Under the pieces are notes generated by a model. That model did no database searches, was not told the origin of the DNA, and saw nothing but the letters and a program-made list of their open reading frames with translations. Made by a program: the position numbers and the translations under genes. This document shows, piece after piece, positions 1 through 64,000 of a DNA stretch of 64,000 nt. Positions within the stretch are counted from its first letter, which is position 1. The number at the start of each line of letters is the position of its first letter. The stretch is taken from the NCBI GenBank assembly GCA_016235345.1, contig JACRLG010000007.1, positions 62,001-126,000 on the forward strand, written 5' to 3'. This DNA comes from Deltaproteobacteria bacterium. Its GTDB lineage: Bacteria > Desulfobacterota > Desulfobacteria > Desulfobacterales > Desulfatibacillaceae.

Positions 1-954
1 TTTGGGAGTCGAAAGAAGCGTCAGAAGGGGACCATCAATCATCTCCTCGATGGCGCAGCCGTCGCCGCAAAGAACATCGTGAACGATAAGGCGGCCCGGA
101 TTGATGTACTGCGATACTATGATGCAGGGGTGATGCCACGCGTCGTAGCCCCGCACTCCCAGGGCTCCCGGAACCACGGGCAGGATGGACTCGGTGAAGT
201 GGATTTTGGCGTTGTACTCCGGCGTCACCGCGCAACCGCGATTCACCGGCGCTGCCCTGCCTTCCACGTAACGCGCAAATTTCCCCGGATCGTTGGCAAA
301 GGCCACCTTGTTGGCGTCGCGGGCGTGCTGGTTTAAGTACTTGTTGTCCTTGTACGGAATCCTGAAGCAATCCTTCAGAATCCGCCCGCCGGTCTCAAGG
401 TTTTCGATCATCACCGCCGGAGCCATGAACAAGTCCTCGGTCCAGTGGTTCTCGTCCGCCGGGTTCTGGGTTATCTGCACCCTCATGGCTGTCCCGGCCT
501 GCCTTGCGGCGCGGGCCATGGCAAGGTCGAACACGTCACGGGGAAGGCCCGCGTTGGCCTTTTCCACGATGGGCGCGGGCTCTTCCAGCCAGATCATGGC
601 GTACTGCGGGCCTTGGAGTTTCGAGAGTGAGGCCGGGTCGTCAATGCCGAAGAGGTCGCACTCAACGCGCGGCACGCAGTCAATGACCATGCGCTTGAAA
701 TCGTCGTGAAAATGCACGAACCTGCCGAACATCCTTTGCAGGTCCGGTACCGTCGAGAGTTTGAGGTTCTGGTGGGTGTCTCTTATGATGGCCGCGCGGA
801 TGGGCACCCAGCACCGGGCCGCGTGGCGCACGATAGCCACCCCGCCCGCGTAGGTTTTGCCCTCGCCCATGCTGCCCATCAACATCACCACCTGGGCGTC
901 GGAGTGAACAAAAGCGCTTTGGATGGGGGAGAGGTCGAAGAAAAGGTCACCCAT
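1..954 (-). CDS. phage terminase large subunit (TerL), C-terminus beyond window
   Basis: The reading frame is open from an ATG at 954 to the left edge, giving 318 residues with no stop. TerL is the ATPase/nuclease motor that cuts phage DNA and packs it into proheads. A Walker A motif (GSMGEGKT, residues 27-34), a Walker B segment ending in two acidic residues (MIWLEE, 120-125) and a coupling motif (ITQNP, 161-165) are in the expected order. A G-Y-D start of what looks like the RNase H-like nuclease domain follows near residue 267. Full-length family members are usually 450-600 residues, so the nuclease half lies outside the window. The start codon overlaps the end of a small upstream ORF, and a small-terminase-like gene precedes that, the usual phage order. 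The family call is firm; whether the phage is intact cannot be seen. Confidence 0.88.
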   Translation of the reverse strand, partial: MGDLFFDLSPIQSAFVHSDAQVVMLMGSMGEGKTYAGGVAIVRHAARCWVPIRAAIIRDTHQNLKLSTVPDLQRMFGRFVHFHDDFKRMVIDCVPRVECDLFGIDDPASLSKLQGPQYAMIWLEEPAPIVEKANAGLPRDVFDLAMARAARQAGTAMRVQITQNPADENHWTEDLFMAPAVMIENLETGGRILKDCFRIPYKDNKYLNQHARDANKVAFANDPGKFARYVEGRAAPVNRGCAVTPEYNAKIHFTESILPVVPGALGVRGYDAWHHPCIIVSQYINPGRLIVHDVLCGDGCAIEEMIDGPLLTLLSTPK

Positions 955-1078
955 GCCTGCCTCCGGTGAGCATGGTGAAAACCTTGCGCTCGCCGCCGTT
1001 TTCATCCATCAGGCTGCGGGCTTCGTCGCTCTTGCTGTCCAAAATGAAAATCCGGCCCTTGCCGTCATCCTCCAGCAT
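947..1078 (-). CDS. small phage ORF between terminase genes
   Basis: This is a 43-residue acidic ORF (begins MLEDDGKGRI, ends TGGRHG) squeezed between the small- and large-terminase genes. Its stop overlaps the terL start by 8 bases, which suggests translational coupling. The frame also stays open upstream to an ATT codon at 1105 that overlaps the previous stop and sits behind a GGAGG-like stretch, so a 52-residue product from a rare ATT start is possible. No family is recognised. Tight packing and coupling are the only support for it being real. Confidence 0.5.
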   Translation of the reverse strand: MLEDDGKGRIFILDSKSDEARSLMDENGGERKVFTMLTGGRHG

Positions 1079-1100
1079 GGCGGCCTTGGTGAGCTTGAGG

Positions 1101-1532
1101 TCAATGATCTGCGTCCTCCTCGGTTTTGGGGTCTTTGGCGGCGTCCAGCATGACCCGCCACCGGGCCGCCTCGTTCTTGATCTTCACCGCAGCCTCAGCC
1201 AGCCGCGCATGCCTGTTCTCCACGGTCTCCCGGAACATCGCAAGGCAACTCGCCTCGATCTCCTCCAGGGCTTTTAAATCCGCTGGCACCACGGCGTTGA
1301 CGTGCTCTGTGAAAATCTCCGTGGCGGCTTTCTTGATTTCGGGCTTTTTGGCTTCGATAAAGCGGGTGACGGCGGTGCGGGTGACGGAGCGGCCCTTGTG
1401 CTCATCCCGGCCAAGCATGAACTCGTTCAGGGCCTCCGCGATGGAGGACGGGGAGGTGATCCCCTGCTTCAGCAGTTCGAGAACCTTGGGAGCCAGCCCC
1501 CACTTCTCGATTTTCGTTTGCGTGTTCGCCAT
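1101..1532 (-). CDS. phage small terminase-like DNA-binding protein (DUF3486-like)
   Basis: This 143-residue protein starts at MANTQTKIEKWG; the frame extends further upstream but has no better start, and a purine-rich AGGCAGGG stretch precedes this ATG. The N-terminal half looks like a helix-turn-helix region (a WGLAPKVLELLKQG helix, then a SVTRTAVTRF recognition-like helix near residues 48-58). The C-terminal half is Glu/Ala/Lys-rich and probably a long helix that oligomerises. This arrangement matches the small terminase family of Mu-like phages, which binds the packaging site and hands DNA to TerL. Position directly before terL supports the role. Sequence motifs of this family are weak, so the exact family is inferred. 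Confidence 0.6.
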   Translation of the reverse strand: MANTQTKIEKWGLAPKVLELLKQGITSPSSIAEALNEFMLGRDEHKGRSVTRTAVTRFIEAKKPEIKKAATEIFTEHVNAVVPADLKALEEIEASCLAMFRETVENRHARLAEAAVKIKNEAARWRVMLDAAKDPKTEEDADH

Positions 1533-1627
1533 AAGCCCTGCCTCGTGTAAATTGGCGTGATGGGATTCTGGCGCGACATATACCACGGGTTTTAAAGTGG
1601 GAATTTTAGCTAAGGAAGGGGGTCCAA

Positions 1628-1646
1628 AAAACTGCCCAACTTTTAC
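1628..1646 (+). repeat. 19-bp direct repeat, left copy
   Basis: AAAACTGCCCAACTTTTAC occurs here and again, exactly, at 2683-2701, so the two copies bracket the hicBA module. Another CCCAACTTTTAC lies in the hairpin at 1674-1721, and the copy at 2683 is one arm of a perfect palindrome. Confidence 0.85.
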
Positions 1647-1673
1647 TAATATACCGATAAAACTTGGGAAGTC

Positions 1674-1721
1674 ACTCCCCAACTTTTACCCGTATTCCGT
1701 TAATAGTTGGGGAGTTTTTTT
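1674..1721 (+). terminator. hairpin with T-run (terminator-like)
   Basis: An 11-bp stem (ACTCCCCAACT at 1674-1684, AGTTGGGGAGT at 1705-1715) is followed on the plus strand by seven T residues. It looks like an intrinsic terminator in plus orientation, yet no plus-strand gene reads into it. It shares its CCCAACTTTT core with the 19-bp repeats on either side of hicBA, so it may instead be a member of that repeat set. Confidence 0.5.
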
Positions 1722-1815
1722 CGAGAATTTTGATGATTTTTTCTTGACAGGCTTTTTATGACAGGTCGAATATCAAAAACACTGATATTGTAAATGGGGA
1801 CAACCGGCGGTTTTT

Positions 1816-2022
1816 TTAAGGCTTGAAATCTTCCCTGGTCAGTCCGGCCTGCCGCACGATGGAAAAGAACGTTCCCGCCGGAATCTCCTTTTTGGGGTGT
1901 GGCACGATGACTATGCGGCTTTCTTTACGGAACTTGACGTGACTTCCCTTTTGGGAGACCTCCAAAAATCCGTGTGCAAGGAGCACGGCAATTATGCGCC
2001 GGGAAGAATAAAGTTCAGACAT
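1816..2022 (-). CDS. hicA: HicA-type mRNA interferase toxin
   Basis: This 68-residue protein is of the normal HicA size. HicA is a small double-stranded-RNA-binding-fold ribonuclease that cleaves mRNA when its antitoxin is lost. The catalytic His lies in the family motif GSHVKF (residues 26-31), followed by basic strands (VIVPHPKKEIPAGT) and a C-terminal helix (IVRQAGL). It overlaps hicB by 8 bases (2015-2022), so the two are translationally coupled. Antitoxin-first order is the less common of the two hic arrangements. The pair sits beside phage genes, a usual place for TA modules. Confidence 0.92.
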   Translation of the reverse strand: MSELYSSRRIIAVLLAHGFLEVSQKGSHVKFRKESRIVIVPHPKKEIPAGTFFSIVRQAGLTREDFKP

Positions 2023-2233
2023 TTATGGAAATATCCCCGCACAGGGCGTCTTCCACAGGGCGGAAGAGGTTTGCCGCGCCATCTTCCTCGAAATAGAGTT
2101 CGAGCGCCTCGCGCAGATTTTCCACAGCTTCCTCCCTGGTGTCGCCGAAGCTGGAAACTTCCACGTTAAGACACTGGGAAACGAAATAATCCCCATCCCG
2201 GTAAACCACGTATCGAATATTTCTTTGAGACAT
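2015..2233 (-). CDS. hicB: HicB-type antitoxin
   Basis: This 72-residue protein has a partial RNase H-like HicB fold: strands around YVVYRDGDYFVSQCLNVEVSS and the helix DTREEAVENLREALELYFEE. It is expected to bind and block HicA. The ATG at 2233 is chosen because a GGAGG lies 8 bases upstream; the longer frame to 2377 has no ribosome site. There is no clear C-terminal DNA-binding domain, so autoregulation may be weak or depend on the complex. Confidence 0.9.
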   Translation of the reverse strand: MSQRNIRYVVYRDGDYFVSQCLNVEVSSFGDTREEAVENLREALELYFEEDGAANLFRPVEDALCGDISINV

Positions 2234-2266
2234 TCGGAAACCCTCCTGTGTTTGCAGCTTGTCATA

Positions 2267-2295
2267 AAGATATCCTCTTGACGCCGGATTTTCAA
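2267..2295 (-). promoter_or_regulatory. predicted sigma70 promoter of hicBA
   Basis: On the minus strand, TTGAAA (2290-2295) and TATCTT (2267-2272) are separated by 17 bases, about 35 bases upstream of the hicB start. Consensus match only. Confidence 0.5.
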
Positions 2296-2682
2296 GGCCA
2301 TTTCCATTCGATCCAGATATCAAGCATAGAGAACTTTGAATATGCCGCCTTGACGCCGGGCCTATCCAACCCTCCACCCGCCCATGCCAGGGCGGAACTT
2401 CAACCCCGCGCCCCCCCAGGTCCTGGAGGATCGTCAGACAACAACCTGGAAACCTTCAAAAATCCCATGCGGGCCAATGATACCAGGGGGGGGGAGTCCC
2501 GGCCTCCCCGGTTTTCGGATTTTTGCTTTTCCATTTTGCTCACATTTTATGCTCAATATTCATGCTCATTCACAGCGCCTGGAAAATGTGCCGACATTCA
2601 AGGCCAGGAACAAGACCAAAGTTAATGATTATTATTAATGACACAATATATAAGCATCGGACAGGGCATTTCGGAAAACGGG

Positions 2683-2718
2683 AAAACTGCCCAACTTTTA
2701 CATAAAAGTTGGGCAGTT
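2683..2718. repeat. 19-bp direct repeat, right copy, forming a perfect palindrome
   Basis: The same 19 bases as at 1628-1646. Here the core AACTGCCCAACTTTT (2685-2699) is followed after four bases by its exact reverse complement (2704-2718), a 15-bp perfect stem. There is no T-run on either side, so a terminator role is not obvious; a protein-binding site or recombination end is equally possible. Confidence 0.8.
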
Positions 2719-3591
2719 GAGTTTTACGGAAAGGCGCGTCAATCAAGGCTTTCCAGGTTTTCGGCCAAAATCCGACTCCCGTTTCAGCCTGATTTTGGCC
2801 CCCGAACACAACATCTTGTGGGTCAAACTCCTGGCCGTGTTCGTTTTCAAGGCTTTCACGCCCCCAAAAAACCTGCCAGAATTCCAACAGGTTTGAGCCC
2901 CGACTCCCCCCTGTCCCAAGCTCAGAGCCCGCGAAGGAATCAGGCCGCCGTCGCCCTGGGCGCTTTCCTGGCCAAAAACACGCATCGAAACTGTCTCAAA
3001 CCTCCACCCCCGCATGTTTTTCAGGCCAATCCGCGCAACCTTGGCCCCCAGGCACACCCGGCCCCATGCCGGGCGAGATCTCCGCCGCTTGACAGGGAAT
3101 CGGAGGCGTGAGAGGAAAACCCCGGCCCCTGGCCGATCGTTCCAAGCTCCCCAAAATGCCGCTGACCGGTTTTGCCCGGTTTCTGACCGTTTTGTGACCG
3201 CGAAGATGCCCGGTTCCGTAGGCTCCGCCCGAAAATACCGGAAATCCCGGCACATCTTTTTTTTATATATAAATTTCCATCAAATGGGTTTTAAGCCGGT
3301 CTTTGCTGTTCGCTAAAATCTTTTTTGGTCAAAATCCGAAAGTTTTTTACGCGATAGTTGTGAAAAAAACCGGGATTCCCGGTCCGGCCCTACAGCCATG
3401 CGGTTCTTCGCGGTCCAAAACCGGTCAGAAACCGGGATTTTCCCCTTCCATTCCGGTCACCAGTCCGGGACCATCATCGGTAAGGGTAAGGGGAGGGATG
3501 CGGGAGAAAAGTCAAAAACGGCTGGAGAATGACCGAAAAAGGGTCAGGCAGGCAGGGCGAAGGAGGGAGCGCGAGGGGTGGTCAAACGAGG

Positions 3592-3668
3592 ACGACGTCC
3601 TTCAAGGCGGCTTGCGGCCACGAGACCGCCCGTAGCGCCTTAGAACAGCCTAAAGGCAAGCGGATGAA
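3592..3668. repeat. imperfect repeat, copy A
   Basis: Shares with copy B (3781-3865) the ordered blocks GTCCTTC, GGCTTGCGGC, CCCGTAGC, AGAAC and AAAGCAA/AAGGCAA, with small indels between them. It contains a GGCGG/CCGCC stem. Function unknown. Confidence 0.6.
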
Positions 3669-3780
3669 GAAAAGCCATTTGATGACGGCCGCCGGGCGCG
3701 GCCACACGCCCTTCCTGGGTGCATCTGCTGGGTGCAGATGTGGGAGCAAAAGGGGAGAGGAGGCCGAGGGGCGTCTGCGA

Positions 3781-3865
3781 AGGATGTCCTTCTGGAAGGC
3801 TTGCGGCTGCAAGCGGCCAAGTGACCTCCCGTAGCAACCCAGAACGGCTTAAAAGCAATCGGAAG
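3781..3865. repeat. imperfect repeat, copy B
   Basis: Second copy of the element at 3592-3668, about 190 bases away. Inside it GCTTGC-GGCT-GCAAGC forms a perfect 6-bp stem. The paired arms differ from copy A, so no single conserved RNA fold is evident by eye. Confidence 0.6.
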
Positions 3866-4074
3866 GAATTAATTTTAAAGGCACAACGTTAAGCTGAAGG
3901 TCGGAGCAGTGTGCAGGTTGTCAGGATGCAGATAGACAAGAAATAGATGGAATTGGCGTTACGAGAGCCTGAAATACGTTTTCCTCCAATTTTCTCTAAG
4001 CCTATAGTCGCTAAAAATGGAGGCGCTACTTCATAAGTTCAGAGCCAGCCCAGTTCAACAACTTATCAAAAGGC

Positions 4075-4650
4075 TTAGTTCCCTTTCGCCACTTCACGCC
4101 ACAACTCAACATAACGTGGCAAATCTATAGTGACAACGCGCCTCCACTGGTAATGCGGATATATAATAAATAAACTTGGGACTAACGGCACCATTAAGTG
4201 AAAAGACGCCGCACCGCATTTCAAAATCACATAATCAAACAAAGACATTGACGAAAAGAAGATCGCCCAAAAGATTAATGGCACAGGATCATTCGATTCT
4301 TTTATTTCTATTATTCGTAATCGTCCTAAACGAGTCTCCCATCCATCAAACTTGTATTGCTCCTCAAAAAAAACTCTCCGATAAGCCCCTAACCGCATCA
4401 TATCAATGCGTTGCGAAAGCATGAGGTAAAAGGATGGGATAATAAGCAGATTCGGTGTAAGCGCTGCATATGCGTGAATTATGGAGACGTTTACCCCTTC
4501 TTTACCGATAGCGAGCCCCCCAATAGCTGAAAGCAACGTAACGGCAACAGTCATGCTTGCAATAAGGATTTGTAAAATATGCTTGTCAATCTCAATGATT
4601 GCGTTGTCTATATGCTTTGATTCTTCCAACTGGCGAGTTACATTGTCCAT
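4075..4650 (-). CDS. four-helix membrane protein of unknown function
   Basis: This 191-residue protein has a good ribosome site (AGGAGAA, about six bases before the ATG). Four hydrophobic segments are visible: residues about 28-52, 57-80, 123-143 and 149-167, with a charged loop of about 40 residues between the second and third (contains FDGWETRLGRLR). No catalytic motif or known family is recognised. Codon use and base composition are far more AT-rich than the rest of the window, which indicates recent transfer. It lies alone between the gene-free stretch and tRNA-Ser, consistent with cargo of an integrated element. Confidence 0.7.
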   Translation of the reverse strand: MDNVTRQLEESKHIDNAIIEIDKHILQILIASMTVAVTLLSAIGGLAIGKEGVNVSIIHAYAALTPNLLIIPSFYLMLSQRIDMMRLGAYRRVFFEEQYKFDGWETRLGRLRIIEIKESNDPVPLIFWAIFFSSMSLFDYVILKCGAASFHLMVPLVPSLFIIYPHYQWRRVVTIDLPRYVELWREVAKGN

Positions 4651-5204
4651 TTTATTCTCCTATACTCATGTCAGTGATAATACAATCGGTATTTAGCTGC
4701 AATATTAAGCGTTTCCATAAAGAGAATTGGCAACTTTCTTTATAATTATAGAGAAGGACTAAAAATTTTTGGGGAAATGTTTTAGATTCGGGTATCAAAA
4801 ATTGGATGAACTTATACATTTATTACTCGGGCCATAAAATATTTCCATTTTCCAATCGATCCAACATCGAAGGAACCACAAATTTTTGCTTCACAAGTTG
4901 GATAGCGATAGAAAAGGGAAAAGACTTATGCGCCACGTAATAATTGTTGGGCTCCAAAAGCGGAGAAATGAAGAAGATTCCGGCTTAACAACCTGAATCC
5001 CCTTGTTTTATCTGGTGATGGCTGAAGGAAAGCAACATTCAACAAGCTGATTTTGATTATAATTTTGACTCAGATAAACAATGAATGATTACAACTTCAC
5101 TCATAACAAGATGTAATCATCCATCATTTCATGGCGTTGTAGGCATGTCATGCTTGCCTGTCAATTGCCTGTCGCCAATTTTGGAGCTAACTACTTGATT
5201 TTAT
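4651..5204. other. AT-rich gene-free stretch next to tRNA-Ser
   Basis: No supported gene and no integrase remnant seen. A 9-bp inverted repeat (ATGATTACA at 5086-5094, TGTAATCAT at 5113-5121) with an 18-base loop lies about 85 bases from the tRNA 3' end; it could be an operator or part of an attachment region. Confidence 0.55.
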
Positions 5205-5297
5205 TGGCGGAGAGGGTGGGATTTGAACCCACGATCCCGCTTCTGGCAGGATTCTGCTTTTCGAGAGCAGCGCCTTCAGCCGCTCGGCCACCTCTCC
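5205..5297 (-). tRNA. tRNA-Ser (anticodon CGA)
   Basis: The minus strand folds as a class II tRNA: acceptor GGAGAGG pairs with CCTCTCC, the D-arm has GCCGAG-type serine features, the anticodon stem CTGCT/AGCAG closes a loop with CGA, and a long variable arm (about 17-20 bases) and a TTCAAAT T-loop follow. The 3' CCA is encoded (5205-5207). A TTGACA box at 5354-5359 is a possible promoter -35. The 3' end faces the phage-like region, the usual orientation for tyrosine-integrase insertion. Confidence 0.95.
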
Positions 5298-5435
5298 GGT
5301 ATCCGCACATACATCCCGGACGGATAGGGCTCTTACCCCAAATACCACCGGCTTGTCAATGCACTTTACCGTACTTTCGGATGGGAAAGCCTCTTTACGC
5401 TTGTAAATTAACACCTTTTGGCGTAAACAGCCGCC

Positions 5436-6281
5436 ATGGGTTACGTGTTCACACAAGAAGACGCCGAAAGCCTTTCGGCATGGTTCTCCAATCTGGAAAA
5501 CCGCCGCGTGGCCGATCTCGAAACCGCCCTTCTGGAGCGGCTTTACGATTTCAGGCCAGGCGCGCGACTTCTGGACGTGGGCTGCGGAACCGGCTGGTTT
5601 CTGAAATATTTCCGCGACAAGGGCCTTTCGGTCACCGGGGTCGATCCCTCGATGGCCATGCTTGCCGCCGCCCGCGACCTTCTGGGGCCAGGGGCCGACC
5701 TTGAGAAGGCCTACGGCGAGGAGCTGCCCTTTGAGGACAACTCCTTTGACGTAGCAAGCCTCATCACCTGCCTGGAATTCGCCGACGATCCCGAAAAGGT
5801 GATCGCCGAAGCCACCCGCGTTGCGCGGGGCCACATAATCATAGGTTTTCTCAACCGCTACGCCGTAAAAAACATCGAGCGCCGCATCCGTTCATATCTT
5901 TCTCCCACGGTTTACAGCAGGGCGCGGTTTTTTTCCGTGTGGGAAATCAAAAGGTTCGTTACGGGCATTTTGGGGGATGTTCCCATGCAATGGGGGAGCG
6001 TCTGGCAACTGCCCCTGGCCCTAAGCCCCCGGACCCTGGTTTTCGAGCGCATGGCGGCTGTTCAGGCCCTGCCGTTCGGCGCATTCGCGGCGGTGGTGGT
6101 GGAATGCCGCCCAAGGTATCGTTTAAGGCCCCTTTTTCTGGACCGTTCGGAAAAAAAAGCCGAGAAGCTGGCCGGCAGCGAAGTCTTTTTCAAGGCCGCA
6201 CCGGGCAAACCGGATGACGGGCGCTTTTCGGGAACGGGCCTCATCCGCAGATCATGCGGGGTGTCAGCGGCTGGCCGGTGA
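5436..6281 (+). CDS. class I SAM-dependent methyltransferase
   Basis: This 281-residue protein has the SAM-binding motif I LLDVGCGTGWFL (residues 45-56), an acidic motif II (VTGVDPS), and a later LEKAYGEELPFEDNSFDVAS segment, all typical of the Methyltransf_11 (UbiE/menaquinone-like) fold. The acceptor is not predictable. The C-terminal 80 residues are basic and less conserved. No strong ribosome site precedes the ATG; upstream is the tRNA-Ser in the opposite direction. Downstream is a 128-bp palindromic repeat and then an MBL-fold gene, so it is probably transcribed alone. Confidence 0.85.
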   Translation: MGYVFTQEDAESLSAWFSNLENRRVADLETALLERLYDFRPGARLLDVGCGTGWFLKYFRDKGLSVTGVDPSMAMLAAARDLLGPGADLEKAYGEELPFEDNSFDVASLITCLEFADDPEKVIAEATRVARGHIIIGFLNRYAVKNIERRIRSYLSPTVYSRARFFSVWEIKRFVTGILGDVPMQWGSVWQLPLALSPRTLVFERMAAVQALPFGAFAAVVVECRPRYRLRPLFLDRSEKKAEKLAGSEVFFKAAPGKPDDGRFSGTGLIRRSCGVSAAGR

Positions 6282-6413
6282 ACGTCGCCCCAAGAATAAA
6301 ACTTGCCGTCCCCCCTCGTTTTTTCGTATTGTTTCGGAAGCTGTGGAAGCCCTGTTTTTTTCAGAAATGCACCGGGGGGCTTTCCCTTTATTCCTGAAAA
6401 TATCCCTAAGCCA

Positions 6414-6541
6414 TATTACGGAGAGCAGGGTTAAATTCCATTTTTCGGACTCCCAAAAACGTTGGAGGAGCTGGCTTCCAGTATTTCTCCCCTCGGCCAG
6501 ATTCCTTTAAAAACGGAAAAGAACCATGCTCCGCTTAATAA
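6414..6541. repeat. family 2 element (MITE-like), copy 1
   Basis: 128 bp with imperfect terminal inverted repeats of about 33 bp: core GGAGCAnGGTT followed by TTCCATTTTTC at one end, its complement at the other, and TTATTA-type outer ends. It is highly similar over its whole length to 15881-16010. It ends 8 bases before the ribosome site of the next gene. Confidence 0.8.
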
Positions 6542-6559
6542 CCTGCCCTGGAGGCGGCG

Positions 6560-7402
6560 ATGCTCATCAAGTGCTGGGGTTCCCGTGGGTCGCTGGCGGT
6601 ATCGGGCCCGGAGTTTCTGAAATACGGCGGAGACACCACCTGTCTTGAGATACGGTCCAAAAACGACGCGGTCATCATTGTTGACGCGGGCACCGGCATC
6701 AGGCGCCTGGGGAACCTCCTGGTGGCCGAGGGCAGGCGCGAGATGGACTTCATCTTCACCCACGCCCATTGGGATCATCTGATGGGCTTTCCCTTTTTCA
6801 AGCCCCTTTTCAACAGTAACGTAAAGGTTCGGATGCAGGGCTGCCCCTTTGCCAAGCAATACGTGGAGCACCTCATTTCCCGCGTCATGGCCCCGCCCAA
6901 TTTTCCCATAAGGCCCTCAGACATAAAGGCCGAAATTCGTTACGAGCCGTCCTGCCCCACTGCGATAATCATAGATTCCATAACCGTAACCCCCATACCC
7001 ATGAATCATCCCAACATGGGCAGCGGCTACCGATTTACCGAAGACGGCAAAAGCTTCGTGTTTCTTACCGATAACGAGCTCGATTACCACCATCCCGGAG
7101 GCCCGGCCTTTGACGAGTTCGCCCGCTTCGTGGAAGGGACGGATCTATTGATCCACGACGCAGAGTTCACGCCCGAAGAATACGAGGCCTACACAAGGGG
7201 ATGGGGCCACAGCACCTACACCAGGGCGGTGGACCTGGCCCTTGCCGGAAACGTGGGAAGCCTTGGGCTTTTTCACCTGAACCAGGACAGGACGGACGAC
7301 CAGCAGGACCGCATCGTCGAAAGGGCCATGGAGCTTTTGAGGGACAGGGGCTCGGACATTCAGTGCTGCGCGGTGGCCAGGGACCAGGAATTTATCCTGT
7401 AA
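6560..7402 (+). CDS. MBL-fold metallo-hydrolase
   Basis: This 280-residue protein has the HxHxDH metal motif (THAHWDH, residues 67-73), a second His in PIPMNHPNMG, and a later LTDNE/LIHDAEFT pair of metal ligands. The arrangement resembles the phosphodiesterase/RNase Z-like branch (a C-terminal GHSTY motif near residue 215 and GLFHLNQDRTDD). It probably hydrolyses a phosphodiester or cyclic nucleotide-type substrate in the cytoplasm; the substrate is unknown. The start is supported by GGAGG about five bases upstream. Its TAA stop touches a family 1 palindrome. Confidence 0.85.
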   Translation: MLIKCWGSRGSLAVSGPEFLKYGGDTTCLEIRSKNDAVIIVDAGTGIRRLGNLLVAEGRREMDFIFTHAHWDHLMGFPFFKPLFNSNVKVRMQGCPFAKQYVEHLISRVMAPPNFPIRPSDIKAEIRYEPSCPTAIIIDSITVTPIPMNHPNMGSGYRFTEDGKSFVFLTDNELDYHHPGGPAFDEFARFVEGTDLLIHDAEFTPEEYEAYTRGWGHSTYTRAVDLALAGNVGSLGLFHLNQDRTDDQQDRIVERAMELLRDRGSDIQCCAVARDQEFIL

Positions 7403-7403
7403 C

Positions 7404-7610
7404 CGCCTGTCTAAAAACGCGAATCGCTGTGTTGTGCATCAAAGCCAATTCCGTCACGTAAATAATCCGGGGTCCCCAAGAAATCGAAGATTTCTTGGGG
7501 TGGAATTACGCTTGGCTCTTATGGCTTCCCGCCAACCCTAGCGCTTCATCGCCCAAGTTCAAATTGATATCCAGGCTTCATTTCCAGCCTTTTTTTAAGG
7601 ACTGAAAACA
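7404..7610. repeat. family 1 palindromic element, copy 1 (long form)
   Basis: Starts one base after the stop codon of the MBL gene. The left arm is GCCTGTCTAAAAACGCGAAT; the right part carries TTCATCG, ATCCAGGCTT and CAGCCTTTTT blocks shared with the copies at 43617 and 52822. The centre is a hairpin CCCAAGAAATC/GATTTCTTGGG instead of the usual GTAC-flanked loop. Confidence 0.8.
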
Positions 7611-7630
7611 TCCTTCAGTTGGAGGGAAAT

Positions 7631-8113
7631 ATGGAATTGACCGCCGTCAGGCTCGACATCCCCGAAGGGGCCAACATAATCGTGGGCCAGACCCACTTCA
7701 TCAAAACCGTGGAAGACCTCTACGAAATCCTCGTGGGCGCGGTTCCCGGAATCGAGTTCGGTATTGCCTTTTGCGAGGCATCAGGCGACTGCCTCATACG
7801 CACGGACGGTAATTCCGACGAGCTGGTTTCCGCTGCGGTGCGAAACGCCGGGGCGGTGGCCGCCGGGCACAGCTTTTTCGTGGTGATGAAAAAGGCCTAT
7901 CCCATAAACGTGTTGAACGCGGTGAAAGCCTGCCAGGAGGTCTGCTCCATCTACTGCGCCACGGCGAACCCGGTTGAGGTCATCGTGGCCAGGACTGAGC
8001 AGGGCGCGGGCATAATGGGCGTCATCGACGGCTCGTCCCCCAAAGGGATTGAGACGGAAAGCGACCAGGCGTGGCGCTTGGACCTTCTGCAAAAGATCGG
8101 TTACAAGAGGTAG
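7631..8113 (+). CDS. adenosine-specific kinase family protein (DUF355)
   Basis: This 160-residue protein matches the small DUF355 family, annotated from archaeal structures as adenosine-specific kinase. Recognisable parts are ANIIVGQTHFIKTVEDLYE near the start, FGIAFCEASG, a central GHSFFV and the C-terminal ATANPVEVIVARTEQGAGIMGVIDG. The real substrate in bacteria is uncertain. The ATG at 7631 is chosen because GGAGGG lies directly upstream; an in-frame TTG at 7619 is disregarded. Three bases separate it from the sirtuin gene, so the two form an operon with the following glycosyltransferase. Confidence 0.8.
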   Translation: MELTAVRLDIPEGANIIVGQTHFIKTVEDLYEILVGAVPGIEFGIAFCEASGDCLIRTDGNSDELVSAAVRNAGAVAAGHSFFVVMKKAYPINVLNAVKACQEVCSIYCATANPVEVIVARTEQGAGIMGVIDGSSPKGIETESDQAWRLDLLQKIGYKR

Positions 8114-8116
8114 ACC

Positions 8117-8851
8117 ATGCAGGAGGCCGTCAAACAGGCCGCGAAGCTCATCCGCGAGGCAAGGCTCGTGGTGGCCCTGACCGGCGCGGGAATCTCCGTG
8201 GAAAGCGGCATCCCGCCCTTTCGGGGCAAGGGCGGCCTGTGGGAAAAGATGGACCCCATGGAGTTCGCCCACATCGATTCGTTCCTTCGCAACCCGGCCA
8301 GGGTCTGGGACATCCTGGTGCGCGAGATGAAGGGCGTGGTGGACCGCGCCATGCCCAACGCCGGGCACATCAACCTCGCACGGCTGGAAGAGGCCGGGCG
8401 GCTTTCGGCAATAATAACCCAGAACGTGGACGGCCTGCACCAGAGGGCCGGAAGCACTGAGGTCATAGAGTTTCACGGCACCTTTGCCCTCCAGCGGTGC
8501 ATGAGATGCGGGAAAACCATCCCCACCGAACAGGTGAGCCTTAACGTTCTTCCGCCTTTGTGCGAATGCGGCGGAATACTTCGGCCCGACTGCGTTTTTT
8601 TCGGCGAGGCGATTCCGGCGGACGCCCTGGACAGGAGCTACGATCTCAGCTCGGCCTGCGACGTCATGCTGGTCATCGGCACCTCGGCGGTGGTCATGCC
8701 AGCCGCCTCCATGCCGCGAGTGGCCAAGAAGGCCGGGGCCAAAATCATCGAGATCAACACCGACGTGACGCCGCTTTCCACAAGCCTCACGGACCTTCTG
8801 CTCAAGGGCTCGGCAGGTGAAGTGCTGGAGAAAATTTTGAAGGCCTTGTGA
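8117..8851 (+). CDS. cobB: NAD-dependent protein deacylase (sirtuin)
   Basis: This 244-residue protein removes acyl groups from lysines using NAD. NAD-binding motifs GAGISVESGIPPFRG (about residues 22-36) and TQNVDGLHQRAG, the catalytic His in HGTF, and two pairs of zinc cysteines (CMRC and the CEC of CECGG) are all present. Many sirtuins act on acetyl-CoA synthetase and other central-carbon enzymes, a plausible job here, but the target is not shown. Translationally close to its neighbours on both sides (3 and 1 bases). Confidence 0.95.
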   Translation: MQEAVKQAAKLIREARLVVALTGAGISVESGIPPFRGKGGLWEKMDPMEFAHIDSFLRNPARVWDILVREMKGVVDRAMPNAGHINLARLEEAGRLSAIITQNVDGLHQRAGSTEVIEFHGTFALQRCMRCGKTIPTEQVSLNVLPPLCECGGILRPDCVFFGEAIPADALDRSYDLSSACDVMLVIGTSAVVMPAASMPRVAKKAGAKIIEINTDVTPLSTSLTDLLLKGSAGEVLEKILKAL

Positions 8852-8852
8852 G

Positions 8853-9830
8853 ATGGGCCGGGGCGTCTCAAATATCCTGGTCATCCACCAGGGCGCTCTT
8901 GGCGATCTCGTTCTCTCCTTTCCGGCGCTTTCCGCCCTTGCCGGGAAAACGGGCAGCTTTCTCGATCTCGTCTGCCTGCCCCAATGGGAAAAGGCGGCCC
9001 TTGCCGTAAAGGCCGCCCGCAGAACCATTTCATCCGAACAGCCTTTGATCACCGGCCTTTTCGCCGATCCGCCCGATTTAAAAAGCCTCTATTTTCTACG
9101 AAGCTATCAGCGCGTCATACTGTTCTCGTTTTCCGAAAGCCTGGAAAAAGCCTGCGCAACATCCGGCGTTCCAATCACGAGAATCGCCCCAAGGCCAGGC
9201 CCCGGCGTCACCATCCACGCTGCCCGCCACATATGGGAGGGGTTGACGGGAGCGGGCCTGTTGCCGGAGCCTCCCGTTGATTTCCCCGATTCGTGGATTC
9301 CCGCAGGAAAAGCCGGGCGTGAATCGGCGGCGACCGGTGGCCCGGTGCTGCTTCACCCCGGAGCCGGAAGCCCCCGCAAGCGCTGGCCCCTTGAAAGATT
9401 CGCGGAGCTTGCCGGGGGCTTGAGGAAAATGGGGATAGGCTCGCGGTATCTGATCGGCCCTGCGGAGGAGGGGCTTTTGCGGGAACTTGCAGGGCTTGGA
9501 GCGGAACCTGCGGACATCGTGCAATCGAAGGATATGGCCACCCTTCTCCACCACCTGAAAAACTGCCGCGCCCTTGTGGGGAACGACTCCGGGGTCTCTC
9601 ATCTTTCGGCCTTCATGGGGATTCCCACCCTTGCCGTATTCGGGCCGAGCGACCCTTTACGGTGGAGGCCGGTTGGCCGGAGCGTGAAAGTTTTAAGGCC
9701 TGGTAATCTCACATGCGGGCCGTGCTTTGAATCGTGCGAGAAAAACTGCGACGCTCCCAAATGCCTTGCGGATACCGGCGTGGAGGACGTCCTGGGCGTT
9801 TTGGCCGGAATGTTGGCGGGGGTTATTTGA
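8853..9830 (+). CDS. glycosyltransferase family 9 (heptosyltransferase-like)
   Basis: This 325-residue protein is a GT-B transferase that moves ADP-heptose or a related sugar to lipopolysaccharide core. The N-terminal ILVIHQGALGDLVLSFPAL is typical, as are LHPGAGSPRKRWPLERF (around residue 168) and the sugar-nucleotide site GNDSGVSHLSAFMGIPTLAVFGPSDP. A C-terminal Cys-containing loop (CGPCFESCEKNCDAPKCL) is common in this family. It indicates a Gram-negative envelope. The start lies one base after the sirtuin stop, so it is read as the last gene of a three-gene operon. WaaF/RfaF-like, but the exact acceptor is unknown. Confidence 0.88.
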   Translation: MGRGVSNILVIHQGALGDLVLSFPALSALAGKTGSFLDLVCLPQWEKAALAVKAARRTISSEQPLITGLFADPPDLKSLYFLRSYQRVILFSFSESLEKACATSGVPITRIAPRPGPGVTIHAARHIWEGLTGAGLLPEPPVDFPDSWIPAGKAGRESAATGGPVLLHPGAGSPRKRWPLERFAELAGGLRKMGIGSRYLIGPAEEGLLRELAGLGAEPADIVQSKDMATLLHHLKNCRALVGNDSGVSHLSAFMGIPTLAVFGPSDPLRWRPVGRSVKVLRPGNLTCGPCFESCEKNCDAPKCLADTGVEDVLGVLAGMLAGVI

Positions 9831-9838
9831 AGTGAATT

Positions 9839-9944
9839 GTAGGTTGGGTGGTTCTGCCCGTAGGGCAGGTTCACCCAACATCTTGGCGCGATTCCGCAAT
9901 TGTTGGGTGAACCCGTGCCTTCGGCCCGGAACCACCCAACCTAC
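9839..9944. repeat. family 4 GTAGGTTGGG palindrome, copy 1
   Basis: 106 bp bounded by GTAGGTTGGG and CCCAACCTAC, with an inner hairpin GGGTG-AACC type. It lies between the convergent GT9 and murI genes, where it could act as a two-way terminator. Similar repeats are widespread in proteobacterial genomes. Confidence 0.85.
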
Positions 9945-9953
9945 CGGACTCCA

Positions 9954-10742
9954 TCAAGCGCTGACGGCATGTGAAAGCGGCACGGAGCGATGCAGTATCA
10001 TCTTGGCGATCTTGGAAAACTGGGGAGTGATGTCCGAAACGTAGGCTTGCAGTTTGCCGGAATTGCCAAGTTCCTTCCTCACATCCGGGTGCGCGGTCAG
10101 GTAATCCTTCATGGCCGCAACCACCGCTATTGACGAATCGATGATCCTCACCCTTTTTCCGATTTTTTCGTGGATGATGTCCTTTATCACCGGGTAATGG
10201 GTGCAGCCCAGGATCAGGGTGTCCACCTGCCGGGTTTTCAGGGGATGAAGGTAGTCCTTCACTATCATCCTGGTTTCCGGCTTGGTGAGCCAGCCTTCTT
10301 CAACCAGCGGAACCAGAAGCGGGCAGGGTTCGCTGAAAACCGAAAGACCGGGGCGGGCCTCCTTTATTTTTCTCTCGTAGATGCCGCTTCCTATGGTGCC
10401 CCTGGTGCCGATCACGCCGATACTCCTGGTTTTCGGGTGGCTGACTGCCATTTTTACCGCAGGGCTTACAACCTCGAAAATGGGTATGGGAAACTCGGCC
10501 CTTAGGCGCTCGGTGGCGAAAGACGATGCTGTGTTGCAGGCGATCACTATCATGGAAGCGCCGCGCTCAATGAGAAAGCGGGTGTTTTCCAGGGAGTAGC
10601 GCACGATGGTTTCGGGGCTTTTGGTGCCGTAGGGCGTGCGGGCCGTGTCGCCGAAGTAGAGGACGTCGCAGTCCGGGAATTCCCCTATGATGGCCGACGC
10701 CACCGTGAGCCCGCCTATGCCTGAGTCGAATATGCCGATCAT
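9954..10742 (-). CDS. murI: glutamate racemase
   Basis: This 262-residue cytoplasmic enzyme converts L- to D-glutamate for peptidoglycan. The N-terminus IGIFDSGIGGLTV is the family signature; the two catalytic cysteines lie in VIACNTASSF (near residue 75) and LGCTHYPV (near residue 185). Length matches the family. Convergent with the GT9 gene across a family 4 repeat; divergent from cooC with 258 bases between. Confidence 0.96.
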   Translation of the reverse strand: MIGIFDSGIGGLTVASAIIGEFPDCDVLYFGDTARTPYGTKSPETIVRYSLENTRFLIERGASMIVIACNTASSFATERLRAEFPIPIFEVVSPAVKMAVSHPKTRSIGVIGTRGTIGSGIYERKIKEARPGLSVFSEPCPLLVPLVEEGWLTKPETRMIVKDYLHPLKTRQVDTLILGCTHYPVIKDIIHEKIGKRVRIIDSSIAVVAAMKDYLTAHPDVRKELGNSGKLQAYVSDITPQFSKIAKMILHRSVPLSHAVSA

Positions 10743-11000
10743 AAGGTTTTGCGCATTTCGTAAAGGAGGAAATCCCCACGGGCCGCTTCGATATCCCGCA
10801 CTGGTGAACTATCCGATGGATGCCCTAAAGTCAAGGGACGCCCTGGGCCTCCCATGAAAAGTGTTGACTGAAATGGCTCGCTGCAATAATTTTGAATCGA
10901 TATCCGGGCCGATTGTTCCTGAATCACCAGCCCATAAAAAAGACACAATTTCAACAGGCGGATCGCGTTTGTGATTAGCCTGTCAGGAAGGAAAATTTAA

Positions 11001-11756
11001 GTGAATCAGTTCTCAATAGCCCTTGCCGGAAAAGGTGGCGTGGGCAAAACAACCCTTTGCGGGACCCTCGTGCGCTACCTTGTGGCAAAGGGCAAAAAGC
11101 CCGTGCTGGCAGTTGACGCAGACCCCAACTCCAACTTGAACGAGGTCCTGGGCCTCACGGTGGAAGTCACCCTTGGCGGGGCCAGGGAGGAAATGAAAAA
11201 GGGCAAGGTGCCGCCCGGAATGACCAAGGACGTTTTCATCGAGATGAAAATGGAAGAGGCCATAGCCGAGGCCGACGGCTACGACCTGGTGGTCATGGGC
11301 CAGCCCGAAGGAAGCGGCTGCTACTGCGCGGCCAACTCGCTCCTGTCACGGTTCCTGGAAAAACTCACCGAAAACTACGCTTATCTTGTCATCGACAACG
11401 AGGCCGGCATGGAGCACATCAGCCGCCTTGTGACCAAAAACGTGGACGTCCTGCTCATAGTGTCCGACCCGTCCCGAAGGGCCATTCAGGCGGCAGGGCG
11501 CATAGCCCGGCTCGCAAGCGAATTGAACATCGGGGCGCTCAAAACCCTTTTGGTGGTAAATCAGGTGAAGGGGCCTCTTTCGGATGCGGCCCTGGCGGTG
11601 ATCAAGGAGGAGGGCCTGGAACTGGCCGGAACCGTGCCCGAAGACCCGCTCATCTACCAGTATGATTTTGAAGGCAGGCCCACCCTCACCCTGCCCGCCG
11701 AAAGCAAGGCAGTGCAGGCGGCCTTCGAGATTTTCGACAGGATCATCACAGGATGA
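11001..11756 (+). CDS. cooC: CooC-type nickel insertion ATPase for CODH/ACS
   Basis: This 251-residue P-loop ATPase of the MinD/CooC class matures nickel enzymes, here presumably CODH or ACS. The P-loop GKGGVGKTT is at residues 10-18. The CxC nickel-binding motif (C107 and C109 in GSGCYCAAN), which separates CooC from other MinD-like proteins, is present, as is VIDNEAGMEHIS. The GTG start is supported by AGGAAGGAAA upstream. It lies 5 kb from the acs operon and on the other strand. It overlaps prmA by four bases, an unexpected partner. Confidence 0.9.
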   Translation: MNQFSIALAGKGGVGKTTLCGTLVRYLVAKGKKPVLAVDADPNSNLNEVLGLTVEVTLGGAREEMKKGKVPPGMTKDVFIEMKMEEAIAEADGYDLVVMGQPEGSGCYCAANSLLSRFLEKLTENYAYLVIDNEAGMEHISRLVTKNVDVLLIVSDPSRRAIQAAGRIARLASELNIGALKTLLVVNQVKGPLSDAALAVIKEEGLELAGTVPEDPLIYQYDFEGRPTLTLPAESKAVQAAFEIFDRIITG

Positions 11757-12604
11757 GCGAAAAGGGGCGAAATATCGATTCCGGAGGCGATTGCCCGTAC
11801 AAAGACCTTCACATCTATTACATCGAAGGCTGCCTGATGCCGGGCTCGGACGACCGGTTCGGCGACTCCTACCTTGGGGACTGGGAGGAGGAGGGAACCA
11901 GCTTCCTGTTTTTTTCCAGGCCGGAAGATGATATCATAAGCCGTCTGCTTTCGGATCAGCCGGGGCTTGTTTTGCACGATTCCTACCAGATGGCCTGGAA
12001 GGACTGGCAGGCCCGGTTTCCCGACATGGTCGAAATAGGCGGGTTCGCCTTTGCCGCTCCCTGGTTCGGGGGCGAAACCCCCCGGGGCAAAATTCGGCTC
12101 ACACTGGACCCCGGCGTTGTTTTCGGAACCGGGACCCATCCCACCACGGCCCATTGCATAGAGGCCCTGGAAGAGGTTTTTGCGGGGGACCCGCCGGAAA
12201 AGGTGCTCGATCTCGGCTGCGGAACCGGAATCCTGGCCCTTGCCGCCAAAAGCCTTGGGGCCAAAACGGTGACCGCCGTGGACTTGAACCCCCTGGCCGC
12301 CCGCACCACTAAGGCCAATGTGGCCTTAAACGGCATGGAGGAATCGGTCGCGGTGGTTCACGGCAGAGCCGAAAACTGGGTGGACCGCCCCGCAGATCTC
12401 CTTATGGCCAACATCCACGCGGCGGTTTTGAAGGAACTCGTGTCGCATCCTGGTTTCGCCCGCAAAAAAACGGTGATACTGTCCGGCCTTTTGCGGAGCC
12501 AGGTGGGGGAGATAAGGGACGCGGTAAAGAGTCTTCCATTTAAAATAAAACGCGAATGGAGCTGCGACGGAACATGGTTTACACTCCTGTGCCAGAAGAC
12601 TTGA
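11753..12604 (+). CDS. prmA: ribosomal protein L11 methyltransferase
   Basis: This 283-residue enzyme trimethylates ribosomal protein L11 using SAM. The family landmarks are visible: LDPGVVFGTGTHPTT, then motif I VLDLGCGTGILALAA, TVTAVDLNPLAA and DLLMANIHAAVLKEL. The N-terminal about 60 residues are the L11-recognition domain and are more divergent. It overlaps cooC at its start (ATGA) and the radical SAM gene at its end, so the three genes are translationally coupled. Confidence 0.9.
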   Translation: MSEKGRNIDSGGDCPYKDLHIYYIEGCLMPGSDDRFGDSYLGDWEEEGTSFLFFSRPEDDIISRLLSDQPGLVLHDSYQMAWKDWQARFPDMVEIGGFAFAAPWFGGETPRGKIRLTLDPGVVFGTGTHPTTAHCIEALEEVFAGDPPEKVLDLGCGTGILALAAKSLGAKTVTAVDLNPLAARTTKANVALNGMEESVAVVHGRAENWVDRPADLLMANIHAAVLKELVSHPGFARKKTVILSGLLRSQVGEIRDAVKSLPFKIKREWSCDGTWFTLLCQKT

Positions 12605-13710
12605 CCGACCCGGATAAGGGCCAGGGCCGAGACGAGGACGCTCCCGCCGGAGAGGAGAACCCAACCTACGAAGCCCCGCCCGAGAAAAAAGAGGGCTTCG
12701 AAGCGGTTCTCTACGAAAGGCTTCCGGGAGATTCGGTGCGATGCTTCCTATGCCGCCACGGCTGCACTATTCCGCCCGGAAAGCGCGGCATCTGCGGGGT
12801 GCGGGAAAACCGGGAGGGAATCCTCATCAGCCTCGTCTATGAAAGGTGCGTGGCGAAAAACATAGACCCCATAGAGAAAAAGCCGCTCTTTCACGTGCTT
12901 CCGGGCAGCCGTTCCTTTTCCATCGCCACCGTGGGCTGCAACTTCAAGTGCCGTTTCTGCCAGAACTCGGGAATCGCCCAGATGCCTTCGGATCAGAACG
13001 GGCTCATCGTGGGCGATTATTATCCGCCGGGCGACGTGGTCGCCGACGCCCTTGACGCAGGCTGCCAGAGCATCTCCTACACCTACACCGAGCCCACGGT
13101 CTATTTCGAATACGCCTACGCCACAGCCCGCATCGCAAAGGAAAAGGGGCTCAAGAACATATTCGTCACCAACGGCTTTCAGTCGCCCGAATGCATCAAG
13201 ATGATAGCGCCCTTTCTGGACGCGGCCAACGTGGATCTCAAATCCTTCAACCGCAAGTTCTACACTGGCCTTGTGGGGGCACAGCTTGACGGCGTGCTTG
13301 AAAACCTGAAACTTTTCAGGAAGGAGGGCGTATTCCTGGAAATCACCACCCTCCTCATCCCCCGCGCCAACGACGACCCACGGGAAATAAAGGCCCTGGC
13401 CGAATTCATCGTAAGGGAACTGGGGCCGGACACGCCCTGGCACGTTTCCCGCTTCCACCCGACTTACAGGCTCATGGACAGGCCCCCCACCGACCCGTCC
13501 GCCCTTTTCATGGCCCGCAACATTGGCCGCGACGCGGGGCTTCGCTACGTTTACACCGGCAACATCCCCGGCCAGGGCGGCGAAAACACCCTGTGCCACA
13601 AGTGCAAGGCGCTTCTGATAGAAAGATCGGGTTTCACGGTGAGGCAAAACCGCATGAAGGACGGCGTCTGCCCGGACTGCTTTACCTCGGTGAGCGGGAT
13701 ATGGGATTGA
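12574..13710 (+). CDS. AmmeMemoRadiSam-type radical SAM protein
   Basis: A radical SAM enzyme of 378 residues from the ATG at 12574 (another ATG six codons earlier is possible; neither has a clear ribosome site, and translation is probably coupled to prmA, which it overlaps by 31 bases). The cluster motif CNFKCRFC puts the ligands at C122, C126 and C129. Upstream CFLCRHGCTIPPGKRGICGV and downstream CHKCKALL...CPDC add extra cysteines that may bind a second metal. The family resembles pyruvate formate-lyase activating enzymes; in many genomes it sits with Memo and AMMECR1 proteins, which are not seen here. The substrate is unknown. Confidence 0.85.
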   Translation: MVYTPVPEDLTDPDKGQGRDEDAPAGEENPTYEAPPEKKEGFEAVLYERLPGDSVRCFLCRHGCTIPPGKRGICGVRENREGILISLVYERCVAKNIDPIEKKPLFHVLPGSRSFSIATVGCNFKCRFCQNSGIAQMPSDQNGLIVGDYYPPGDVVADALDAGCQSISYTYTEPTVYFEYAYATARIAKEKGLKNIFVTNGFQSPECIKMIAPFLDAANVDLKSFNRKFYTGLVGAQLDGVLENLKLFRKEGVFLEITTLLIPRANDDPREIKALAEFIVRELGPDTPWHVSRFHPTYRLMDRPPTDPSALFMARNIGRDAGLRYVYTGNIPGQGGENTLCHKCKALLIERSGFTVRQNRMKDGVCPDCFTSVSGIWD

Positions 13711-13761
13711 TGGGGTGGAGGCGGGGCATAAGCCCTAACCTAAGAGGATAGTGGTTTGGTT

Positions 13762-13898
13762 CGTCACCCCGGCGAAGGCCGGGGTCCAGAAAAACGAGGT
13801 GATATCCAAAAAATTACAGCTAAAAATGATGAAAAAGTGAGACTAAGATCATCGCATCCCCAAGAAAAGACTGGGCCCCGGCCTTCGCCGGGGTGACG
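13762..13898. repeat. family 3 GTCACCCCGGCG palindrome, copy 1
   Basis: Outer arms GTCACCCCGGCGAAGGCCGG and the complementary CCGGCCTTCGCCGGGGTGAC enclose about 95 AT-rich bases. It lies between convergent genes. The same arms recur at 27814 and 57805; this type is common in many bacteria. Confidence 0.85.
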
Positions 13899-13938
13899 GC
13901 TATGCAAGGTTAGCGCTGATGGAGAGGGGGGCCGAGGC

Positions 13939-14778
13939 TTAAAACCAGCCGGTATTTGCCTTCCTGTAAAGCTCCGCGAAATGATGGGTGGGGCCGTGGC
14001 CGTGGCCGATGCCCAGCGAATTTTTGATGGCGAAGGTTACGTACTCCTTGGCTCTTTCAACGGCTTCCGGCGCGGTCATGCCCCTGGCGAGGCAGGCGGC
14101 GATGGCGGCTGACAATGTGCATCCGGTTCCGTGGGTGTTTTGGGTGTTGATGCGCTCCGACTCAAAATTGTAAAAATTCTGCCCGTCGAAGAGAATGTCG
14201 CTGGCTTTTCCTTCTAGATGCCCGCCCTTCACCAGAACCCATTTTGGCCCCATGCCGAAAATCGCCCTGGCCGCCTCTTTCATGCTCTCGGTCCCCGTGA
14301 CCGATTTTCCGGTCAATGCCGCTGCTTCCGGTATATTGGGCGTGACGGCGAAGGCAAGGGGCAGGAGGCGTTTAATCACGGCCTCTTTCGCCTCATCCGC
14401 CAGAAGCGGGGCCCCGCCCTTGGCAACCATCACCGGATCGACCACCGGAAAGGGCAGGGAAAAGCGGCTTATGCATTTCGCCACGGCATCCACTATGGCC
14501 GGGCTCGAAAGCATCCCGGTCTTTACCGCGTCCACGCCTATGTCGGTGGTCACCGCCTCCACCTGGAGCGCCACGAAGGCGGGCGAAAGCTCCTCCACCC
14601 CAAGGACTCCGCAGGTGTTCTGGGCCGTCACCGCTGTTATGGCGCTCATCCCGTAAACCCCAAGGGCCGCAAAGGTCTTGAGATCAGCCTGGATGCCCGC
14701 GCCGCCGCCCGAATCGGAGCCTGCAATGGTGAGGGCTTTAGGAATCCTTACGCCTGAAATGGTCCCATCCCCGGTCAT
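13939..14778 (-). CDS. thiD: hydroxymethylpyrimidine/phosphomethylpyrimidine kinase
   Basis: This 279-residue ribokinase-fold enzyme phosphorylates HMP and HMP-phosphate in thiamine synthesis. Signature stretches are [44 protein letters not shown] and the anion-hole/catalytic Asp region [15 protein letters not shown]. Its start overlaps the end of thiL by 41 bases, so the two are co-translated. No TPP riboswitch motif was recognised upstream of the pair. Confidence 0.95.
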
Positions 14779-15757
14779 TTTCCGCCGCCTTTATGATGCC
14801 GTGTGAATCGATCAGCCGTATTTCGTCCCTTTGCCCGGTTATCCTGCCTATGGCGCTTATGGGGGCAAGTGACGAGCCTGAAAATTTTTCCCGCAAAAGC
14901 TGAAATTCCGTCTCCGGCAGGGTGAAGCAGAGCTCGTAGTCCTCGCCGCCGTAAAGGGCCAGATTTACCGGGTCTTTTCCGAGCGCTTGGGCTGCCTGTA
15001 CAAGCTCATGGCTTATGGGCAGCCTGTCAATAAAGATGTCCGCACCCCGGCCCGATTGCTCAAGGATATGCCCCAGATCGGCCACGAGCCCGTCAGAAAC
15101 GTCTATAGAAGAGCTTACCATTCCGGATGCTGAAAGAAACCGGCCTTCCTCAACCCTCGGCGCTGGTGTCGCGTGGGCCGCCGCCAGCCGAAGGCGGATG
15201 TTTTCGTCAATTTTAAAATCAGGATTCTTCAAAAGAAGAAGCCCGGCAGCCGAATCCCCAAGGGTTCCTGTGACCGCCACGAGGTCGCCCTCCCTGGCTC
15301 CCCTGCGATACAGGGCCTTGCCCTTTTCGATGCGGCCAAGGCAGGTGATGTCGATGATGACGCCTTGGGGCGATTTCGCCATGTTGCCGCCGATGATGGC
15401 CGCCCCGTAACGTTGGGCCTCGAAGGCCATGCCCCGGCTGAGGCTTTCCATGAAGGCGACGGGGGTTTTCTCCGGAAGAGCGAGGCTCACCAGCAGAAAG
15501 GCCGGTATGGCCCCCATTGCCGCCACGTCGCTGATATTGACAGCCACGGCCTTCCTGCCCACGAGAAAGGGGTCGGAGTCGGAAAGGAAGTGGACTCCTT
15601 CCACTAGGCTGTCGCAGGTGGCCACCACGGAAAAGCCTTCGGGAAGGTCGAAGACGGCGCAGTCGTCGCCGCTGCCTTTAACCAGCCCCTCGCCCTTTTG
15701 GGGTAAGAGCGCCAGCATCCTCTTTATCAGCTCGAATTCCCCCGGATATTCCGTCAT
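14738..15757 (-). CDS. thiL: thiamine-monophosphate kinase
   Basis: This 339-residue PurM/AIR-synthase-fold kinase makes thiamine diphosphate from the monophosphate. Visible landmarks are the glycine/aspartate motif GDDCAVFD near residue 26, [22 protein letters not shown], a [14 protein letters not shown] metal/ATP motif and [11 protein letters not shown]. It is the first gene of a two-gene thi operon; a family 2 repeat lies upstream of it. Confidence 0.95.
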
Positions 15758-15880
15758 GAGGCTAATCCTTTACGATGGCCACCGTATAGGAAAAATTAGG
15801 CCGTCAAGGTAATTGCACGTTCTTTCAATCCTTCGTTTTTTAAACGCTCTGGTGGTCTCGACGAAAAATATGAAATGGCA

Positions 15881-16010
15881 TTATTAGGGGGAGCAGGGGT
15901 TAGTTCCATTTTTCGAACTCCCAAAAACGTTGGAGGAGGAAGATTGTAGTATTTCTTCCCTCACCCAGAGTTCTCTAAAGAATGGAAAAGAACCATGCTC
16001 CGCTTAATAA
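15881..16010. repeat. family 2 element (MITE-like), copy 2
   Basis: 130 bp, near-identical in architecture to 6414-6541: TTATTA outer ends, GGAGCAGGGGTT and TTCCATTTTTC at the left, complementary GAATGGAAAAGAACC and ATGCTCC at the right. The shared inner part includes CTCCCAAAAACGTTGGAGGA. It stands in the 398-base gap between thiL and the DUF3786 gene. Confidence 0.8.
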
Positions 16011-16054
16011 CATCGCCAACATAAACTGCGGCGATTTTGCGCAGCAAAAGCGAC

Positions 16055-16095
16055 GTTTGATAAAAGGGGGCCTGGGGGAACTTGAGTTCCCCCAG
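16055..16095 (-). terminator. intrinsic terminator after the DUF3786 gene
   Basis: A perfect 11-bp stem (CTGGGGGAACT at 16072-16082 and its complement at 16085-16095, two-base loop) lies about 60 bases downstream of the DUF3786 stop. On the minus strand it is followed after GCCCCC by TTTTAT. Confidence 0.65.
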
Positions 16096-16155
16096 CCGCC
16101 GGAGGCGCTTTTCATCTTTTGCTTTTCAAATGCGGTGGCCCTTATCCTTACGGCG

Positions 16156-16776
16156 TCACCTGGGCTTTAGGGCGGCCATGCGGTAGACTATCATCCCGGC
16201 AAGCCAGGCCATGTCTTCGGGCGAGATGATCCTGCCTACGCTGCGGTCGAAGAGGATGGAGGCTTCAGGCGGAAACTCCTCGTCCCCGGCGTAGAGGATG
16301 ATCCGAACCGGAACCCTGGGAAAGGGCGAGAACTCGAAACAGGCGTCCCCGGGCCCGGCGAACGGAACCCCGCCCACCAGGGGGGCGATCTTTTTCAATG
16401 ATTCCGGGTCTTCGCCGAAGATTTTTTTAAGGGGGTCTATGGCGCGCTTTGTGAAGGCCGAAGTGTAAAAGGACGCGCCGGGAATTTCCCGGTAAGCGGC
16501 CCAGTCTTCGGAAGGATCGGCCAAGGGGTCGCCCAGAAGATAGTGAAGGATCAGAACCTGTTCCTGGATGGGCGCGGGCTTTTCCGGCTCATCTGCATCG
16601 GTGAAGGTGAAATCCGGGGGCAAAGCGTGAAACACGCGGTTCAAAAAGGGGATCACCAGGACTCCGCCCTCCGTAACCTCGTAACCGCCGTCGCTTCCCA
16701 GGGCTGTGGCGTCCCTCTTGGACAGGGCCTCAACCGCGATTTTTTTCGCGTTTTCGTAATCGTCAACTCTTGCCAA
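16156..16776 (-). CDS. DUF3786 protein linked to the acs cluster
   Basis: This 206-residue protein begins at a TTG (LARVDDYENAKK) with AGGGGGC five bases before it. A longer frame starting at 16830 would run through the terminator hairpin and is rejected. The sequence fits the uncharacterised DUF3786 family, often found in anaerobes with corrinoid and acetyl-CoA pathway genes: ILHYLLGDPLADPSEDWAAY, then VPFAGPGDACFEFSPFPRVP and the terminal IISPEDMAWLAGMIVYRMA. No catalytic motif is known. It follows acsE but is separated from it by a strong hairpin, so its expression may depend on readthrough. Confidence 0.7.
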   Translation of the reverse strand: MARVDDYENAKKIAVEALSKRDATALGSDGGYEVTEGGVLVIPFLNRVFHALPPDFTFTDADEPEKPAPIQEQVLILHYLLGDPLADPSEDWAAYREIPGASFYTSAFTKRAIDPLKKIFGEDPESLKKIAPLVGGVPFAGPGDACFEFSPFPRVPVRIILYAGDEEFPPEASILFDRSVGRIISPEDMAWLAGMIVYRMAALKPR

Positions 16777-16796
16777 AATTGCCCCCTTGAAACTAC

Positions 16797-16826
16797 AAAG
16801 CCCCTTTCCCGGAGGAAAGGGGCTTT
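16797..16826 (-). terminator. intrinsic terminator between acsE and the DUF3786 gene
   Basis: A 13-bp perfect stem (AAAGCCCCTTTCC / GGAAAGGGGCTTT) with a four-base loop begins 20 bases after the acsE stop. It ends in TTT then GTAGTTT, so termination may be partial. It is the clearest hairpin in the locus. Confidence 0.8.
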
Positions 16827-16845
16827 GCAACGGAAAGCCGCGCCT

Positions 16846-17727
16846 TTAAATTTCCAGCCAGGAGTCGGAATAAAGGGTGTGGCCCAAAATGACCTTGGCG
16901 GTCTTGACGTAGTCGCCAAGTTCCTTGGAAAGGCTGCCCATGTCGATGGCGTCACCGTCCATGACCTTATGGACGACTTCCACGATGTCCGGCCTTCTGC
17001 CCTTGGCCACGTCTGTGAGGACCGTGTCGCGGGGGTCGGAAATGACGGAATACATACCATTGCGCTCAAGCATGATCATGTAGGCGGTGTTGAGTATCGG
17101 GCGAAGATGTGAGGGAGGCCCGTTACTGATGTTGGAAAGCCCGCAGGTGGACTTGCAGCCCGGGGCGATGTCCTGGAGCATGGCGGTGAAATTCATGAGG
17201 CTCATGAGCTGGGGCTGCTGAATGTTCACCGGGGTCACGATGCCGTCCACCCAGATCTTCTCGTTGGCGATTCCGGCCTCGTTGGCGAAATAGAGAAGCT
17301 CGACAGCCAGGGCGGCCCGCTCGTTCTCGTCCCGGGGAAGACCCTGGGGGCCCCACATGAGGGCGATGAAATCGGCTCCGCTCTCGGCTGCCATGGGCAC
17401 CATCTTTTCATAGCGCTCCGGGCGGCACATGATGGAGTTGATGAGGGGGGGCATCTTGCAGACCTTGAGCCCCGCAGCAATGGCGTCAATGTTGGAAGTG
17501 TCGAGGGCCAGGGGAACGTCGGGAACGACTTCCTGGACCATTTCCACCACCCAGGGCATAAGCTCGTGGCCGTCCTTCTTGGCCGGACCTAAGTTGATGT
17601 CGATGTAGTCCATTCCGGCTTCCTTCTGGAAAACGGCTTCGGCCTGGATGGGGCCTTTGTCGCGTTCCTTGAAGGCTTTGCCGATGACTTTGGAGATAAC
17701 GTTGAGGCTTTCGCCGATCAGAATCAT
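16846..17727 (-). CDS. acsE: methyltetrahydrofolate:corrinoid/Fe-S protein methyltransferase
   Basis: This 293-residue TIM-barrel enzyme (pterin-binding family) transfers the methyl of CH3-THF to cob(I)amide of AcsC/AcsD, linking the methyl and carbonyl branches of the Wood-Ljungdahl pathway. Landmarks are ILIGESLNVISK at the start, YIDINLGPAKKDG, VPLALDTSNIDAI, and CGLSNISNGPP with the Asn/Ser residues near the pterin. GGAGGAA precedes the ATG. It is the sixth gene of the acs set, with 272 bases between it and acsC holding a 10-bp hairpin. Confidence 0.94.
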   Translation of the reverse strand: MILIGESLNVISKVIGKAFKERDKGPIQAEAVFQKEAGMDYIDINLGPAKKDGHELMPWVVEMVQEVVPDVPLALDTSNIDAIAAGLKVCKMPPLINSIMCRPERYEKMVPMAAESGADFIALMWGPQGLPRDENERAALAVELLYFANEAGIANEKIWVDGIVTPVNIQQPQLMSLMNFTAMLQDIAPGCKSTCGLSNISNGPPSHLRPILNTAYMIMLERNGMYSVISDPRDTVLTDVAKGRRPDIVEVVHKVMDGDAIDMGSLSKELGDYVKTAKVILGHTLYSDSWLEI

Positions 17728-17946
17728 GTAAAATTCCTCCGTTTAATGTGATGAACCCGTAATAAGTCTCGTGCAACCCTATTCCGCCGAGTATATGCCT
17801 GCGACCGGGACTTGTTGCGAGTCTGTCACGAGTCCGTTAAAAAAGCCGCGTGAAAACGTGGGTCACGTCCCCTGTCGCGGGTTGAATATTTTTTCTTACC
17901 ATCTGCGGGGCCGTGCCGCCAAGCTCTTTTGGACGGGCTTTGCAGA

Positions 17947-17988
17947 CCGGAAACCGGTTTTCGCGTTTCGGCAAAAAACGGTTTCCGG
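17947..17988 (-). terminator. hairpin just after acsC
   Basis: CCGGAAACCG (17947-17956) and CGGTTTCCGG (17979-17988) form a 10-bp stem starting about 12 bases after the acsC stop. There is no T-run after it on the minus strand, so it may be an mRNA stabiliser or processing site that adjusts acsE expression. Confidence 0.5.
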
Positions 17989-17999
17989 CTTATGTCCTT

Positions 18000-19343
18000 C
18001 TATTTCCGTGCCTTCAAAAACGCAGGGATGTGGGCTGCTTCGCGGGGGCCGACGGTGATGGACCAGCCCGGAAGCTCCTCTTCCATGTCGCCTGCGATGG
18101 CGGCGGCATAGCCGGGGATGATGATCTGCTTGTGATTGACCTTGTCGGCTATGCCGCATTTTTTCACGAACGCGCCCACGTCGTCGCCGGAGAACTTTCC
18201 TGCGGCCCAGGCCGTCATGACGCTAAGGCCCTCGGAATCCTTGATGAGGAGCCATGCGGGCATCTTGGAGCCTTCCACTTCGCCGGAGACGATGAAGTAG
18301 GTGAGGGCGAAGTTGGTGGTGACCAGGACCGGGGAATTGGCGTCCGGGTTGTTGATCTCGTAGATGCCCTGGGTGACCGTCATGGGCCTCTGGGGATCGG
18401 TGAAGATGTTCAGGCGCTCAAGAAGCAGCGGGAAGATGTTTTCACCGGCAAAGTCGCTCATCACAACCACGGAGCCGTACTTGGCTACGAAGGTTGCGGC
18501 CACCAGGGTTTCCATGTCGAGGTTGGCGGCCATTTCGTTGGCGAAAACGATGGTGGGGAAGCCCAGAGCGCGGTTGCCCTGCTTGAGGGCGGCGCGGCGG
18601 ATGCCCACCATGTCGGCGAAAAGGGCCTTCATTTCACGGGAGCCCGGATCGAGAATCAGGTCCTTTAAGCCCATTGCCGTGAATTTTTCGGTAAGGGCAA
18701 TGAGGCCGTCGATGGAATCGCTCTTCACGCCCAGGGGCAGCCCGGTTTCCTTGGCCATCGCACCCATAGCATCTGCGTTTTTTGCAGTTGCGCCGAAAAG
18801 AACGGGCTTCTTGAATCCGCAGGCGAGAACGCCAGCCTTCATCACGTCCGGGTTTTCGGTCATGAGGATGACATTAAACTCGGAGGACTCGGCCACTGCC
18901 TTGGCCACCTTGGCGAAGGCGTCGGCATTGCCGTTGACGTCTTTCACCGCAACCAGTTCGGGCCTGAGGTTCAAACCCACGCGCTCGAACTGGAAGACGT
19001 TCCACAGCTTGAGCTTCTTTTCCAGGTCAGCCGGGGAGATATCGGAATTGATCTGTGCGGCCAATCCGGTGGGGTTGAAAAAGGTCTTCTCGTGGCGGGA
19101 AAGAACCGTCTCGCCGCCGATGGTGAGATTACGGACGCCTGCGCCGATCTTCACCGGGCGGATGGGGGGAGCGGACGCCTCGGCCAGCTGCTCCCGCGCC
19201 TCGGCTGAGACGTAGGGGCATTGGTCCAGTTCCGCCTTGCCGCTTGCCAGGTTCATGGCAAAGGCGAGGCAGGTGGGCACACCGCACTCCTTGCAGTTGG
19301 TCTTGGGCAGAAGTTTGAAAATCTGAATACCGGTCAAAGCCAT
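18000..19343 (-). CDS. acsC: corrinoid iron-sulfur protein large (gamma) subunit
   Basis: This 447-residue protein carries the cobamide that shuttles the methyl group from AcsE to AcsB. The N-terminal [4Fe-4S] motif has cysteines at 17, 20, 25 and 42 (NCKECGVPTC and DQCPYV). A TIM-barrel part follows and the C-terminal region binds the corrinoid. The ATG at 19343 is preferred over one 17 codons earlier because AAGGAGA stands just before it. Partner of AcsD, which is encoded four genes upstream rather than adjacent. Confidence 0.95.
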   Translation of the reverse strand: MALTGIQIFKLLPKTNCKECGVPTCLAFAMNLASGKAELDQCPYVSAEAREQLAEASAPPIRPVKIGAGVRNLTIGGETVLSRHEKTFFNPTGLAAQINSDISPADLEKKLKLWNVFQFERVGLNLRPELVAVKDVNGNADAFAKVAKAVAESSEFNVILMTENPDVMKAGVLACGFKKPVLFGATAKNADAMGAMAKETGLPLGVKSDSIDGLIALTEKFTAMGLKDLILDPGSREMKALFADMVGIRRAALKQGNRALGFPTIVFANEMAANLDMETLVAATFVAKYGSVVVMSDFAGENIFPLLLERLNIFTDPQRPMTVTQGIYEINNPDANSPVLVTTNFALTYFIVSGEVEGSKMPAWLLIKDSEGLSVMTAWAAGKFSGDDVGAFVKKCGIADKVNHKQIIIPGYAAAIAGDMEEELPGWSITVGPREAAHIPAFLKARK

Positions 19344-19434
19344 TTTGGGGTTCTCCTTGTCTGTGGCGTCCCTCTCGGACGTCCCCGATTCCATAAGCGC
19401 GGGACGGCGTCAACCGCCCCGCGCGTGTTTTTCA

Positions 19435-21654
19435 TCAACCGGCGATGATGGGATCCATGGAAAGGGCAGGGTGCCCGACCTTCTGGAGGAAGGCGTACAC
19501 TTCGTCCTCGGTCACGCCCACGGTCTCATCGGCGATCATGTCGTAGAAGTTGGGAATACCCATTTCCTGGCCGCGCTTGATGAGGCGGTCCTTGATCTCT
19601 TCCTTGAATATTTTGGGCATCCACACCATGCGCTTCAGGCCGCCGTCGCCCGACACGAACTTACGCTGGGTGACGTTGTACTTGGAGTGTCCCACGAAGC
19701 CGGGGGAGGAAGCGCCGCCGCCCATGACGCCTGCCAGGGTGGTGAACTTCATGCCGCAGGGGGTTTCACCGGTGTAGTCGCGGTTGACGGTCATGATGCC
19801 GTTGCACATGGGCAGCATTGCGGCGATGGCCTCGCAGCAGCCGCATGTGGTCATGGGGTCTATGGTCATGGAGTAAAAATTGTACTTGCTGACAGCGCCG
19901 CGTGAGGCCTTGAACACGAAGTCGTTGACGCCCTTCCACTGGCCAAGTACCGGATCGAGGCACTCGCCCTTTTCGATGGGCTGGTTGGGGCCGGTGGGGT
20001 TGATTTCAAAGGAGGCCTTGCAGTCCATCCAGTTGTACGCGCCGCAGAGGCCGGTGCGCTCAGGGGAGACCGTGCACACGTGGTTGGGCGCGAAGCTCTG
20101 GCACAGGGTGCAGGAGTAGAAGGTTTCCACGCCCTCGTCGGTCATGGTCTCCACGCGCTCGTCACGCAGCCTGTATTCGGCGCGCGCGCGGGTGGTGAGC
20201 TTGTCCACGTCTTCCTTGTTGGTGTAGAAAGTCACCTGGACCTTGTCTGCGATCTTGGTGAATTCCTGATGGAACTTGGCGTGAAGAACCACGCCGATGT
20301 GCTTCAGGGAGAAGCCCTTTTCCACAGCCTGCTTGGACACGCGCACCCACGCGATGTCGCGCTGGCCTATGTGCATGACGCCCTGGATGTAGTTGGTGAG
20401 ATGGTGGATCTGGCGCTCCAGGATGGGCTCGAAATCGGCCTGGAACTCGCGTCCGGCGATCTGGACGTAGATGCCAAGAGGATTGGAGGAGCCGACCTTG
20501 ATGTCCGGGATGTCGGGTCCGACAACGATGACCTTGCCGTCTTCGATCTCGTTAAGCTCGGCCATTTTGACGAGCTCGGTGCACTGGGCCTTGCCGCCGC
20601 CGAACTGGCTGTGGAGGTCGTCCTTGCGTACGCGCTCGCCCTCGAAGGCCGGGCCGTAGGAAAGGGGAATGTCCACATGGGAGACCGTGACCTTCAAGCC
20701 CCGGACTTCGATGGACTTCTGGACCATTTCCTTGTGGGGAATGTTGGCCACGACGTGTTCGTAGGTGCAGATACCGGTGGGCAGAATCTCCGGGATGTCG
20801 GTGTCGGAAATGGTGGGGAAGCCCCAGTTGACGCAGCCCGCAGCCGCAGCGGCCCACTCGGCGTTCACGTCGCCAAGGGCGTTGACGAACGCGAATATGC
20901 GGTTCTTGTTGTACATAAGCATTTTCTTGTGGTCGCCGGGCTGGATGCCGCCGAAGGCCATTGCGGCGCGGTTGGCGAAGCCAAGGGCGAAGATGGCGCT
21001 GGAGATGTCCGGGCCAAAGGGAACGATACGGGTGTTCCAGCCGATCTGGATGCCTGCCTGGATGAGCTGCTCGGCTACGGTGGTGCCGTTCTGGTTGGCT
21101 GCCAGGAAGATGTAGAGGTTCTTCTTCTGGTAGTCTTCCACGATGAGCTTGGCGGTTTCCGGGTCCGGAGCCGCGCCCACGATGGCCGCGAAGCCGGGGG
21201 CGGAGCCGTCCACGAACTCAACGCCGCGCTTGCGGAAAACGGTGTCGTCCGCAGGGCCCAACCAGATTTTCCCGCCTTCCTCGTCGATCTCTTCGCTTCC
21301 CAGATTGTAGAAACCCGGGTCTTCCAGAATGCGGATGGCTTCCTGGATTTCAAAGGCGAAAAGGGCGGCCATGCCTGCGTCAAGCAGGGGGCCGAGGTAG
21401 GGCAGATGGTTCACGCGCTTGACGTGGGGCGGAAGGAGCTTCCGGGCGATTGCCAGAGGCCGCTTCATGTCTTCAAGGGTTTCGACCTTGATTCCCAGAA
21501 GGGAGTAAATCACCGGCAGGTAATAGGCCGTGTTGGGAAATTCCACCTTGGTGGATGCGTCGCGGCTGGCAAGGGACTTTTTGAGCGCGCCCTCTGCCTT
21601 GGAAACGATATTGTAAGCGCCCTGGATGGCGGCAAAAGCGACAAGCTTCGACAT
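19435..21654 (-). CDS. acsB: acetyl-CoA synthase (CODH/ACS alpha/beta subunit)
   Basis: This 739-residue enzyme joins CO, the methyl group and CoA at the nickel A-cluster. Cysteines 515, 518, 527, 537, 604 and 606 match, with a constant offset of nine, the A-cluster ligands known in Moorella (506, 509, 518, 528, 595, 597); the last two form the Cys-Gly-Cys that holds the distal nickel. The length and the intact N-terminal CODH-docking domain make it the bacterial type, not the shorter archaeal CdhC. GGAGGACG precedes the start. Ninety-one bases separate it from acsC. Confidence 0.97.
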   Translation of the reverse strand: MSKLVAFAAIQGAYNIVSKAEGALKKSLASRDASTKVEFPNTAYYLPVIYSLLGIKVETLEDMKRPLAIARKLLPPHVKRVNHLPYLGPLLDAGMAALFAFEIQEAIRILEDPGFYNLGSEEIDEEGGKIWLGPADDTVFRKRGVEFVDGSAPGFAAIVGAAPDPETAKLIVEDYQKKNLYIFLAANQNGTTVAEQLIQAGIQIGWNTRIVPFGPDISSAIFALGFANRAAMAFGGIQPGDHKKMLMYNKNRIFAFVNALGDVNAEWAAAAAGCVNWGFPTISDTDIPEILPTGICTYEHVVANIPHKEMVQKSIEVRGLKVTVSHVDIPLSYGPAFEGERVRKDDLHSQFGGGKAQCTELVKMAELNEIEDGKVIVVGPDIPDIKVGSSNPLGIYVQIAGREFQADFEPILERQIHHLTNYIQGVMHIGQRDIAWVRVSKQAVEKGFSLKHIGVVLHAKFHQEFTKIADKVQVTFYTNKEDVDKLTTRARAEYRLRDERVETMTDEGVETFYSCTLCQSFAPNHVCTVSPERTGLCGAYNWMDCKASFEINPTGPNQPIEKGECLDPVLGQWKGVNDFVFKASRGAVSKYNFYSMTIDPMTTCGCCEAIAAMLPMCNGIMTVNRDYTGETPCGMKFTTLAGVMGGGASSPGFVGHSKYNVTQRKFVSGDGGLKRMVWMPKIFKEEIKDRLIKRGQEMGIPNFYDMIADETVGVTEDEVYAFLQKVGHPALSMDPIIAG

Positions 21655-21752
21655 ATTACGTCCTCCTTCGTTGAGGATTTTTTAGTGCAATGTGGTTTTC
21701 TGCAAATCCGCCAGCCGGAACCTTTTGTTCCGGCTGGCGAAAACGGACCAGT

Positions 21753-23771
21753 CTATGCCGCATCCAGCTTCTGCCGTGCAGCCATATCCATGAGAACGCG
21801 CTCGCGGCCCTTGTCAATGCCAAGCGCCTTGCGCTTCTTGTCTATGTGGGCGATCATCTTCCATGCGTGCTTGATGGGATCCGGCTCGAAATCCCACATG
21901 CCGCCGTAGAGTTTTTCGTGTCCGTTGAAGAGGTAATCCTGGAAAACAGGTGCGCCGCTGGTGGGGAATACGCCGCCGAAAACGGTATAGATACCCGATG
22001 CAACCACGTACTGTCCGATTGCAATGGCTTTTTCACTCATCCATTCCGGAGCGGAACCGCAGGCGGGCACCTCGGAGAGGTCTTTGCCCAGGCCGCCGGC
22101 CTTGACGACTTCGTTGGCGGCCAGAAGGATGCGGCTGTTGTCCACGCAGCTTCCCATGTGGAGAACCGGCGGGATGCCGACGGTTTCGCAGACTTCCGCG
22201 AGTCCGGGGCCGCAGAAGACCTGGGCGGTTTCAGGCGTGAGAAGCCCGGCCATTCCGCAGGCTATGCCGTTGCAGCCGGTGGTGAGAACGATGACGTCGT
22301 TCTTGATGAGTTCCTTGACCACCGTGAGATGGGCTTCATTGTGGCGGGTGCGCACGTTGTTGCAGCCGACCACCGCGCCGATGCCCCGGATGCGTCCGTT
22401 GATGATGTTGTCGTTTAACGTGTAGTAATTGCCACGGAAGCTGCCGCCCAGGTGATACTCGATGGATTCCACGGAAAAGCCCGCGATGAGCGGGTTCTTG
22501 TGGCCAGGGATGCAGACGTCTTCGCCGCGATTCAGGAAATTGTCGCAGGCGATCATGACGATTTTCTTGGCGTCGGAAATGGCGTGATGCTCGTCGAACT
22601 CGATGTGCAGAACGTTGTCCTGCTCCATCTTGGCGATGGGATGCGTGGTGATGACCTTGGTGTGGAAGCACTTGGCCACGTTGGCCAGGTTCTGGAACAC
22701 GCACTGCACGTCGACCACCATGGCGTCACATGCGCCGGTTACAATGGCCAGTTCCTGCTGCAGGAAGGTGCCTGCAAGGGGAACGCCGTGGCGCTGGAGG
22801 ATTTCGTTGGCGGTGCAGCAGATGCCGCCCAGCTGTATGCCCTTGGCGCCCTTGGACTTGGCGTAGTCAAGCATCTCCTGGCTCTGGGACACCTGGACGA
22901 TGATTTCCGAGAGAACGGGCTCATGGCCGTGGATGATGATGTTGACATGATCCTTCTTCATGATGCCGAGGTTGGCCTCGCTCTGAAGAGGATAGGGGGT
23001 GCCGAAAAGGATGTCCTGAAGGTCGGTGGCCATCATGGAACCGCCCCAACCGTCGGCCAGGGCGCAGCGGGTGCCCTGCTTCATCAGGTTTTTGTAGTCC
23101 TGGTCAACACCGATGGCCGTCCGGTGCATGATCTCCACGATCTCGCGGTCGATGTTCCTTGGAAGAACGCCCAGCTTCTTCCACAGCTCGTAACGGGGCT
23201 GGGGCGCGCGCTTCAGATACATGAGTTCGCCGGAATCCTTGCCCCATTCCGCCACCGCGATTTCGCCGACTTCAAGGGCGATTTCGTCGATGTCGCGGTC
23301 CTTCACTTCGCCGTCCACCTCAACCGTTGTGGCTACGCCGAAATGCGGGGCCACTGCAAGGAGCTTGGTGGTGTCCTTGATGAAATAAGCGTCCGATTCC
23401 TTGCGGGCTGCGGTAAGAAAAACCTCGGCCACGTTGCGGCCATGATCCGAATGGGCGGCTGTGCCCGCCGCTATCATGCGGCAGAAGTTACGGGCCGCAA
23501 CCGTATTCGGGGAGGCTCCGCAGATGCCCTTGCGATTATCTTCGCCCTCTATCTTGGTCAGCGGCAGGCGGCAGGGGCCCATGGAGCAGTTCTTGCAGCA
23601 GGTGCCCTGGTTGCCGATGTTGCAGGGCTTCAAGTTCTCGGCCCTGTCAAAGCAGGTTTCCACGCCGAGCTTCTGTGCGCGGGCAATCATTTCCTGGGTC
23701 GCCGGATCGATGCTTGCAGCAACGGGATCGGCCAACTTGGCCTTTTTTTCAACTTTCACGTCTTCTGCCAT
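21753..23771 (-). CDS. acsA: Ni-Fe carbon monoxide dehydrogenase catalytic subunit
   Basis: This 672-residue CODH reduces CO2 to CO and passes it by tunnel to AcsB. N-terminal cysteines C50, C58, C59, C62 and C67 (PCNIGNQGTCCKNC, MGPC) are candidates for the D- and B-clusters. Downstream cysteines in GGICCTANE, TTGCNGIACGMAG and HMGSCVDNSR fit C-cluster ligands. GAGGAGG precedes the start. Length is as expected for CooS/AcsA. Its place next to acsB and acsD argues for the ACS-coupled role rather than a free-standing CO oxidiser. Confidence 0.96.
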   Translation of the reverse strand: MAEDVKVEKKAKLADPVAASIDPATQEMIARAQKLGVETCFDRAENLKPCNIGNQGTCCKNCSMGPCRLPLTKIEGEDNRKGICGASPNTVAARNFCRMIAAGTAAHSDHGRNVAEVFLTAARKESDAYFIKDTTKLLAVAPHFGVATTVEVDGEVKDRDIDEIALEVGEIAVAEWGKDSGELMYLKRAPQPRYELWKKLGVLPRNIDREIVEIMHRTAIGVDQDYKNLMKQGTRCALADGWGGSMMATDLQDILFGTPYPLQSEANLGIMKKDHVNIIIHGHEPVLSEIIVQVSQSQEMLDYAKSKGAKGIQLGGICCTANEILQRHGVPLAGTFLQQELAIVTGACDAMVVDVQCVFQNLANVAKCFHTKVITTHPIAKMEQDNVLHIEFDEHHAISDAKKIVMIACDNFLNRGEDVCIPGHKNPLIAGFSVESIEYHLGGSFRGNYYTLNDNIINGRIRGIGAVVGCNNVRTRHNEAHLTVVKELIKNDVIVLTTGCNGIACGMAGLLTPETAQVFCGPGLAEVCETVGIPPVLHMGSCVDNSRILLAANEVVKAGGLGKDLSEVPACGSAPEWMSEKAIAIGQYVVASGIYTVFGGVFPTSGAPVFQDYLFNGHEKLYGGMWDFEPDPIKHAWKMIAHIDKKRKALGIDKGRERVLMDMAARQKLDAA

Positions 23772-23868
23772 ACGAGGTTCCTCCTCATGTTAAATCGGTG
23801 ACGATCAACATCGTTATTTATAAGAAAAGGGCCGAAATATGCGTTCGGCCATTGGTCACCATGAAATG

Positions 23869-25416
23869 CTAACGCCTGTGCACCCGATCCAGGTTGTCAA
23901 TGAGCTTGTCCAGGGCTGTTCTCTGGACAGCGGCAACCGTGGTTCCGGCTGATGCCGCCTTCTTGACGGAGCGCTCGGCTGCGCGCTTGTCGGCTTCGGC
24001 TGCGCGTGCGGCGCGGATGGCGTCTTCCTCGCTCTTGCGCTTGGCGACTTCAGCCGCCTTTGCGTCGGCCTCTGCCTTGGCTTTTGCGTCGGCCTCAGCC
24101 TTTGCCTTGGCTTCTATCGCAGCCTTGGCGTCGGCATCCGCTTTCGCCTTGGCGTCTGCTGCGGCCTTGGCTGCTGCTGCGGTGGCGGCCTGTGCTGCTG
24201 CTGCGGCTGCTGCTGAGGCTGCGGCATCAACAGCAGGAGCCGCCGGAGCGGCTGCGGGCGCTGCGGGAGCAGCCGGGGCCGCTGCGGGCTTGGCTGCAGC
24301 AGGTGCGGCTGCCGCTGCGGGCGCGGGTTTGGCTGCCGCAGGCGCTGCGGCCTTGGGGGCTTCCTTGACAACTTCGGCTGCGATGGTGAGATCGGGGGCC
24401 GGAGACAGGGCGGCCAAGTCAACGGTGAAGGCGCCGAGCTTCTTGGTGATTCCGGCAACGCCCGCCGCGCTTCCGCCGTCGATCATGAGTCCGATGTATG
24501 ATTTCACCATGCGAACCGCTTCGGGGTGGCGCATGATGAGGATGTTGGAGCCAGCCAGAAGATACGTGACCGCCGCCACCGCTTCCATCAGAATGCCGCG
24601 CCGTTCAGGGTCGCCCAGGGTGGGGGCGTCGTCTGCGGTCTGCTTGGCTTCCTTGCACTTCCAGACTTCGTTTCCCACGTTGTTGATGAGGGGAAGCTGG
24701 AGCTTGTCGTCGCCCTGGATAAGGGCCGCCATGGTGAGCCGCTCCATGACCGAGTAGGTGTATTCCAGGCCGTAGCCAAGGCCGCCGGTGGTGGGGTCTA
24801 TGACGACCTTGTCCATGGGCACGCCAAGGTTTTCCAGGAGAATGTTGACCTGCTTGGCAAGGTTGACGTCGATGGGGGAGGAGGAGATGACGCTCTGCTT
24901 GAAGGCCAGAGCCGCAGCGCCTATGCCCTTGTGGTTCTTTTCTTCCACGGGGCCGATGAGAAGGTCCATGCCCTGGCACTCTTCGCAGATCTTCTTCAAA
25001 ACTTCCTCGTCCTTGGCGGCGTTGGCGCAGCCCCAGACGGCCAGGGGCACGTCGATGGCCGCTGCGACCTTTTTCACCGTGGCGACTGCGGAGGCTGCGT
25101 CGGCGTTTTTATCGTTGGGATCGATGCTCTTCAACTGGAGAATGATGAGGTCAGCGCCGTATTCCACGCATTTTTTCGCCCAGGCGGCCGGATCGGCCTT
25201 TACGTCCGCGAAAATCGCAGCAGGAGCTTCGGCCCAGTCGGTGGGGTCGATGTCCCACACTTCCATGGCCACAACGGGCTTGTTACCGATGCCGCCTTCG
25301 AAAAGGTAGAACGGATAACAGTTTTCCCCTCCTACTTTCACCGCCTTGGCGCCTTTGCCAAGAGTGACCTCTTTGATTTTTCCTGAGTAGGATTCCTTGA
25401 AAGCTTGAAACGCCAT
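23869..25416 (-). CDS. acsD: corrinoid iron-sulfur protein small (delta) subunit with long Ala-rich tail
   Basis: Residues 1 to about 345 are a normal AcsD TIM barrel, the partner of AcsC (VVAMEVWDIDPTDW, VPLAVWGCANAAKDEEVL, VVIDPTTGGLGYGLEYTYS). The family is usually a little over 300 residues, but this protein has 515. Residues about 354-400 are an Ala/Pro/Lys linker, 400-485 an Ala/Lys/Asp/Glu-rich stretch that looks like a long single helix (TolA-like), and 486-515 a non-repetitive tail (ALDKLIDNLDRVHRR). The frame and codon use continue without a break and the stop is followed by acsA, so this is an extension rather than an annotation error. AAGGAGGAG supports the start. Confidence 0.93.
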   Translation of the reverse strand: MAFQAFKESYSGKIKEVTLGKGAKAVKVGGENCYPFYLFEGGIGNKPVVAMEVWDIDPTDWAEAPAAIFADVKADPAAWAKKCVEYGADLIILQLKSIDPNDKNADAASAVATVKKVAAAIDVPLAVWGCANAAKDEEVLKKICEECQGMDLLIGPVEEKNHKGIGAAALAFKQSVISSSPIDVNLAKQVNILLENLGVPMDKVVIDPTTGGLGYGLEYTYSVMERLTMAALIQGDDKLQLPLINNVGNEVWKCKEAKQTADDAPTLGDPERRGILMEAVAAVTYLLAGSNILIMRHPEAVRMVKSYIGLMIDGGSAAGVAGITKKLGAFTVDLAALSPAPDLTIAAEVVKEAPKAAAPAAAKPAPAAAAAPAAAKPAAAPAAPAAPAAAPAAPAVDAAASAAAAAAAQAATAAAAKAAADAKAKADADAKAAIEAKAKAEADAKAKAEADAKAAEVAKRKSEEDAIRAARAAEADKRAAERSVKKAASAGTTVAAVQRTALDKLIDNLDRVHRR

Positions 25417-25798
25417 TTGCTCCTCCTTGGACGCGGTTGGTTGTTCCGTTGCCCTATTTAGAAGTCCGGCGGGTTCGCTCCCTGCCGGGGGTTTTTTTCC
25501 GGGTCCCGGCCTTGGAAAAAACCGGGACCGTTCATCCTGTAAATATATTCGATGCCCGAATGCGGCTGCATTTTGATGGGCGCATTAAATAAGCCGCAAT
25601 ATATTGTATTTTACGGGCTCATGAAAACAGTTCGCCACGCCCTGAAAAAGCCTGGAAAACCTTGGCCGCTATAGCAGATCAGGAGCTTTTGTCAATAGCA
25701 ATCCAATAGAAAATGAGCGCACGTTCAGATATCCCAGGGCCTGCAAGGGGTGATCGGGCCTTAAAGAACCATACCCAAGCAGTGGGAAAGAGCTTCAG
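25417..25798 (-). promoter_or_regulatory. predicted acsD promoter and 245-base leader
   Basis: On the minus strand, TTGACA (25690-25695) and TATAGC (25668-25673) are 16 bases apart, giving a start near 25661 and a leader of about 245 bases before acsD. The leader contains two 8-bp hairpins: GGTCCCGG/CCGGGACC (25502-25529) and CCGGCGGG/CCTGCCGG (25466-25488). The second has seven T residues on the plus-strand side. No known riboswitch was recognised. The rest of this 382-base gap after acsV holds nothing else visible. Confidence 0.55.
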
Positions 25799-27751
25799 CT
25801 AAGAGCCGTGCCTGGCCCTCCGGGAGATTCGCTCCGCTACCCTGGGAAAAAGGTTGACATCGGTGTTGGGCAGAAAAAGGGCGGCCACGTAGTTGTCCAT
25901 GTAGGAAGCGACCTCGGAAAGCTCCAGGCTCGTCATCTTGTGGGTCACCTCCACCACGTCGCGCCTTATGCGGTTGGTCAAAACGCTCATCTTGGCCCCA
26001 AGGAGCGAACCGTTACCCAGGTAGATGAACTTTTCCGGGTCGGTTTCGGGCAGAAGCCCTATGGTCATGGCGCTTTCAAGGTCCACATAGGAGCCGAAAC
26101 CGCCCGCCAGGATTATCCGGTCAAGGTCCGAGACCGTGAGGCCCACCTCGCCCAGAAGGGTGGTGTAGCCCGCGAACATGGCCCCCTTGGCCCGGATGAG
26201 GTTATCTATGTCCGCTTCGGTGAGGACGATGTCCCGGTCGATCTGGGTGTCTTTCTGCCAGGCCACCACGTATTCCACCACTTCGTCGCGCACCCTTATG
26301 CGGTCGGTTTCAAGGTCGCGGTTGAATTTTCCGGCGTTGTCGATGAGCCCGGTGTTGAACATGGCGGCCAGCATTATGATGAGCCCGCTTCCGCAGATAC
26401 CCTTGGGGCGGGTGTTGCCTATGGTGAGGTTCATTGGCTCCCAGGTGACCGGATCGATGGAGAAATCCTCGATGGCCCCGATGGTGGCCCTCATTCCGTG
26501 CTCCACGCCGCCGCCCTCGAAGGCCGGGCCTGCGGAACATGCCGCGCACATCATCCAGTCGCTGTTTCCCACAACGATTTCCGCGTTGGTGCCGATGTCT
26601 ATGAACAAGGTGAGCTTGTCGCTGCGGTACATGCCGCTTCCCATGACCCCGGCCACGATGTCGCCGCCAACGTAGCTCGATACGCAGGGGTACATGAGGG
26701 CCGTCACGTGGGGGGGAAGATCGAGGCCCAGTTCCACGGCCTTGACGGCTGGGTAGAGCGTGGCCGCAGGAACATAGGGGGCGCGGCGGATTGCCTTGGG
26801 GTTCACCTTCATGAAAAGCTGTGTCATGGTGGTGTTGCCCGCAAGGGAGACAGTAGTGATCTCGTCGGGATCGATTCCGGCCCTGAGGATGATGCGCTTT
26901 ATGATCTTGTTGATGGTGCCGACAACCACTTCGTTTATGCGGTCCAGCCCGCCTTCCTTTTCGGCATATATGATGCGGGTGATCACGTCCTCGCCGTAGC
27001 TAATCTGGCCGTTGAACTCCCCGTGCTCGGCAAGGACTTCGCCCGTGATGACGTCCACGAGCTGGCCGTAAACGGTGGTGGTGCCTATGTCGATGGCGAT
27101 CACGTAGTGGGTTTTGGTGGTGTCGCCGGGGCTGACGTTGATTATGTGGGTCCGCCCGCATTCCATGCGAACGGGCCGGGCCAGGGACACCGTGACCTTG
27201 AAGTCGCTGTCCCTCAAGACCTGCGGGAGCTTCCTGATAACCGAAAGGTCCACCTTCATGCGGTGCTCGCCGTGGTTATGGCGCAGGTGGTTGATCACCC
27301 GGCTTGCGTCGCACACGTTGTCCTCGATGGACGGGGGGGAAAGTTCAAGGTATTTTTCCTCCACCGGCGGAACGAAAAGACCCTCCTCCTTCAACTGGTT
27401 CAAGTCCATCTGCTTGATTTTGGCCGTGCGCCGGGGGCTCTTGGCCTTGTTGAGAACCGCCGCGTCTAGTGAGGATTCCACCGGCACCCGGATCGCCACG
27501 TCGGCGTTCACGTTGCTCTGGCAGGCCAGCCGCCAGCCCTTGGCCCAGTCTTCGGGGCGGACCTTTTCCTTGCCCCCGCCCTCGATGGAGCCTTCTTCGA
27601 CAAGTATCCGGCACTTGCCGCACACACCCTCGCCGCCGCACGACGCGTTTATGTGAACTCCGGCCTCCATGGCGGCCCGGATCACGCTGGTTCCGGCCTC
27701 AACCTCGATTTCCTGGTTGTGGGGCAGAAACTTGACTTTTACGGTGCTCAT
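25799..27751 (-). CDS. acsV: corrinoid activation protein (RACo-like) with N-terminal ferredoxin domain
   Basis: This 650-residue protein is a reductive activator that uses ATP to return inactive Co(II) corrinoid of AcsC/AcsD to Co(I). Residues 1-90 form a [2Fe-2S] ferredoxin domain with cysteines 38, 44, 47 and 77 (ASCGGEGVCGKC and ACQSN). A linker and an ASKHA-type ATPase follow (AIDIGTTTVYGQL, LFIDIGTNAEIVVG, ICGSGLIIMLAAM, ILAGGFGSYVDLE). The start at 27751 follows GGAGG; a frame extending 23 codons upstream has no ribosome site. It may be transcribed from its own start inside or near the family 2 repeat upstream. Confidence 0.92.
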   Translation of the reverse strand: MSTVKVKFLPHNQEIEVEAGTSVIRAAMEAGVHINASCGGEGVCGKCRILVEEGSIEGGGKEKVRPEDWAKGWRLACQSNVNADVAIRVPVESSLDAAVLNKAKSPRRTAKIKQMDLNQLKEEGLFVPPVEEKYLELSPPSIEDNVCDASRVINHLRHNHGEHRMKVDLSVIRKLPQVLRDSDFKVTVSLARPVRMECGRTHIINVSPGDTTKTHYVIAIDIGTTTVYGQLVDVITGEVLAEHGEFNGQISYGEDVITRIIYAEKEGGLDRINEVVVGTINKIIKRIILRAGIDPDEITTVSLAGNTTMTQLFMKVNPKAIRRAPYVPAATLYPAVKAVELGLDLPPHVTALMYPCVSSYVGGDIVAGVMGSGMYRSDKLTLFIDIGTNAEIVVGNSDWMMCAACSAGPAFEGGGVEHGMRATIGAIEDFSIDPVTWEPMNLTIGNTRPKGICGSGLIIMLAAMFNTGLIDNAGKFNRDLETDRIRVRDEVVEYVVAWQKDTQIDRDIVLTEADIDNLIRAKGAMFAGYTTLLGEVGLTVSDLDRIILAGGFGSYVDLESAMTIGLLPETDPEKFIYLGNGSLLGAKMSVLTNRIRRDVVEVTHKMTSLELSEVASYMDNYVAALFLPNTDVNLFPRVAERISRRARHGS

Positions 27752-27761
27752 TGAACCTCCT

Positions 27762-27952
27762 ATTAACAGGAGCGTAATTTGATTCCATTTTTCATGGGGG
27801 TAGTTGCCCAAGGTCGTCATTCCGACGTAGGCCGGAATCCAGTTCTTTGCTGTTGGCAGCTCTTTTCTGGACCCCGGCCTACGCCGGGGTGACGGAGGTT
27901 ACCTCTCTGAGAAATGGAAATAAACCTTGCTCCCAGAAATAATAATCCCATG
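27762..27952. repeat. family 2 element, copy 3, with a family 3 palindrome inside
   Basis: The ends match family 2 (GGAGC, GATTCCATTTTTC at one side; GAAATGGAAATAAACC and TTGCTCC at the other), but the middle is replaced by a family 3 palindrome (27814-27893). The right end of the acsV ribosome site is only a few bases away. Confidence 0.75.
27814..27893. repeat. family 3 palindrome, copy 2 (nested)
   Basis: GTCATTCCGACGTAGGCCGG and CCGGCCTACGCCGGGGTGAC arms enclose about 38 bases. Nested in the family 2 element at 27762-27952, so it arrived later or the two evolved jointly. Confidence 0.85.
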
Positions 27953-27960
27953 GACCGGGC

Positions 27961-29394
27961 TCAATTCTCCAGGCGCTTTTTCAGAAGCTCGTTCACCAAC
28001 TGCGGGTTGGCCTTGCCCCTTGTTTTTTTCATGACGGCCCCCACGAAAAAGCCCATGAGCTTCACCTTGCCGCCCTTGTAGCCCTCCACCTCGGCGGGGC
28101 TTTCCGCCAACACCTCGTCCACGGCCTTTTCGATGACCGAGGTGTCCGAAACCTGCACCAGGCCCTTTTCCTTCACGATGACGTCCGGGGCCTTGCCGGT
28201 AGTTGCCATTTCCTCGAAAACCGTCTTGGCGATCTTTCCGGAAATGACGCCGGATTCAATGAGTTTCAGCATGGCGGCCAGGGATGCCGCGCTTATCGGG
28301 GACCCGGCGATTGAAAGGCCCTTTTCGTTGAGAAGGGCAGAAAGCCCGCCGGTAACCCAGTTGGCGGCCTGCTTGGGCTCGCAGTTGCCCTCGTTCACTA
28401 CGGCCTCGAAATAATCGGCGATGTCGCGCTCGGTGGTCAGGACCCCGGCATCATAGTCGGAAAGGCCGTATTGGGACATGAACCGGGCCTTCTTGGCGTC
28501 CGGAAGCTCAGGCAGAAGCGCCTTCATCCCGTTTTCCCACTGCTGGAAAACCATGAGCGGTATAAGGTCCGGGTCCGGGAAATACCGGTAGTCGTGGGCC
28601 TCCTCCTTGCCCCGCATGGGAAGGGTTTTCCCGGCGTTGGCGTCCCATAGCCTGGTTTCCTGCACCACGCTTCCGCCGTCCTCGATGACCGCCGTCTGGC
28701 GGGCGACCTCGTACGCAATGGCCTTTTCCACGTTTTTGAAGGAGTTCATGTTTTTAAGCTCTGCTCGCGTTCCGAATTTCTCCTGGCCCACGGGCCTTAT
28801 GCTGACGTTTGCGTCGCAGCGGAAGGAGCCTTCCTCCATGTTGCCGTCGCAGACGTCAAGGTACCGCAAGATTGCGTGGAGCTTCCTGAGGTAGGCCCCG
28901 GCCTCTTCGGCGGAGCGCATGTCCGGCTCGCTCACGATCTCCATCAAAGGCGTGCCGGTGCGGTTGTAGTCCACCCGGCTTACCGGGGAGTGCTCGTCGT
29001 GCACGAGCTTTCCTGCGTCCTCCTCCATGTGGATGCGGGTTATGCCGATGCGCTTTCCGCCTTTTGAAGTCTCGATCTCAAGCCAGCCGTGTTCGGCCAA
29101 AGGAAGCTCGTACATCGATATCTGGTAGTTTTTGGGAAGATCGGGGTAGAAGTAGTTTTTGCGGGCGAAGCGTGATTCCCGGTTCACCTTGCAGTTGGTG
29201 GCAAGGGCCGTGAGGATGGCGAAGTCCACCGCCTTTTTGTTGAGGACGGGAAGGCTGCCGGGCATTCCCAGGCACACCGGGCAGGTGTGGGTGTTGGGAG
29301 GCGCACCGAAAGCCGTGGAGCAGCCGCAGAATATCTTGGACCGGGTCTTAAGCTGGGCGTGGACCTCAAGGCCGATTACCGTTTCAAACTCCAT
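27961..29394 (-). CDS. gatB: Asp-tRNA(Asn)/Glu-tRNA(Gln) amidotransferase subunit B
   Basis: This 477-residue subunit binds the mischarged tRNA and activates it in the GatCAB complex. The start [10 protein letters not shown]-like ([17 protein letters not shown]), the Zn-type cysteines FCGCS and [15 protein letters not shown], and the C-terminal YqeY/tail region with [16 protein letters not shown] are typical. An upstream in-frame extension of 130 codons lacks a ribosome site and is rejected. gatA and gatC are not adjacent. Confidence 0.95.
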
Positions 29395-29560
29395 GTCAGT
29401 AGCCTCTTTTCCGATTTCGTGAATTTTCACCCCTTGCGGGGAATTGCAATTAATAGGAACTTTACCCAATCTTGGCAAGGCTAATTTATAGATTAGTTTG
29501 ACGTTGACCGCCAACGCTTCCCGCATTAAAACCGGCTCGACTTGCGAAATGGAGGCGTAA

Positions 29561-29746
29561 ATGGATTTTGTGTTATGCGTTCTTGGTGCGGCCCTTGTTT
29601 TGGAGGGGCTGCCGTTTTTCCTTTTTCCGGGCAGGATGAAGGAGGCCCTTTTGGAGATGGCCAAAAACGAGGACAGGGCCCTTCGCACCCTGGGTTTCTG
29701 CATCCTGGTGACCGGCGCGGTCTTTCTGTGGTTCGGGGGGCGGTGA
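29561..29746 (+). CDS. small DUF2065 (YjeT-like) membrane protein
   Basis: A 61-residue protein with two hydrophobic segments (residues 3-22 and 43-59) joined by a basic loop ([22 protein letters not shown]). The pattern fits the DUF2065 inner-membrane family, whose function is unknown. It overlaps queA by four bases (GTGA), so the pair is co-translated. GGAGG lies upstream of the ATG. Confidence 0.8.
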
Positions 29747-30822
29747 GCTTGGATATCGCCGACATCGAAATTTCCGCCTACCACTACGATCTTCCAGATG
29801 AACTCATAGCCCAGGTTCCCAGGCCCGACCGCGAAAGCTCCCGGCTTCTTACGCTGGACAAAAATTCCGGGGCGGTTTCACACTCGCGTTTTTCGGACGT
29901 GGCAAGCCTTCTTCGCCCCGGCGATTTGCTGGTGATGAACGACACCAGGGTCATCCGGGCCCGCCTTCTGGGAACCAAGGACACCGGCGGCTTCTGCGAG
30001 GCCATGATAATGGACTTTGCGGGAGGCATGGAGGAAGCGGGGCGAACCGGCTCATTCACCACGTCCTGCTTGTTGCGGTCCGCCAAGACCCCGAAAATCG
30101 GGCGACGCATTTTCTTCGACGGCGGACATTGTGCAGAAATTATTTCAGGAGCAGACGGCATCTACACCCTGGCCTTCTCCTTCGGAACCGAGGCTCTGGA
30201 AATTCTCGAAACCATAGGCCGGGTTCCGCTTCCGCCTTATATCAAAAGGAGTGCGGACGCATCCGCCTTTGACGATTCGGCCTCTTACCAGACGGTTTAT
30301 GCCAAAGAAAACGGGGCCGTGGCCGCGCCCACGGCGGGGCTTCACTTTACAGGGGAGCTTCTGAAAAACCTGAATGCAGTGGGGGTTGAGACTGCCAGCG
30401 TAACCTTGCATGTGGGCTACGGCACCTTCGCGCCGGTGCGGGTGGACGACGTGCGCCTTCACAGGGTCCACGCCGAGCGCTACACCGTGCCGGAGCAAAC
30501 GGCCAACGCCGTCAACCGGGCGAAAGGGGAGGGCCGCCGGGTCATCGCCGTGGGGACCACGTCCACCCGCACCCTGGAGTTTTGCGCCGATCCCTCTGGC
30601 CGCGTCAGCGCCGGAAGCGGCCTTTGTGACCTCTGCATCCTTCCCGGATACCGCTTCCGCGCCGTTGAGGGGCTAATCACCAACTTCCACCTTCCCCGCA
30701 CGAGCCTCCTTTTCCTGGTGAGCGCCCTTGCCGGGCGCGAGCGTATTCTGGCCGCCTACCGTGAGGCGGTCCAACATCAATACCGCTTTTTCAGCTACGG
30801 GGATGCCATGTTTATTGTATAA
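29743..30822 (+). CDS. queA: tRNA preQ1(34) S-adenosylmethionine ribosyltransferase-isomerase
   Basis: This 359-residue enzyme makes epoxyqueuosine in the wobble position of tRNA. Landmarks are [22 protein letters not shown] near the start, [32 protein letters not shown] and the C-terminal [19 protein letters not shown]. The GTG at 29743 overlaps the DUF2065 stop; a TTG two codons later is an alternative. No terminator is visible after it. Confidence 0.95.
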
Positions 30823-30929
30823 TTTTGTAGTTTCTCTTAACTTACACGACAATTTTGTAGTATAGGTTCTGCTAACAAAAATGTTCAATTTGTTGGCCCC
30901 ACTCAAGTTTATCTTTTAAAATCAATGGG

Positions 30930-30958
30930 TTGACATAAATTCGTCAAGCGTCTATAGG
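30930..30958 (+). promoter_or_regulatory. predicted sigma70 promoter of amtB
   Basis: TTGACA (30930-30935) and TATAGG (30953-30958) with a 17-base spacer, about 40 bases before the amtB start. No sigma54 -24/-12 element was noticed. Confidence 0.6.
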
Positions 30959-31004
30959 GTTGCGAACCATTTTGCTGTAACCCGATAACCTTCAAGGAGA
31001 CGCA

Positions 31005-32330
31005 ATGACCAAGAAATCCGCAGTGTTATCCATTTTATCACTATACTTCGCTTTCCCGGCGCTGGCAGCCGCAGCGGACCCCCACGGCGTTGACACCGGC
31101 ATAACCGCCTGGATGCTCACCTCCACCGCCCTGGTGCTTTTAATGGTGCCGGGGCTCGCCATGTTTTACGGCGGGCTTGTGCGGTCCAAGAACGTATTGG
31201 GAACCATGATGCACAGCATGATAGCAATTCCCGTGATCGGGGTCCTGTGGGTGGCGGTGGGCTATTCCCTGGCCTTCGGGGACAGCATCCTGGGCGGCTT
31301 CGTGGGCTGGAAGGGAGATTACTTCTTTTTGAGGGGAATTGACGACACCATCGTAAACGGCGTTCCCGAATACGTCATCGCCATGTTCCAGGGAAAATTC
31401 GCCATCATCACCCCGGCCCTCATCGCCGGAGCCCTGGCCGAGCGGGTCTATTTCAGGGGTTACATCCTCTTTATCGTCCTGTGGTTTCTCCTGGTCTACT
31501 GCCCCCTGTGCCACTGGATTTGGTCGCCTTCGGGCTGGCTTTTCAACTCTGGCGCGGCGGGCGTGATAGACCTTGCGGGCGGGCTGGTGATCCACGTGTC
31601 AGCCGGGTTTTCGGCCCTTGTGGTGGCGATCTTCCTGGGGCCGCGCAAGGGCTATCCCAAGACCCCCATGCTGCCCAACAACCTTGTCATGACCATAATG
31701 GGAGCCGGAATCCTGTGGGTGGGCTGGTTCGGCTTCAACGCAGGCTCCACGGTGCAGAGCGGCCTGGACACAGCCCGCGCCCTCACCATGACCCAGGTTT
31801 CCGCAGCCAGCGGCGCGTTTACGTGGGTCATCATCGAGGCCATCCATTACCGCAAGGCCACATCCCTTGGCCTTGTCTCAGGTATTCTTGCGGGGCTCGT
31901 GGCCATAACACCTGCGGCGGGCGTGGTTCAGCCCTGGGGGGCTCTCATCCTTGGCGCGCTTTCATCCTGCATCTGTTACGCCGCCCTTCAGTTGAAGGGC
32001 CGGTTCGGCTATGACGACAGCCTGGACTGCTTCGGCGTTCACGGCGTGGGAAGCGGCATGGGAGTCCTCCTGCTGGCCTTTTTCGTGCGGCCAAGCTGGA
32101 TGACCAATGCCGCCTCCAAGGTCGCGGGCTGGAACGCCTTTTCACAGTTCGGCATCCAGGCGATGGGCTTTACCGTCACGGTGGCCCTTGCGGTGGCGGC
32201 CACGGCGGCCATCTGTTTCATCGTGCAGAAAACCGTCGGATTCAGAATAGACGAGGAAAGCGAAGTTGCGGGTCTCGATTACGCCCTTCACGGCGAAAGA
32301 GGTTATAGTATTAATAATGTTGAGGGTTAA
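31005..32330 (+). CDS. amtB: ammonium transporter
   Basis: This 441-residue Amt/MEP channel has a likely signal peptide (residues 1-24, ending ALAAAA) and eleven hydrophobic segments. Family motifs include the Amt signature near residues 160-190 and the pore residues around FHVSAG-type positions (IHVSAGFSALV), plus CFGVHGVGSGMG. The expected length is 400-450. A glnK/glnB gene usually lies beside amtB; none is found on either side here. AAGGAGA supports the start. A GC-rich hairpin follows. Confidence 0.95.
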   Translation: MTKKSAVLSILSLYFAFPALAAAADPHGVDTGITAWMLTSTALVLLMVPGLAMFYGGLVRSKNVLGTMMHSMIAIPVIGVLWVAVGYSLAFGDSILGGFVGWKGDYFFLRGIDDTIVNGVPEYVIAMFQGKFAIITPALIAGALAERVYFRGYILFIVLWFLLVYCPLCHWIWSPSGWLFNSGAAGVIDLAGGLVIHVSAGFSALVVAIFLGPRKGYPKTPMLPNNLVMTIMGAGILWVGWFGFNAGSTVQSGLDTARALTMTQVSAASGAFTWVIIEAIHYRKATSLGLVSGILAGLVAITPAAGVVQPWGALILGALSSCICYAALQLKGRFGYDDSLDCFGVHGVGSGMGVLLLAFFVRPSWMTNAASKVAGWNAFSQFGIQAMGFTVTVALAVAATAAICFIVQKTVGFRIDEESEVAGLDYALHGERGYSINNVEG

Positions 32331-32349
32331 CTGACCTCTTGCGCTTCGC

Positions 32350-32373
32350 GCCCCGGCAACGAGTTGCCGGGGC
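32350..32373 (+). terminator. hairpin after amtB
   Basis: An 11-bp stem (GCCCCGGCAAC / GTTGCCGGGGC) 20 bases after the amtB stop, without a T-run. Possibly a weak or factor-assisted terminator. Confidence 0.45.
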
Positions 32374-32424
32374 CACCCGGAGACGGGCCAATCGCCAAGT
32401 GTTTTTCCCGACTACCTACGACGC

Positions 32425-32555
32425 AGGCTGATCAAAAACGATGAAATGCAAGGAACGCGAGCGGCGCGGGAAGGAATAGTACTTTTCGTACATGACGACC
32501 CGCGCCGCGATGCGTGACACAGCAGTTCGCGTTTTTGGACAGCCTGTCGGCCTGC
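32425..32555. repeat. family 1 palindromic element, copy 2 (short form)
   Basis: 131 bp. Arms GCAGGCTGATCAAAAACG and, at the icmF side, the complement of GACAGGCTGTCCAAAAACG. Centre AGTACTTTTCGTAC. It begins directly after the icmF TAG stop. Confidence 0.85.
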
Positions 32556-35500
32556 CTACATGTTGCGTCTGTATCTTCCTCCCACGGAATACAGCGCCTC
32601 GGTGATCTGCCCCAGGCTCGCCACCCGCACGGTGTCCATAAGGATGTTGAACAGATTCTCGCCGGTGAGCGCCGCCTTCTGGAGCCGCGCCAGGGCCTCC
32701 GGGGCCTCGTTTTCGTGGGCCTTCTGGAAGGCGGCAAGGCGGGTGAGCTGGGAGTCCTTTTCCCGGTCGGTGGAGCGGGCCAGTTCTATGGTGCCCATGT
32801 CCTCCATGCCGCCCTTGTCGGGGTCGAGGAAGGTGTTGACTCCGATTATGGGAAGCTCGCCGGAGTGCTTGCGGGTTTCGTACAGGACCGATTCGTCCTG
32901 GATGCGGCCCCGCTGGTAGCCAAGCTCCATGGCCCCAAGAACGCCGCCGCGCGTGGTTATGCGGTCGAACTCCATCAGAACCGCCTCTTCCACGAGCCGG
33001 GTAAGCTCGTCCACAATGTAGCTTCCCTGGTTGGGATTCTCGTTCTTGGCAAGCCCCCATTCCCGGTTGATGATAAGCTGTATCGCAAGTGCCCGGCGAA
33101 CGGATTCCGCCGTGGGGGTCGTTATGGCCTCGTCGAAGGCGTTGGTGTGAAGGCTGTTGCAGTTGTCATATATGGCGCAAAGGCCCTGCAGTGTGGTGCG
33201 GATGTCGTTGAACTGTATGTCCTGGCTGTGAAGGCTGCGGCCAGAAGTCTGAACGTGGTACTTGAGCATCTGGCTTCTTGGGCTTGCCTTGTAACGCTCC
33301 CTCATGGCGATGGCCCAGATGCGCCGGGCCACCCGGCCTATCACGGTGTATTCGGGGTCCATGCCGTTTGAAAAGAAAAAGGAGAAATTGGGCGCGAAGC
33401 TGTCTATTGGCATTCCCCGCGACAGATAATATTCAACATAGGTGAACCCGTTGGCCAGCGTCAAAGCCAACTGGGTTATGGGGTTGGCCCCGGCTTCTGC
33501 GATGTGGTAGCCGGAAATGGAGACCGAGTAGAAGTTCCGCACGTTGTTTTTTATGAAAAACTCCTGGATGTCGCCCATGATCTTCAAGGCGAACTCGGTG
33601 GAGAAGATGCAGGTGTTCTGGCCCTGGTCCTCCTTTAATATGTCGGCCTGGACAGTGCCGCGCACCGAAGAGAGCGCGGTGGCCTTGATTTTGGCGTATT
33701 CCTCCGCCGTTGGCTCCCGTCCGTTTTCGCTCCTGAATTTTTCCGCCTGCTGGTCGATGGCGGTGTTTAAAAACATGGCGAGCATTATTGGGGCCGGGCC
33801 GTTTATGGTCATGGAGACCGACGTTGACGGCGCGCAAAGGTCAAAGCCGCCGTAGAGCACCTTCACGTCTTCCACGGTGCAGACCGAGACGCCTGAGTTG
33901 CCGATTTTCCCGAAGATGTCGGGCCGCCGGTCGGGGTCGCGCCCGTAAAGGGTTACGGAATCGAAGGCCGTTGAAAGCCGGGTCGCCTCGGAATTTGCCG
34001 ACAGCATCTTGAAACGCCTGTTGGTTCGGGCCGGGTCGCCTTCGCCCGCGAACATGCGGGTGGGGTCCTCGTCCATGCGCTTGAAGGGGAAAACACCTGC
34101 GGTGTACGGGAAGTAGCCCGCAAGGTTTTCCTCCCGCAGAAAGCGGTAGATTTCAGCCGGGTCCTCGCTTTGGGGCAGTGCCACCTTAGGAATGGCGGTG
34201 TGTGAAAGGCTCTGGGTTTTAAGGGGAACCCTGAATTCCTTGTTTCTTATGGTGTAGCAAAACTCGCGGCCCGAATAGTTTTTCTTGAGCGCGGGCCAGG
34301 ACTCCAGAAGGCTTTCGGTTTCCGGCTCAATGGCCCCTCTCGCCTTTTGCGCCTCCATTTCAATATGGTAGCGGGCGTCCTTTTCGTTCCCAACCGCCTT
34401 GGCGGCCTCCTCAAGATGCCATGCCTTGCGCACCGCGTCCATCTGGCTTCGGGTCTCTTTGTGGTAGCCCCGCACGGTTTCGGCTATTTCGGAAAGATAG
34501 CGCACCCGCTCGCCCGGAATAATTAGCGTTTGGCTGGTGGAGACCTTTTCGGCTGGCCTTTGGCGGGGGGATGAAAGCGACAGCCCGCACTTTTCGTTGA
34601 TGCGGTCCAAAAGGGCAAGGTAGAAGGCCGTTACGCCGTCGTCGTTGAATTTTGACGCCGATGTGCCGAAAACAGGCATGTCCTCCGGGAGCCTGTCCCA
34701 GGCCTCGCGGTTGCGCTGGACCTGCTTGGCCACCAGGCGCACCGCGTCCGGCCCGCCCTGCTTCTCGTACTTGTTCACCACCACAAGGTCCGCGTAATCC
34801 AGCATGTCGATTTTTTCAAGCTGGGTTGCGGCCCCGAATTCGCCGGTCATCACGTAAACCGGGATGTCCACCAAATCCACTATGGCGGTGTCGCCCTGGC
34901 CTATGCCTGCGGTTTCTGCGATTACGAGGTCAAAGCCCGCCGCCTTTAAAACCCTCACGGCCTCGGCGATCACGCTGGAAAGCTCGGTCTGGCTGTTGCG
35001 GGTCGCCAAAGAGCGCATGTAAACGCCCTTTTTGTCTATGGAATTCATGCGGATGCGGTCACCTAAAAGCGCGCCGCCTGTTTTGCGCCGGGAAGGGTCG
35101 GTGCAGACCACGGCCACTTTTATTTCCGGAAAATCGTGAACGAGCCGCAAAATCACTTCATCGGTAAGGGAGCTTTTGCCCGCGCCGCCGCTTCCGGTGA
35201 TGCCCACCACGGGCACCTTTTTGGACTCCGCCGCCTGACGGATTTTTTCGCGCAGGCCGTCGGCCCCGGCCCCGAAATTTTCCAGGCAGGTGATGCACCG
35301 CGAAACCAGGGGGATGTTGTCCGGGCCAAGGCCAAAGATGTCCTCCACGGGCTTTTCCGCCACTAAAAAATCCATGCGCCTGACCATGTCGTTTATCATG
35401 CCTATAAGGCCCATACGCGCGCCGTCGCCGGGCGAGTAAATCTTTTCCACTCCGTAGGCTTCAAGCTCCCGTATTTCTGCTGGCACGATGACGCCGCCGC

Positions 35501-35864
35501 CGCCGCCGAAAACCCTTATGTGGCCCGCGCCGCGCTCCTTCAGAAGATCAACCAGGTAGCGGAAAAACTCCATGTGCCCGCCCTGGTAGGATGAAATGGC
35601 GATTCCCTGAACGTCCTCGTCGATGGCGGCGGCAACCACGTCGTCCACCGAGCGGTTGTGGCCCAGATGGATCACCTCCACGCCGCCCGACATGAGCATT
35701 CGGCGGATTATGTTGATGGAGGCGTCGTGGCCGTCGAAGAGGCTGGTTGCCGTAACCACCCGGACCGGGTTTTTGGGTGCGTAGACAACGTGGTCCTGTC
35801 CCGCGCTGTAATTTTCGTGTGCGCCCGGCCCGCAAACCGCCGGGGCGCTGTCCTGATCCGTCAT
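32556..35864 (-). CDS. icmF: fused isobutyryl-CoA mutase (IcmF) with G-protein chaperone domain
   Basis: This 1102-residue B12 enzyme interconverts branched and linear acyl-CoAs (isobutyryl/butyryl, possibly pivalyl/isovaleryl). In order: a cobalamin-binding Rossmann domain at the N-terminus ([16 protein letters not shown]), a MeaB-like GTPase (P-loop [16 protein letters not shown], near residue 220) that guards cofactor loading, and the acyl-CoA mutase barrel ([14 protein letters not shown], then TISGYH-type [12 protein letters not shown]). This three-part order is diagnostic of IcmF. The ATG at 35864 has GGGAGAG before it; the 61-codon upstream extension has none. It is alone, ending on a family 1 repeat. 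Confidence 0.93.
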
Positions 35865-36180
35865 TTGAAGCTCTCCCTTTAAAAAACGTGAAACGTGAAG
35901 GCCCGCCCCGCCCGGCCCCATAAAAGGAAACCCTTGAAGCCCCGGCCCCCGCCTTATCTTTTCCCAAGGCTTTGCTGACTTTTCAGTCGCCTGAAAAAAA
36001 CCAGTGCCTATGCCTGTTTCGCTATCATTGACCGTATAGTCTGTCAACAGTTTGAGGCCAATTCACCGGCCCAAAACGATATATTTTTTCACGAAACGGG
36101 TGATTTTGCCACAAGAAAAAGACGAAATCCGCCAAGGACGGAAAAAGCGGGAGGTCGCCCTTGCCACCTGCAAAAACCGC
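35865..36180. other. gap between divergent icmF and toxin-antitoxin genes
   Basis: No gene is supported. A TTGACA box on the minus strand (complement of 36042-36047) could belong to an icmF promoter, but no good -10 was found. Confidence 0.4.
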
Positions 36181-36223
36181 TTGCCATTTTTTGTGCCAGG
36201 TATTAGACTGGTTTCAGACCGGT
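36181..36223 (+). promoter_or_regulatory. predicted promoter and operator of the phd-vapC pair
   Basis: TTGCCA (36181-36186) and TAGACT (36204-36209) are 17 bases apart. An imperfect 17-bp palindrome (ACTGGTTTCAGACCGGT, 36207-36223, 12 of 17 positions symmetric) overlaps the -10 and expected start, a fitting site for autorepression by the antitoxin complex. Confidence 0.5.
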
Positions 36224-36240
36224 TTGACAGGAGGTGTCTT

Positions 36241-36480
36241 ATGGAAAGCGTAGGGGCCTACGAGGCGAAAACTCATCTGGCGCAGCTTCTGGAACGTGTG
36301 GCCAGGGGTGAGAGGATAACCATCATGAAGCACGGCGTGCCCGTGGCTGTTTTGCAGTCGGCCGATTCCGTGAGGAAGACGCCGGTGGGTGAAGTCATAG
36401 ACGAATTGAAGCGGTTCCGCCACGGACGACGCCTGGACGGGCTTTCCATCAGGGAAATGATAGAGGAAGGGAGGAACTGA
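36241..36480 (+). CDS. Phd/YefM-family antitoxin
   Basis: This 79-residue protein has the Phd fold at its N-terminus (VGAYEAKTHLAQLLERVARGERITIMKHGVPVAVL, about residues 3-38), which binds operator DNA. The C-terminal flexible region (LSIREMIEEGRN) is expected to wrap and block the toxin. AGGAGGTG stands six bases upstream. It shares one base with the PIN toxin downstream, so the pair is co-translated. Confidence 0.9.
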   Translation: MESVGAYEAKTHLAQLLERVARGERITIMKHGVPVAVLQSADSVRKTPVGEVIDELKRFRHGRRLDGLSIREMIEEGRN

Positions 36481-36920
36481 TGCCGGAGGGTTTCGTCATC
36501 GACGCTTCCGTTGTCATGTCGTGGTGTTTCGAGGATGAGGATGACGGCTATTCGACGGCGGTCCTCGAAAGCCTTGCGGAGGTGGAGGCTTTCGCCCCTT
36601 CGGTCTGGGCGCTTGAAGTGGGCAACGTCATTGTTGTGGCGGAAAGGAAAAAGCGCCTTGGCGAGGCTTCCTCGGTTCGCTTTCTCGCGCTTCTGGCGGA
36701 GCTTCCAATAAAGGTGGAAGAGGAGCCCCCAGGGCGGATGCTGAAGGAAATTCTGTCCCTGGCGCGGGCTCACAGGCTTTCCACCTACGACGCATCGTAC
36801 CTGGACCTTGCCATGAGGCTTGGGCTTCCCCTTGCCACCCGTGACGAAGCGCTTATCAGCGCCGCACAATATTGCAGCGTTCCCATCTACGCCCCGGCGG
36901 GGGCATTATCTGATTTTTAA
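36480..36920 (+). CDS. PIN-domain toxin (VapC-like ribonuclease)
   Basis: This 146-residue PIN-domain nuclease is expected to cut RNA when released from its antitoxin. The acidic metal ligands are in place: D8 in FVIDASV, a central Glu in ALEVGN, an Asp in TYDASYLDLA and an Asp in ATRDEAL. Length is normal for VapC. The frame is intact and overlaps its antitoxin, so the module appears functional. Confidence 0.93.
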   Translation: MPEGFVIDASVVMSWCFEDEDDGYSTAVLESLAEVEAFAPSVWALEVGNVIVVAERKKRLGEASSVRFLALLAELPIKVEEEPPGRMLKEILSLARAHRLSTYDASYLDLAMRLGLPLATRDEALISAAQYCSVPIYAPAGALSDF

Positions 36921-36933
36921 GACAGGTCCGAAA

Positions 36934-37572
36934 TTACCGGGACAATCTATTGCCGAAATATTCACCGAAAATTGTTCTCAGCTTATCTTCTTCATATTCT
37001 TTCAGTATGTTACCAGAGGGGACTTCTATGACGTATCCCCGTAGTTTTCCCATTTCCGGGCAGCTTGAATGCGGCGGCACCTCGGCTGCCACAAGCAGTT
37101 TTTTGGAGCCTTCCAGCCATTTTAGCGCACCGAAATTCGGGTCTTCAGGCTCAATGCACACGAAATGTTTTTTAAACGCAGGAAAAGCCTTTTGAGTTAC
37201 ATCATAACTTTCAACTTTTTTTTCGCCGAGCAAATAGACCGTTACATGCCAGTCACCGACAGCGCCTCCGTAGCTTTCGGTTATAAAAAACGCAGATGAA
37301 TCTGCGGACCACTGCATCTCGGCCAGCGTTTCGATTTCTGTATGACCAGTTACAGTCAAATTTTTTCCATCCATTCTGACGCCAAGAGTCACACCGCTTA
37401 TAACTGCAACTTTCCTTTTATCCGGCGAGATCACCTCTATCCGCCTTGCCTTATGCGTTTCTCCATGAAGAAGAGCCGCCTCTTTCGCCCATTCGCCGCT
37501 TTCGCCTGCAAAACTGCGGCAAGTGGTCGATTGGATCAATAATAAGGTTATCAGAAAAAAAATTGCCCTCAA
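36934..37572 (-). CDS. exported protein of unknown function
   Basis: This 212-residue protein begins with a signal peptide (MRAIFFLITLLLIQSTTC then RSFAGES; cleavage likely near residue 23). The rest is beta-rich, with SPDKRKVAVISG, MQWSADSSAFFIT and LKWLEGSKKLLVAAEV, spacing that recalls WD40/TolB-like blades, though too short for a full propeller. It could reach the periplasm. It is convergent with the PIN toxin gene (13 bases apart). No family is recognised. Confidence 0.65.
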   Translation of the reverse strand: MRAIFFLITLLLIQSTTCRSFAGESGEWAKEAALLHGETHKARRIEVISPDKRKVAVISGVTLGVRMDGKNLTVTGHTEIETLAEMQWSADSSAFFITESYGGAVGDWHVTVYLLGEKKVESYDVTQKAFPAFKKHFVCIEPEDPNFGALKWLEGSKKLLVAAEVPPHSSCPEMGKLRGYVIEVPSGNILKEYEEDKLRTIFGEYFGNRLSR

Positions 37573-37705
37573 TGCGATTTCTCCTTATAGGCGTAAAACG
37601 TGCCTTCAAGGATACCTATATAGCAAATGCCATACAAGCAGATTTTTTTTGATGCTGGGAGTTTCTTGCGGAAAATTGTGGACTTGGAAGCCATCGAGCA
37701 AAACA

Positions 37706-37750
37706 GCCCCGGCGACCGGAAACTTCCGGTCGCCGGGGCCTCGTTTTTTT
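37706..37750. terminator. strong two-way intrinsic terminator
   Basis: A 16-bp perfect stem (GCCCCGGCGACCGGAA, 37706-37721, and its complement 37724-37739) is followed by seven T residues on the plus strand (37744-37750) and by CTGTTTTG on the minus strand. It serves the minus-strand oxidoreductase gene ending at 37786. Confidence 0.8.
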
Positions 37751-37785
37751 ACTGCCCACTGCCCGCTGGGGACTGCCGACTGCCT

Positions 37786-39009
37786 CTAAATGTCCAGGCT
37801 GCTCACATGCCCTGCCGCGTCAACCATCTGGACGATGATGCCGCCGAAGGATTTACCGCCTTCCTTTTTTTCGTCGAGCTTCATGATCTTGGGGATCACG
37901 TCCATGAAATCCAGCGGGTTGACGCAGGCTTCGGGCGGAAGGACGCCCTTTTCGGTGATCTTGCCGCGAGCCATGAGAATGGCACCGGCGGCCGCCGGGA
38001 TGCCGGTCCCCTCGCCCAGGGCCTGGCTTTGGGACGCCATGTGGAAGCGGTACTCGCGGTATTCGCCGCCTTTTTTGCCCTTGGCCACCACCGAGCAGCA
38101 ACCGCACTGGGTGGTGAACCCGGTCTTTTTGAGGATTTTTTCCCGCTCCCTGATGATGTAGGCCACCGTGAAGTCGTAGGGCGCAACCATTTTCCCGTTC
38201 ACTTCTACGGGCACCTTGGAGTTCAAGCCTGCGCCGCAAAGATCGCGGGTGAGATCGTAATACTCGTTGGGAAGCACGGTGCCCTTGTTGGTGACCTGGT
38301 TCAGTTTTAGGTAGCGGGGGAGCGTCACCTGCTCCGGGTGGGGGTAGGGGTAAAGCGGTATGTTGTCGCCGATCACCGGAAAGTCGAAGGTCTGGCGAAG
38401 GGCCTTGCCGTCCTCCTCGAAATATTTCACGTAGGTGAGCTTGCCGTTCAAAAACATGGGGATGTCGATGGACATGCAGTGAAAACGGTGCTCCACCACG
38501 CCCGGCCCCTCGAAGGGCTCGCCGCCGTGGGCGTGGAAGATGTCTATGGAGTCCGTCTCGTCCAGGAGTTCCGCCGCCGCGAACTTGGCCAGAAGGTTGG
38601 TGGCGCCGGGGGAGCTTCCCATGCCTATGAGGGCGGTGATTCCGGCGTCCTTGGCCTTTTTGTCCCAGTCCAGGATTTCCAGGGTCACATCCACGTCGTC
38701 GCACACGTCAACGTAGGGGATTTTGCTCTCCAGGACCGCGCTCAAGACCGTTTTTACGCTCTTGTAAAAAGGCCCCACGCAGTTCACCACAACGTCCGAG
38801 CCCGCGATGACCCTTTTTACGCTGGCCACGTCCTCCGCATCCACCGGAACCGCCGAAATCTTCTCCGAGGCAGGCCCCTGCACTATTTCCTTCGCCCGGG
38901 CAAGGTTCCTGTCCCCCACCACGAGGGAGTCGAACTCGTCCAGGGCCGCAAGAGTGCGAACCACCACGCTGCCCACCGCGCCGCAACCGCCCAATACCGT
39001 TACTTTCAT
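37786..39009 (-). CDS. saccharopine dehydrogenase-family oxidoreductase
   Basis: This 407-residue protein has an N-terminal NAD(P)-binding Rossmann fold (VTVLGGCGAVGSVVVRTL, residues 2-19; VVGDRNLARA; DVVVNCVGPF) and the mid-region of saccharopine dehydrogenase/reductase-like enzymes (GITALIGMGSSPGATNLLAKFAA). Homologues include lysine 6-dehydrogenase and carboxynorspermidine dehydrogenase; the substrate is not decidable from sequence. It lies alone on the minus strand, upstream of a short GGCAGT hexamer tract and a terminator. Confidence 0.8.
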   Translation of the reverse strand: MKVTVLGGCGAVGSVVVRTLAALDEFDSLVVGDRNLARAKEIVQGPASEKISAVPVDAEDVASVKRVIAGSDVVVNCVGPFYKSVKTVLSAVLESKIPYVDVCDDVDVTLEILDWDKKAKDAGITALIGMGSSPGATNLLAKFAAAELLDETDSIDIFHAHGGEPFEGPGVVEHRFHCMSIDIPMFLNGKLTYVKYFEEDGKALRQTFDFPVIGDNIPLYPYPHPEQVTLPRYLKLNQVTNKGTVLPNEYYDLTRDLCGAGLNSKVPVEVNGKMVAPYDFTVAYIIREREKILKKTGFTTQCGCCSVVAKGKKGGEYREYRFHMASQSQALGEGTGIPAAAGAILMARGKITEKGVLPPEACVNPLDFMDVIPKIMKLDEKKEGGKSFGGIIVQMVDAAGHVSSLDI

Positions 39010-39125
39010 GTCATCCTCCTTTGGATTATGCGTTCAAGATAAATTTAACTTAGTTCAGGTTATGACGAATTGTCAACAATTATTTTTATCCATTATTTTT
39101 TAATCAGGACGGCACGTTCCCACGC

Positions 39126-39776
39126 TTATTTCAAGTCTTTGAAAAAATTGGATGAAAGCTCGGTGATGATGTCCGCGAAGGTGGATTTGGCGTCCGGGTC
39201 CACGTAGGAGATCACCCGGCTGTTGTGGAGGGAGACCATGCCGTGAAGGAGGCTCCAGGCCTGGATAACTGCGGTCCTGGCCTTGGCGTTATTGATCGGG
39301 CCTTCCATGCCTGCGGATGCTGCCAAGTTCCGGGCCGCGCCTGCGGCGAGCTCCGCCACCTGCATGGAGATTTCCAGCTCCCTGGCGGCAAGGCCTTCCA
39401 GGGGGGTGCCAAGGTAATCGTCGTGCTTGGGGGTGCGGCCCGTGAACATTATCTCGTAGTACACGGGGTTTTCGATGCCGAAACCGACGTAGGCGAAGGC
39501 CGCCGCCCGTCCCTGGGAAAGGGGGTCGCCTGATGAGCCGAGCGCGGTTTCCAGGCGCTCCTTCAATAAGGTGAAGCCCTGGATGACCAGATGGAGGTAG
39601 ATTTCATCCTTGGAGGCGAAAAAGTTGTAGAGGTTGGGCGCACTCATGGAAAGGCGCTTGGCGAGCGCGCGCATGGTGAGGGCCGGGAAGCCGTCGTCGG
39701 CGATCAGGGCAAGGGCTGCCTCAAGAACCCGTGCTCGGATTTTTTCCAGGGCCTCGGGGGAGCGGGGGGGCTTCAT
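39126..39776 (-). CDS. TetR-family transcriptional regulator
   Basis: This 216-residue regulator has a TetR helix-turn-helix at the N-terminus (ALALIADDGFPALTMRALAKRLSMSAPNLYNFFASKDEIY, about residues 20-60) and a larger ligand domain. The start at 39776 overlaps the alpha/beta hydrolase stop by four bases (ATGA), which sets the start and means the two are co-translated. With the hydrolase and the crotonase just upstream, it probably senses an acyl-CoA or lipid. Confidence 0.88.
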   Translation of the reverse strand: MKPPRSPEALEKIRARVLEAALALIADDGFPALTMRALAKRLSMSAPNLYNFFASKDEIYLHLVIQGFTLLKERLETALGSSGDPLSQGRAAAFAYVGFGIENPVYYEIMFTGRTPKHDDYLGTPLEGLAARELEISMQVAELAAGAARNLAASAGMEGPINNAKARTAVIQAWSLLHGMVSLHNSRVISYVDPDAKSTFADIITELSSNFFKDLK

Positions 39777-40954
39777 CCGGCGTTTTCCGTCGAAAGGCTT
39801 TCGGTTCGCTCGATTATCCAAGCGCCGATAAGCGACAGGGCCAGGGGAATGTTTCCTATCTGGCAGTGGTCGGCGGCGTTTTCCGCGCTGGTGAAGACCC
39901 TGCCCGTGAGTGATCGGGCGTTCTTATAGGCCCGCATCTCCTTGTGGAAAAGGGATATCGGTATGAAATGGTCGCTGGTTCCGGCCAGAAGAAGAACGTC
40001 CTGGGTGACTTTTTCCGAAAACGGGCGGGTGTTGTAGCGTTTTGCCGCGTGGAACACGGCGGAAGGGCGGTCTATCCCGAAAACCCCCATGCCCCGGTCC
40101 ATGCCCCAGGCGGTGAAGGAGTCGCGCGCGGCTTTTTTGAGGGCGATTTTATCCAGAAGCCCATCGGCGTGAAGGCCGGAGAGAAGCCTTATTCCGGTTC
40201 CGAGAAGGGGTCCGCGAGCCCCGGAAAGCACCCGGAAAAAGTCGTGGATCACGTCCCAGGCCACAACCCGTTTGATTCGCGGCGAAAAGGCCGCTGCCCT
40301 CATGGCCAGGTAGCCGCCCAGGGAGAGCCCCACCAGGGTGACGCCGTCGAGTTTGAAGTGGTCCAGAACCGCGTTCACCGGCCTTTCCCACTCGTGGGTC
40401 ATGGGAATTTTCTGGAGCCCCAGAACCTCGCCCTGGCCGGGTCCCTCGAAGAGGATGACCTCAAAACCCGCCTTTCGCGCCACGTCCGCAGAGGGGTAGA
40501 GTTCCTCCTTGGCGGAATCGAAGCCGCCGTGCAGCACCAGCACCCCCCTTGAACCGGAGGCTGGGGCCGGGAGCCTCCACGCGGGAAGAAAGCCCTTTTC
40601 GTAGGGAACCCTGTGCTCGGAAACGAGCCCCTGGTCAAATTCATCCTTTGCGTAAATCCGGAAAAGCTCCATGGCCTTATTGAACGCGACCTCCTTTTCC
40701 GGGTCGGAAAAGGGCATGAAAAATTCGGCTGACCTGTAATATCCGCTGGCGTTCAAAAGCCGCCCTTGGGCCTCCGCCTTTTCCGCCATGAGCAGAAATT
40801 GCGTTTTCCAGTCGGAAAGGGTGGCTATGCGCCCCGCAGCCTCAGAGACATCCCCGAAATCCCCGCCGCCCATGAGGCACAGCCGGTTCATCTGGAAGTT
40901 GAAATTGGTGTCGGCATGAAAGCGCCGGGTGCCCGTGGAAAAGGTGAAATCCAT
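39773..40954 (-). CDS. alpha/beta hydrolase
   Basis: This 393-residue serine hydrolase has the nucleophile elbow GLSLGGY (VTLVGLSLGGYLAMRAA), an oxyanion-hole region VLVLHGGFDSAKEE and a C-terminal acid/His region (LLAGTSDHFIP, ENAADHCQIG). The roughly 110-residue N-terminal helical part resembles FrsA/dihydropseudooxynicotine-hydrolase-type proteins. Substrate unknown. Ten bases after the crotonase stop; co-translated with the TetR gene. Confidence 0.82.
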   Translation of the reverse strand: MDFTFSTGTRRFHADTNFNFQMNRLCLMGGGDFGDVSEAAGRIATLSDWKTQFLLMAEKAEAQGRLLNASGYYRSAEFFMPFSDPEKEVAFNKAMELFRIYAKDEFDQGLVSEHRVPYEKGFLPAWRLPAPASGSRGVLVLHGGFDSAKEELYPSADVARKAGFEVILFEGPGQGEVLGLQKIPMTHEWERPVNAVLDHFKLDGVTLVGLSLGGYLAMRAAAFSPRIKRVVAWDVIHDFFRVLSGARGPLLGTGIRLLSGLHADGLLDKIALKKAARDSFTAWGMDRGMGVFGIDRPSAVFHAAKRYNTRPFSEKVTQDVLLLAGTSDHFIPISLFHKEMRAYKNARSLTGRVFTSAENAADHCQIGNIPLALSLIGAWIIERTESLSTENAG

Positions 40955-40964
40955 GTTGAGCGCC

Positions 40965-41768
40965 TCATTTTCCCTGGTAGCGGGGTTCGCGTTTTTCCTT
41001 GAAGGCCCGTGGGCCTTCCTTTGCGTCCTCGCTCATGAAAACCGGGATGCCAAGCTCCACCTCCTTGGCCAGGGCTTCCTTAATACTCAGGTTCAGGCCC
41101 TTCAAAACGCTTTTCTTGATGGCGGAAACGGCCAGCGGCCCGTTTTTGGCGATCACCCCCGCCACCCTGAGGGCCTCGTCCATCACCTTGCCCTTTTCCA
41201 CCACCCGGTTGACAAAGCCCATCGAAAGGGCCTCTTTTGCGTCCATCAACTCGCCGGTGAGCAAAAGCTCCATGGCCTTGGCGTAGGGAATCTGGCGGGG
41301 CAGGCGCACGGTGGAGCCCATCATGGGAAAGACCGCCCATTTCACTTCTTGGAGGCCGAACTTGGCGTCTTCGGAGGCTATGCGGATGTCCATGTTGTAG
41401 AGCATCTCCATGCCGCCGGCTATGGCGTAGCCGTTGATGGCCGCCACGATGGGCTTGTAAATGGAAAGCTCGCGCAGAAAGGCGTTCTGGAGGATGCCGG
41501 GGTTCTTGGCCACAGCGTGGTCGGCCTCGGTTTCGGGCTTACGGGCGCCTGTGATCAGCGGTATCAGCCGCGCCAGGTCCGCGCCGGTGCAGAAGGCCTG
41601 CTCGCCCGCGCCGGTGATAACCGCGCAGCGCATTTCCGGGTCGCTGCGGTAGTCCCGCCATGCCTCGTCCAGGGCCACTGCGGTTTCGGGATCTATGGAA
41701 TTGCGGGCTTCGGGGCGGTTAAGCGTGATTATGGCCAAATGGTCTTTTTTTTCGTAGATGAGGGCCAT
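40965..41768 (-). CDS. enoyl-CoA hydratase/isomerase (crotonase) family protein
   Basis: This 267-residue crotonase-fold protein binds CoA thioesters. AFCTGADLARL and GYAIAGGMEMLYNMDIRIA form the oxyanion hole. A Glu in GMEML (near residue 117) and another in LQEVKWA (near 137) are candidates for the two catalytic glutamates of hydratases. It is the first gene of a three-gene unit with the alpha/beta hydrolase and TetR regulator, pointing to acyl-CoA turnover. Confidence 0.88.
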   Translation of the reverse strand: MALIYEKKDHLAIITLNRPEARNSIDPETAVALDEAWRDYRSDPEMRCAVITGAGEQAFCTGADLARLIPLITGARKPETEADHAVAKNPGILQNAFLRELSIYKPIVAAINGYAIAGGMEMLYNMDIRIASEDAKFGLQEVKWAVFPMMGSTVRLPRQIPYAKAMELLLTGELMDAKEALSMGFVNRVVEKGKVMDEALRVAGVIAKNGPLAVSAIKKSVLKGLNLSIKEALAKEVELGIPVFMSEDAKEGPRAFKEKREPRYQGK

Positions 41769-41829
41769 GATTTGTCCGTTCGATATTGTCGGTCAGTAAT
41801 ATGGTGGCCCGGAGGCGCCGACTTTTGGG

Positions 41830-42489
41830 TCAGTGCCGGGTGGGGCCTTTTTTGGAGTGGTCGTGGGGTGTTTGCGGCGCGGGTTTCTGCTGGCGCTCCC
41901 TTACCTGGCGTACGAGGAATTCCGCCAGGGTGAGGCCCGCCTCCCTGGCCTGCTTTTTTTGGAGTTCAAGGTTGTAGACGGTTATCAATTCAGGCGGAAC
42001 CGTGATTCCGAATTCCTTGAAAAAGGCGTCTTTCAGCTTTTTGAGGGTGGGCTCCGGTTCCGAGACAACGCTTCGCAAAAGTTCTATCTTGCTCTTGCCG
42101 TCAGCCACGCGCACGCCGGCCTTGATAAGGCTTTTCTTGCGCATTTCGGCCCGGAAAAAGGCGATGAGGGCCGCCGAAGGGCGTTCGCCCCGCTTTTCCT
42201 CGAAAAGTTTGGTGAGTTTTTCAACTGAAGGATCGGTTCCCGATACCACGGAGCGCACCAGATCAAGGGCGGATTCGCCCACCGTGCGGGAGAGCAGGTC
42301 GCGGCGCTCTTCCTTTTTTCTAAGCTCTTTTCTGAAGAAATCTATTAGGTTATCGTCCGCCCGCTGTCCGAACTCCTCCATGACGGTCTTGTGAAGGACC
42401 GCCACCGTGGGGTTGTCCTGGGATACCACGGACATTACCAGGGCGATCTTCATTTTTTCGATTACATCTGACGCATGTCTTTTCTGCAT
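41830..42489 (-). CDS. protein of three 60-residue repeats, unknown function
   Basis: This 219-residue protein consists of three copies of a 60-residue unit with no indels: VVS at 21-23, 81-83 and 141-143; Gly at 41, 101 and 161; FF/FF/VY at 51, 111 and 171; Lys-Lys at 58-59, 118-119 and 178-179. Each unit reads roughly as helix, VVS-x3-P-[ST]-[VL], helix, G, helix with LI-x-FFR-x-E-[LM]-RKK. This suggests three small helical domains, possibly nucleic-acid-binding given the basic third helix. The tail (residues 195-219) is Gln/Pro/His-rich. I do not recognise a family. The start at 42489 lacks a strong ribosome site; 42528 and 42453 are alternatives. Confidence 0.7.
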   Translation of the reverse strand: MQKRHASDVIEKMKIALVMSVVSQDNPTVAVLHKTVMEEFGQRADDNLIDFFRKELRKKEERRDLLSRTVGESALDLVRSVVSGTDPSVEKLTKLFEEKRGERPSAALIAFFRAEMRKKSLIKAGVRVADGKSKIELLRSVVSEPEPTLKKLKDAFFKEFGITVPPELITVYNLELQKKQAREAGLTLAEFLVRQVRERQQKPAPQTPHDHSKKGPTRH

Positions 42490-42663
42490 GGCGCAGTCCG
42501 GAAATGTGAGATTGGGCACATTTCGCATTATACGCAAAAAAATGTAAATGTCCAAACAAAACAGAAGGTCACAAAGGGGGAAAATAAAAAACAGGCGAAA
42601 AATCAATAAAAAACCCGGCATGGGGGGATGCCGGGCCAAAACCAACCGATTTTTATATGAAAA

Positions 42664-43575
42664 TCATCTCAGGATGAGGTCGAATGAGGAAACGGTCCTT
42701 GCCGGGTGGTAGGAACGCTTTGCCTGGGCAAGACCCGGTTCGCCCATGTCGCTTTCCTTGTTTATGAAGGAAAAGTCCGAAAACAGGCGTTTTGCGCATT
42801 CCCTGTCAAAATACTGGTACAGGCCCTTTACCGAGGCGAAGGCCTTTTCAAAGTTCAAGGTTCCCATGTCGCCGGTGAGCCTTGAGGAGAGCCCGAAGGC
42901 GGAAACGGTTCCGTTGATGCGGAGGATCAGCCCGCGCCAGCCGGTGGAGTAAAGGTTGCGTATGGCGTTTTCGGCGGCGTTGCGCTCGCAGGAGATGTCG
43001 GAATCCATGATGCGGTTGCAGTCGCGCTCCGCGCACCATTCATCCAGAAAATTGAGGCAGTCGTCGGCGTCGTCCGGGGCCATCTCCGTTACCACGACCT
43101 CGTCGCCTAAGGAGTGGGCCTTCTCGAACTGCTTTATGAGGTTCCTCTTTTTATGGTAGCGGTCGCCAGCAAGTTCGGCCAGATCAGTCCGGTTGTAGAC
43201 GTAGTCGCTGAAACCTGGCTGGGGCAGAATCTCGAAATGGCGGCCCACCTCGCCTGCCCCGTGACGGTTGATGTAATCCTCCGGCACGAACCAGTATTTT
43301 TCATGCCCGGCGTCTTTGGCCAACAGGGCCAGCTCGGCGGGGGAAAACTCCCTTTCGGGCGAGACGGGAAGGATCAGGTGGCGATCTCCGGGCGTTTTTT
43401 GGTACTCTGCGGCTATGATGAGCGAGTTGTCGATGATGGCCGCGTACGGGGCGTAAGCGCAAGTCTGCCACGCGATGATGGAGGGAAGGCTGTAGGTGCA
43501 AAGCTCGTATCTCTGGTTTTTGAAAAACGGCGCAAGGCGCTTGTAATCATCGGGTGTTACGGGAAAAAAATCCAT
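42664..43575 (-). CDS. DUF2156 (phosphatidylglycerol lysyltransferase C-terminal-like) protein
   Basis: This 303-residue protein fits the soluble DUF2156 type: paired GNAT-like domains as in the C-terminus of MprF, but without the membrane flippase. Recognisable parts are the N-terminal ELCTYSLPSIIAWQ, the central YHKKRNLIKQFEKAH and the C-terminal FEKAFASVKGLYQYFDRECAKRLF...FINKESDMGEPGLAQAKRSYHPAR. Many such proteins are thought to transfer an aminoacyl group, but the function is unproven. It stands alone between the repeat protein and a family 1 element. Confidence 0.8.
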   Translation of the reverse strand: MDFFPVTPDDYKRLAPFFKNQRYELCTYSLPSIIAWQTCAYAPYAAIIDNSLIIAAEYQKTPGDRHLILPVSPEREFSPAELALLAKDAGHEKYWFVPEDYINRHGAGEVGRHFEILPQPGFSDYVYNRTDLAELAGDRYHKKRNLIKQFEKAHSLGDEVVVTEMAPDDADDCLNFLDEWCAERDCNRIMDSDISCERNAAENAIRNLYSTGWRGLILRINGTVSAFGLSSRLTGDMGTLNFEKAFASVKGLYQYFDRECAKRLFSDFSFINKESDMGEPGLAQAKRSYHPARTVSSFDLILR

Positions 43576-43616
43576 TTATGAATGCCTGCCAATCTTGTTG
43601 TTGAATCAAAGGACCG

Positions 43617-43827
43617 GCTGTTAACAGCCTGTCTAAAAACGCGAATTGCTGTGTCGTGCTTCAAAGCCAATTCCGTCGTGTACGAACATTCTGCTTTAGC
43701 CCAAGAACTCTGCGATTTCTTGGGCAGGTCGCTTACTCATTGCCTTTTCGCGTTCCTGGCATTTCATCGCCAATATTAAGGCTGGTATCCAGGCTTTGCA
43801 TACAGCCTTTTTAAACAGACTGTTAAG
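43617..43827. repeat. family 1 palindromic element, copy 3 (long form)
   Basis: 211 bp with terminal arms GTTAACAGCCTGTCTAAAAA and the complementary CAGACTGTTAAG. The right arm supplies the TAA stop of the GNAT gene (43823-43825). The centre contains CCCAAGAA and TTCTTGGG as in copy 1. The right half carries TTCATCGCCAATATT as in copy 6. Confidence 0.85.
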
Positions 43828-44266
43828 ATCGCAACCTCATGGCGACTGCGCCCTGCATGGGGAAAAATCCCAGCCTGTCGTACAAAACTTCCGTGCCTCG
43901 CTCGGCCACAAGGGCTATCCAGCCGATGCCGTCTCCGGTCAGCCGGTCGAGGACGGCACTTATCAGCATGGACGCCACGCCGCGATGCCTCTGTGCGCCC
44001 GTTACCGTTACGTCCTGGATATAGGCGTCGCTGGCGCGATCCGAAATGGCGCGGGCCATGCCCACAATGCGCCCGTCAATGACTGCGGCTGCGAAGCAGT
44101 GGCTTCCGGCCACCAGCTTTTTTACGAGTCCCGCGCTGTCAGCGCCCGGCTCCCACCAGCCCGCTTCTATGTAGAGCGAGATGATCCCGCTCACTTCTTC
44201 GTCGGTGGGTTGTGCCAGAAAAACCACCCGAATTTCTTCCGGGCCTGGTGTCAAGTTTTGGTCCAT
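43823..44266 (-). CDS. GNAT-family N-acetyltransferase
   Basis: This 147-residue acetyl-CoA-dependent transferase has acetyl-CoA-binding motif A (VTVTGAQRHRGVASMLISAVLDRL, R/Q-x-x-G-x-G/A form) and a C-terminal LYDRLGFFPMQ strand-helix. The substrate is unknown. The ATG at 44266 has ACAGG upstream; a longer frame has no ribosome site. The stop codon lies within the arm of a family 1 repeat. Confidence 0.85.
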   Translation of the reverse strand: MDQNLTPGPEEIRVVFLAQPTDEEVSGIISLYIEAGWWEPGADSAGLVKKLVAGSHCFAAAVIDGRIVGMARAISDRASDAYIQDVTVTGAQRHRGVASMLISAVLDRLTGDGIGWIALVAERGTEVLYDRLGFFPMQGAVAMRLRS

Positions 44267-44391
44267 TGTCAAACCTGTCAAGGGGTTGGCGAAAAAAAAG
44301 GCGGCGACCCTTTTACGTATGGGGTCGCCGTCATGGTCTATCTGGCGCAATACAAACCGTAAAAGGCCCCAAAACATTCTTATTGCACCGT

Positions 44392-44516
44392 CCAGGCGGG
44401 CTGAAAGAGATGAGCTGCAAGGAAGGCGAGCAGCGCGGGAAGGACGCGTACTAAAAGTACGCGACGCGCCGCCATGCGAAGGCTGACACTTAAGATCGCT
44501 CTTTCAGTCAGCCTGG
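44392..44516. repeat. family 1 variant element, copy 4
   Basis: 125 bp. Arms CCAGGCGGGCTGAAAG and its near-complement CTTTCAGTCAGCCTGG. Inner part GATGAGCTGCAAGG and centre GTACTAAAAGTAC. The TGA stop of the next minus-strand gene (44504-44506) lies in its right arm. A GCTGAAAG sub-type, related to copies 8 and 9. Confidence 0.8.
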
Positions 44517-45061
44517 AAGATTCCAAAAGGCCACTTTTCCTCCTTATCCGCCCTTGCGAAACCGGCGGTGGGGCCTTCCAGCAGAAAGCCTAAGGGCGTA
44601 TGGCGGAAAGGGCCGTAAACGCCGATTCCGAGATAGATGCCCTCATCCACCTTGCGGACTTCATCTTCCATGCCCACCCATCCGCACAGTGAGTTGTAGA
44701 CCACGTAGGTCAGGCGGAAGGACTTTTTGCCATCCCAGCGCGAGGGTGCGAGGTCCGTTTTCATGCGGAACTTGCGGACGATTTTCCCCTTGCGGAAAAA
44801 CATGTTGTAGCCGTGGCCACGGTCATCCCCAACTGGGGTGAAGGCCTTTCCCAGCCAGAATCCGTTTCCTGGGTTGTTCAGAACCGCAAGGTTGAAGGCC
44901 CCGAAAAAAGGACAGCCCTGGTCCAGGAGGGTGGCCCGGTACTCGCCTTTCATCTCGGAAAAATCCGGGGCGGAAAGCGTCCCGAAAAAGCTGCGCAGTT
45001 CATCCGGGGTCCGGCTCTGAAGCATTCGGACCGTTGCGAAGTGCGAAGTGGCAAGGCTCAT
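44504..45061 (-). CDS. protein of unknown function
   Basis: This 185-residue soluble protein starts at MSLATSHF, with AAGGAGA just upstream. It contains a GNGFWLGKAFTP segment and a second block GKIVRKFRMKTDLAPSRWDGKKSFRLTYVVYNS, reminiscent of GXWXG/DUF4334-type lipocalin-like proteins; the match is too weak to assign. Ending is GFLLEGPTAGF. It follows the 2-hydroxyacyl-CoA dehydratase-type gene 90 bases downstream and may be co-transcribed. Confidence 0.65.
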   Translation of the reverse strand: MSLATSHFATVRMLQSRTPDELRSFFGTLSAPDFSEMKGEYRATLLDQGCPFFGAFNLAVLNNPGNGFWLGKAFTPVGDDRGHGYNMFFRKGKIVRKFRMKTDLAPSRWDGKKSFRLTYVVYNSLCGWVGMEDEVRKVDEGIYLGIGVYGPFRHTPLGFLLEGPTAGFARADKEEKWPFGIFQAD

Positions 45062-45151
45062 GGCTTCTCCTTTACAGAGGCGCAATTTCAATAACATGTT
45101 GATTGGAGTATCGATTGATTCTTTCACTGCCGACTGCCCACTGCCGACCGC

Positions 45152-46567
45152 CTACTTTCTTTTCGCCACCGTCTCCATGAAGCGCTCGACCTGATCCTTG
45201 ACGTCGGAGGGCGGAACGATTCGGGGGTCGCACAGGTCGTAGTTGATGATGAGAAGCGGAATGCCTCGCTCCCTGCATTTTTCCCGGAAGATGCCATTCA
45301 GGGCCATGGTGTTCTTGCAGCCTATGTGCCCGGCCATCCAGATCATGTCCAGGTTGAAGCGCTCGTAGATGTGGAAGAGGTCGGAGAAGAAGTTGTCCGC
45401 CGGGCCCCTGGTGTGCCGGGCCATGGGGCCCTGCATGATTATCCGGGCCAGCCCCTTCAGCATGGTTTCCGGGTTTTTGGTGTCGATGTAAGGCTGGCGG
45501 TTGTAGGTCAGCATGTCCATTATGTTGGCCACGCCGAATTTTTCCTCGGCCCATACCCACAGGTCGGCGAAACTTAGGGTGGGCGGGTTCCACAGCACGG
45601 TGCGGTACTGCTCGTTGTCCAGCGCGCCCTTGCCGGTTTTGGCTATTGCCCTGGTTAGCTCAACGATCTTTTTGAACACCTCGGTGGATTTGGGCCTGCC
45701 CGGAAATGCGCACATGTAGAGAAGGTGCGAGAAATAAACCGGCTCGGCGACCATGGGCGCGGGCTTTTGGGCGATCAGGTCCCAAAGTTCGGCCTCAAGC
45801 TCGGCTGTCCGGTTTCTTTCCTCGCAGACCTCGCGCAGAAGGTCCCAGTCCATGCGGCCCGGGGTGTTGGCCTCAAGCCAGGCGATGAGGCGCTTCAACT
45901 CGTTAACGAAGTAGTCTTCCGCGCGGGTGTTGTAGAAGTTGTACGGGATGTCCAGGCGGAAGGTTGGGACCTCGTATTTTTTTTCGATGATGGAATAGCT
46001 GCTCATGCCGCCGTCGCAAGGCATGTTGGAGGCCACTATCACCTTGGGCGGCGGAAGCTCGTCCGAAAGGGCGAGGCCCAGGGTGACCTTGGGGAGGCTG
46101 CACGTGTCGGCGGGGATGCCGTAGTTTTCGGCGACGTCTATGTATGACTGGCCGAGAGGGGCGGATATGAGCGGAACCATGATGCCCAAAAGCTCCGCCA
46201 TCCAGGGGGTCAGGCCCATGCCCAGGAAAAGTTCCGGCGGAACAAGGTCCTCGTGAAGGACCGATCGGTCGGGGAAGCGGAAGTGTTCGTCAACCGCGCC
46301 TATGAAGGTTTCGGCGGCGGCTGAGGTGAGATAGGCCACGGCCTCCCGGAAAAGGCCGTGGCGGTTTCTCGTGAAGCGATACGGAAGATCGTTGGGGTTG
46401 GCTGCGGCCTTCAGCCAGGCGAAGCGGTTGATGCGCCGCCGCATCTCCAACGGCCCGCGCGAAATCGCCACCCGGCCCATCATTGCCCAGTTTTTGAGCA
46501 TGTAACGTCCGAGTATGGCGGCGTCGGAAAGTTTGCGCCTGTTTTCGATCCAGCCTGCATGAGCCAT
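45152..46567 (-). CDS. 2-hydroxyacyl-CoA dehydratase/benzoyl-CoA reductase-family subunit
   Basis: This 471-residue protein belongs to the HgdB/BcrB-C family, which binds a [4Fe-4S] cluster and performs radical dehydration or ring reduction after electron delivery by an ATP-dependent activator. Candidate cluster cysteines lie in ASNMPCDGG (near residue 213), GHIGCKNTMALNG (near 415) and NYDLCDPR (near 443). No second subunit, activator (HgdC-like) or CoA-transferase lies nearby, so it is an orphan. GGAGG precedes the ATG. Whether it acts on a CoA ester is open. Confidence 0.82.
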   Translation of the reverse strand: MAHAGWIENRRKLSDAAILGRYMLKNWAMMGRVAISRGPLEMRRRINRFAWLKAAANPNDLPYRFTRNRHGLFREAVAYLTSAAAETFIGAVDEHFRFPDRSVLHEDLVPPELFLGMGLTPWMAELLGIMVPLISAPLGQSYIDVAENYGIPADTCSLPKVTLGLALSDELPPPKVIVASNMPCDGGMSSYSIIEKKYEVPTFRLDIPYNFYNTRAEDYFVNELKRLIAWLEANTPGRMDWDLLREVCEERNRTAELEAELWDLIAQKPAPMVAEPVYFSHLLYMCAFPGRPKSTEVFKKIVELTRAIAKTGKGALDNEQYRTVLWNPPTLSFADLWVWAEEKFGVANIMDMLTYNRQPYIDTKNPETMLKGLARIIMQGPMARHTRGPADNFFSDLFHIYERFNLDMIWMAGHIGCKNTMALNGIFREKCRERGIPLLIINYDLCDPRIVPPSDVKDQVERFMETVAKRK

Positions 46568-46621
46568 GAAGCCTCCGACTGTGAGGTTTACGGCTGGCCT
46601 TTTCCACTGTTGGCGAAAAAA

Positions 46622-47530
46622 CTACTGCATGGGCCTTAAATACAATTTCTGGCCTATGTTCACCTGGTCGGTTTTAAGGCCGTTCAGACGCCTCAACTCC
46701 GCCTCGGAAATCCCGTACATGATGGACAGCCGGTAGAGGTTCTGGCCGGGCTCCACAACGTGGTAGCCGCTTTTGGGAATGGATTTTTTTGGCTTTTCGG
46801 CCTTGGCCTTTTCCGTATCTGATTTTTCAGCCTCTTTGGCCTCGGTCTTCTTTTTCGGCTTTTCCGCCTCAGCCTTTTCCTCTTCGGCCTTTTTGCGGGC
46901 GGCCTCCTTCTTTGCCTCGGCCTTTTTGCGGGCGGCCTCACGCTTCTTTTCAGCGTCGGCCTCGGCCTTTTTTCTTTCAGCCTCGGTGGGTTCCGCCTTG
47001 GCGCCGGACTGATCCTCGCCGCCCGAAGCGGGCTGGGTCACTTCAGGGGCCGGGCCGGTTTCAGTGGCAACGGGGGGCAGGAGGGCGGGAGCGGCGCTTT
47101 CCCTCTCCCTGACGGGCGCTCCGGCCTTCTGTGACAGGTCGGCCAGATTCTTTCTCAGGTCTTCCACCTTGGTGACCATCTTGACCCATTCCTCCTGGAA
47201 CGCGGCCTGATCGGTATTCAAGCGGTCAACCACGTCCTGGCGGGTGCGTGCGTCGGTTTCAAGCTGTTCGATCCTGGCCTGGAGCTTCCTTACTTCCTCC
47301 ATCTGCTCCGGGCCTATGCCGCCGCCTCCGCCGCCACCCCTTCCGAAAAAGACCAGGAAGGCCACCACAACCAGGGCCAGGACGCCTCCGCCTATCCAGA
47401 GCAGAAGGGATTTGCCCCCGTCCGAGGCGTATTCCTCGTCGTCGTCCCAGTCGTCGTTCCGGGCGGACATTTCATCGTTCTTGCTGCGTTCGTAGCTTCC
47501 CTCGTCCTCGTCGCTTCTGCGGTTATCCAT
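46622..47530 (-). CDS. membrane-anchored LysM protein with charged helix
   Basis: A 302-residue protein. In order: an acidic cytoplasmic N-terminus, one membrane helix (SLLLWIGGGVLALVVVAFLVFFG, about residues 40-62), a Gly run, a coiled-coil segment (about 75-140), an Ala/Glu/Lys-rich repeat stretch (about 180-245, RKKAEAKKEAARKKAEEE type), and a C-terminal LysM domain (YHVVEPGQNLYRLSIMYGISEAELRRLNGLK). LysM binds peptidoglycan glycan, so the protein probably bridges inner membrane and wall. AGGAAC precedes the start. Confidence 0.88.
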   Translation of the reverse strand: MDNRRSDEDEGSYERSKNDEMSARNDDWDDDEEYASDGGKSLLLWIGGGVLALVVVAFLVFFGRGGGGGGGIGPEQMEEVRKLQARIEQLETDARTRQDVVDRLNTDQAAFQEEWVKMVTKVEDLRKNLADLSQKAGAPVRERESAAPALLPPVATETGPAPEVTQPASGGEDQSGAKAEPTEAERKKAEADAEKKREAARKKAEAKKEAARKKAEEEKAEAEKPKKKTEAKEAEKSDTEKAKAEKPKKSIPKSGYHVVEPGQNLYRLSIMYGISEAELRRLNGLKTDQVNIGQKLYLRPMQ

Positions 47531-47634
47531 TGTTGTTCCTGCCTTGTTTTCGGTTTGTCCGCCCCAGGGGGGCCTTATGGTGAATTTTACGTTTATCGCT
47601 TTTAACGCAGCGCGTCAATACGCCATCTGAAAAT

Positions 47635-49410
47635 TTACAGGCCGCAAACATCCGCCAGCCGCTGATCGTACAGCTTGCCCACGCCGTATTCCGCCCGCCG
47701 CCCGAACTTTTCCAGGGGCGGACCTATGATCTGCATTTCCGGGTACTTGCGCACCACGTCCACGGCTATTTTCATCTCCTTGGTGCAACCCGTGGAGAAG
47801 GTCGCGTCCTTGCCCACCCATTCGGGCGGCACCTTGGTCTCCATGAGGTCGAAGGCCTCCACTATGTCGTCGTAGGTCTGGAAGCGCCAGATGTCTATGT
47901 AGCCGCTGCGCTGGACGATTTCCCACATGTACATGAGATCGTCCGCGTCCATGCCATGCTCAAAATATTCGGACGGGTTCACTATGAAGGTGTTGGCCGA
48001 CTGCTCCCGAAGGCGCGAGACGAACAGCGTCATGATCTTCTTGGCGATTTCTATCTTGCCGGGAATGGAGCCTATTATCCCGGAATAGAAGACCACTGTC
48101 ATGCCGTCGTCCTTGGCCTTTTTCATGGCGTTGATTATGTCAGCCGCCCTTTTTTCGAGGTCGCGCAGGGAAAACTTGATGACCGAAGGATGCCTGGGCT
48201 TGAACTCCACCGAAACCGAGCCGTCCTCGGCCCTTGCTATGGAGAGGATGTCCTGGGTGAACCCGAAATGGGTGTCGAAAAAGCGCCTTCGCTGGGCGTC
48301 CCCGCGCGCCACCACGAGATCGGCCTCTTTGAAGGCGCGGGCAAAGGTGGTGGTGACCATGAGAAGGTTCAAATCCTCCATGGTTCCGTCTGAAAGGGCC
48401 AGGATGTGCTGGTCCCGTTTAAGGAGGTCCACCAGGTCATTTTTGGCGAGGCTTTTGTCCGCGATGAAAAAGGCCCCGGAAAGCCAGGGGGAGAGGGACT
48501 CGTCATGGCGGGCGTCGTGAAAGTCCACCTTGGTGTAGAAGGGGCCGTCCTTGAATGCTATGACCACCTTGTGGCCAAGGCCCGCCAGGAACCGTATGAT
48601 GTAAAGGTCTATGAGGGCTTCCCCGGCCTCGTCCATGAGCCACATGATTTTTAAGGGCTGGTCGAAATAGGCGCCCAGGGCCGAGCGTTCGGGGGCCAGA
48701 AGGCGGTCCAGGGCCTCGACCCCCGCGCCGGAAAGCGGGCGGCTCATTATGCCCTCATAGTCGGAAGCGGCGTAATGACGGGTGTCCTTTTCCCACAGGT
48801 CCTCGTGGGCCAGAAGGGAAAAGAGCCGTTTGAGCTGGACCTGGTTGGCCTTGAGGCGCAGTTCCCCGATGCTGGATGCGCTGCCGTCCGTGATGCCCGC
48901 CTCCACCCGGTTCAGGGCGGAAAGAAAGGCCTCGGACCCAAGGGCCGCCGCCGCCCGGCGGTTTCTGGCCGCCTTCTGGCACAGGCAGGGGTCTGTTATC
49001 TGGGTGCGGTCCAGGAAAATTTTCAAGAGCCGCTTTTCCAGGCGGGACGGAATCATGAGCCCGTCCGCCGTCTCGTGGCGGAACTTGGTGCGAAGGAGGG
49101 ACTCCAGGAATTCCTGCTCGCTCGGCTCCTCGATCTGGCTTTCAACCAGGGTCAGGAGCCGGGTCAGCACCTTGTCGTAGCGCCTTGCCAGGAAGGCCGG
49201 GCGCTGGCGGGCCATTATCGCGCCGAACATGCGGTCAGAGCAGGGGTAATAGCGCTCCTTTTCCTCCGCCATCACGATGAAGCGTATTTTTTCCGGGCTC
49301 GCCACCTGATCCGGGTAGGATACGTAATCCAGGTGGTTTTCCAGAAAAAAGGACGTGTACCAGGCCTGCTGCACCGCGCTTGTCGAGTTGTCCGGGTCTT
49401 TATCCGCCAC
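47635..49410 (-). CDS. large protein with ARMT1/DUF89-like domain
   Basis: A 591-residue protein from a GTG at 49410 (GAGGCGGAAA upstream; a TTG 23 codons earlier lies inside unrelated repeat-proximal sequence). Residues about 253-300 match the metal-dependent DUF89/ARMT1 pattern in a changed form: WLMDEAGEALIDLYIIRFL, then AFKDGPFYTKVDFHD, with D260, E264, D296 and D299 as possible ligands; ARGDAQRRRFF near 388 resembles the later AKGQGNY site. The roughly 240-residue N-terminal and 170-residue C-terminal parts are unrecognised. Family members are metal-dependent phosphatases or methyltransferases. This could be a divergent, extended branch. Confidence 0.6.
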   Translation of the reverse strand: MADKDPDNSTSAVQQAWYTSFFLENHLDYVSYPDQVASPEKIRFIVMAEEKERYYPCSDRMFGAIMARQRPAFLARRYDKVLTRLLTLVESQIEEPSEQEFLESLLRTKFRHETADGLMIPSRLEKRLLKIFLDRTQITDPCLCQKAARNRRAAAALGSEAFLSALNRVEAGITDGSASSIGELRLKANQVQLKRLFSLLAHEDLWEKDTRHYAASDYEGIMSRPLSGAGVEALDRLLAPERSALGAYFDQPLKIMWLMDEAGEALIDLYIIRFLAGLGHKVVIAFKDGPFYTKVDFHDARHDESLSPWLSGAFFIADKSLAKNDLVDLLKRDQHILALSDGTMEDLNLLMVTTTFARAFKEADLVVARGDAQRRRFFDTHFGFTQDILSIARAEDGSVSVEFKPRHPSVIKFSLRDLEKRAADIINAMKKAKDDGMTVVFYSGIIGSIPGKIEIAKKIMTLFVSRLREQSANTFIVNPSEYFEHGMDADDLMYMWEIVQRSGYIDIWRFQTYDDIVEAFDLMETKVPPEWVGKDATFSTGCTKEMKIAVDVVRKYPEMQIIGPPLEKFGRRAEYGVGKLYDQRLADVCGL

Positions 49411-49486
49411 TTTCCGCCTCGTCTGGTTGGTTAAAATTGATATCTGGGGAGCTAATTGCAAAACCTCCCGAAATGGCAAATTAGGC

Positions 49487-49583
49487 GTAGGTTGGGCTGA
49501 GGCACGAAGCCCAACCTACGGCCATGACCAAAAAATATGGAACGAAATCCATTTGTTGGGCTTCGTGCCTCAGCCCAACCTAC
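49487..49583. repeat. family 4 GTAGGTTGGG palindrome, copy 2
   Basis: 97 bp with arms GTAGGTTGGGCTGAGGCACG and the complementary CGTGCCTCAGCCCAACCTAC. Outside them TAATTGCAAAA and TTTTGCAATTA form an outer inverted pair, so the full palindrome spans about 49452-49602. Confidence 0.85.
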
Positions 49584-49630
49584 GATATGTTTTGCAATTA
49601 CCTATAGGCTGTCAGAAATTGCGGGCTGCG

Positions 49631-50554
49631 TCATTCTTTGGGCTTCAGCACCGAGGAAAGGCTTTCGCCCAGTTTCCCGGCTGCGTCCGAAAGGTCGGAC
49701 GGAAAAAGGATAACCGTGTTGGACGGCCCGGCCCCAAGGCCGTCGATGGTCTGGAGCGTGCGCAGCTTCATGGCTCCGGGAGTCCTGGCCATGATTTCCG
49801 CTGCTGCGGAAAGATTGGTGGCCGCTATCATGTCGCCCTCGGCCTTGGTGATGGTGGCCCGCTTTTCGCGTTCGGCGGAGGCCTGGCGGCTCATGATGCG
49901 CTTCAAGTCTTCGGGCATCTCCATGTCCTGCAAACGGATGGAATCCAGGTGCAGGCCCCACTCCTTTATTCTTTCCTCGACGGCTTCGGCGATTCTGTCC
50001 TGTATCTGCTGGCGCTCGGATAAAACATCGTCCAGGGACAGGCCGCCCAGGACGTCCCGGAGGCTCGCCTGCGCGTACTGGGCGATGGCGAAGGAGAAAT
50101 CCTGAATTTTTATCACGGCCTTTTCGGCGTCCGCAACGTAGAAGAACAGAACCGCGTCTATTGCCGCAGGCACGTTGTCCTTGGTTATAACCTGCTGCTT
50201 GGGGATGTTGATGGTAAGGACCCTGAGATCGACGAATCGAACGTTGTCGATGAAGGGGATGATGAAGATGATGCCCGGCCCCTTCACGCTCTGGAATTCG
50301 CCCAGGCGTAGCACCACGCCGTGCTCCCACTGGGCCGCGACCCTTATGCCCGACACCACCACGCCCCAGAAGGCCGCAAATATCGCCCCGGCCACCACGG
50401 CGGTCGGGTCGCCCTTCAACAGGACGAACACCACAAGGGCCGCCGGAACCGTCACTGCGAAAAATATCAGACGCCTTAAAGCGCCGCCCAGAGACACGTG
50501 GCCTTCGCGGGGCTCAGCATAGACTTTTCTCGGCTCCATCGTGGTTTTCCCCAT
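49631..50554 (-). CDS. slipin/stomatin-type SPFH membrane protein
   Basis: This 307-residue protein has a hydrophobic N-terminal hairpin (residues about 24-66), then an SPFH domain (HGVVLRLGEFQSVKGPGIIFIIPFIDNVRFVDLRVLTINIPKQ) and a helical C-terminal part with SAEREKRATITKAEGD. It organises membrane microdomains; a slipin is often paired with a NfeD-type protease partner, which is absent here. ATG at 50554 or five codons later; neither has a strong ribosome site. Confidence 0.88.
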   Translation of the reverse strand: MGKTTMEPRKVYAEPREGHVSLGGALRRLIFFAVTVPAALVVFVLLKGDPTAVVAGAIFAAFWGVVVSGIRVAAQWEHGVVLRLGEFQSVKGPGIIFIIPFIDNVRFVDLRVLTINIPKQQVITKDNVPAAIDAVLFFYVADAEKAVIKIQDFSFAIAQYAQASLRDVLGGLSLDDVLSERQQIQDRIAEAVEERIKEWGLHLDSIRLQDMEMPEDLKRIMSRQASAEREKRATITKAEGDMIAATNLSAAAEIMARTPGAMKLRTLQTIDGLGAGPSNTVILFPSDLSDAAGKLGESLSSVLKPKE

Positions 50555-50646
50555 TTTTGCGGTTTGCGGCGAGAAATCGTTTAACAACTGAAAAATCAAT
50601 TGTACAAGACCGGCTCCTTATAAATCCGTTGAAATGGGCTGATGCG

Positions 50647-50770
50647 AAGGCTGTCTAAAAACGATGAAATGCTAAGGTTGGCGAACGGCGCGGGGAGGAA
50701 TAGTACTTTTCGTACATGACGACCCGCGCCGTGAAGCCTGACACAGCAGTTCGCGTTTTTAGACAGCCTT
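50647..50770. repeat. family 1 palindromic element, copy 5 (short form)
   Basis: 124 bp; arms AAGGCTGTCTAAAAACG and the complement CGTTTTTAGACAGCCTT, with centre AGTACTTTTCGTAC. It begins at the cyclase TGA stop. Nearly the same as copy 2 across the middle 90 bp. Confidence 0.88.
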
Positions 50771-51600
50771 CAATTTAATGCCCAGTCTTTTTCTCCAGCC
50801 TGCCCGCTTTCAAGATAGCTTATCCAGTCCAGTATCACGGCAGGCTCGTCGCCCGCAGTCGGCCCGTCGTTGAAAAAGGGAAGCATAACGGGCCGGGCGG
50901 CTTCCACGCAGGCCAGGGCCGAGCGGGGCAGGGCTATTTCGCCGGGGCCCGCAAGGTCCTCCATCTTGGCGGCAAGGTTCACGGGCGCGCCTATCACCGT
51001 GGATTCCCGGTAACGGTCGTCGCCCACCTCGCAGACAAGAACGTCGCCGCAGTTTATGCCCACCCCTATCTGTACCGGCTCGAAACCGGCCAGGGAAAGC
51101 ACCTTGTGAAGGGCCGCCGCAGCCTGCTGCATGTCTATGGCCGAGTGGACCGCCCTCACCACCTCGCTGCCGTCTGCCTTTTCCGCGTGGCCGAAAACCG
51201 CCATAATGCCGTCGCCAAGGAGCTTGTCCACCATGCCGTGGTGGCGGCCTATGATGATGCTTATCATCTCCGGCACGATGAGGTCCAAAAGGGTTACTAT
51301 GCGCTCAGGCGGCATGGAGGCCGTGCGCCTGGTGAAGCCCCTTATGTCCGCGAACATTATGGCGAGGTTTTTTATCACCCCCCGCCGAATGTCCTCCTGG
51401 AAGGCCGCGTCCTTTTCGAGCTTTTTATAGGTGCGCTCCGCCACCCGGCCCCTTAGATAGTTCATGGGGCACAGGCTGCCTGCGGGCTTGCCGAAAACCG
51501 TGCAGGTTTTTTTCTCCTGCTCCCGGATCTTTTTGAGCCTTTCGTCGAACCGGGCCGCGAGCTTCTGGAAAAACAGGGTCGTGGGGCATTGATCTTTCAT
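50770..51600 (-). CDS. class III adenylate/guanylate cyclase-type protein
   Basis: A 276-residue protein with a cyclase catalytic domain from about residue 80. LAIMFADIRGFT carries the first metal Asp, DKLLGDGIMAVFG the second, and IGVGINCGDVLVCEVG plus STVIGAPVNLAAKMEDLA follow. The N-terminal 75 residues (CTVFGKPAGSLCPMNYL, RTYKKLEKD) carry no known sensor. Whether it makes cAMP or cGMP cannot be told by eye. Divergent from selD. Confidence 0.85.
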   Translation of the reverse strand: MKDQCPTTLFFQKLAARFDERLKKIREQEKKTCTVFGKPAGSLCPMNYLRGRVAERTYKKLEKDAAFQEDIRRGVIKNLAIMFADIRGFTRRTASMPPERIVTLLDLIVPEMISIIIGRHHGMVDKLLGDGIMAVFGHAEKADGSEVVRAVHSAIDMQQAAAALHKVLSLAGFEPVQIGVGINCGDVLVCEVGDDRYRESTVIGAPVNLAAKMEDLAGPGEIALPRSALACVEAARPVMLPFFNDGPTAGDEPAVILDWISYLESGQAGEKDWALN

Positions 51601-51775
51601 GGCGCAAGTCTTTCCGTTAGACGATTATTCCAAAAAATTCAAGACATACCGTCGTGTTTGCCGCCGCGCCCCTTGCCTTTGGCCCGCAAGTGGCGTAAGG
51701 AAATCAAAGGAAGCCGCCCGTTGACCAATCACGGGCCGTATGGGAGTGAAAACACCGTAAAATCCGCGTGACGAC

Positions 51776-52825
51776 ATGGCAGACGAAATCCGCTTGACTG
51801 CAAAGGTGAGAGCTTCGGGCTGAGCGGCAAAACTGGGTCCGGGCGACCTTTTGGAAGCGACTTCCGGCCTTCTCGGAGAGAGGCATCCCGACCTTCTGGT
51901 GGGAATGGATGCTTCAGACGACGCCGGGGTGTTCCGTATTTCAGCCGACCTGGCCCTTGTGCAGACCCTGGATTTTCTCACCCCCATCGTTGACGATCCC
52001 TTTGATTTCGGGCGCATCGCGGCGGCCAATTCCCTTTCGGACGTTTACGCCATGGGAGGCCGCCCGGTAACGGCCATGAACATAGTGTGCTTCCCGTCCG
52101 GCGAATTCCCGAACTCGGTTTTAAAGGCGACCCTGGCTGGCGGCCTTGAAAAAATCCACGAGGCCGGGGCTGTCTTGGTGGGCGGCCACAGCGTTACGGA
52201 TTCCGAGTACAAGTACGGGCTTTCGGTAACGGGCCTGGTGCATCCCGAAAGGTTTCTTACCAACGGCAACGTCAGGCCCGGCCACGCCCTGGTGCTCACC
52301 AAGGCCATAGGAACCGGGGTCCTGGCCACCGCCGTCAAGGGCGGCCTTGCGGACGAAAAAACCATGCGCCTTCTGGTGGAAACAGCCTCCATGCTGAACA
52401 GGCGTGCTGCGGAAATCCTTCTGGAGCGCTTTCATCCAAGATCGCTCACCGATGTCACCGGCTTCGGCCTCGCTGGCCACATGCTTGAAATGGCAAGGGC
52501 CAGCGGTGTCGCCATCGAAATTTCGGCGGGTGCGGTTCCTCTCATTCCTTCCGCCCTCGATTTCGCCCGCATGGGCCTTCTGCCCGCAGGCTGCCACGTG
52601 ACCCGCGAGTTCTGCAGGGCCTCCTGCGAGGTGTCGGAAGATATGGAACTCGCCCTTGCTGACCTCATGTTCGATCCGCAGACGTCGGGCGGGCTTCTGG
52701 CCGCTCTTCCGCCCTCCGAAGCCGCCGATTACGCGGCCATTCTTCAGGACAACGGCATTCCAGCCGCCGTGGTGGGCACGGCCACGGGGGGATACCCTGG
52801 CGGGCGGCTCGTCATCTCCCCTTAA
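51776..52825 (+). CDS. selD: selenophosphate synthase, selenoprotein with in-frame UGA (Sec16)
   Basis: This 349-residue enzyme makes selenophosphate, the selenium donor for selenocysteine and selenouridine. The frame runs ATG (51776), IRLTAKVRASG, then UGA at codon 16 (51821-51823), AAKLGPGDLLEA and on to the TAA at 52823. UGA stands exactly where SelD proteins have catalytic Cys or Sec, followed by the usual A-A-K. VGMDASDDAGVF, LVQTLDFLTPIVDDP, GGHSVTD and DVTGFGLAGHMLEMA are family motifs. A gene call treating UGA as stop would start at the TTG at 51851 and lose the active site. No upstream start exists in frame (TAA at 51758). The stop TAA is supplied by a family 1 repeat. selA, selB and tRNA-Sec are not in the window. 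Confidence 0.92.
51821..51853 (+). promoter_or_regulatory. predicted bacterial SECIS element of selD
   Basis: Five bases after the UGA codon ends, CAAAA...TTTTG (51828-51832/51849-51853) and GGTC/GACC (51836-51839/51845-51848) build a two-part stem with a three-base bulge (CTG) and a five-base loop (CGGGC). The apex lies 17-21 bases past UGA, the distance at which SelB recruits Sec-tRNA. Confidence 0.7.
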
Positions 52826-52992
52826 CAGCCTGTCTAAAAACGCGAATTGACAGTGCCCGCGCCTCAAAGCCAATTCCGTCACGTACCAGAAGTACGCGTG
52901 ACTCTTGGCTTTTCGCGCGCCTTGCACTTCATCGCCAATATTCAGACTGGTAACCAGGCTTCGTATTCAGCCTTTTTCAACAGGCTGTTAAG
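52822..52992. repeat. family 1 palindromic element, copy 6 (long form)
   Basis: About 171 bp with arms TTAACAGCCTGTCTAAAAAC and the complementary CAACAGGCTGTTAA. Each arm contains a stop codon: TAA of selD on the plus strand and TAA of ksgA on the minus strand. Centre GTACCAGAAGTAC. Confidence 0.9.
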
Positions 52993-53896
52993 AGCCATTT
53001 TCCTTATCACCCACGAGTCCTTCAATCTCCCCCACCGAGTCCGAAAGGGCGGCGAATTCCCCAAGGCTCAAGGTCTCGGCCCGCCTGGACGGATCGATTC
53101 CCGCGTTTTTGAGGGCGGTTTCGATGTGGCCGGACGAAAGGCCAAGGCTCGAACCGGCCAGGGAGTTTTTCAGGGTCTTTCTGCGCTGGCCGAAGGCCGC
53201 CTTCACGACGTCGAAAAAAAGCTCCTCGGATTTTGCGGGATAAGCGGGAGACGGGTTGAAGGAGATTTCCACCACCACCGAATCCACGGCGGGCCTTGGA
53301 ATGAACTGGTCCCGGCCTATGGAGGCAATGGTTTTGATGGTGGCCGCGTACTGGGCCAGGACCGAAATCCTGCCGTATTCCCTGGAACCGGGCAAAGACG
53401 TTATCCGGTCGGCAAGCTCCTTCTGGAACATGAGAATGGCCCGCGTTACGCTTTTCCTGGCCTCCACTATCTTTACCAGTATGGGGGAGCTTAGGCAGTA
53501 CGGAAGATTGCTCACCACCGTAAGCGGCCCGCCCGAAAGTGCCGCAATTTCGCCGAAATCGACGTTCAGCACGTCTTCGCGGATGATTCTTGCGTTTGTA
53601 AGCCCCGAAAGTTCGAGTTGCCTTGAAAGCACCTCGGCAAGTTTCCTGTCCCACTCCACCGCCACCACGCTTTTTGCCGCCCCTGCCAGGAGGAAGGTGA
53701 GGGCCCCAAGGCCGGGGCCTATTTCAAGGACCCGCTCGTCCGGTCCGATCTGCGCCCGCGAGACAATCATCCGGGCCGTGGAGGGGTCCTTCAGAAAATT
53801 CTGCCCCTTGTCCTTTTTGGGGGTGATGGAAAACTCCCGCATGAGGGCCGGGGCTGAAGGGCAGGGGGGATTTTTTTCGGCTAAGTCTTTTTCCAT
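52988..53896 (-). CDS. ksgA: 16S rRNA dimethyladenosine transferase
   Basis: This 302-residue enzyme dimethylates two adjacent adenines near the 3' end of 16S rRNA. KDKGQNFLKDPSTARMIV, the SAM motif VLEIGPGLGALTFLL, VVAVEWDRKLAEVL and the catalytic motif VVSNLPYCLSSPIL are diagnostic. The start may be the ATG at 53896 or at 53842 (MREFSITPKK); neither has a good ribosome site. Ends inside a family 1 repeat. Confidence 0.94.
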   Translation of the reverse strand: MEKDLAEKNPPCPSAPALMREFSITPKKDKGQNFLKDPSTARMIVSRAQIGPDERVLEIGPGLGALTFLLAGAAKSVVAVEWDRKLAEVLSRQLELSGLTNARIIREDVLNVDFGEIAALSGGPLTVVSNLPYCLSSPILVKIVEARKSVTRAILMFQKELADRITSLPGSREYGRISVLAQYAATIKTIASIGRDQFIPRPAVDSVVVEISFNPSPAYPAKSEELFFDVVKAAFGQRRKTLKNSLAGSSLGLSSGHIETALKNAGIDPSRRAETLSLGEFAALSDSVGEIEGLVGDKENGS

Positions 53897-54128
53897 AGTG
53901 GTTTCATGATAGCAGAAACTGCGGCCTAAGGCAAAAGGACGATAACAGGGCGAGTCATGATTTACGCGCCTTTAAGTCCCCGGAATGGATTTTTGCTCAA
54001 TTTATAGAAATTCTTGACTTTTTCATTTCTCATAAAGTAGTAATTCCGATTACGCAGTAATAACAGTCCTTACTATACTGTCAATCCGGGTTGTTTAAGG
54101 CAACCGGCGAGAAAAGGGGAAGACAATT

Positions 54129-54515
54129 ATGAAAACCGGCAAGGGCATGAGCTTTGACGGAATGGTGAAATTCTTCCTTCACTACTACCGCATTCCCACC
54201 AGAAAAGACATAGAGAAGCTGATGGACCGCATTGACCAGCTTGAAAAGCTCATCAAGGTCAAGTGGAGCGACGGCGGCAAGATGAAGGGCTTTTCCCTGG
54301 GCGCGGGGCTTAGGGACGAGGGGCCGGACAGCGACGCGGCCTCGGCCTCCGACCTCGTCCTGTCGGTGGTCCGCAAGGCAGGCTCCGAAGGCGCGAGCTT
54401 CGCCATGATCAAGCAGGAGACGGGCTTTGCCGACAAGAAGCTGCGCAACATCATTTTCCGGCTGAACAAGCTGGAAAAGATCAGTCGCAAGGAACGGGGC
54501 ACCTACGTAGCTTAG
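54129..54515 (+). CDS. putative winged-helix protein of unknown function
   Basis: A 128-residue protein with two parts. The N-terminal 45 residues are amphipathic (MVKFFLHYYRIPTRKDIEKLMDRIDQLEKLIKV, likely coiled coil). After a Gly/Asp-rich linker, residues 72-128 look like a winged helix (SDLVLSVVRKAGSEGASFAMIKQETGFADKKLRNIIFRLNKLEKISRKERGTYV). It could be a small DNA-binding regulator. No ligand or partner is visible; GAAAAGGGGA precedes the ATG. The TAG stop touches a family 1 element. Confidence 0.68.
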   Translation: MKTGKGMSFDGMVKFFLHYYRIPTRKDIEKLMDRIDQLEKLIKVKWSDGGKMKGFSLGAGLRDEGPDSDAASASDLVLSVVRKAGSEGASFAMIKQETGFADKKLRNIIFRLNKLEKISRKERGTYVA

Positions 54516-54640
54516 CCGCCCGTCTAAAAACGCGAATCGCTGTGTCGAGTTTCAAAGCAAGTTCCGCCACGTACTTTTAGTACGCTTGCTCACTTGCTTT
54601 TAACTCTCCTTGCGCTTCATCGTTTTTAGCCAGGCTCAAG
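54511..54640. repeat. family 1 palindromic element, copy 7
   Basis: 130 bp with arms CTTAGCCGCCCGTCTAAAAA and the complement of CTTGAGCCTGGCTAAAAACG. Centre GTACTTTTAGTAC. The TAG stop of the preceding gene lies in the left arm. Confidence 0.85.
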
Positions 54641-54754
54641 TTCCGGTCAGTCCGGGTGGCTTTCAGGCCGATCCGGTTTTTTTCGCTTAAATGGCTGCCG
54701 CTGTTTTTTTCAGGGACTTTTTGAGATAGCCTTCCTCCCCAAATTCGAGACAAG

Positions 54755-57727
54755 ATGACGCCCGTGACCCCACGGCCCAAATGGGCCGAAAACGAACGTA
54801 TAGGCGGCTTTCGCGTAAAACGCACGGCCATTCTTCCGGCTCTTTCAAGCGTCTTTTACGAGCTTTTCCACGAGGCCACCGGCGCGCGCCACATCCACAT
54901 AGAAAACGACAACCCTGAAAACACCTTTGCCGTGGCCTTCCGCACGGTGCCCAAGGACTCAACCGGGGTGGCCCACATCCTGGAGCACACCGCCCTGTGC
55001 GGCTCGCAGAAATACCCCGTCCGGGACCCCTTTTTCTCCATGATAAGGCGGAGCCTCCAGAGCTTCATGAACGCCTTCACCGCCCCCGACTGGACCATGT
55101 ACCCCTTCTGCACGGCCAACACGAAAGATTACTACAATCTTTTGTCGGTCTATTGCGACGCGGCCTTTTTTCCGGCCTTGACCGAGCTTTCCTTCAAGCA
55201 GGAGGGCTGGCGCATAGAGCCCGGCGAGTCGGGAAAGCCCGTTTACAAGGGAGTGGTTTTAAACGAGATGAAGGGGGCCATGTCCTCGCCCGATCAGATA
55301 ATAGGCCGCTCCATCATGGCCGAGCTTTTCCCGGATACCACATACGGGAAAAATTCCGGCGGCGAGCCCGCCGACATTCCATCGCTCACATACCAGGGCC
55401 TTCTGGATTTTCACCGGCTTCATTACCACCCGTCCAACGCCTGGTTTTACACCTTCGGAAACCTGCCCCTTGAAAGGCATCTAAGTTTTCTGGAAGAGGC
55501 CGTGCTGTCCAAATTCGGGCCGGGCGGGGCAGACACCACGGTAAAAAACCAGCCAAGGTTTTCCGCTCCCAAAACCGCGCGGGTTCCGTATCCCCTGGCC
55601 GACGGGGCCGGGTCGGAAAAAAAGGCCCAGTTCGCCCTTTCCTGGCTCGCCGCGCCCATCAGGGAGGCGGGTGAGGTTCTTGGCCTCACCATCCTGGAAA
55701 AGATTCTGCTTGGCCATCCGGCGAGCCCCTTAAGAAAGGCCCTCATGGAATCCGGCCTGGGAAGCGCCCTCTGCGACGCCACGGGCTACGACCCGGAGCT
55801 TTGCGACACCCTGTTTTCCTGTGGCTTGAAGGAGATGGACGAGGCCGACGCCCCCAAGGTGGAGGACCTCATCTTTTCCGCCCTCTCCGAACTCGCGGAA
55901 AAGGGCGTGCCGGTGGAGCTTGCTGAAACCGCAATCCACCAGTACGAGTTCGCCCGAAGGGAGCTTTCCAACTCGCCCTTTTCGTGGGGACTGAAGCTCT
56001 TCACCGGTTTTTGCGCACCCTGGCTTCACGGGGCCGACCCGCTGGCGCTTCTGAATTTTGATGAAGACCTTGAAAAGGTTCGGAAGGGTGCGGCTGACGG
56101 CGATTTTTTCCCCGGCATGATAAGGCGCTGGTTTCTCGACAACCCCCACCGGGTGGCGTTTACCCTTTATCCCGACACTCGACTTCTGCAAAAGCTGGAG
56201 GATGAGGAGGAGGAGCGCGTTTCGAGAGCGGTTGCGGCCTTCACCGACGCCGACCGGAAAAAGATGGAGGAGGACGCGAAAGCCCTGGCCGCCCTCCAGG
56301 AGGCCGAGGAGGACATCTCCTGCCTGCCCACCGTCACCATAAAGGACGTCGATCCAAAGGTTCTCGTCACCACAGCCGATCAGGCGCGCTCCCGCCAGGG
56401 GCTTTCGGTCTATCCTGCGGCCACCAACGGGGTTTTCTACTTCACCCTTGCGGCGCAGTTGAAAAACGTTCCCGCCGAGCTTTTACATCTGGTTCCGTTT
56501 TTTTGCTACGCCTTCACCCGCTGCGGAACCGAGAACCTTCACTACTCAGAGCTTTCGGGCAGGATTGCGGCCCTTACGGGCGGACTGGGTCTTTCGGTAT
56601 CAAGCCACGTGAGGCAGGACCAAGCGGCCACGCCTCTTGAGCTAGCGGTAATGGACATGAAATGCCTTGGCCGCAACAGGCAAAAGGCCCTCGAGCTGGT
56701 GGACGAGCTGGTCCTGCGGGCAAACTTTGCGGATCACGCGCGACTCAGGGTCCTGGCCGCCGAGTACGCCGCCCATCTTCAGTCCGGTGTGGTCTCAGCC
56801 GGGCACCGCTACGCCATGAGCCTCTGCGCAAGGGGTACAGGAAGAAGCCGGGCGGTTTCCGAGACATGGTTCGGCGTCCATCAGGTCAAAAGAATGCGCG
56901 AGCTTGCCAAAGACCTCTCGGAAACGGCGGTGGCCGGGCTTTCCCGGAACTTGTCGGAAATCGGAAGGGGAATCTTTTTCGCCGACGCCCTAAGCGCCGG
57001 AGTGGTGGGGGACGAGCCCCTGTTGGCCGGGGCTGATGAATTCTTCCAGGGCCTTTTGGCCGGGCTTCCGGCCAGGGCGGACGGGGACGGTTCGAGGGAC
57101 GCGGCTGGAAATTTCCCGGCCTTTCCGCCCGTAACGCGCGAGGGCTGGCACACCGGCACATCGGTCAATTTTTCCGCCCACTGCCTGAAAACCGTGCGCA
57201 TGGAGCACCCGGACGCCCCTGTGCTTTCCGTTGCAGCCCACCTTCTAAAGGGACGGTTCCTGCACACGGAAATCCGGGAAAAGGGCGGGGCCTACGGGTC
57301 CTTCGCCGTGGCGAATTCCGAGGACGCGCTCTTTTTTCTGGCCTCCTACCGGGATCCCCACGTCGCCCGCACCCTTGGCGTTTTCCGAAGGGCCTACGAT
57401 TATCTCATCAAGGGCGATTATTCAGACCAGGAAGTGAGCGAGGCGGTCTTGCAGGTGGCCGCAGAAACCGACCGGCCCCAGACAGGGGCCGAGGCCGCCC
57501 GGAGGGCCTTTTACAGGGGATTTATGGGCATATCGGACGAGCTTCGCCAGAAATACAAGGACGGGGTGCTGGCCGTTGACCGGAAAAAAATTCTGGAAGT
57601 GTCCGGGCGCTATTTTTCGTCGCCTTCGGAGCTTTCCCCGGTGGCGGTGGTGGGAAGCAAGGCCTCCCTTGAAGCCGCCAACAAGGAGATGCCCGACTCT
57701 CCCCTGGAGCTTTTTCCCATTGATTGA
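54755..57727 (+). CDS. M16C-family zinc metalloprotease (PreP/presequence-protease type)
   Basis: A 990-residue peptidase of the pitrilysin family, the single-chain clam-shell type that degrades short peptides. The inverted zinc motif HILEH is at residues 74-78, with the third ligand Glu downstream in the NEMKGAM region. FFSMIRRSLQSFMNAFTAPDWTMYPF and the C-terminal KGGAYGSFAVANSEDALFFLASYRDPH (R/Y site of the second half) are typical. Length is that of the PreP subfamily. A signal peptide is not evident, so it is probably cytoplasmic. It is flanked by palindromic repeats on both sides and transcribed alone. Confidence 0.9.
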   Translation: MTPVTPRPKWAENERIGGFRVKRTAILPALSSVFYELFHEATGARHIHIENDNPENTFAVAFRTVPKDSTGVAHILEHTALCGSQKYPVRDPFFSMIRRSLQSFMNAFTAPDWTMYPFCTANTKDYYNLLSVYCDAAFFPALTELSFKQEGWRIEPGESGKPVYKGVVLNEMKGAMSSPDQIIGRSIMAELFPDTTYGKNSGGEPADIPSLTYQGLLDFHRLHYHPSNAWFYTFGNLPLERHLSFLEEAVLSKFGPGGADTTVKNQPRFSAPKTARVPYPLADGAGSEKKAQFALSWLAAPIREAGEVLGLTILEKILLGHPASPLRKALMESGLGSALCDATGYDPELCDTLFSCGLKEMDEADAPKVEDLIFSALSELAEKGVPVELAETAIHQYEFARRELSNSPFSWGLKLFTGFCAPWLHGADPLALLNFDEDLEKVRKGAADGDFFPGMIRRWFLDNPHRVAFTLYPDTRLLQKLEDEEEERVSRAVAAFTDADRKKMEEDAKALAALQEAEEDISCLPTVTIKDVDPKVLVTTADQARSRQGLSVYPAATNGVFYFTLAAQLKNVPAELLHLVPFFCYAFTRCGTENLHYSELSGRIAALTGGLGLSVSSHVRQDQAATPLELAVMDMKCLGRNRQKALELVDELVLRANFADHARLRVLAAEYAAHLQSGVVSAGHRYAMSLCARGTGRSRAVSETWFGVHQVKRMRELAKDLSETAVAGLSRNLSEIGRGIFFADALSAGVVGDEPLLAGADEFFQGLLAGLPARADGDGSRDAAGNFPAFPPVTREGWHTGTSVNFSAHCLKTVRMEHPDAPVLSVAAHLLKGRFLHTEIREKGGAYGSFAVANSEDALFFLASYRDPHVARTLGVFRRAYDYLIKGDYSDQEVSEAVLQVAAETDRPQTGAEAARRAFYRGFMGISDELRQKYKDGVLAVDRKKILEVSGRYFSSPSELSPVAVVGSKASLEAANKEMPDSPLELFPID

Positions 57728-57804
57728 CGATTCGCCGCATACCAAGTTGCGATCAAACCTGTAATTTTCCAGTTCGCACCAAATTAAAATTGAAGCAGAC
57801 AGTT

Positions 57805-57882
57805 CGTCATTCCGGCGAAGGCCGGAATCCAGTCTTTTTCTGTTTGCTGCGTTTTCTGGACCCCGGCCTACGCCGGGGTGAC
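57805..57882. repeat. family 3 palindrome, copy 3
   Basis: GTCATTCCGGCGAAGGCCGG and CCGGCCTACGCCGGGGTGAC arms around about 35 bases, 78 bases after the M16C protease gene. Confidence 0.85.
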
Positions 57883-57939
57883 GAAGTTTTGCGCACCAAT
57901 CAATATTATTACTTTGATTGCGACTTGGTATCAGTAATT

Positions 57940-58003
57940 GTAGGTTGGGTGAACCTTGGCCGCAAGGCCAAGGTTCACCCAACATCCTGCTACCCAACCT
58001 ACC
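57940..58003. repeat. family 4 palindrome, copy 3
   Basis: GTAGGTTGGGTGAACCTTGG and the mirrored CCAAGGTTCACCCAAC, then a second ACCCAACCTAC. It sits between the convergent M16C protease and glgB genes. Confidence 0.85.
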
Positions 58004-58020
58004 AGAGGTTTCCCCGCCAA

Positions 58021-60045
58021 TCACACGATTTTTTCCAGAACCACAGCCGTTCTGGCCGGAAGGTACAGAGAGAGGAAATGCCTGTGGATACGGTCGGTTA
58101 TGGTGTGATGGGTTTGGTCGGGCTCGATGAGGCCGTGCCCGCCGAAGCGCTTGTCGTCGGTTGAAAGGACTTGGCGGTAGGAACCGGGGGAGGCGGGAAT
58201 CCAGTAGTCTGTTCGGGAATTATCCGGGTGGAAGTTGAAGGCCAGGATCAGCCCGGCCCTCTCGAAGGCCAGAATTTTCGTCCCCTCGTCCAGGTGCAGG
58301 AGAAACGGCCACTCGCCGTCCGGGACGCCGGAGGTCTTGGCAAGCGCTATCATCTGGCGGTCAAAGGCGGCGAGAAATCCGTACAACAGGAGGGGGTCGT
58401 CCGCAAGGCTCCACTGGCGGCGGGCGTAGGCGTATGAAAAGCCGTTTCCGGCGCGGGGGAAATCGATCCACTCCGGGTGGCCGAACTCGTTTCCCATGAA
58501 ATTGAGATACCCGTGCCCGGCGCAGAAAAGGGTGATTAGCCGGATCATCTTGTGAAGGGCTATTCCCCGCGACACCTTGAAGCTGCCCTGCCTCAGGACC
58601 GACATGTAATGGTACATCTCGCCGCCCACCAGACGGAAGATGAGGGTCTGGTCCCCCACCAGGGCCTGGTCGTGGCACTCGGCGTAGGAGATGGTCTTTT
58701 CGTCCTGGCGGCGGTTGGTGAGCTCGAACCAGATATGCCCCATGGGCCAGTCCTCGTCCGGCACGTCCTTCACGAGCTTTATCCAGTAGTCGGGTACGCC
58801 CATTGCGAAGCGGCAGTCGAAGCCGTATCCGCCGTTTTCAACAGGGACTGCGAGGCCCGGAAGCCCGGAAACGTCCTCGGCGATGGTGATGGCCTGCGGG
58901 TTCACCGAGTGTATCAGCTCGTTTGCAAGGGCCAGGTAGCAAAGGGCGTCCTCGTCCTCCTGGCCGTCGAAATACTGGGAGTAATCGAGAAAATCCACGC
59001 CAAGGCCGTGGTGAAGATAGGCCATGCTGGTGACTCCGTCGAAACGGAAGCCGTCCACGTTGAACTCGTCCAGCCAGTACCGGCAGTTGGAAAGCAGAAA
59101 GTGCAGGACCTGGGGTTTCGCGTAGTCAAAGCACATGGAGCCCCAGGCGGGGTGGACGCCGCGCGGCCCCTTGTGAAAGTACTGGACGGGGGTGCCGTCG
59201 AAAAGGGCCAGGCCCTCCACCACGTTGGGCACGGCGTGGGAATGCACCAGGTCCATCAAGACGTAAAGGCCCGCCCCGTGGGCGGTGTCCACGAGGTATT
59301 TGAAATCCTCGGGCGGGCCGAAGCGTGACGAGGGGGCGAAGAAGCTGCCCACCTGGTAGCCGAAGGAGGCGTAGTAAGGGTGCTCGGCCACGGCCATGAG
59401 CTGGATCGCGTTGTACCCTGCCTTCACTATCCGGGGGATTATCCTGTCGGCGAATTCCCTGTAGGTGCCGCAGCGGGGCTCCTCCTGGGCCATGCCCGCG
59501 TGGGCCTCGTAGACCAGAAAGGGGCTGGGGGCCTTTTCGGGCCTGGGGTGCATGAAAACGTATGGCTGGTCGGGCCGCCACACCTGGGCGTTTCCGATTT
59601 CGGTTTTTTCGTCGTACACCACGCGCCTTGCCCAGGCCGGGATGCGGTCGCCGCTTCCACCCGGAAACCTTACGTGAAGCCGGTAAAGGTCGCCGTGTTT
59701 CAAAGCGTTTTCGGGAAGCCTTATCTCCCACACGCCTTCCCTGTTGATGCGCCCAAGTGCGTAGGCCGCAAGGGGCTGCCAGCCTGAAAACTCCCCCACC
59801 AGAAAAACGGACATTGCGTTTTGCGCCCACTCCCGGAAGACCCAGCCACCGTCCCGAAAATGAAGCCCGAAAAACTCGTGGCCGGAAGCGAAATCGGAAA
59901 GAGACGTGTTTTCGGGCAGCAGCCGCTTTTCGGTTTCGATGAGCCTTTTTATGCGCCTTTCGATGACTCCGCCGTAGGGCGAGAGCAGGGGGTCGGCGGC
60001 AAGAAGCCGGGCAAGGCGCGATTTTACGGTTTCTGTCTGATCCAT
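58021..60045 (-). CDS. glgB: 1,4-alpha-glucan branching enzyme
   Basis: This 674-residue GH13 enzyme makes alpha-1,6 branches in glycogen. An N-terminal CBM48-like region (HFRDGGWVFREWAQNAMSVFLVGEFSGWQ, about 50-80) is followed by the barrel. The catalytic Asp lies in GFRFDGVTSM, the acid Glu in AEDVSGLP and the transition-state Asp in AECHDQALV. A C-terminal beta domain completes it. Length matches the eukaryote-like branch. Gene order glgP-dsrE-glgA-glgB suggests one glycogen unit; glgA ends 13 bases before glgB starts. Confidence 0.93.
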   Translation of the reverse strand: MDQTETVKSRLARLLAADPLLSPYGGVIERRIKRLIETEKRLLPENTSLSDFASGHEFFGLHFRDGGWVFREWAQNAMSVFLVGEFSGWQPLAAYALGRINREGVWEIRLPENALKHGDLYRLHVRFPGGSGDRIPAWARRVVYDEKTEIGNAQVWRPDQPYVFMHPRPEKAPSPFLVYEAHAGMAQEEPRCGTYREFADRIIPRIVKAGYNAIQLMAVAEHPYYASFGYQVGSFFAPSSRFGPPEDFKYLVDTAHGAGLYVLMDLVHSHAVPNVVEGLALFDGTPVQYFHKGPRGVHPAWGSMCFDYAKPQVLHFLLSNCRYWLDEFNVDGFRFDGVTSMAYLHHGLGVDFLDYSQYFDGQEDEDALCYLALANELIHSVNPQAITIAEDVSGLPGLAVPVENGGYGFDCRFAMGVPDYWIKLVKDVPDEDWPMGHIWFELTNRRQDEKTISYAECHDQALVGDQTLIFRLVGGEMYHYMSVLRQGSFKVSRGIALHKMIRLITLFCAGHGYLNFMGNEFGHPEWIDFPRAGNGFSYAYARRQWSLADDPLLLYGFLAAFDRQMIALAKTSGVPDGEWPFLLHLDEGTKILAFERAGLILAFNFHPDNSRTDYWIPASPGSYRQVLSTDDKRFGGHGLIEPDQTHHTITDRIHRHFLSLYLPARTAVVLEKIV

Positions 60046-60058
60046 GAAGGACGGCTCG

Positions 60059-61573
60059 TCACTTTAGAAGTGGGCGCTTCAGCATCTTTTCGTAAAGATC
60101 GATGTAGCGGCTTGCCGTGGCCGCGTGATTGAACCTTTCGGCGCTTTCCACCATCACCCGGTGAATCTGGCGATGCTTCATGTCGGGCGGCAGGCTGTAG
60201 AATCGCATGGCCTCGTCCATGGCCCAATAAAGGCCCTGGGAGTCAAAGGTCTTGAAAACGAATCCGTTTCCGCTGTTGTTGGGCGCGTCCATGTGGCTTA
60301 CCGTGTCGTGCAGGCCGCCGGTGTCGTGCACCACCGGAAGCGCCCCGTAGATGGAGCCGTACATCTGGGGCAGGCCGCATGGCTCGAAGCGCGAGGGCAG
60401 GAGCACGAAGTCCGCAGCCCCGTAGGCCAGGCGCGAGAGCTTTTCGTCGAAGTCGCACACCGCCACCCGGTTGTACAGGTTGTGGAAGGCCACGATGTTG
60501 CGGAAATGCTTCTGGTACTCGCCGTTGGCCACAAGCACTATCTGGAGGTTCCGTCCCCAGTGTGCGGAAACTATGCGGTAAAGTATTTCGGTCAGAAGCT
60601 GGGGGCCTTTTTGAACCGGGTCCAGGCGCGAGGGCCAGAAAAAGATCGGGGCCGCGTCGTCCCTTATGAGCCCCAGGGACTCCTGGAGATAGCGCTTGTT
60701 GTGGAGCTTTCCCAGGATGTGCCCGTCCGGGTTGTACTGGCGGGCAAGGGCGCTGTCGGAGGCGGGGTTGAAGGAGGCTTCCGGGGCGTTCAAAATTCCC
60801 ACCGCGCAGTCCGCCGCAGCCTTGCTTGCCAGCTCGCGCCTAAGCGGTTCTTCAACGAATGCGTGCCTTCCCTCAACTATTTCGTTCAAAAAGGTCGGGC
60901 TTACTGTGTTCACGAAATGGGAGGCGAAAACGCCGCTCACAAGGAAATCCACCTTGTTTGCCTCGCGGGTTTCCTCGTAGTAGTGGGGCGTGCGTTCGTA
61001 AAAAAGGTGGTGCCAGAAGGAGGCCGCGTCGATGCCCCTATCCTCGATTTCTGCAAGGCTCGATTTCACCGTGTGGATGTTGTGGATTGTGAAAAGGCAG
61101 GGAATGCCCAGGTTGCGGCTGGCCGCCGGGATGAGGCCCGTCATCCAGTCGTTGGCGTGTATCAAATCCGGCTTTACGCTTGGGATGATGTGGTTGATGA
61201 CCTCACGCTGAAAGGCAAGGGCCACCTTGATGTTTTCTGTGCTGTACGAGGAATAGACGCCCCGGCGGTAGAAGAAGGCGCGGTCTTCGGCCAGGTGTAC
61301 CCGGTCTTCGGGCATGGAGCTTCTTATGGTGGAAAGCTCCCGGCGGATGAGGGCTCCGAAGTTGGCGGAAAACATGCTCCGGTAATCGGGAAGCGTGACG
61401 TGGACGTCGGCCCCCTGATCGAAAAGGGCCTTCACCAGGGCCGCAGAAACATCGGCAAGGCCCCCGGCCTTGGCCGTGAGGTAGTTGGCCATGTTGCCCA
61501 TGCCTTCGGGCAGATAGGTCACCTCCGGGGTGACGATGAGTACGCGGGGCTTTTTCGCGCTTTTGGGGGCCAT
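60059..61573 (-). CDS. glgA: glycogen synthase (GT5 family)
   Basis: A 504-residue GT-B glucosyltransferase that extends glycogen from ADP- or UDP-glucose. The sugar-nucleotide-binding K-x-G-G-L motif occurs as KAGGLADVSAAL (residues about 31-42). The C-terminal half has RLDPVQKGPQLL (R-x-x-x-Q-K-G) and VLLPSRFEPCGLPQMYGSIYGALPVVHDTGGL with the conserved E-x-x-G-L. No ATG ribosome site is strong, but the start after a 125-base gap is natural. Downstream branching enzyme confirms the role. Confidence 0.93.
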   Translation of the reverse strand: MAPKSAKKPRVLIVTPEVTYLPEGMGNMANYLTAKAGGLADVSAALVKALFDQGADVHVTLPDYRSMFSANFGALIRRELSTIRSSMPEDRVHLAEDRAFFYRRGVYSSYSTENIKVALAFQREVINHIIPSVKPDLIHANDWMTGLIPAASRNLGIPCLFTIHNIHTVKSSLAEIEDRGIDAASFWHHLFYERTPHYYEETREANKVDFLVSGVFASHFVNTVSPTFLNEIVEGRHAFVEEPLRRELASKAAADCAVGILNAPEASFNPASDSALARQYNPDGHILGKLHNKRYLQESLGLIRDDAAPIFFWPSRLDPVQKGPQLLTEILYRIVSAHWGRNLQIVLVANGEYQKHFRNIVAFHNLYNRVAVCDFDEKLSRLAYGAADFVLLPSRFEPCGLPQMYGSIYGALPVVHDTGGLHDTVSHMDAPNNSGNGFVFKTFDSQGLYWAMDEAMRFYSLPPDMKHRQIHRVMVESAERFNHAATASRYIDLYEKMLKRPLLK

Positions 61574-61697
61574 CGTATCCTTTCATGCAAAAGTGCTTCA
61601 AAAATTATGATTTGCGTTCGGAGGGGGTAACCTTAATCAATAAATATAAGATCGAATTTCCGGCTGTCACCCTCCGCTGGTGCGGCTTATAATACTT

Positions 61698-62051
61698 TCA
61701 TATCGTTAGAATTTTTTTGCCGGATTTTATCCATTCGGTGAGGAAACCTCCTGTGTAGAACACCTCGACTCCCATTTTTTCCAGGTTTTCCCTGATTCCG
61801 AGATTGTCCGCGCACTGCCTGCAGGCTATGGTTTTCACCCCTGCGTTTATGAGGGTTTTGACATGCCCCCGGATTTCCTCGTCCCCGGCGGCCAGCCTTG
61901 CCGTCGCTCCCCATATCAAAAGGGTCACCTCGCCCCACCAGCCGTGTTTCAGGGAATTTTCCGCGTACATGAAAACCATGTTTATGGAGGTGTCCCTGTT
62001 GTCGTTTGTCCAAAGGATCAAAAGGTGGTCGTCGGTTTCGCTTTCGGCCAT
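61698..62051 (-). CDS. DsrE/DsrF-like family protein
   Basis: A 117-residue protein of the DsrE fold, small sulfur-carrier or sulfur-sensing proteins. Visible parts are LLILWTNDNRDTSINMVFMYAENSLKHGWW, LLIWGATARLAAGDEEIRGHV and IACRQCADNLGIRENLEKMGVEVFYTGGFLTEWI with a CxxC (C-R-Q-C) at residues near 77-80. That site can carry sulfur in a few family members; here it may be redox-active. GGAGAT precedes the start. Embedded between glgP and glgA. Confidence 0.78.
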   Translation of the reverse strand: MAESETDDHLLILWTNDNRDTSINMVFMYAENSLKHGWWGEVTLLIWGATARLAAGDEEIRGHVKTLINAGVKTIACRQCADNLGIRENLEKMGVEVFYTGGFLTEWIKSGKKILTI

Positions 62052-62054
62052 TTA

Positions 62055-62278
62055 ATCTCCATTTTTTGCCACACCGCCTGGGCGATCACAAGCGATGAGC
62101 TTTGGAAATGTTAAATTCTAAGGCTGCTTAGGGGGCGCGCACGGGGCCTATGCAAGGAACCCATGTCCCGTCTTATTTCCTGCTCCCGGCCCCTGAGGGT
62201 GTGAAAGCGATGAGCTGCAAGGCGCGTGAGCTTCAACCTCAATCCACTTTTTGCCGCACCGCCTGGGCGATCACAAGC
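62055..62278. repeat. 38-base direct repeat pair and a partial family 1 copy (copy 9)
   Basis: Two near-identical 36-39 base segments (62055-62093 and 62241-62278; shared TTTTTGCC, CACCGCCTGG and GCGATCACAAGC) flank a fragment 62190-62240 that begins CCTGAGGGTGTGAAAGCG and continues GATGAGCTGCAAGG, i.e. one arm of family 1 without the second. It looks like a duplication plus partial insertion. Confidence 0.7.
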
Positions 62279-62309
62279 AGCCGACGGTAAATCTCAAAAC
62301 CGGGCAACC

Positions 62310-62436
62310 CCTGAGGGTCTGAAAGCGATGAGCTGCAAGGCGCGCGAGCGAGCTGCGAGGGAGCGTACGCTTTTGTACGTGACCGAGCAGCGAGGCGACG
62401 CGCAACGCCGCAGGTCGCGCTTTCAGACCCTCAGGC
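62310..62436. repeat. family 1 variant element, copy 8
   Basis: 127 bp; arms CCTGAGGGTCTGAAAGCG and the complement CGCTTTCAGACCCTCAGG, centre GTACGCTTTTGTAC. The right arm includes the glgP TGA stop (62431-62433). Confidence 0.85.
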
Positions 62437-64000
62437 CCAGGTGATGAGGTTTGGGGTGAATCTGAGTCTTTCATCCCCCGAAGGCATCACCCGCGCCGTG
62501 TATCCGTAACGCCCGGCGCTTTTGCACGAGACGGTGGTGGCGTATTCGTAGAGGCCCTCCGAGATGATGCAGCACACGGACATTGTCTGGGAGAAGCTCT
62601 TTATTATGTCATCGGTGGATTTCATCTCGCCCACGTAGAGGTGGACCTCCACCTCGTCCGGTTTGAGATCGCCCAGGAAAACCTCGGTGGTGACGGTGAA
62701 GGTGTCGCCCACCCGCATGAAGCCGGTGCGTTCCCTTTTGGGGGTTGCGATCCTTATGTCCTTCCACCGCTCCTCCAGGCGCATGTGCTGGGCCAGGAGT
62801 TTCCGGGCGTCCTCCGCGCCGTCGGCCATGAGGCGCATGTGCTGGGAGACTGCTGGAGCATAGAACAGTTTCTCGTAATTTTCCACCATGTGGTGGGCGG
62901 AGAACCTTGCCAGGGCCACTTTCATGGACTCCTTCATCATCTTCACCCAACGGGTGGGGGTGTCGTGTTCCCGGCGTTCGTAAAAGCAGGGGATCACCTC
63001 GTTTTCCAGGGTGTTGTACAGGGCATGGCTTTCGGTTCTGTCCTGGTAGGCCCCGTCTTCCAGCTCCTCCCCCTGGCCTATGGCCCAGCCCAGTTCCGGG
63101 GAATAGGCCTCGTCCCACCAGCCGTCCAGGACGCTCAGGTTGAGGCCGCCGTTAAGGGCGGCCTTCATGCCGCTGGTTCCGCAGGCCTCCAGGGGCCTCC
63201 TTGGGGTGTTGAGCCATACGTCCGCGCCCTGGACCAGGTATCGGGCCACGTTGATGTCGTAATCCTCTATGAAGACGATTCTGCGGCGCACCGCAGGGCG
63301 GCGTGCGAACCTCACTATCTGCTGGATGAGGCCCTTGCCGTCGTGGTCTTTAGGGTGGGCCTTTCCTGCGAAGATGAGCTGAACCGGGCGGTCGCGGTTG
63401 GTGATCAGCGCCTCCAGGCGCTCCGGGTCGCTTAACAGGAGGGTGGCCCGCTTGTAGGTGGCGAAACGCCGGGCGAAAACGATGGTCAGAACGTCCTGGT
63501 CCAGAACGTTGGTGGCGTCGTCCATCATGGCCTTGGGGGCGTTGCGGCGGGCGTACTGCCTGGTCATGAAGTCCCGGCAGGCGCGGATGAGGCGGCTGCG
63601 GCTCATTTCGTGGGCCCGCCAAAGCTCGCCGTCGTAGATGGCGTTCACCCTGTCCACGATGTTTTCGTCCGAGGGGCGGAGCGGCCAGTCCGGGCCAAGG
63701 TAGAGATCGAACAGAAGCGCGTTTTCCTGGCTCAGCCACGAGCTGGGATGGATCCCGTTGGTCACGTGGCCGATGGGTATTTCGGCCTCCGGGACCCCCG
63801 GCCAGGCGTGGCTCCACATGCGCCGGGCCACTCGCCCGTGGAGCTTTGAGACGCCGTTGCGGTGGGCGCTCATGCGAAGGGCCAGGATGAACATGGAGAC
63901 GGGGCCGTCGGGACCGGAGCCCGCAGCCTGACCCCAGGAGAGTATTTCATCCGCCGAGGTTCTGAGGCTTTCCTCCATGGTGGCGAAAACCGGGCGGGCC
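62431..64000 (-). CDS. glgP: alpha-glucan phosphorylase (GT35), N-terminus beyond window
   Basis: The frame is open from the right edge (…ARPVFATMEESLRTSADEIL) to the TGA at 62431-62433; 522 residues are visible and the N-terminal part lies outside the window. It is a GT35 enzyme that releases glucose-1-phosphate from glycogen or maltodextrin. VSKLHGRVARRMW, IGHVTNGIHPSSW, FARRFATYKRATLLL, VFIEDYDINVARYLVQGADVWLNTPRRPLEACGTSGMKAALNGGLNLSVLDGWWDEAY are hallmarks of the DUF3417/short GlgP subfamily. An ATG at 63978 may mark a shorter start, but the frame continues upstream. It ends on a family 1 repeat. Confidence 0.92.
   Translation of the reverse strand, partial: ARPVFATMEESLRTSADEILSWGQAAGSGPDGPVSMFILALRMSAHRNGVSKLHGRVARRMWSHAWPGVPEAEIPIGHVTNGIHPSSWLSQENALLFDLYLGPDWPLRPSDENIVDRVNAIYDGELWRAHEMSRSRLIRACRDFMTRQYARRNAPKAMMDDATNVLDQDVLTIVFARRFATYKRATLLLSDPERLEALITNRDRPVQLIFAGKAHPKDHDGKGLIQQIVRFARRPAVRRRIVFIEDYDINVARYLVQGADVWLNTPRRPLEACGTSGMKAALNGGLNLSVLDGWWDEAYSPELGWAIGQGEELEDGAYQDRTESHALYNTLENEVIPCFYERREHDTPTRWVKMMKESMKVALARFSAHHMVENYEKLFYAPAVSQHMRLMADGAEDARKLLAQHMRLEERWKDIRIATPKRERTGFMRVGDTFTVTTEVFLGDLKPDEVEVHLYVGEMKSTDDIIKSFSQTMSVCCIISEGLYEYATTVSCKSAGRYGYTARVMPSGDERLRFTPNLITWA

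Follow-up and report, generated by a model that had tools for sequence, protein, structure and literature searches.

The closest described counterparts of the protein reported here are the N-terminal accessory modules of hybrid histidine kinases and HD-GYP regulators, small soluble domains that precede PAS, REC or HD-GYP domains. The repeat unit described below shares this placement and is likewise found fused N-terminal to histidine kinase, REC or output domains. To our knowledge, bacterial two-component systems seldom have dedicated scaffolds built by repeating the docking domain itself. A further lead was the DEK_C domain (PF08766), which is like the unit in size and presumably resembles it from helix 2 to helix 3 (T..L...L.E.FG......I). 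Membership of DEK_C was rejected: in nine genomes of the family the best score of its profile was 13.7 bits (cut-off 24.8), no match fell at a unit, and hmmscan of the units returned no DEK_C.

The window, a 64,000-nucleotide stretch of a Desulfatibacillaceae genome, encodes a protein composed of three such units and a C-terminal tail. A first-pass annotation of this DNA had described the reading frame as three exact 60-residue repeats of an unrecognized domain, and it had placed the frame correctly. The features of the gene product are as follows.

41830..42489, minus strand: open reading frame of the three-unit protein, 219 aa, from the ATG at 42489 to the stop codon at 41830, stop included
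42289..42468, minus strand: unit 1, first copy of the three-helix domain, residues 8-67 (profile match; helices of the 60-residue model)
42109..42288, minus strand: unit 2, second copy of the three-helix domain, residues 68-127 (profile match; helices in the whole-protein model)
41929..42108, minus strand: unit 3, third copy of the three-helix domain, residues 128-187 (profile match; helices in the whole-protein model)
41833..41928, minus strand: C-terminal tail, residues 188-219, an amphipathic helix at 188-200 followed by a disordered end (model; orthologue comparison)

The amphipathic helix of the tail (residues 188-200, AGLTLAEFLVRQV) is conserved, and an AGLT motif starts at residue 184. 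Beyond the helix the tail is rich in Lys, Pro and His and is disordered, with pLDDT below 50 at residues 202-212 and 217-219 of the whole-protein model. Comparison of the gene with its nearest orthologue gave dN/dS of 0.184/1.11, and two other three-unit orthologues gave 0.042/0.71. Because dN is well below dS, we consider the frame to be a real protein-coding gene under purifying selection.

The 60-residue spacing was evident when the protein was scored against itself (ungapped BLOSUM62). An offset of 60 was the best of offsets 20-129, with a score of 148 compared with -120 +/- 26 for shuffled sequences (z = 10.5), offset 120 was second best, and no offset scored above 12 in 1000 shuffles. 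The same period is kept without indels in all five three-unit proteins, that of the window and four orthologues. The repeats are therefore exact in spacing, as the annotation had it, but not in sequence, given that the units share 22/60, 22/60 and 20/60 identities (~35%) in pairwise comparison. Of the recurring residues it had listed, VVS at 21/81/141, Gly at 41/101/161 and KK at 58/118/178 are all present. The aromatic pair at 51/111/171 is FF in units 1 and 2 but VY, with one aromatic only, in unit 3, and the LI-x-FFR pattern is likewise confined to units 1 and 2, the corresponding residues of unit 3 being LITVYN. The consensus of the domain is MKxxLvxxVxxxxNPTvxxLxxxFxEEFGxxPxxxLixxFxxELxKk, and conservation is highest in the hydrophobic core, at a helix cap (N-P-T/S), where helix 2 ends (E-E-F-G) and at a Phe in helix 3.

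Searches of Pfam-A, NCBIfam 20.0 and PHROGs v4 gave no curated or significant profile match to the unit, and protein and profile searches of PDB sequences gave no convincing match over it, in agreement with the annotation's failure to recognize a family. The lone low PDB E-value (0.0011, to YscD, 4alz) belongs to a short helix-loop match over 24 residues and was set aside. A literature search on the domain found nothing. As far as the searched libraries go, the unit is almost certainly a genuine, previously undescribed three-helix domain of ~55 residues.

Structure prediction of a single unit, which the first-pass annotation had proposed as a check, gave a three-helix bundle (AlphaFold2, 15 units; pLDDT 91.1, pTM 0.74) with helices at 2-16, 23-34 and 40-59 and with neither strands nor a beta-hairpin wing. 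The full-length model contains three bundles and a C-terminal helix, and the packing of the units against each other is undefined in it (pLDDT 75.6, pTM 0.34). Foldseek searches of the PDB and of viral models returned nothing below E 1. Among the chains listed by VIA-align, Z did not exceed 4.9 for the unit or 5.2 for the whole protein, values that are common by chance. Given these E-values and Z scores, we claim no fold kinship from the structure searches.

The VIA-align matches to the unit include many helix-turn-helix (HTH) and winged-helix chains, among them SETMAR, PadR/LmrR, Fur and FOX (all Z ≤4.9). The HTH of SETMAR has a three-helix core like that of the unit and aligns weakly with it (Z 4.9 over 53 residues, 3.1 A); the alignment to the PadR-family protein LmrR is also weak (Z 4.4, 60 residues, 4.2 A). 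This likeness would suit a nucleic-acid-binding protein in which three HTH-like units grip DNA or RNA in tandem, as would the basic character of the window protein (pI 9.8, net charge +11) and the probable DNA-binding half carried by one class of members (see below). However, the unit differs from HTH and winged-helix domains in that its predicted model has no wing and it has no conserved basic recognition helix, and all of its Z scores are below 5, too low for kinship. What is conserved among units is the hydrophobic core and the EEFG motif; charge is not. The net charge of helix 3 was -4 to +4 in a comparison across units, and units 1, 2 and 3 of the window protein gave +2, +5 and 0, so the annotation's suggestion that the basic third helix binds nucleic acid is not supported. 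The orthologue L062, with a pI of 6.25 and a net charge of -1, is neutral as a whole, and the single units of the HD-GYP, kinase and RHH members carry net charges of -3 to +2, many being neutral or acidic. DNA binding would also be an unlikely property for an HD-GYP protein to share with a PAS kinase. On balance, we regard a nucleic-acid-binding role as improbable.

The domain is essentially restricted to Desulfatibacillaceae. Profile searches identified units in eight of the nine genomes of the family, and in the genome that contains the window they found exactly six units in four genes: the three of the window protein and one in each of three genes outside the window, which tblastn had also identified. 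Outside the family, only two genomes with convincing units (G075 and G086) were found in samples of 194 and 389 genomes of the order, and profile searches of the class and phylum samples detected no unit beyond Desulfatibacillaceae. Marginal matches in three genomes from other families of the order (G508, G073 and G532) are fragments of 22-27 residues with E 0.002-0.01 and were dismissed as chance.

Single units in Desulfatibacillaceae always occur at the very N-terminus of the host protein. The architectures comprise a hybrid histidine kinase with two receiver domains (unit-PAS-HisKA-HATPase-REC-REC), an HD-GYP protein (unit-REC-HD_5) and a protein in which the unit precedes a weak REC-like domain. 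Stand-alone proteins are made of two, three or four units. By hydropathy, no unit-bearing member has a membrane-like segment. In the two-unit protein of G007 (L017) the units are joined by a Pro-rich linker, and a 371-aa frame in G006 (L021/L036, contig C243) has four divergent units separated by long Pro/Ala-rich linkers.

Another group of proteins, ~150-165 aa in length, combines one unit with a C-terminal half of ~80 residues that has a conserved NLI..A helix (L095:5891-6337 on contig C10 of the window's own genome, and L020, L018 and L019). Residues 32-72 of this half match the strand-helix-helix region of ORF E73 (4aai) with E 0.026, which is below significance, and no Pfam ribbon-helix-helix (RHH) family scored above cut-off. 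The half is probably a ribbon-helix-helix domain, with predicted DNA binding. The likeness to ORF E73 concerns this half of the unit-RHH proteins, not the window protein.

A phosphorelay cluster on contig C24 of the same genome (L094:4378-11192) has a counterpart (L098) in another genome of the genus. In these two genomes (G000, which contains the window, and G003), a GAF/PAS or PAS kinase gene is divergent from a REC-Hpt gene, which is followed by the unit-REC-HD-GYP gene; the stop codon of the former overlaps the start of the latter. A sigma-54 response regulator after the kinase gene was identified in G000. In G004, the gene for the REC-like unit protein adjoins a hybrid kinase gene.

A small soluble helical domain that stands before varied outputs and also forms stand-alone tandems is built as interaction modules usually are. 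We hypothesize that the unit is a cytosolic protein-protein docking module of two-component and c-di-GMP signalling and that the window protein is an adaptor or scaffold. This is the explanation that we favor, and we put it forward tentatively. Counting against it, G007 has a multi-unit protein but neither a kinase nor an HD-GYP member, and G001 and G002, which have the unit-RHH protein alone, also lack such members. The basic pI of the three-unit protein in this genus counts against it too, and would also fit nucleic-acid binding. A further point against it is the low pTM (0.34) of the whole-protein model, in which the packing of the units is not defined.

Alternatively, the units could be input domains that sense a small molecule or redox state and modulate the attached kinase, phosphodiesterase or repressor, with the tandem protein serving as a ligand buffer. 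The place of the unit ahead of PAS, REC and RHH domains is one that input domains typically take, but the conserved residues are mostly hydrophobic apart from N-P-T/S, E-E and G, and they include neither Cys nor His, nor a set of polar residues resembling a pocket. Moreover, a three-helix unit of 55 residues offers little pocket volume, and stand-alone tandems are unusual among sensors. We consider a sensory role unlikely. The unit might also do nothing other than multimerize its carriers through homotypic contacts, in which case the tandem would be a cross-linker or would form filaments. A small bundle of helices whose hydrophobic positions are conserved could act in this way, and the attached kinase, HD-GYP and RHH proteins work as oligomers, but most of these partners have dimerization domains of their own. 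Oligomerization alone seems the least probable of the readings considered here.

Orthologues of the three-unit protein were sought by a pattern scan of one genome per species (84,980 species). At least four were found, a lower bound because the patterns were narrow; all are in Deltaproteobacteria/Desulfobacterales MAGs, one of them Desulfatibacillaceae. Units at the same position in different genomes share a mean identity of 56%, compared with 34% for units at different positions. In the unit tree, the copies of unit 2 fall in one clade and those of unit 3 in another (support 76-100 and 90-95, leaving aside a single inner node with lower support). Of the four unit 1s, three group together, while that of G006, the most distant orthologue, falls elsewhere. 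Since the units cluster by position, the triplication would be older than at least most of the divergence of the family, and the tree suggests that the copies have stayed separate from one another since a time before the genera diverged (for unit 1, in three of four proteins). Neither tblastn nor pattern searches gave a match indicating a phage, plasmid or viral origin, and such a source for the gene was dropped.

An AGLT-type tail motif is also present in the orthologues and in a distant one-unit relative, L043, a 200-aa protein from another family of the order (G075) in which one unit is accompanied by an AGLSYSEFL tail. The L043 unit groups with the unit 3s in the tree (support 70). Because its tail resembles that behind unit 3 of the window protein, unit 3 plus tail may be the older form.

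Two putative transcription signals lie upstream of the three-unit gene.

42527..42554, minus strand: sigma-70-like promoter, TGGACA-16-TATAAT (11/12), 37 nt upstream of the start codon
42612..42637, minus strand: intrinsic terminator-like hairpin of 10 pairs with a T run, which would end the transcript of the upstream LPG_synthase_C/DUF2156 gene

The promoter search found one site where 0.7 would be expected by chance. As judged from these signals, the three-unit gene would be set apart from the preceding LPG_synthase_C (DUF2156) gene by a candidate terminator and would have its own candidate promoter. Downstream, a crotonase gene follows after a 61-nt gap. No terminator was found in this gap, so transcription may continue into the crotonase, alpha/beta-hydrolase and TetR genes. 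These three genes look like one operon, which the three-unit gene may lead. With genes called from their first start codons, the TetR-family regulator gene (39126-39821, minus strand) has a 49-nt overlap with the 3' end of the alpha/beta-hydrolase gene (39773-40954, minus strand).

The crotonase and DUF2156 genes that the annotation had reported on either side are real, but they are not kept beside the orthologues, whose neighborhoods are wholly different (alaS and an antiporter; a nitroreductase and an MBL hydrolase; nrdD and radA; all identified by eye from translations). We therefore rejected a functional link with these genes and regard them as incidental neighbors. No signalling genes are linked to the three-unit gene in the window or in the orthologue neighborhoods, which also counts against docking.

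If the unit is nevertheless a docking module, single-unit signalling proteins would use it to meet each other or a common partner, possibly through homotypic contacts. The multi-unit proteins, including that of the window, would offer several docking sites in a row and could act as adaptors, scaffolds or competitors. A more speculative extension, which we think has a low probability, is a docking code in which the kinases, HD-GYP phosphodiesterases and RHH regulator all dock onto the two-, three- and four-unit proteins as onto a private scaffold. Were this true, a Desulfatibacillaceae scaffold would wire phosphorelay, c-di-GMP and transcription together.

A new domain with a ready profile, a confident predicted fold and clear signalling partners gives a testable role to a protein that was otherwise uninterpretable. 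The domain arose or was retained within a single family of bacteria, where several signalling proteins acquired it, and this makes it possible to trace how a signalling module is born. Among bacterial two-component systems, a tandem protein that did serve as a scaffold would be an unusual case. Like the accessory modules of hybrid kinases and HD-GYP regulators, the unit is exchanged between different output proteins. It differs from them in having no named Pfam or NCBIfam match, in its near one-family range and in its occurrence as stand-alone tandems.
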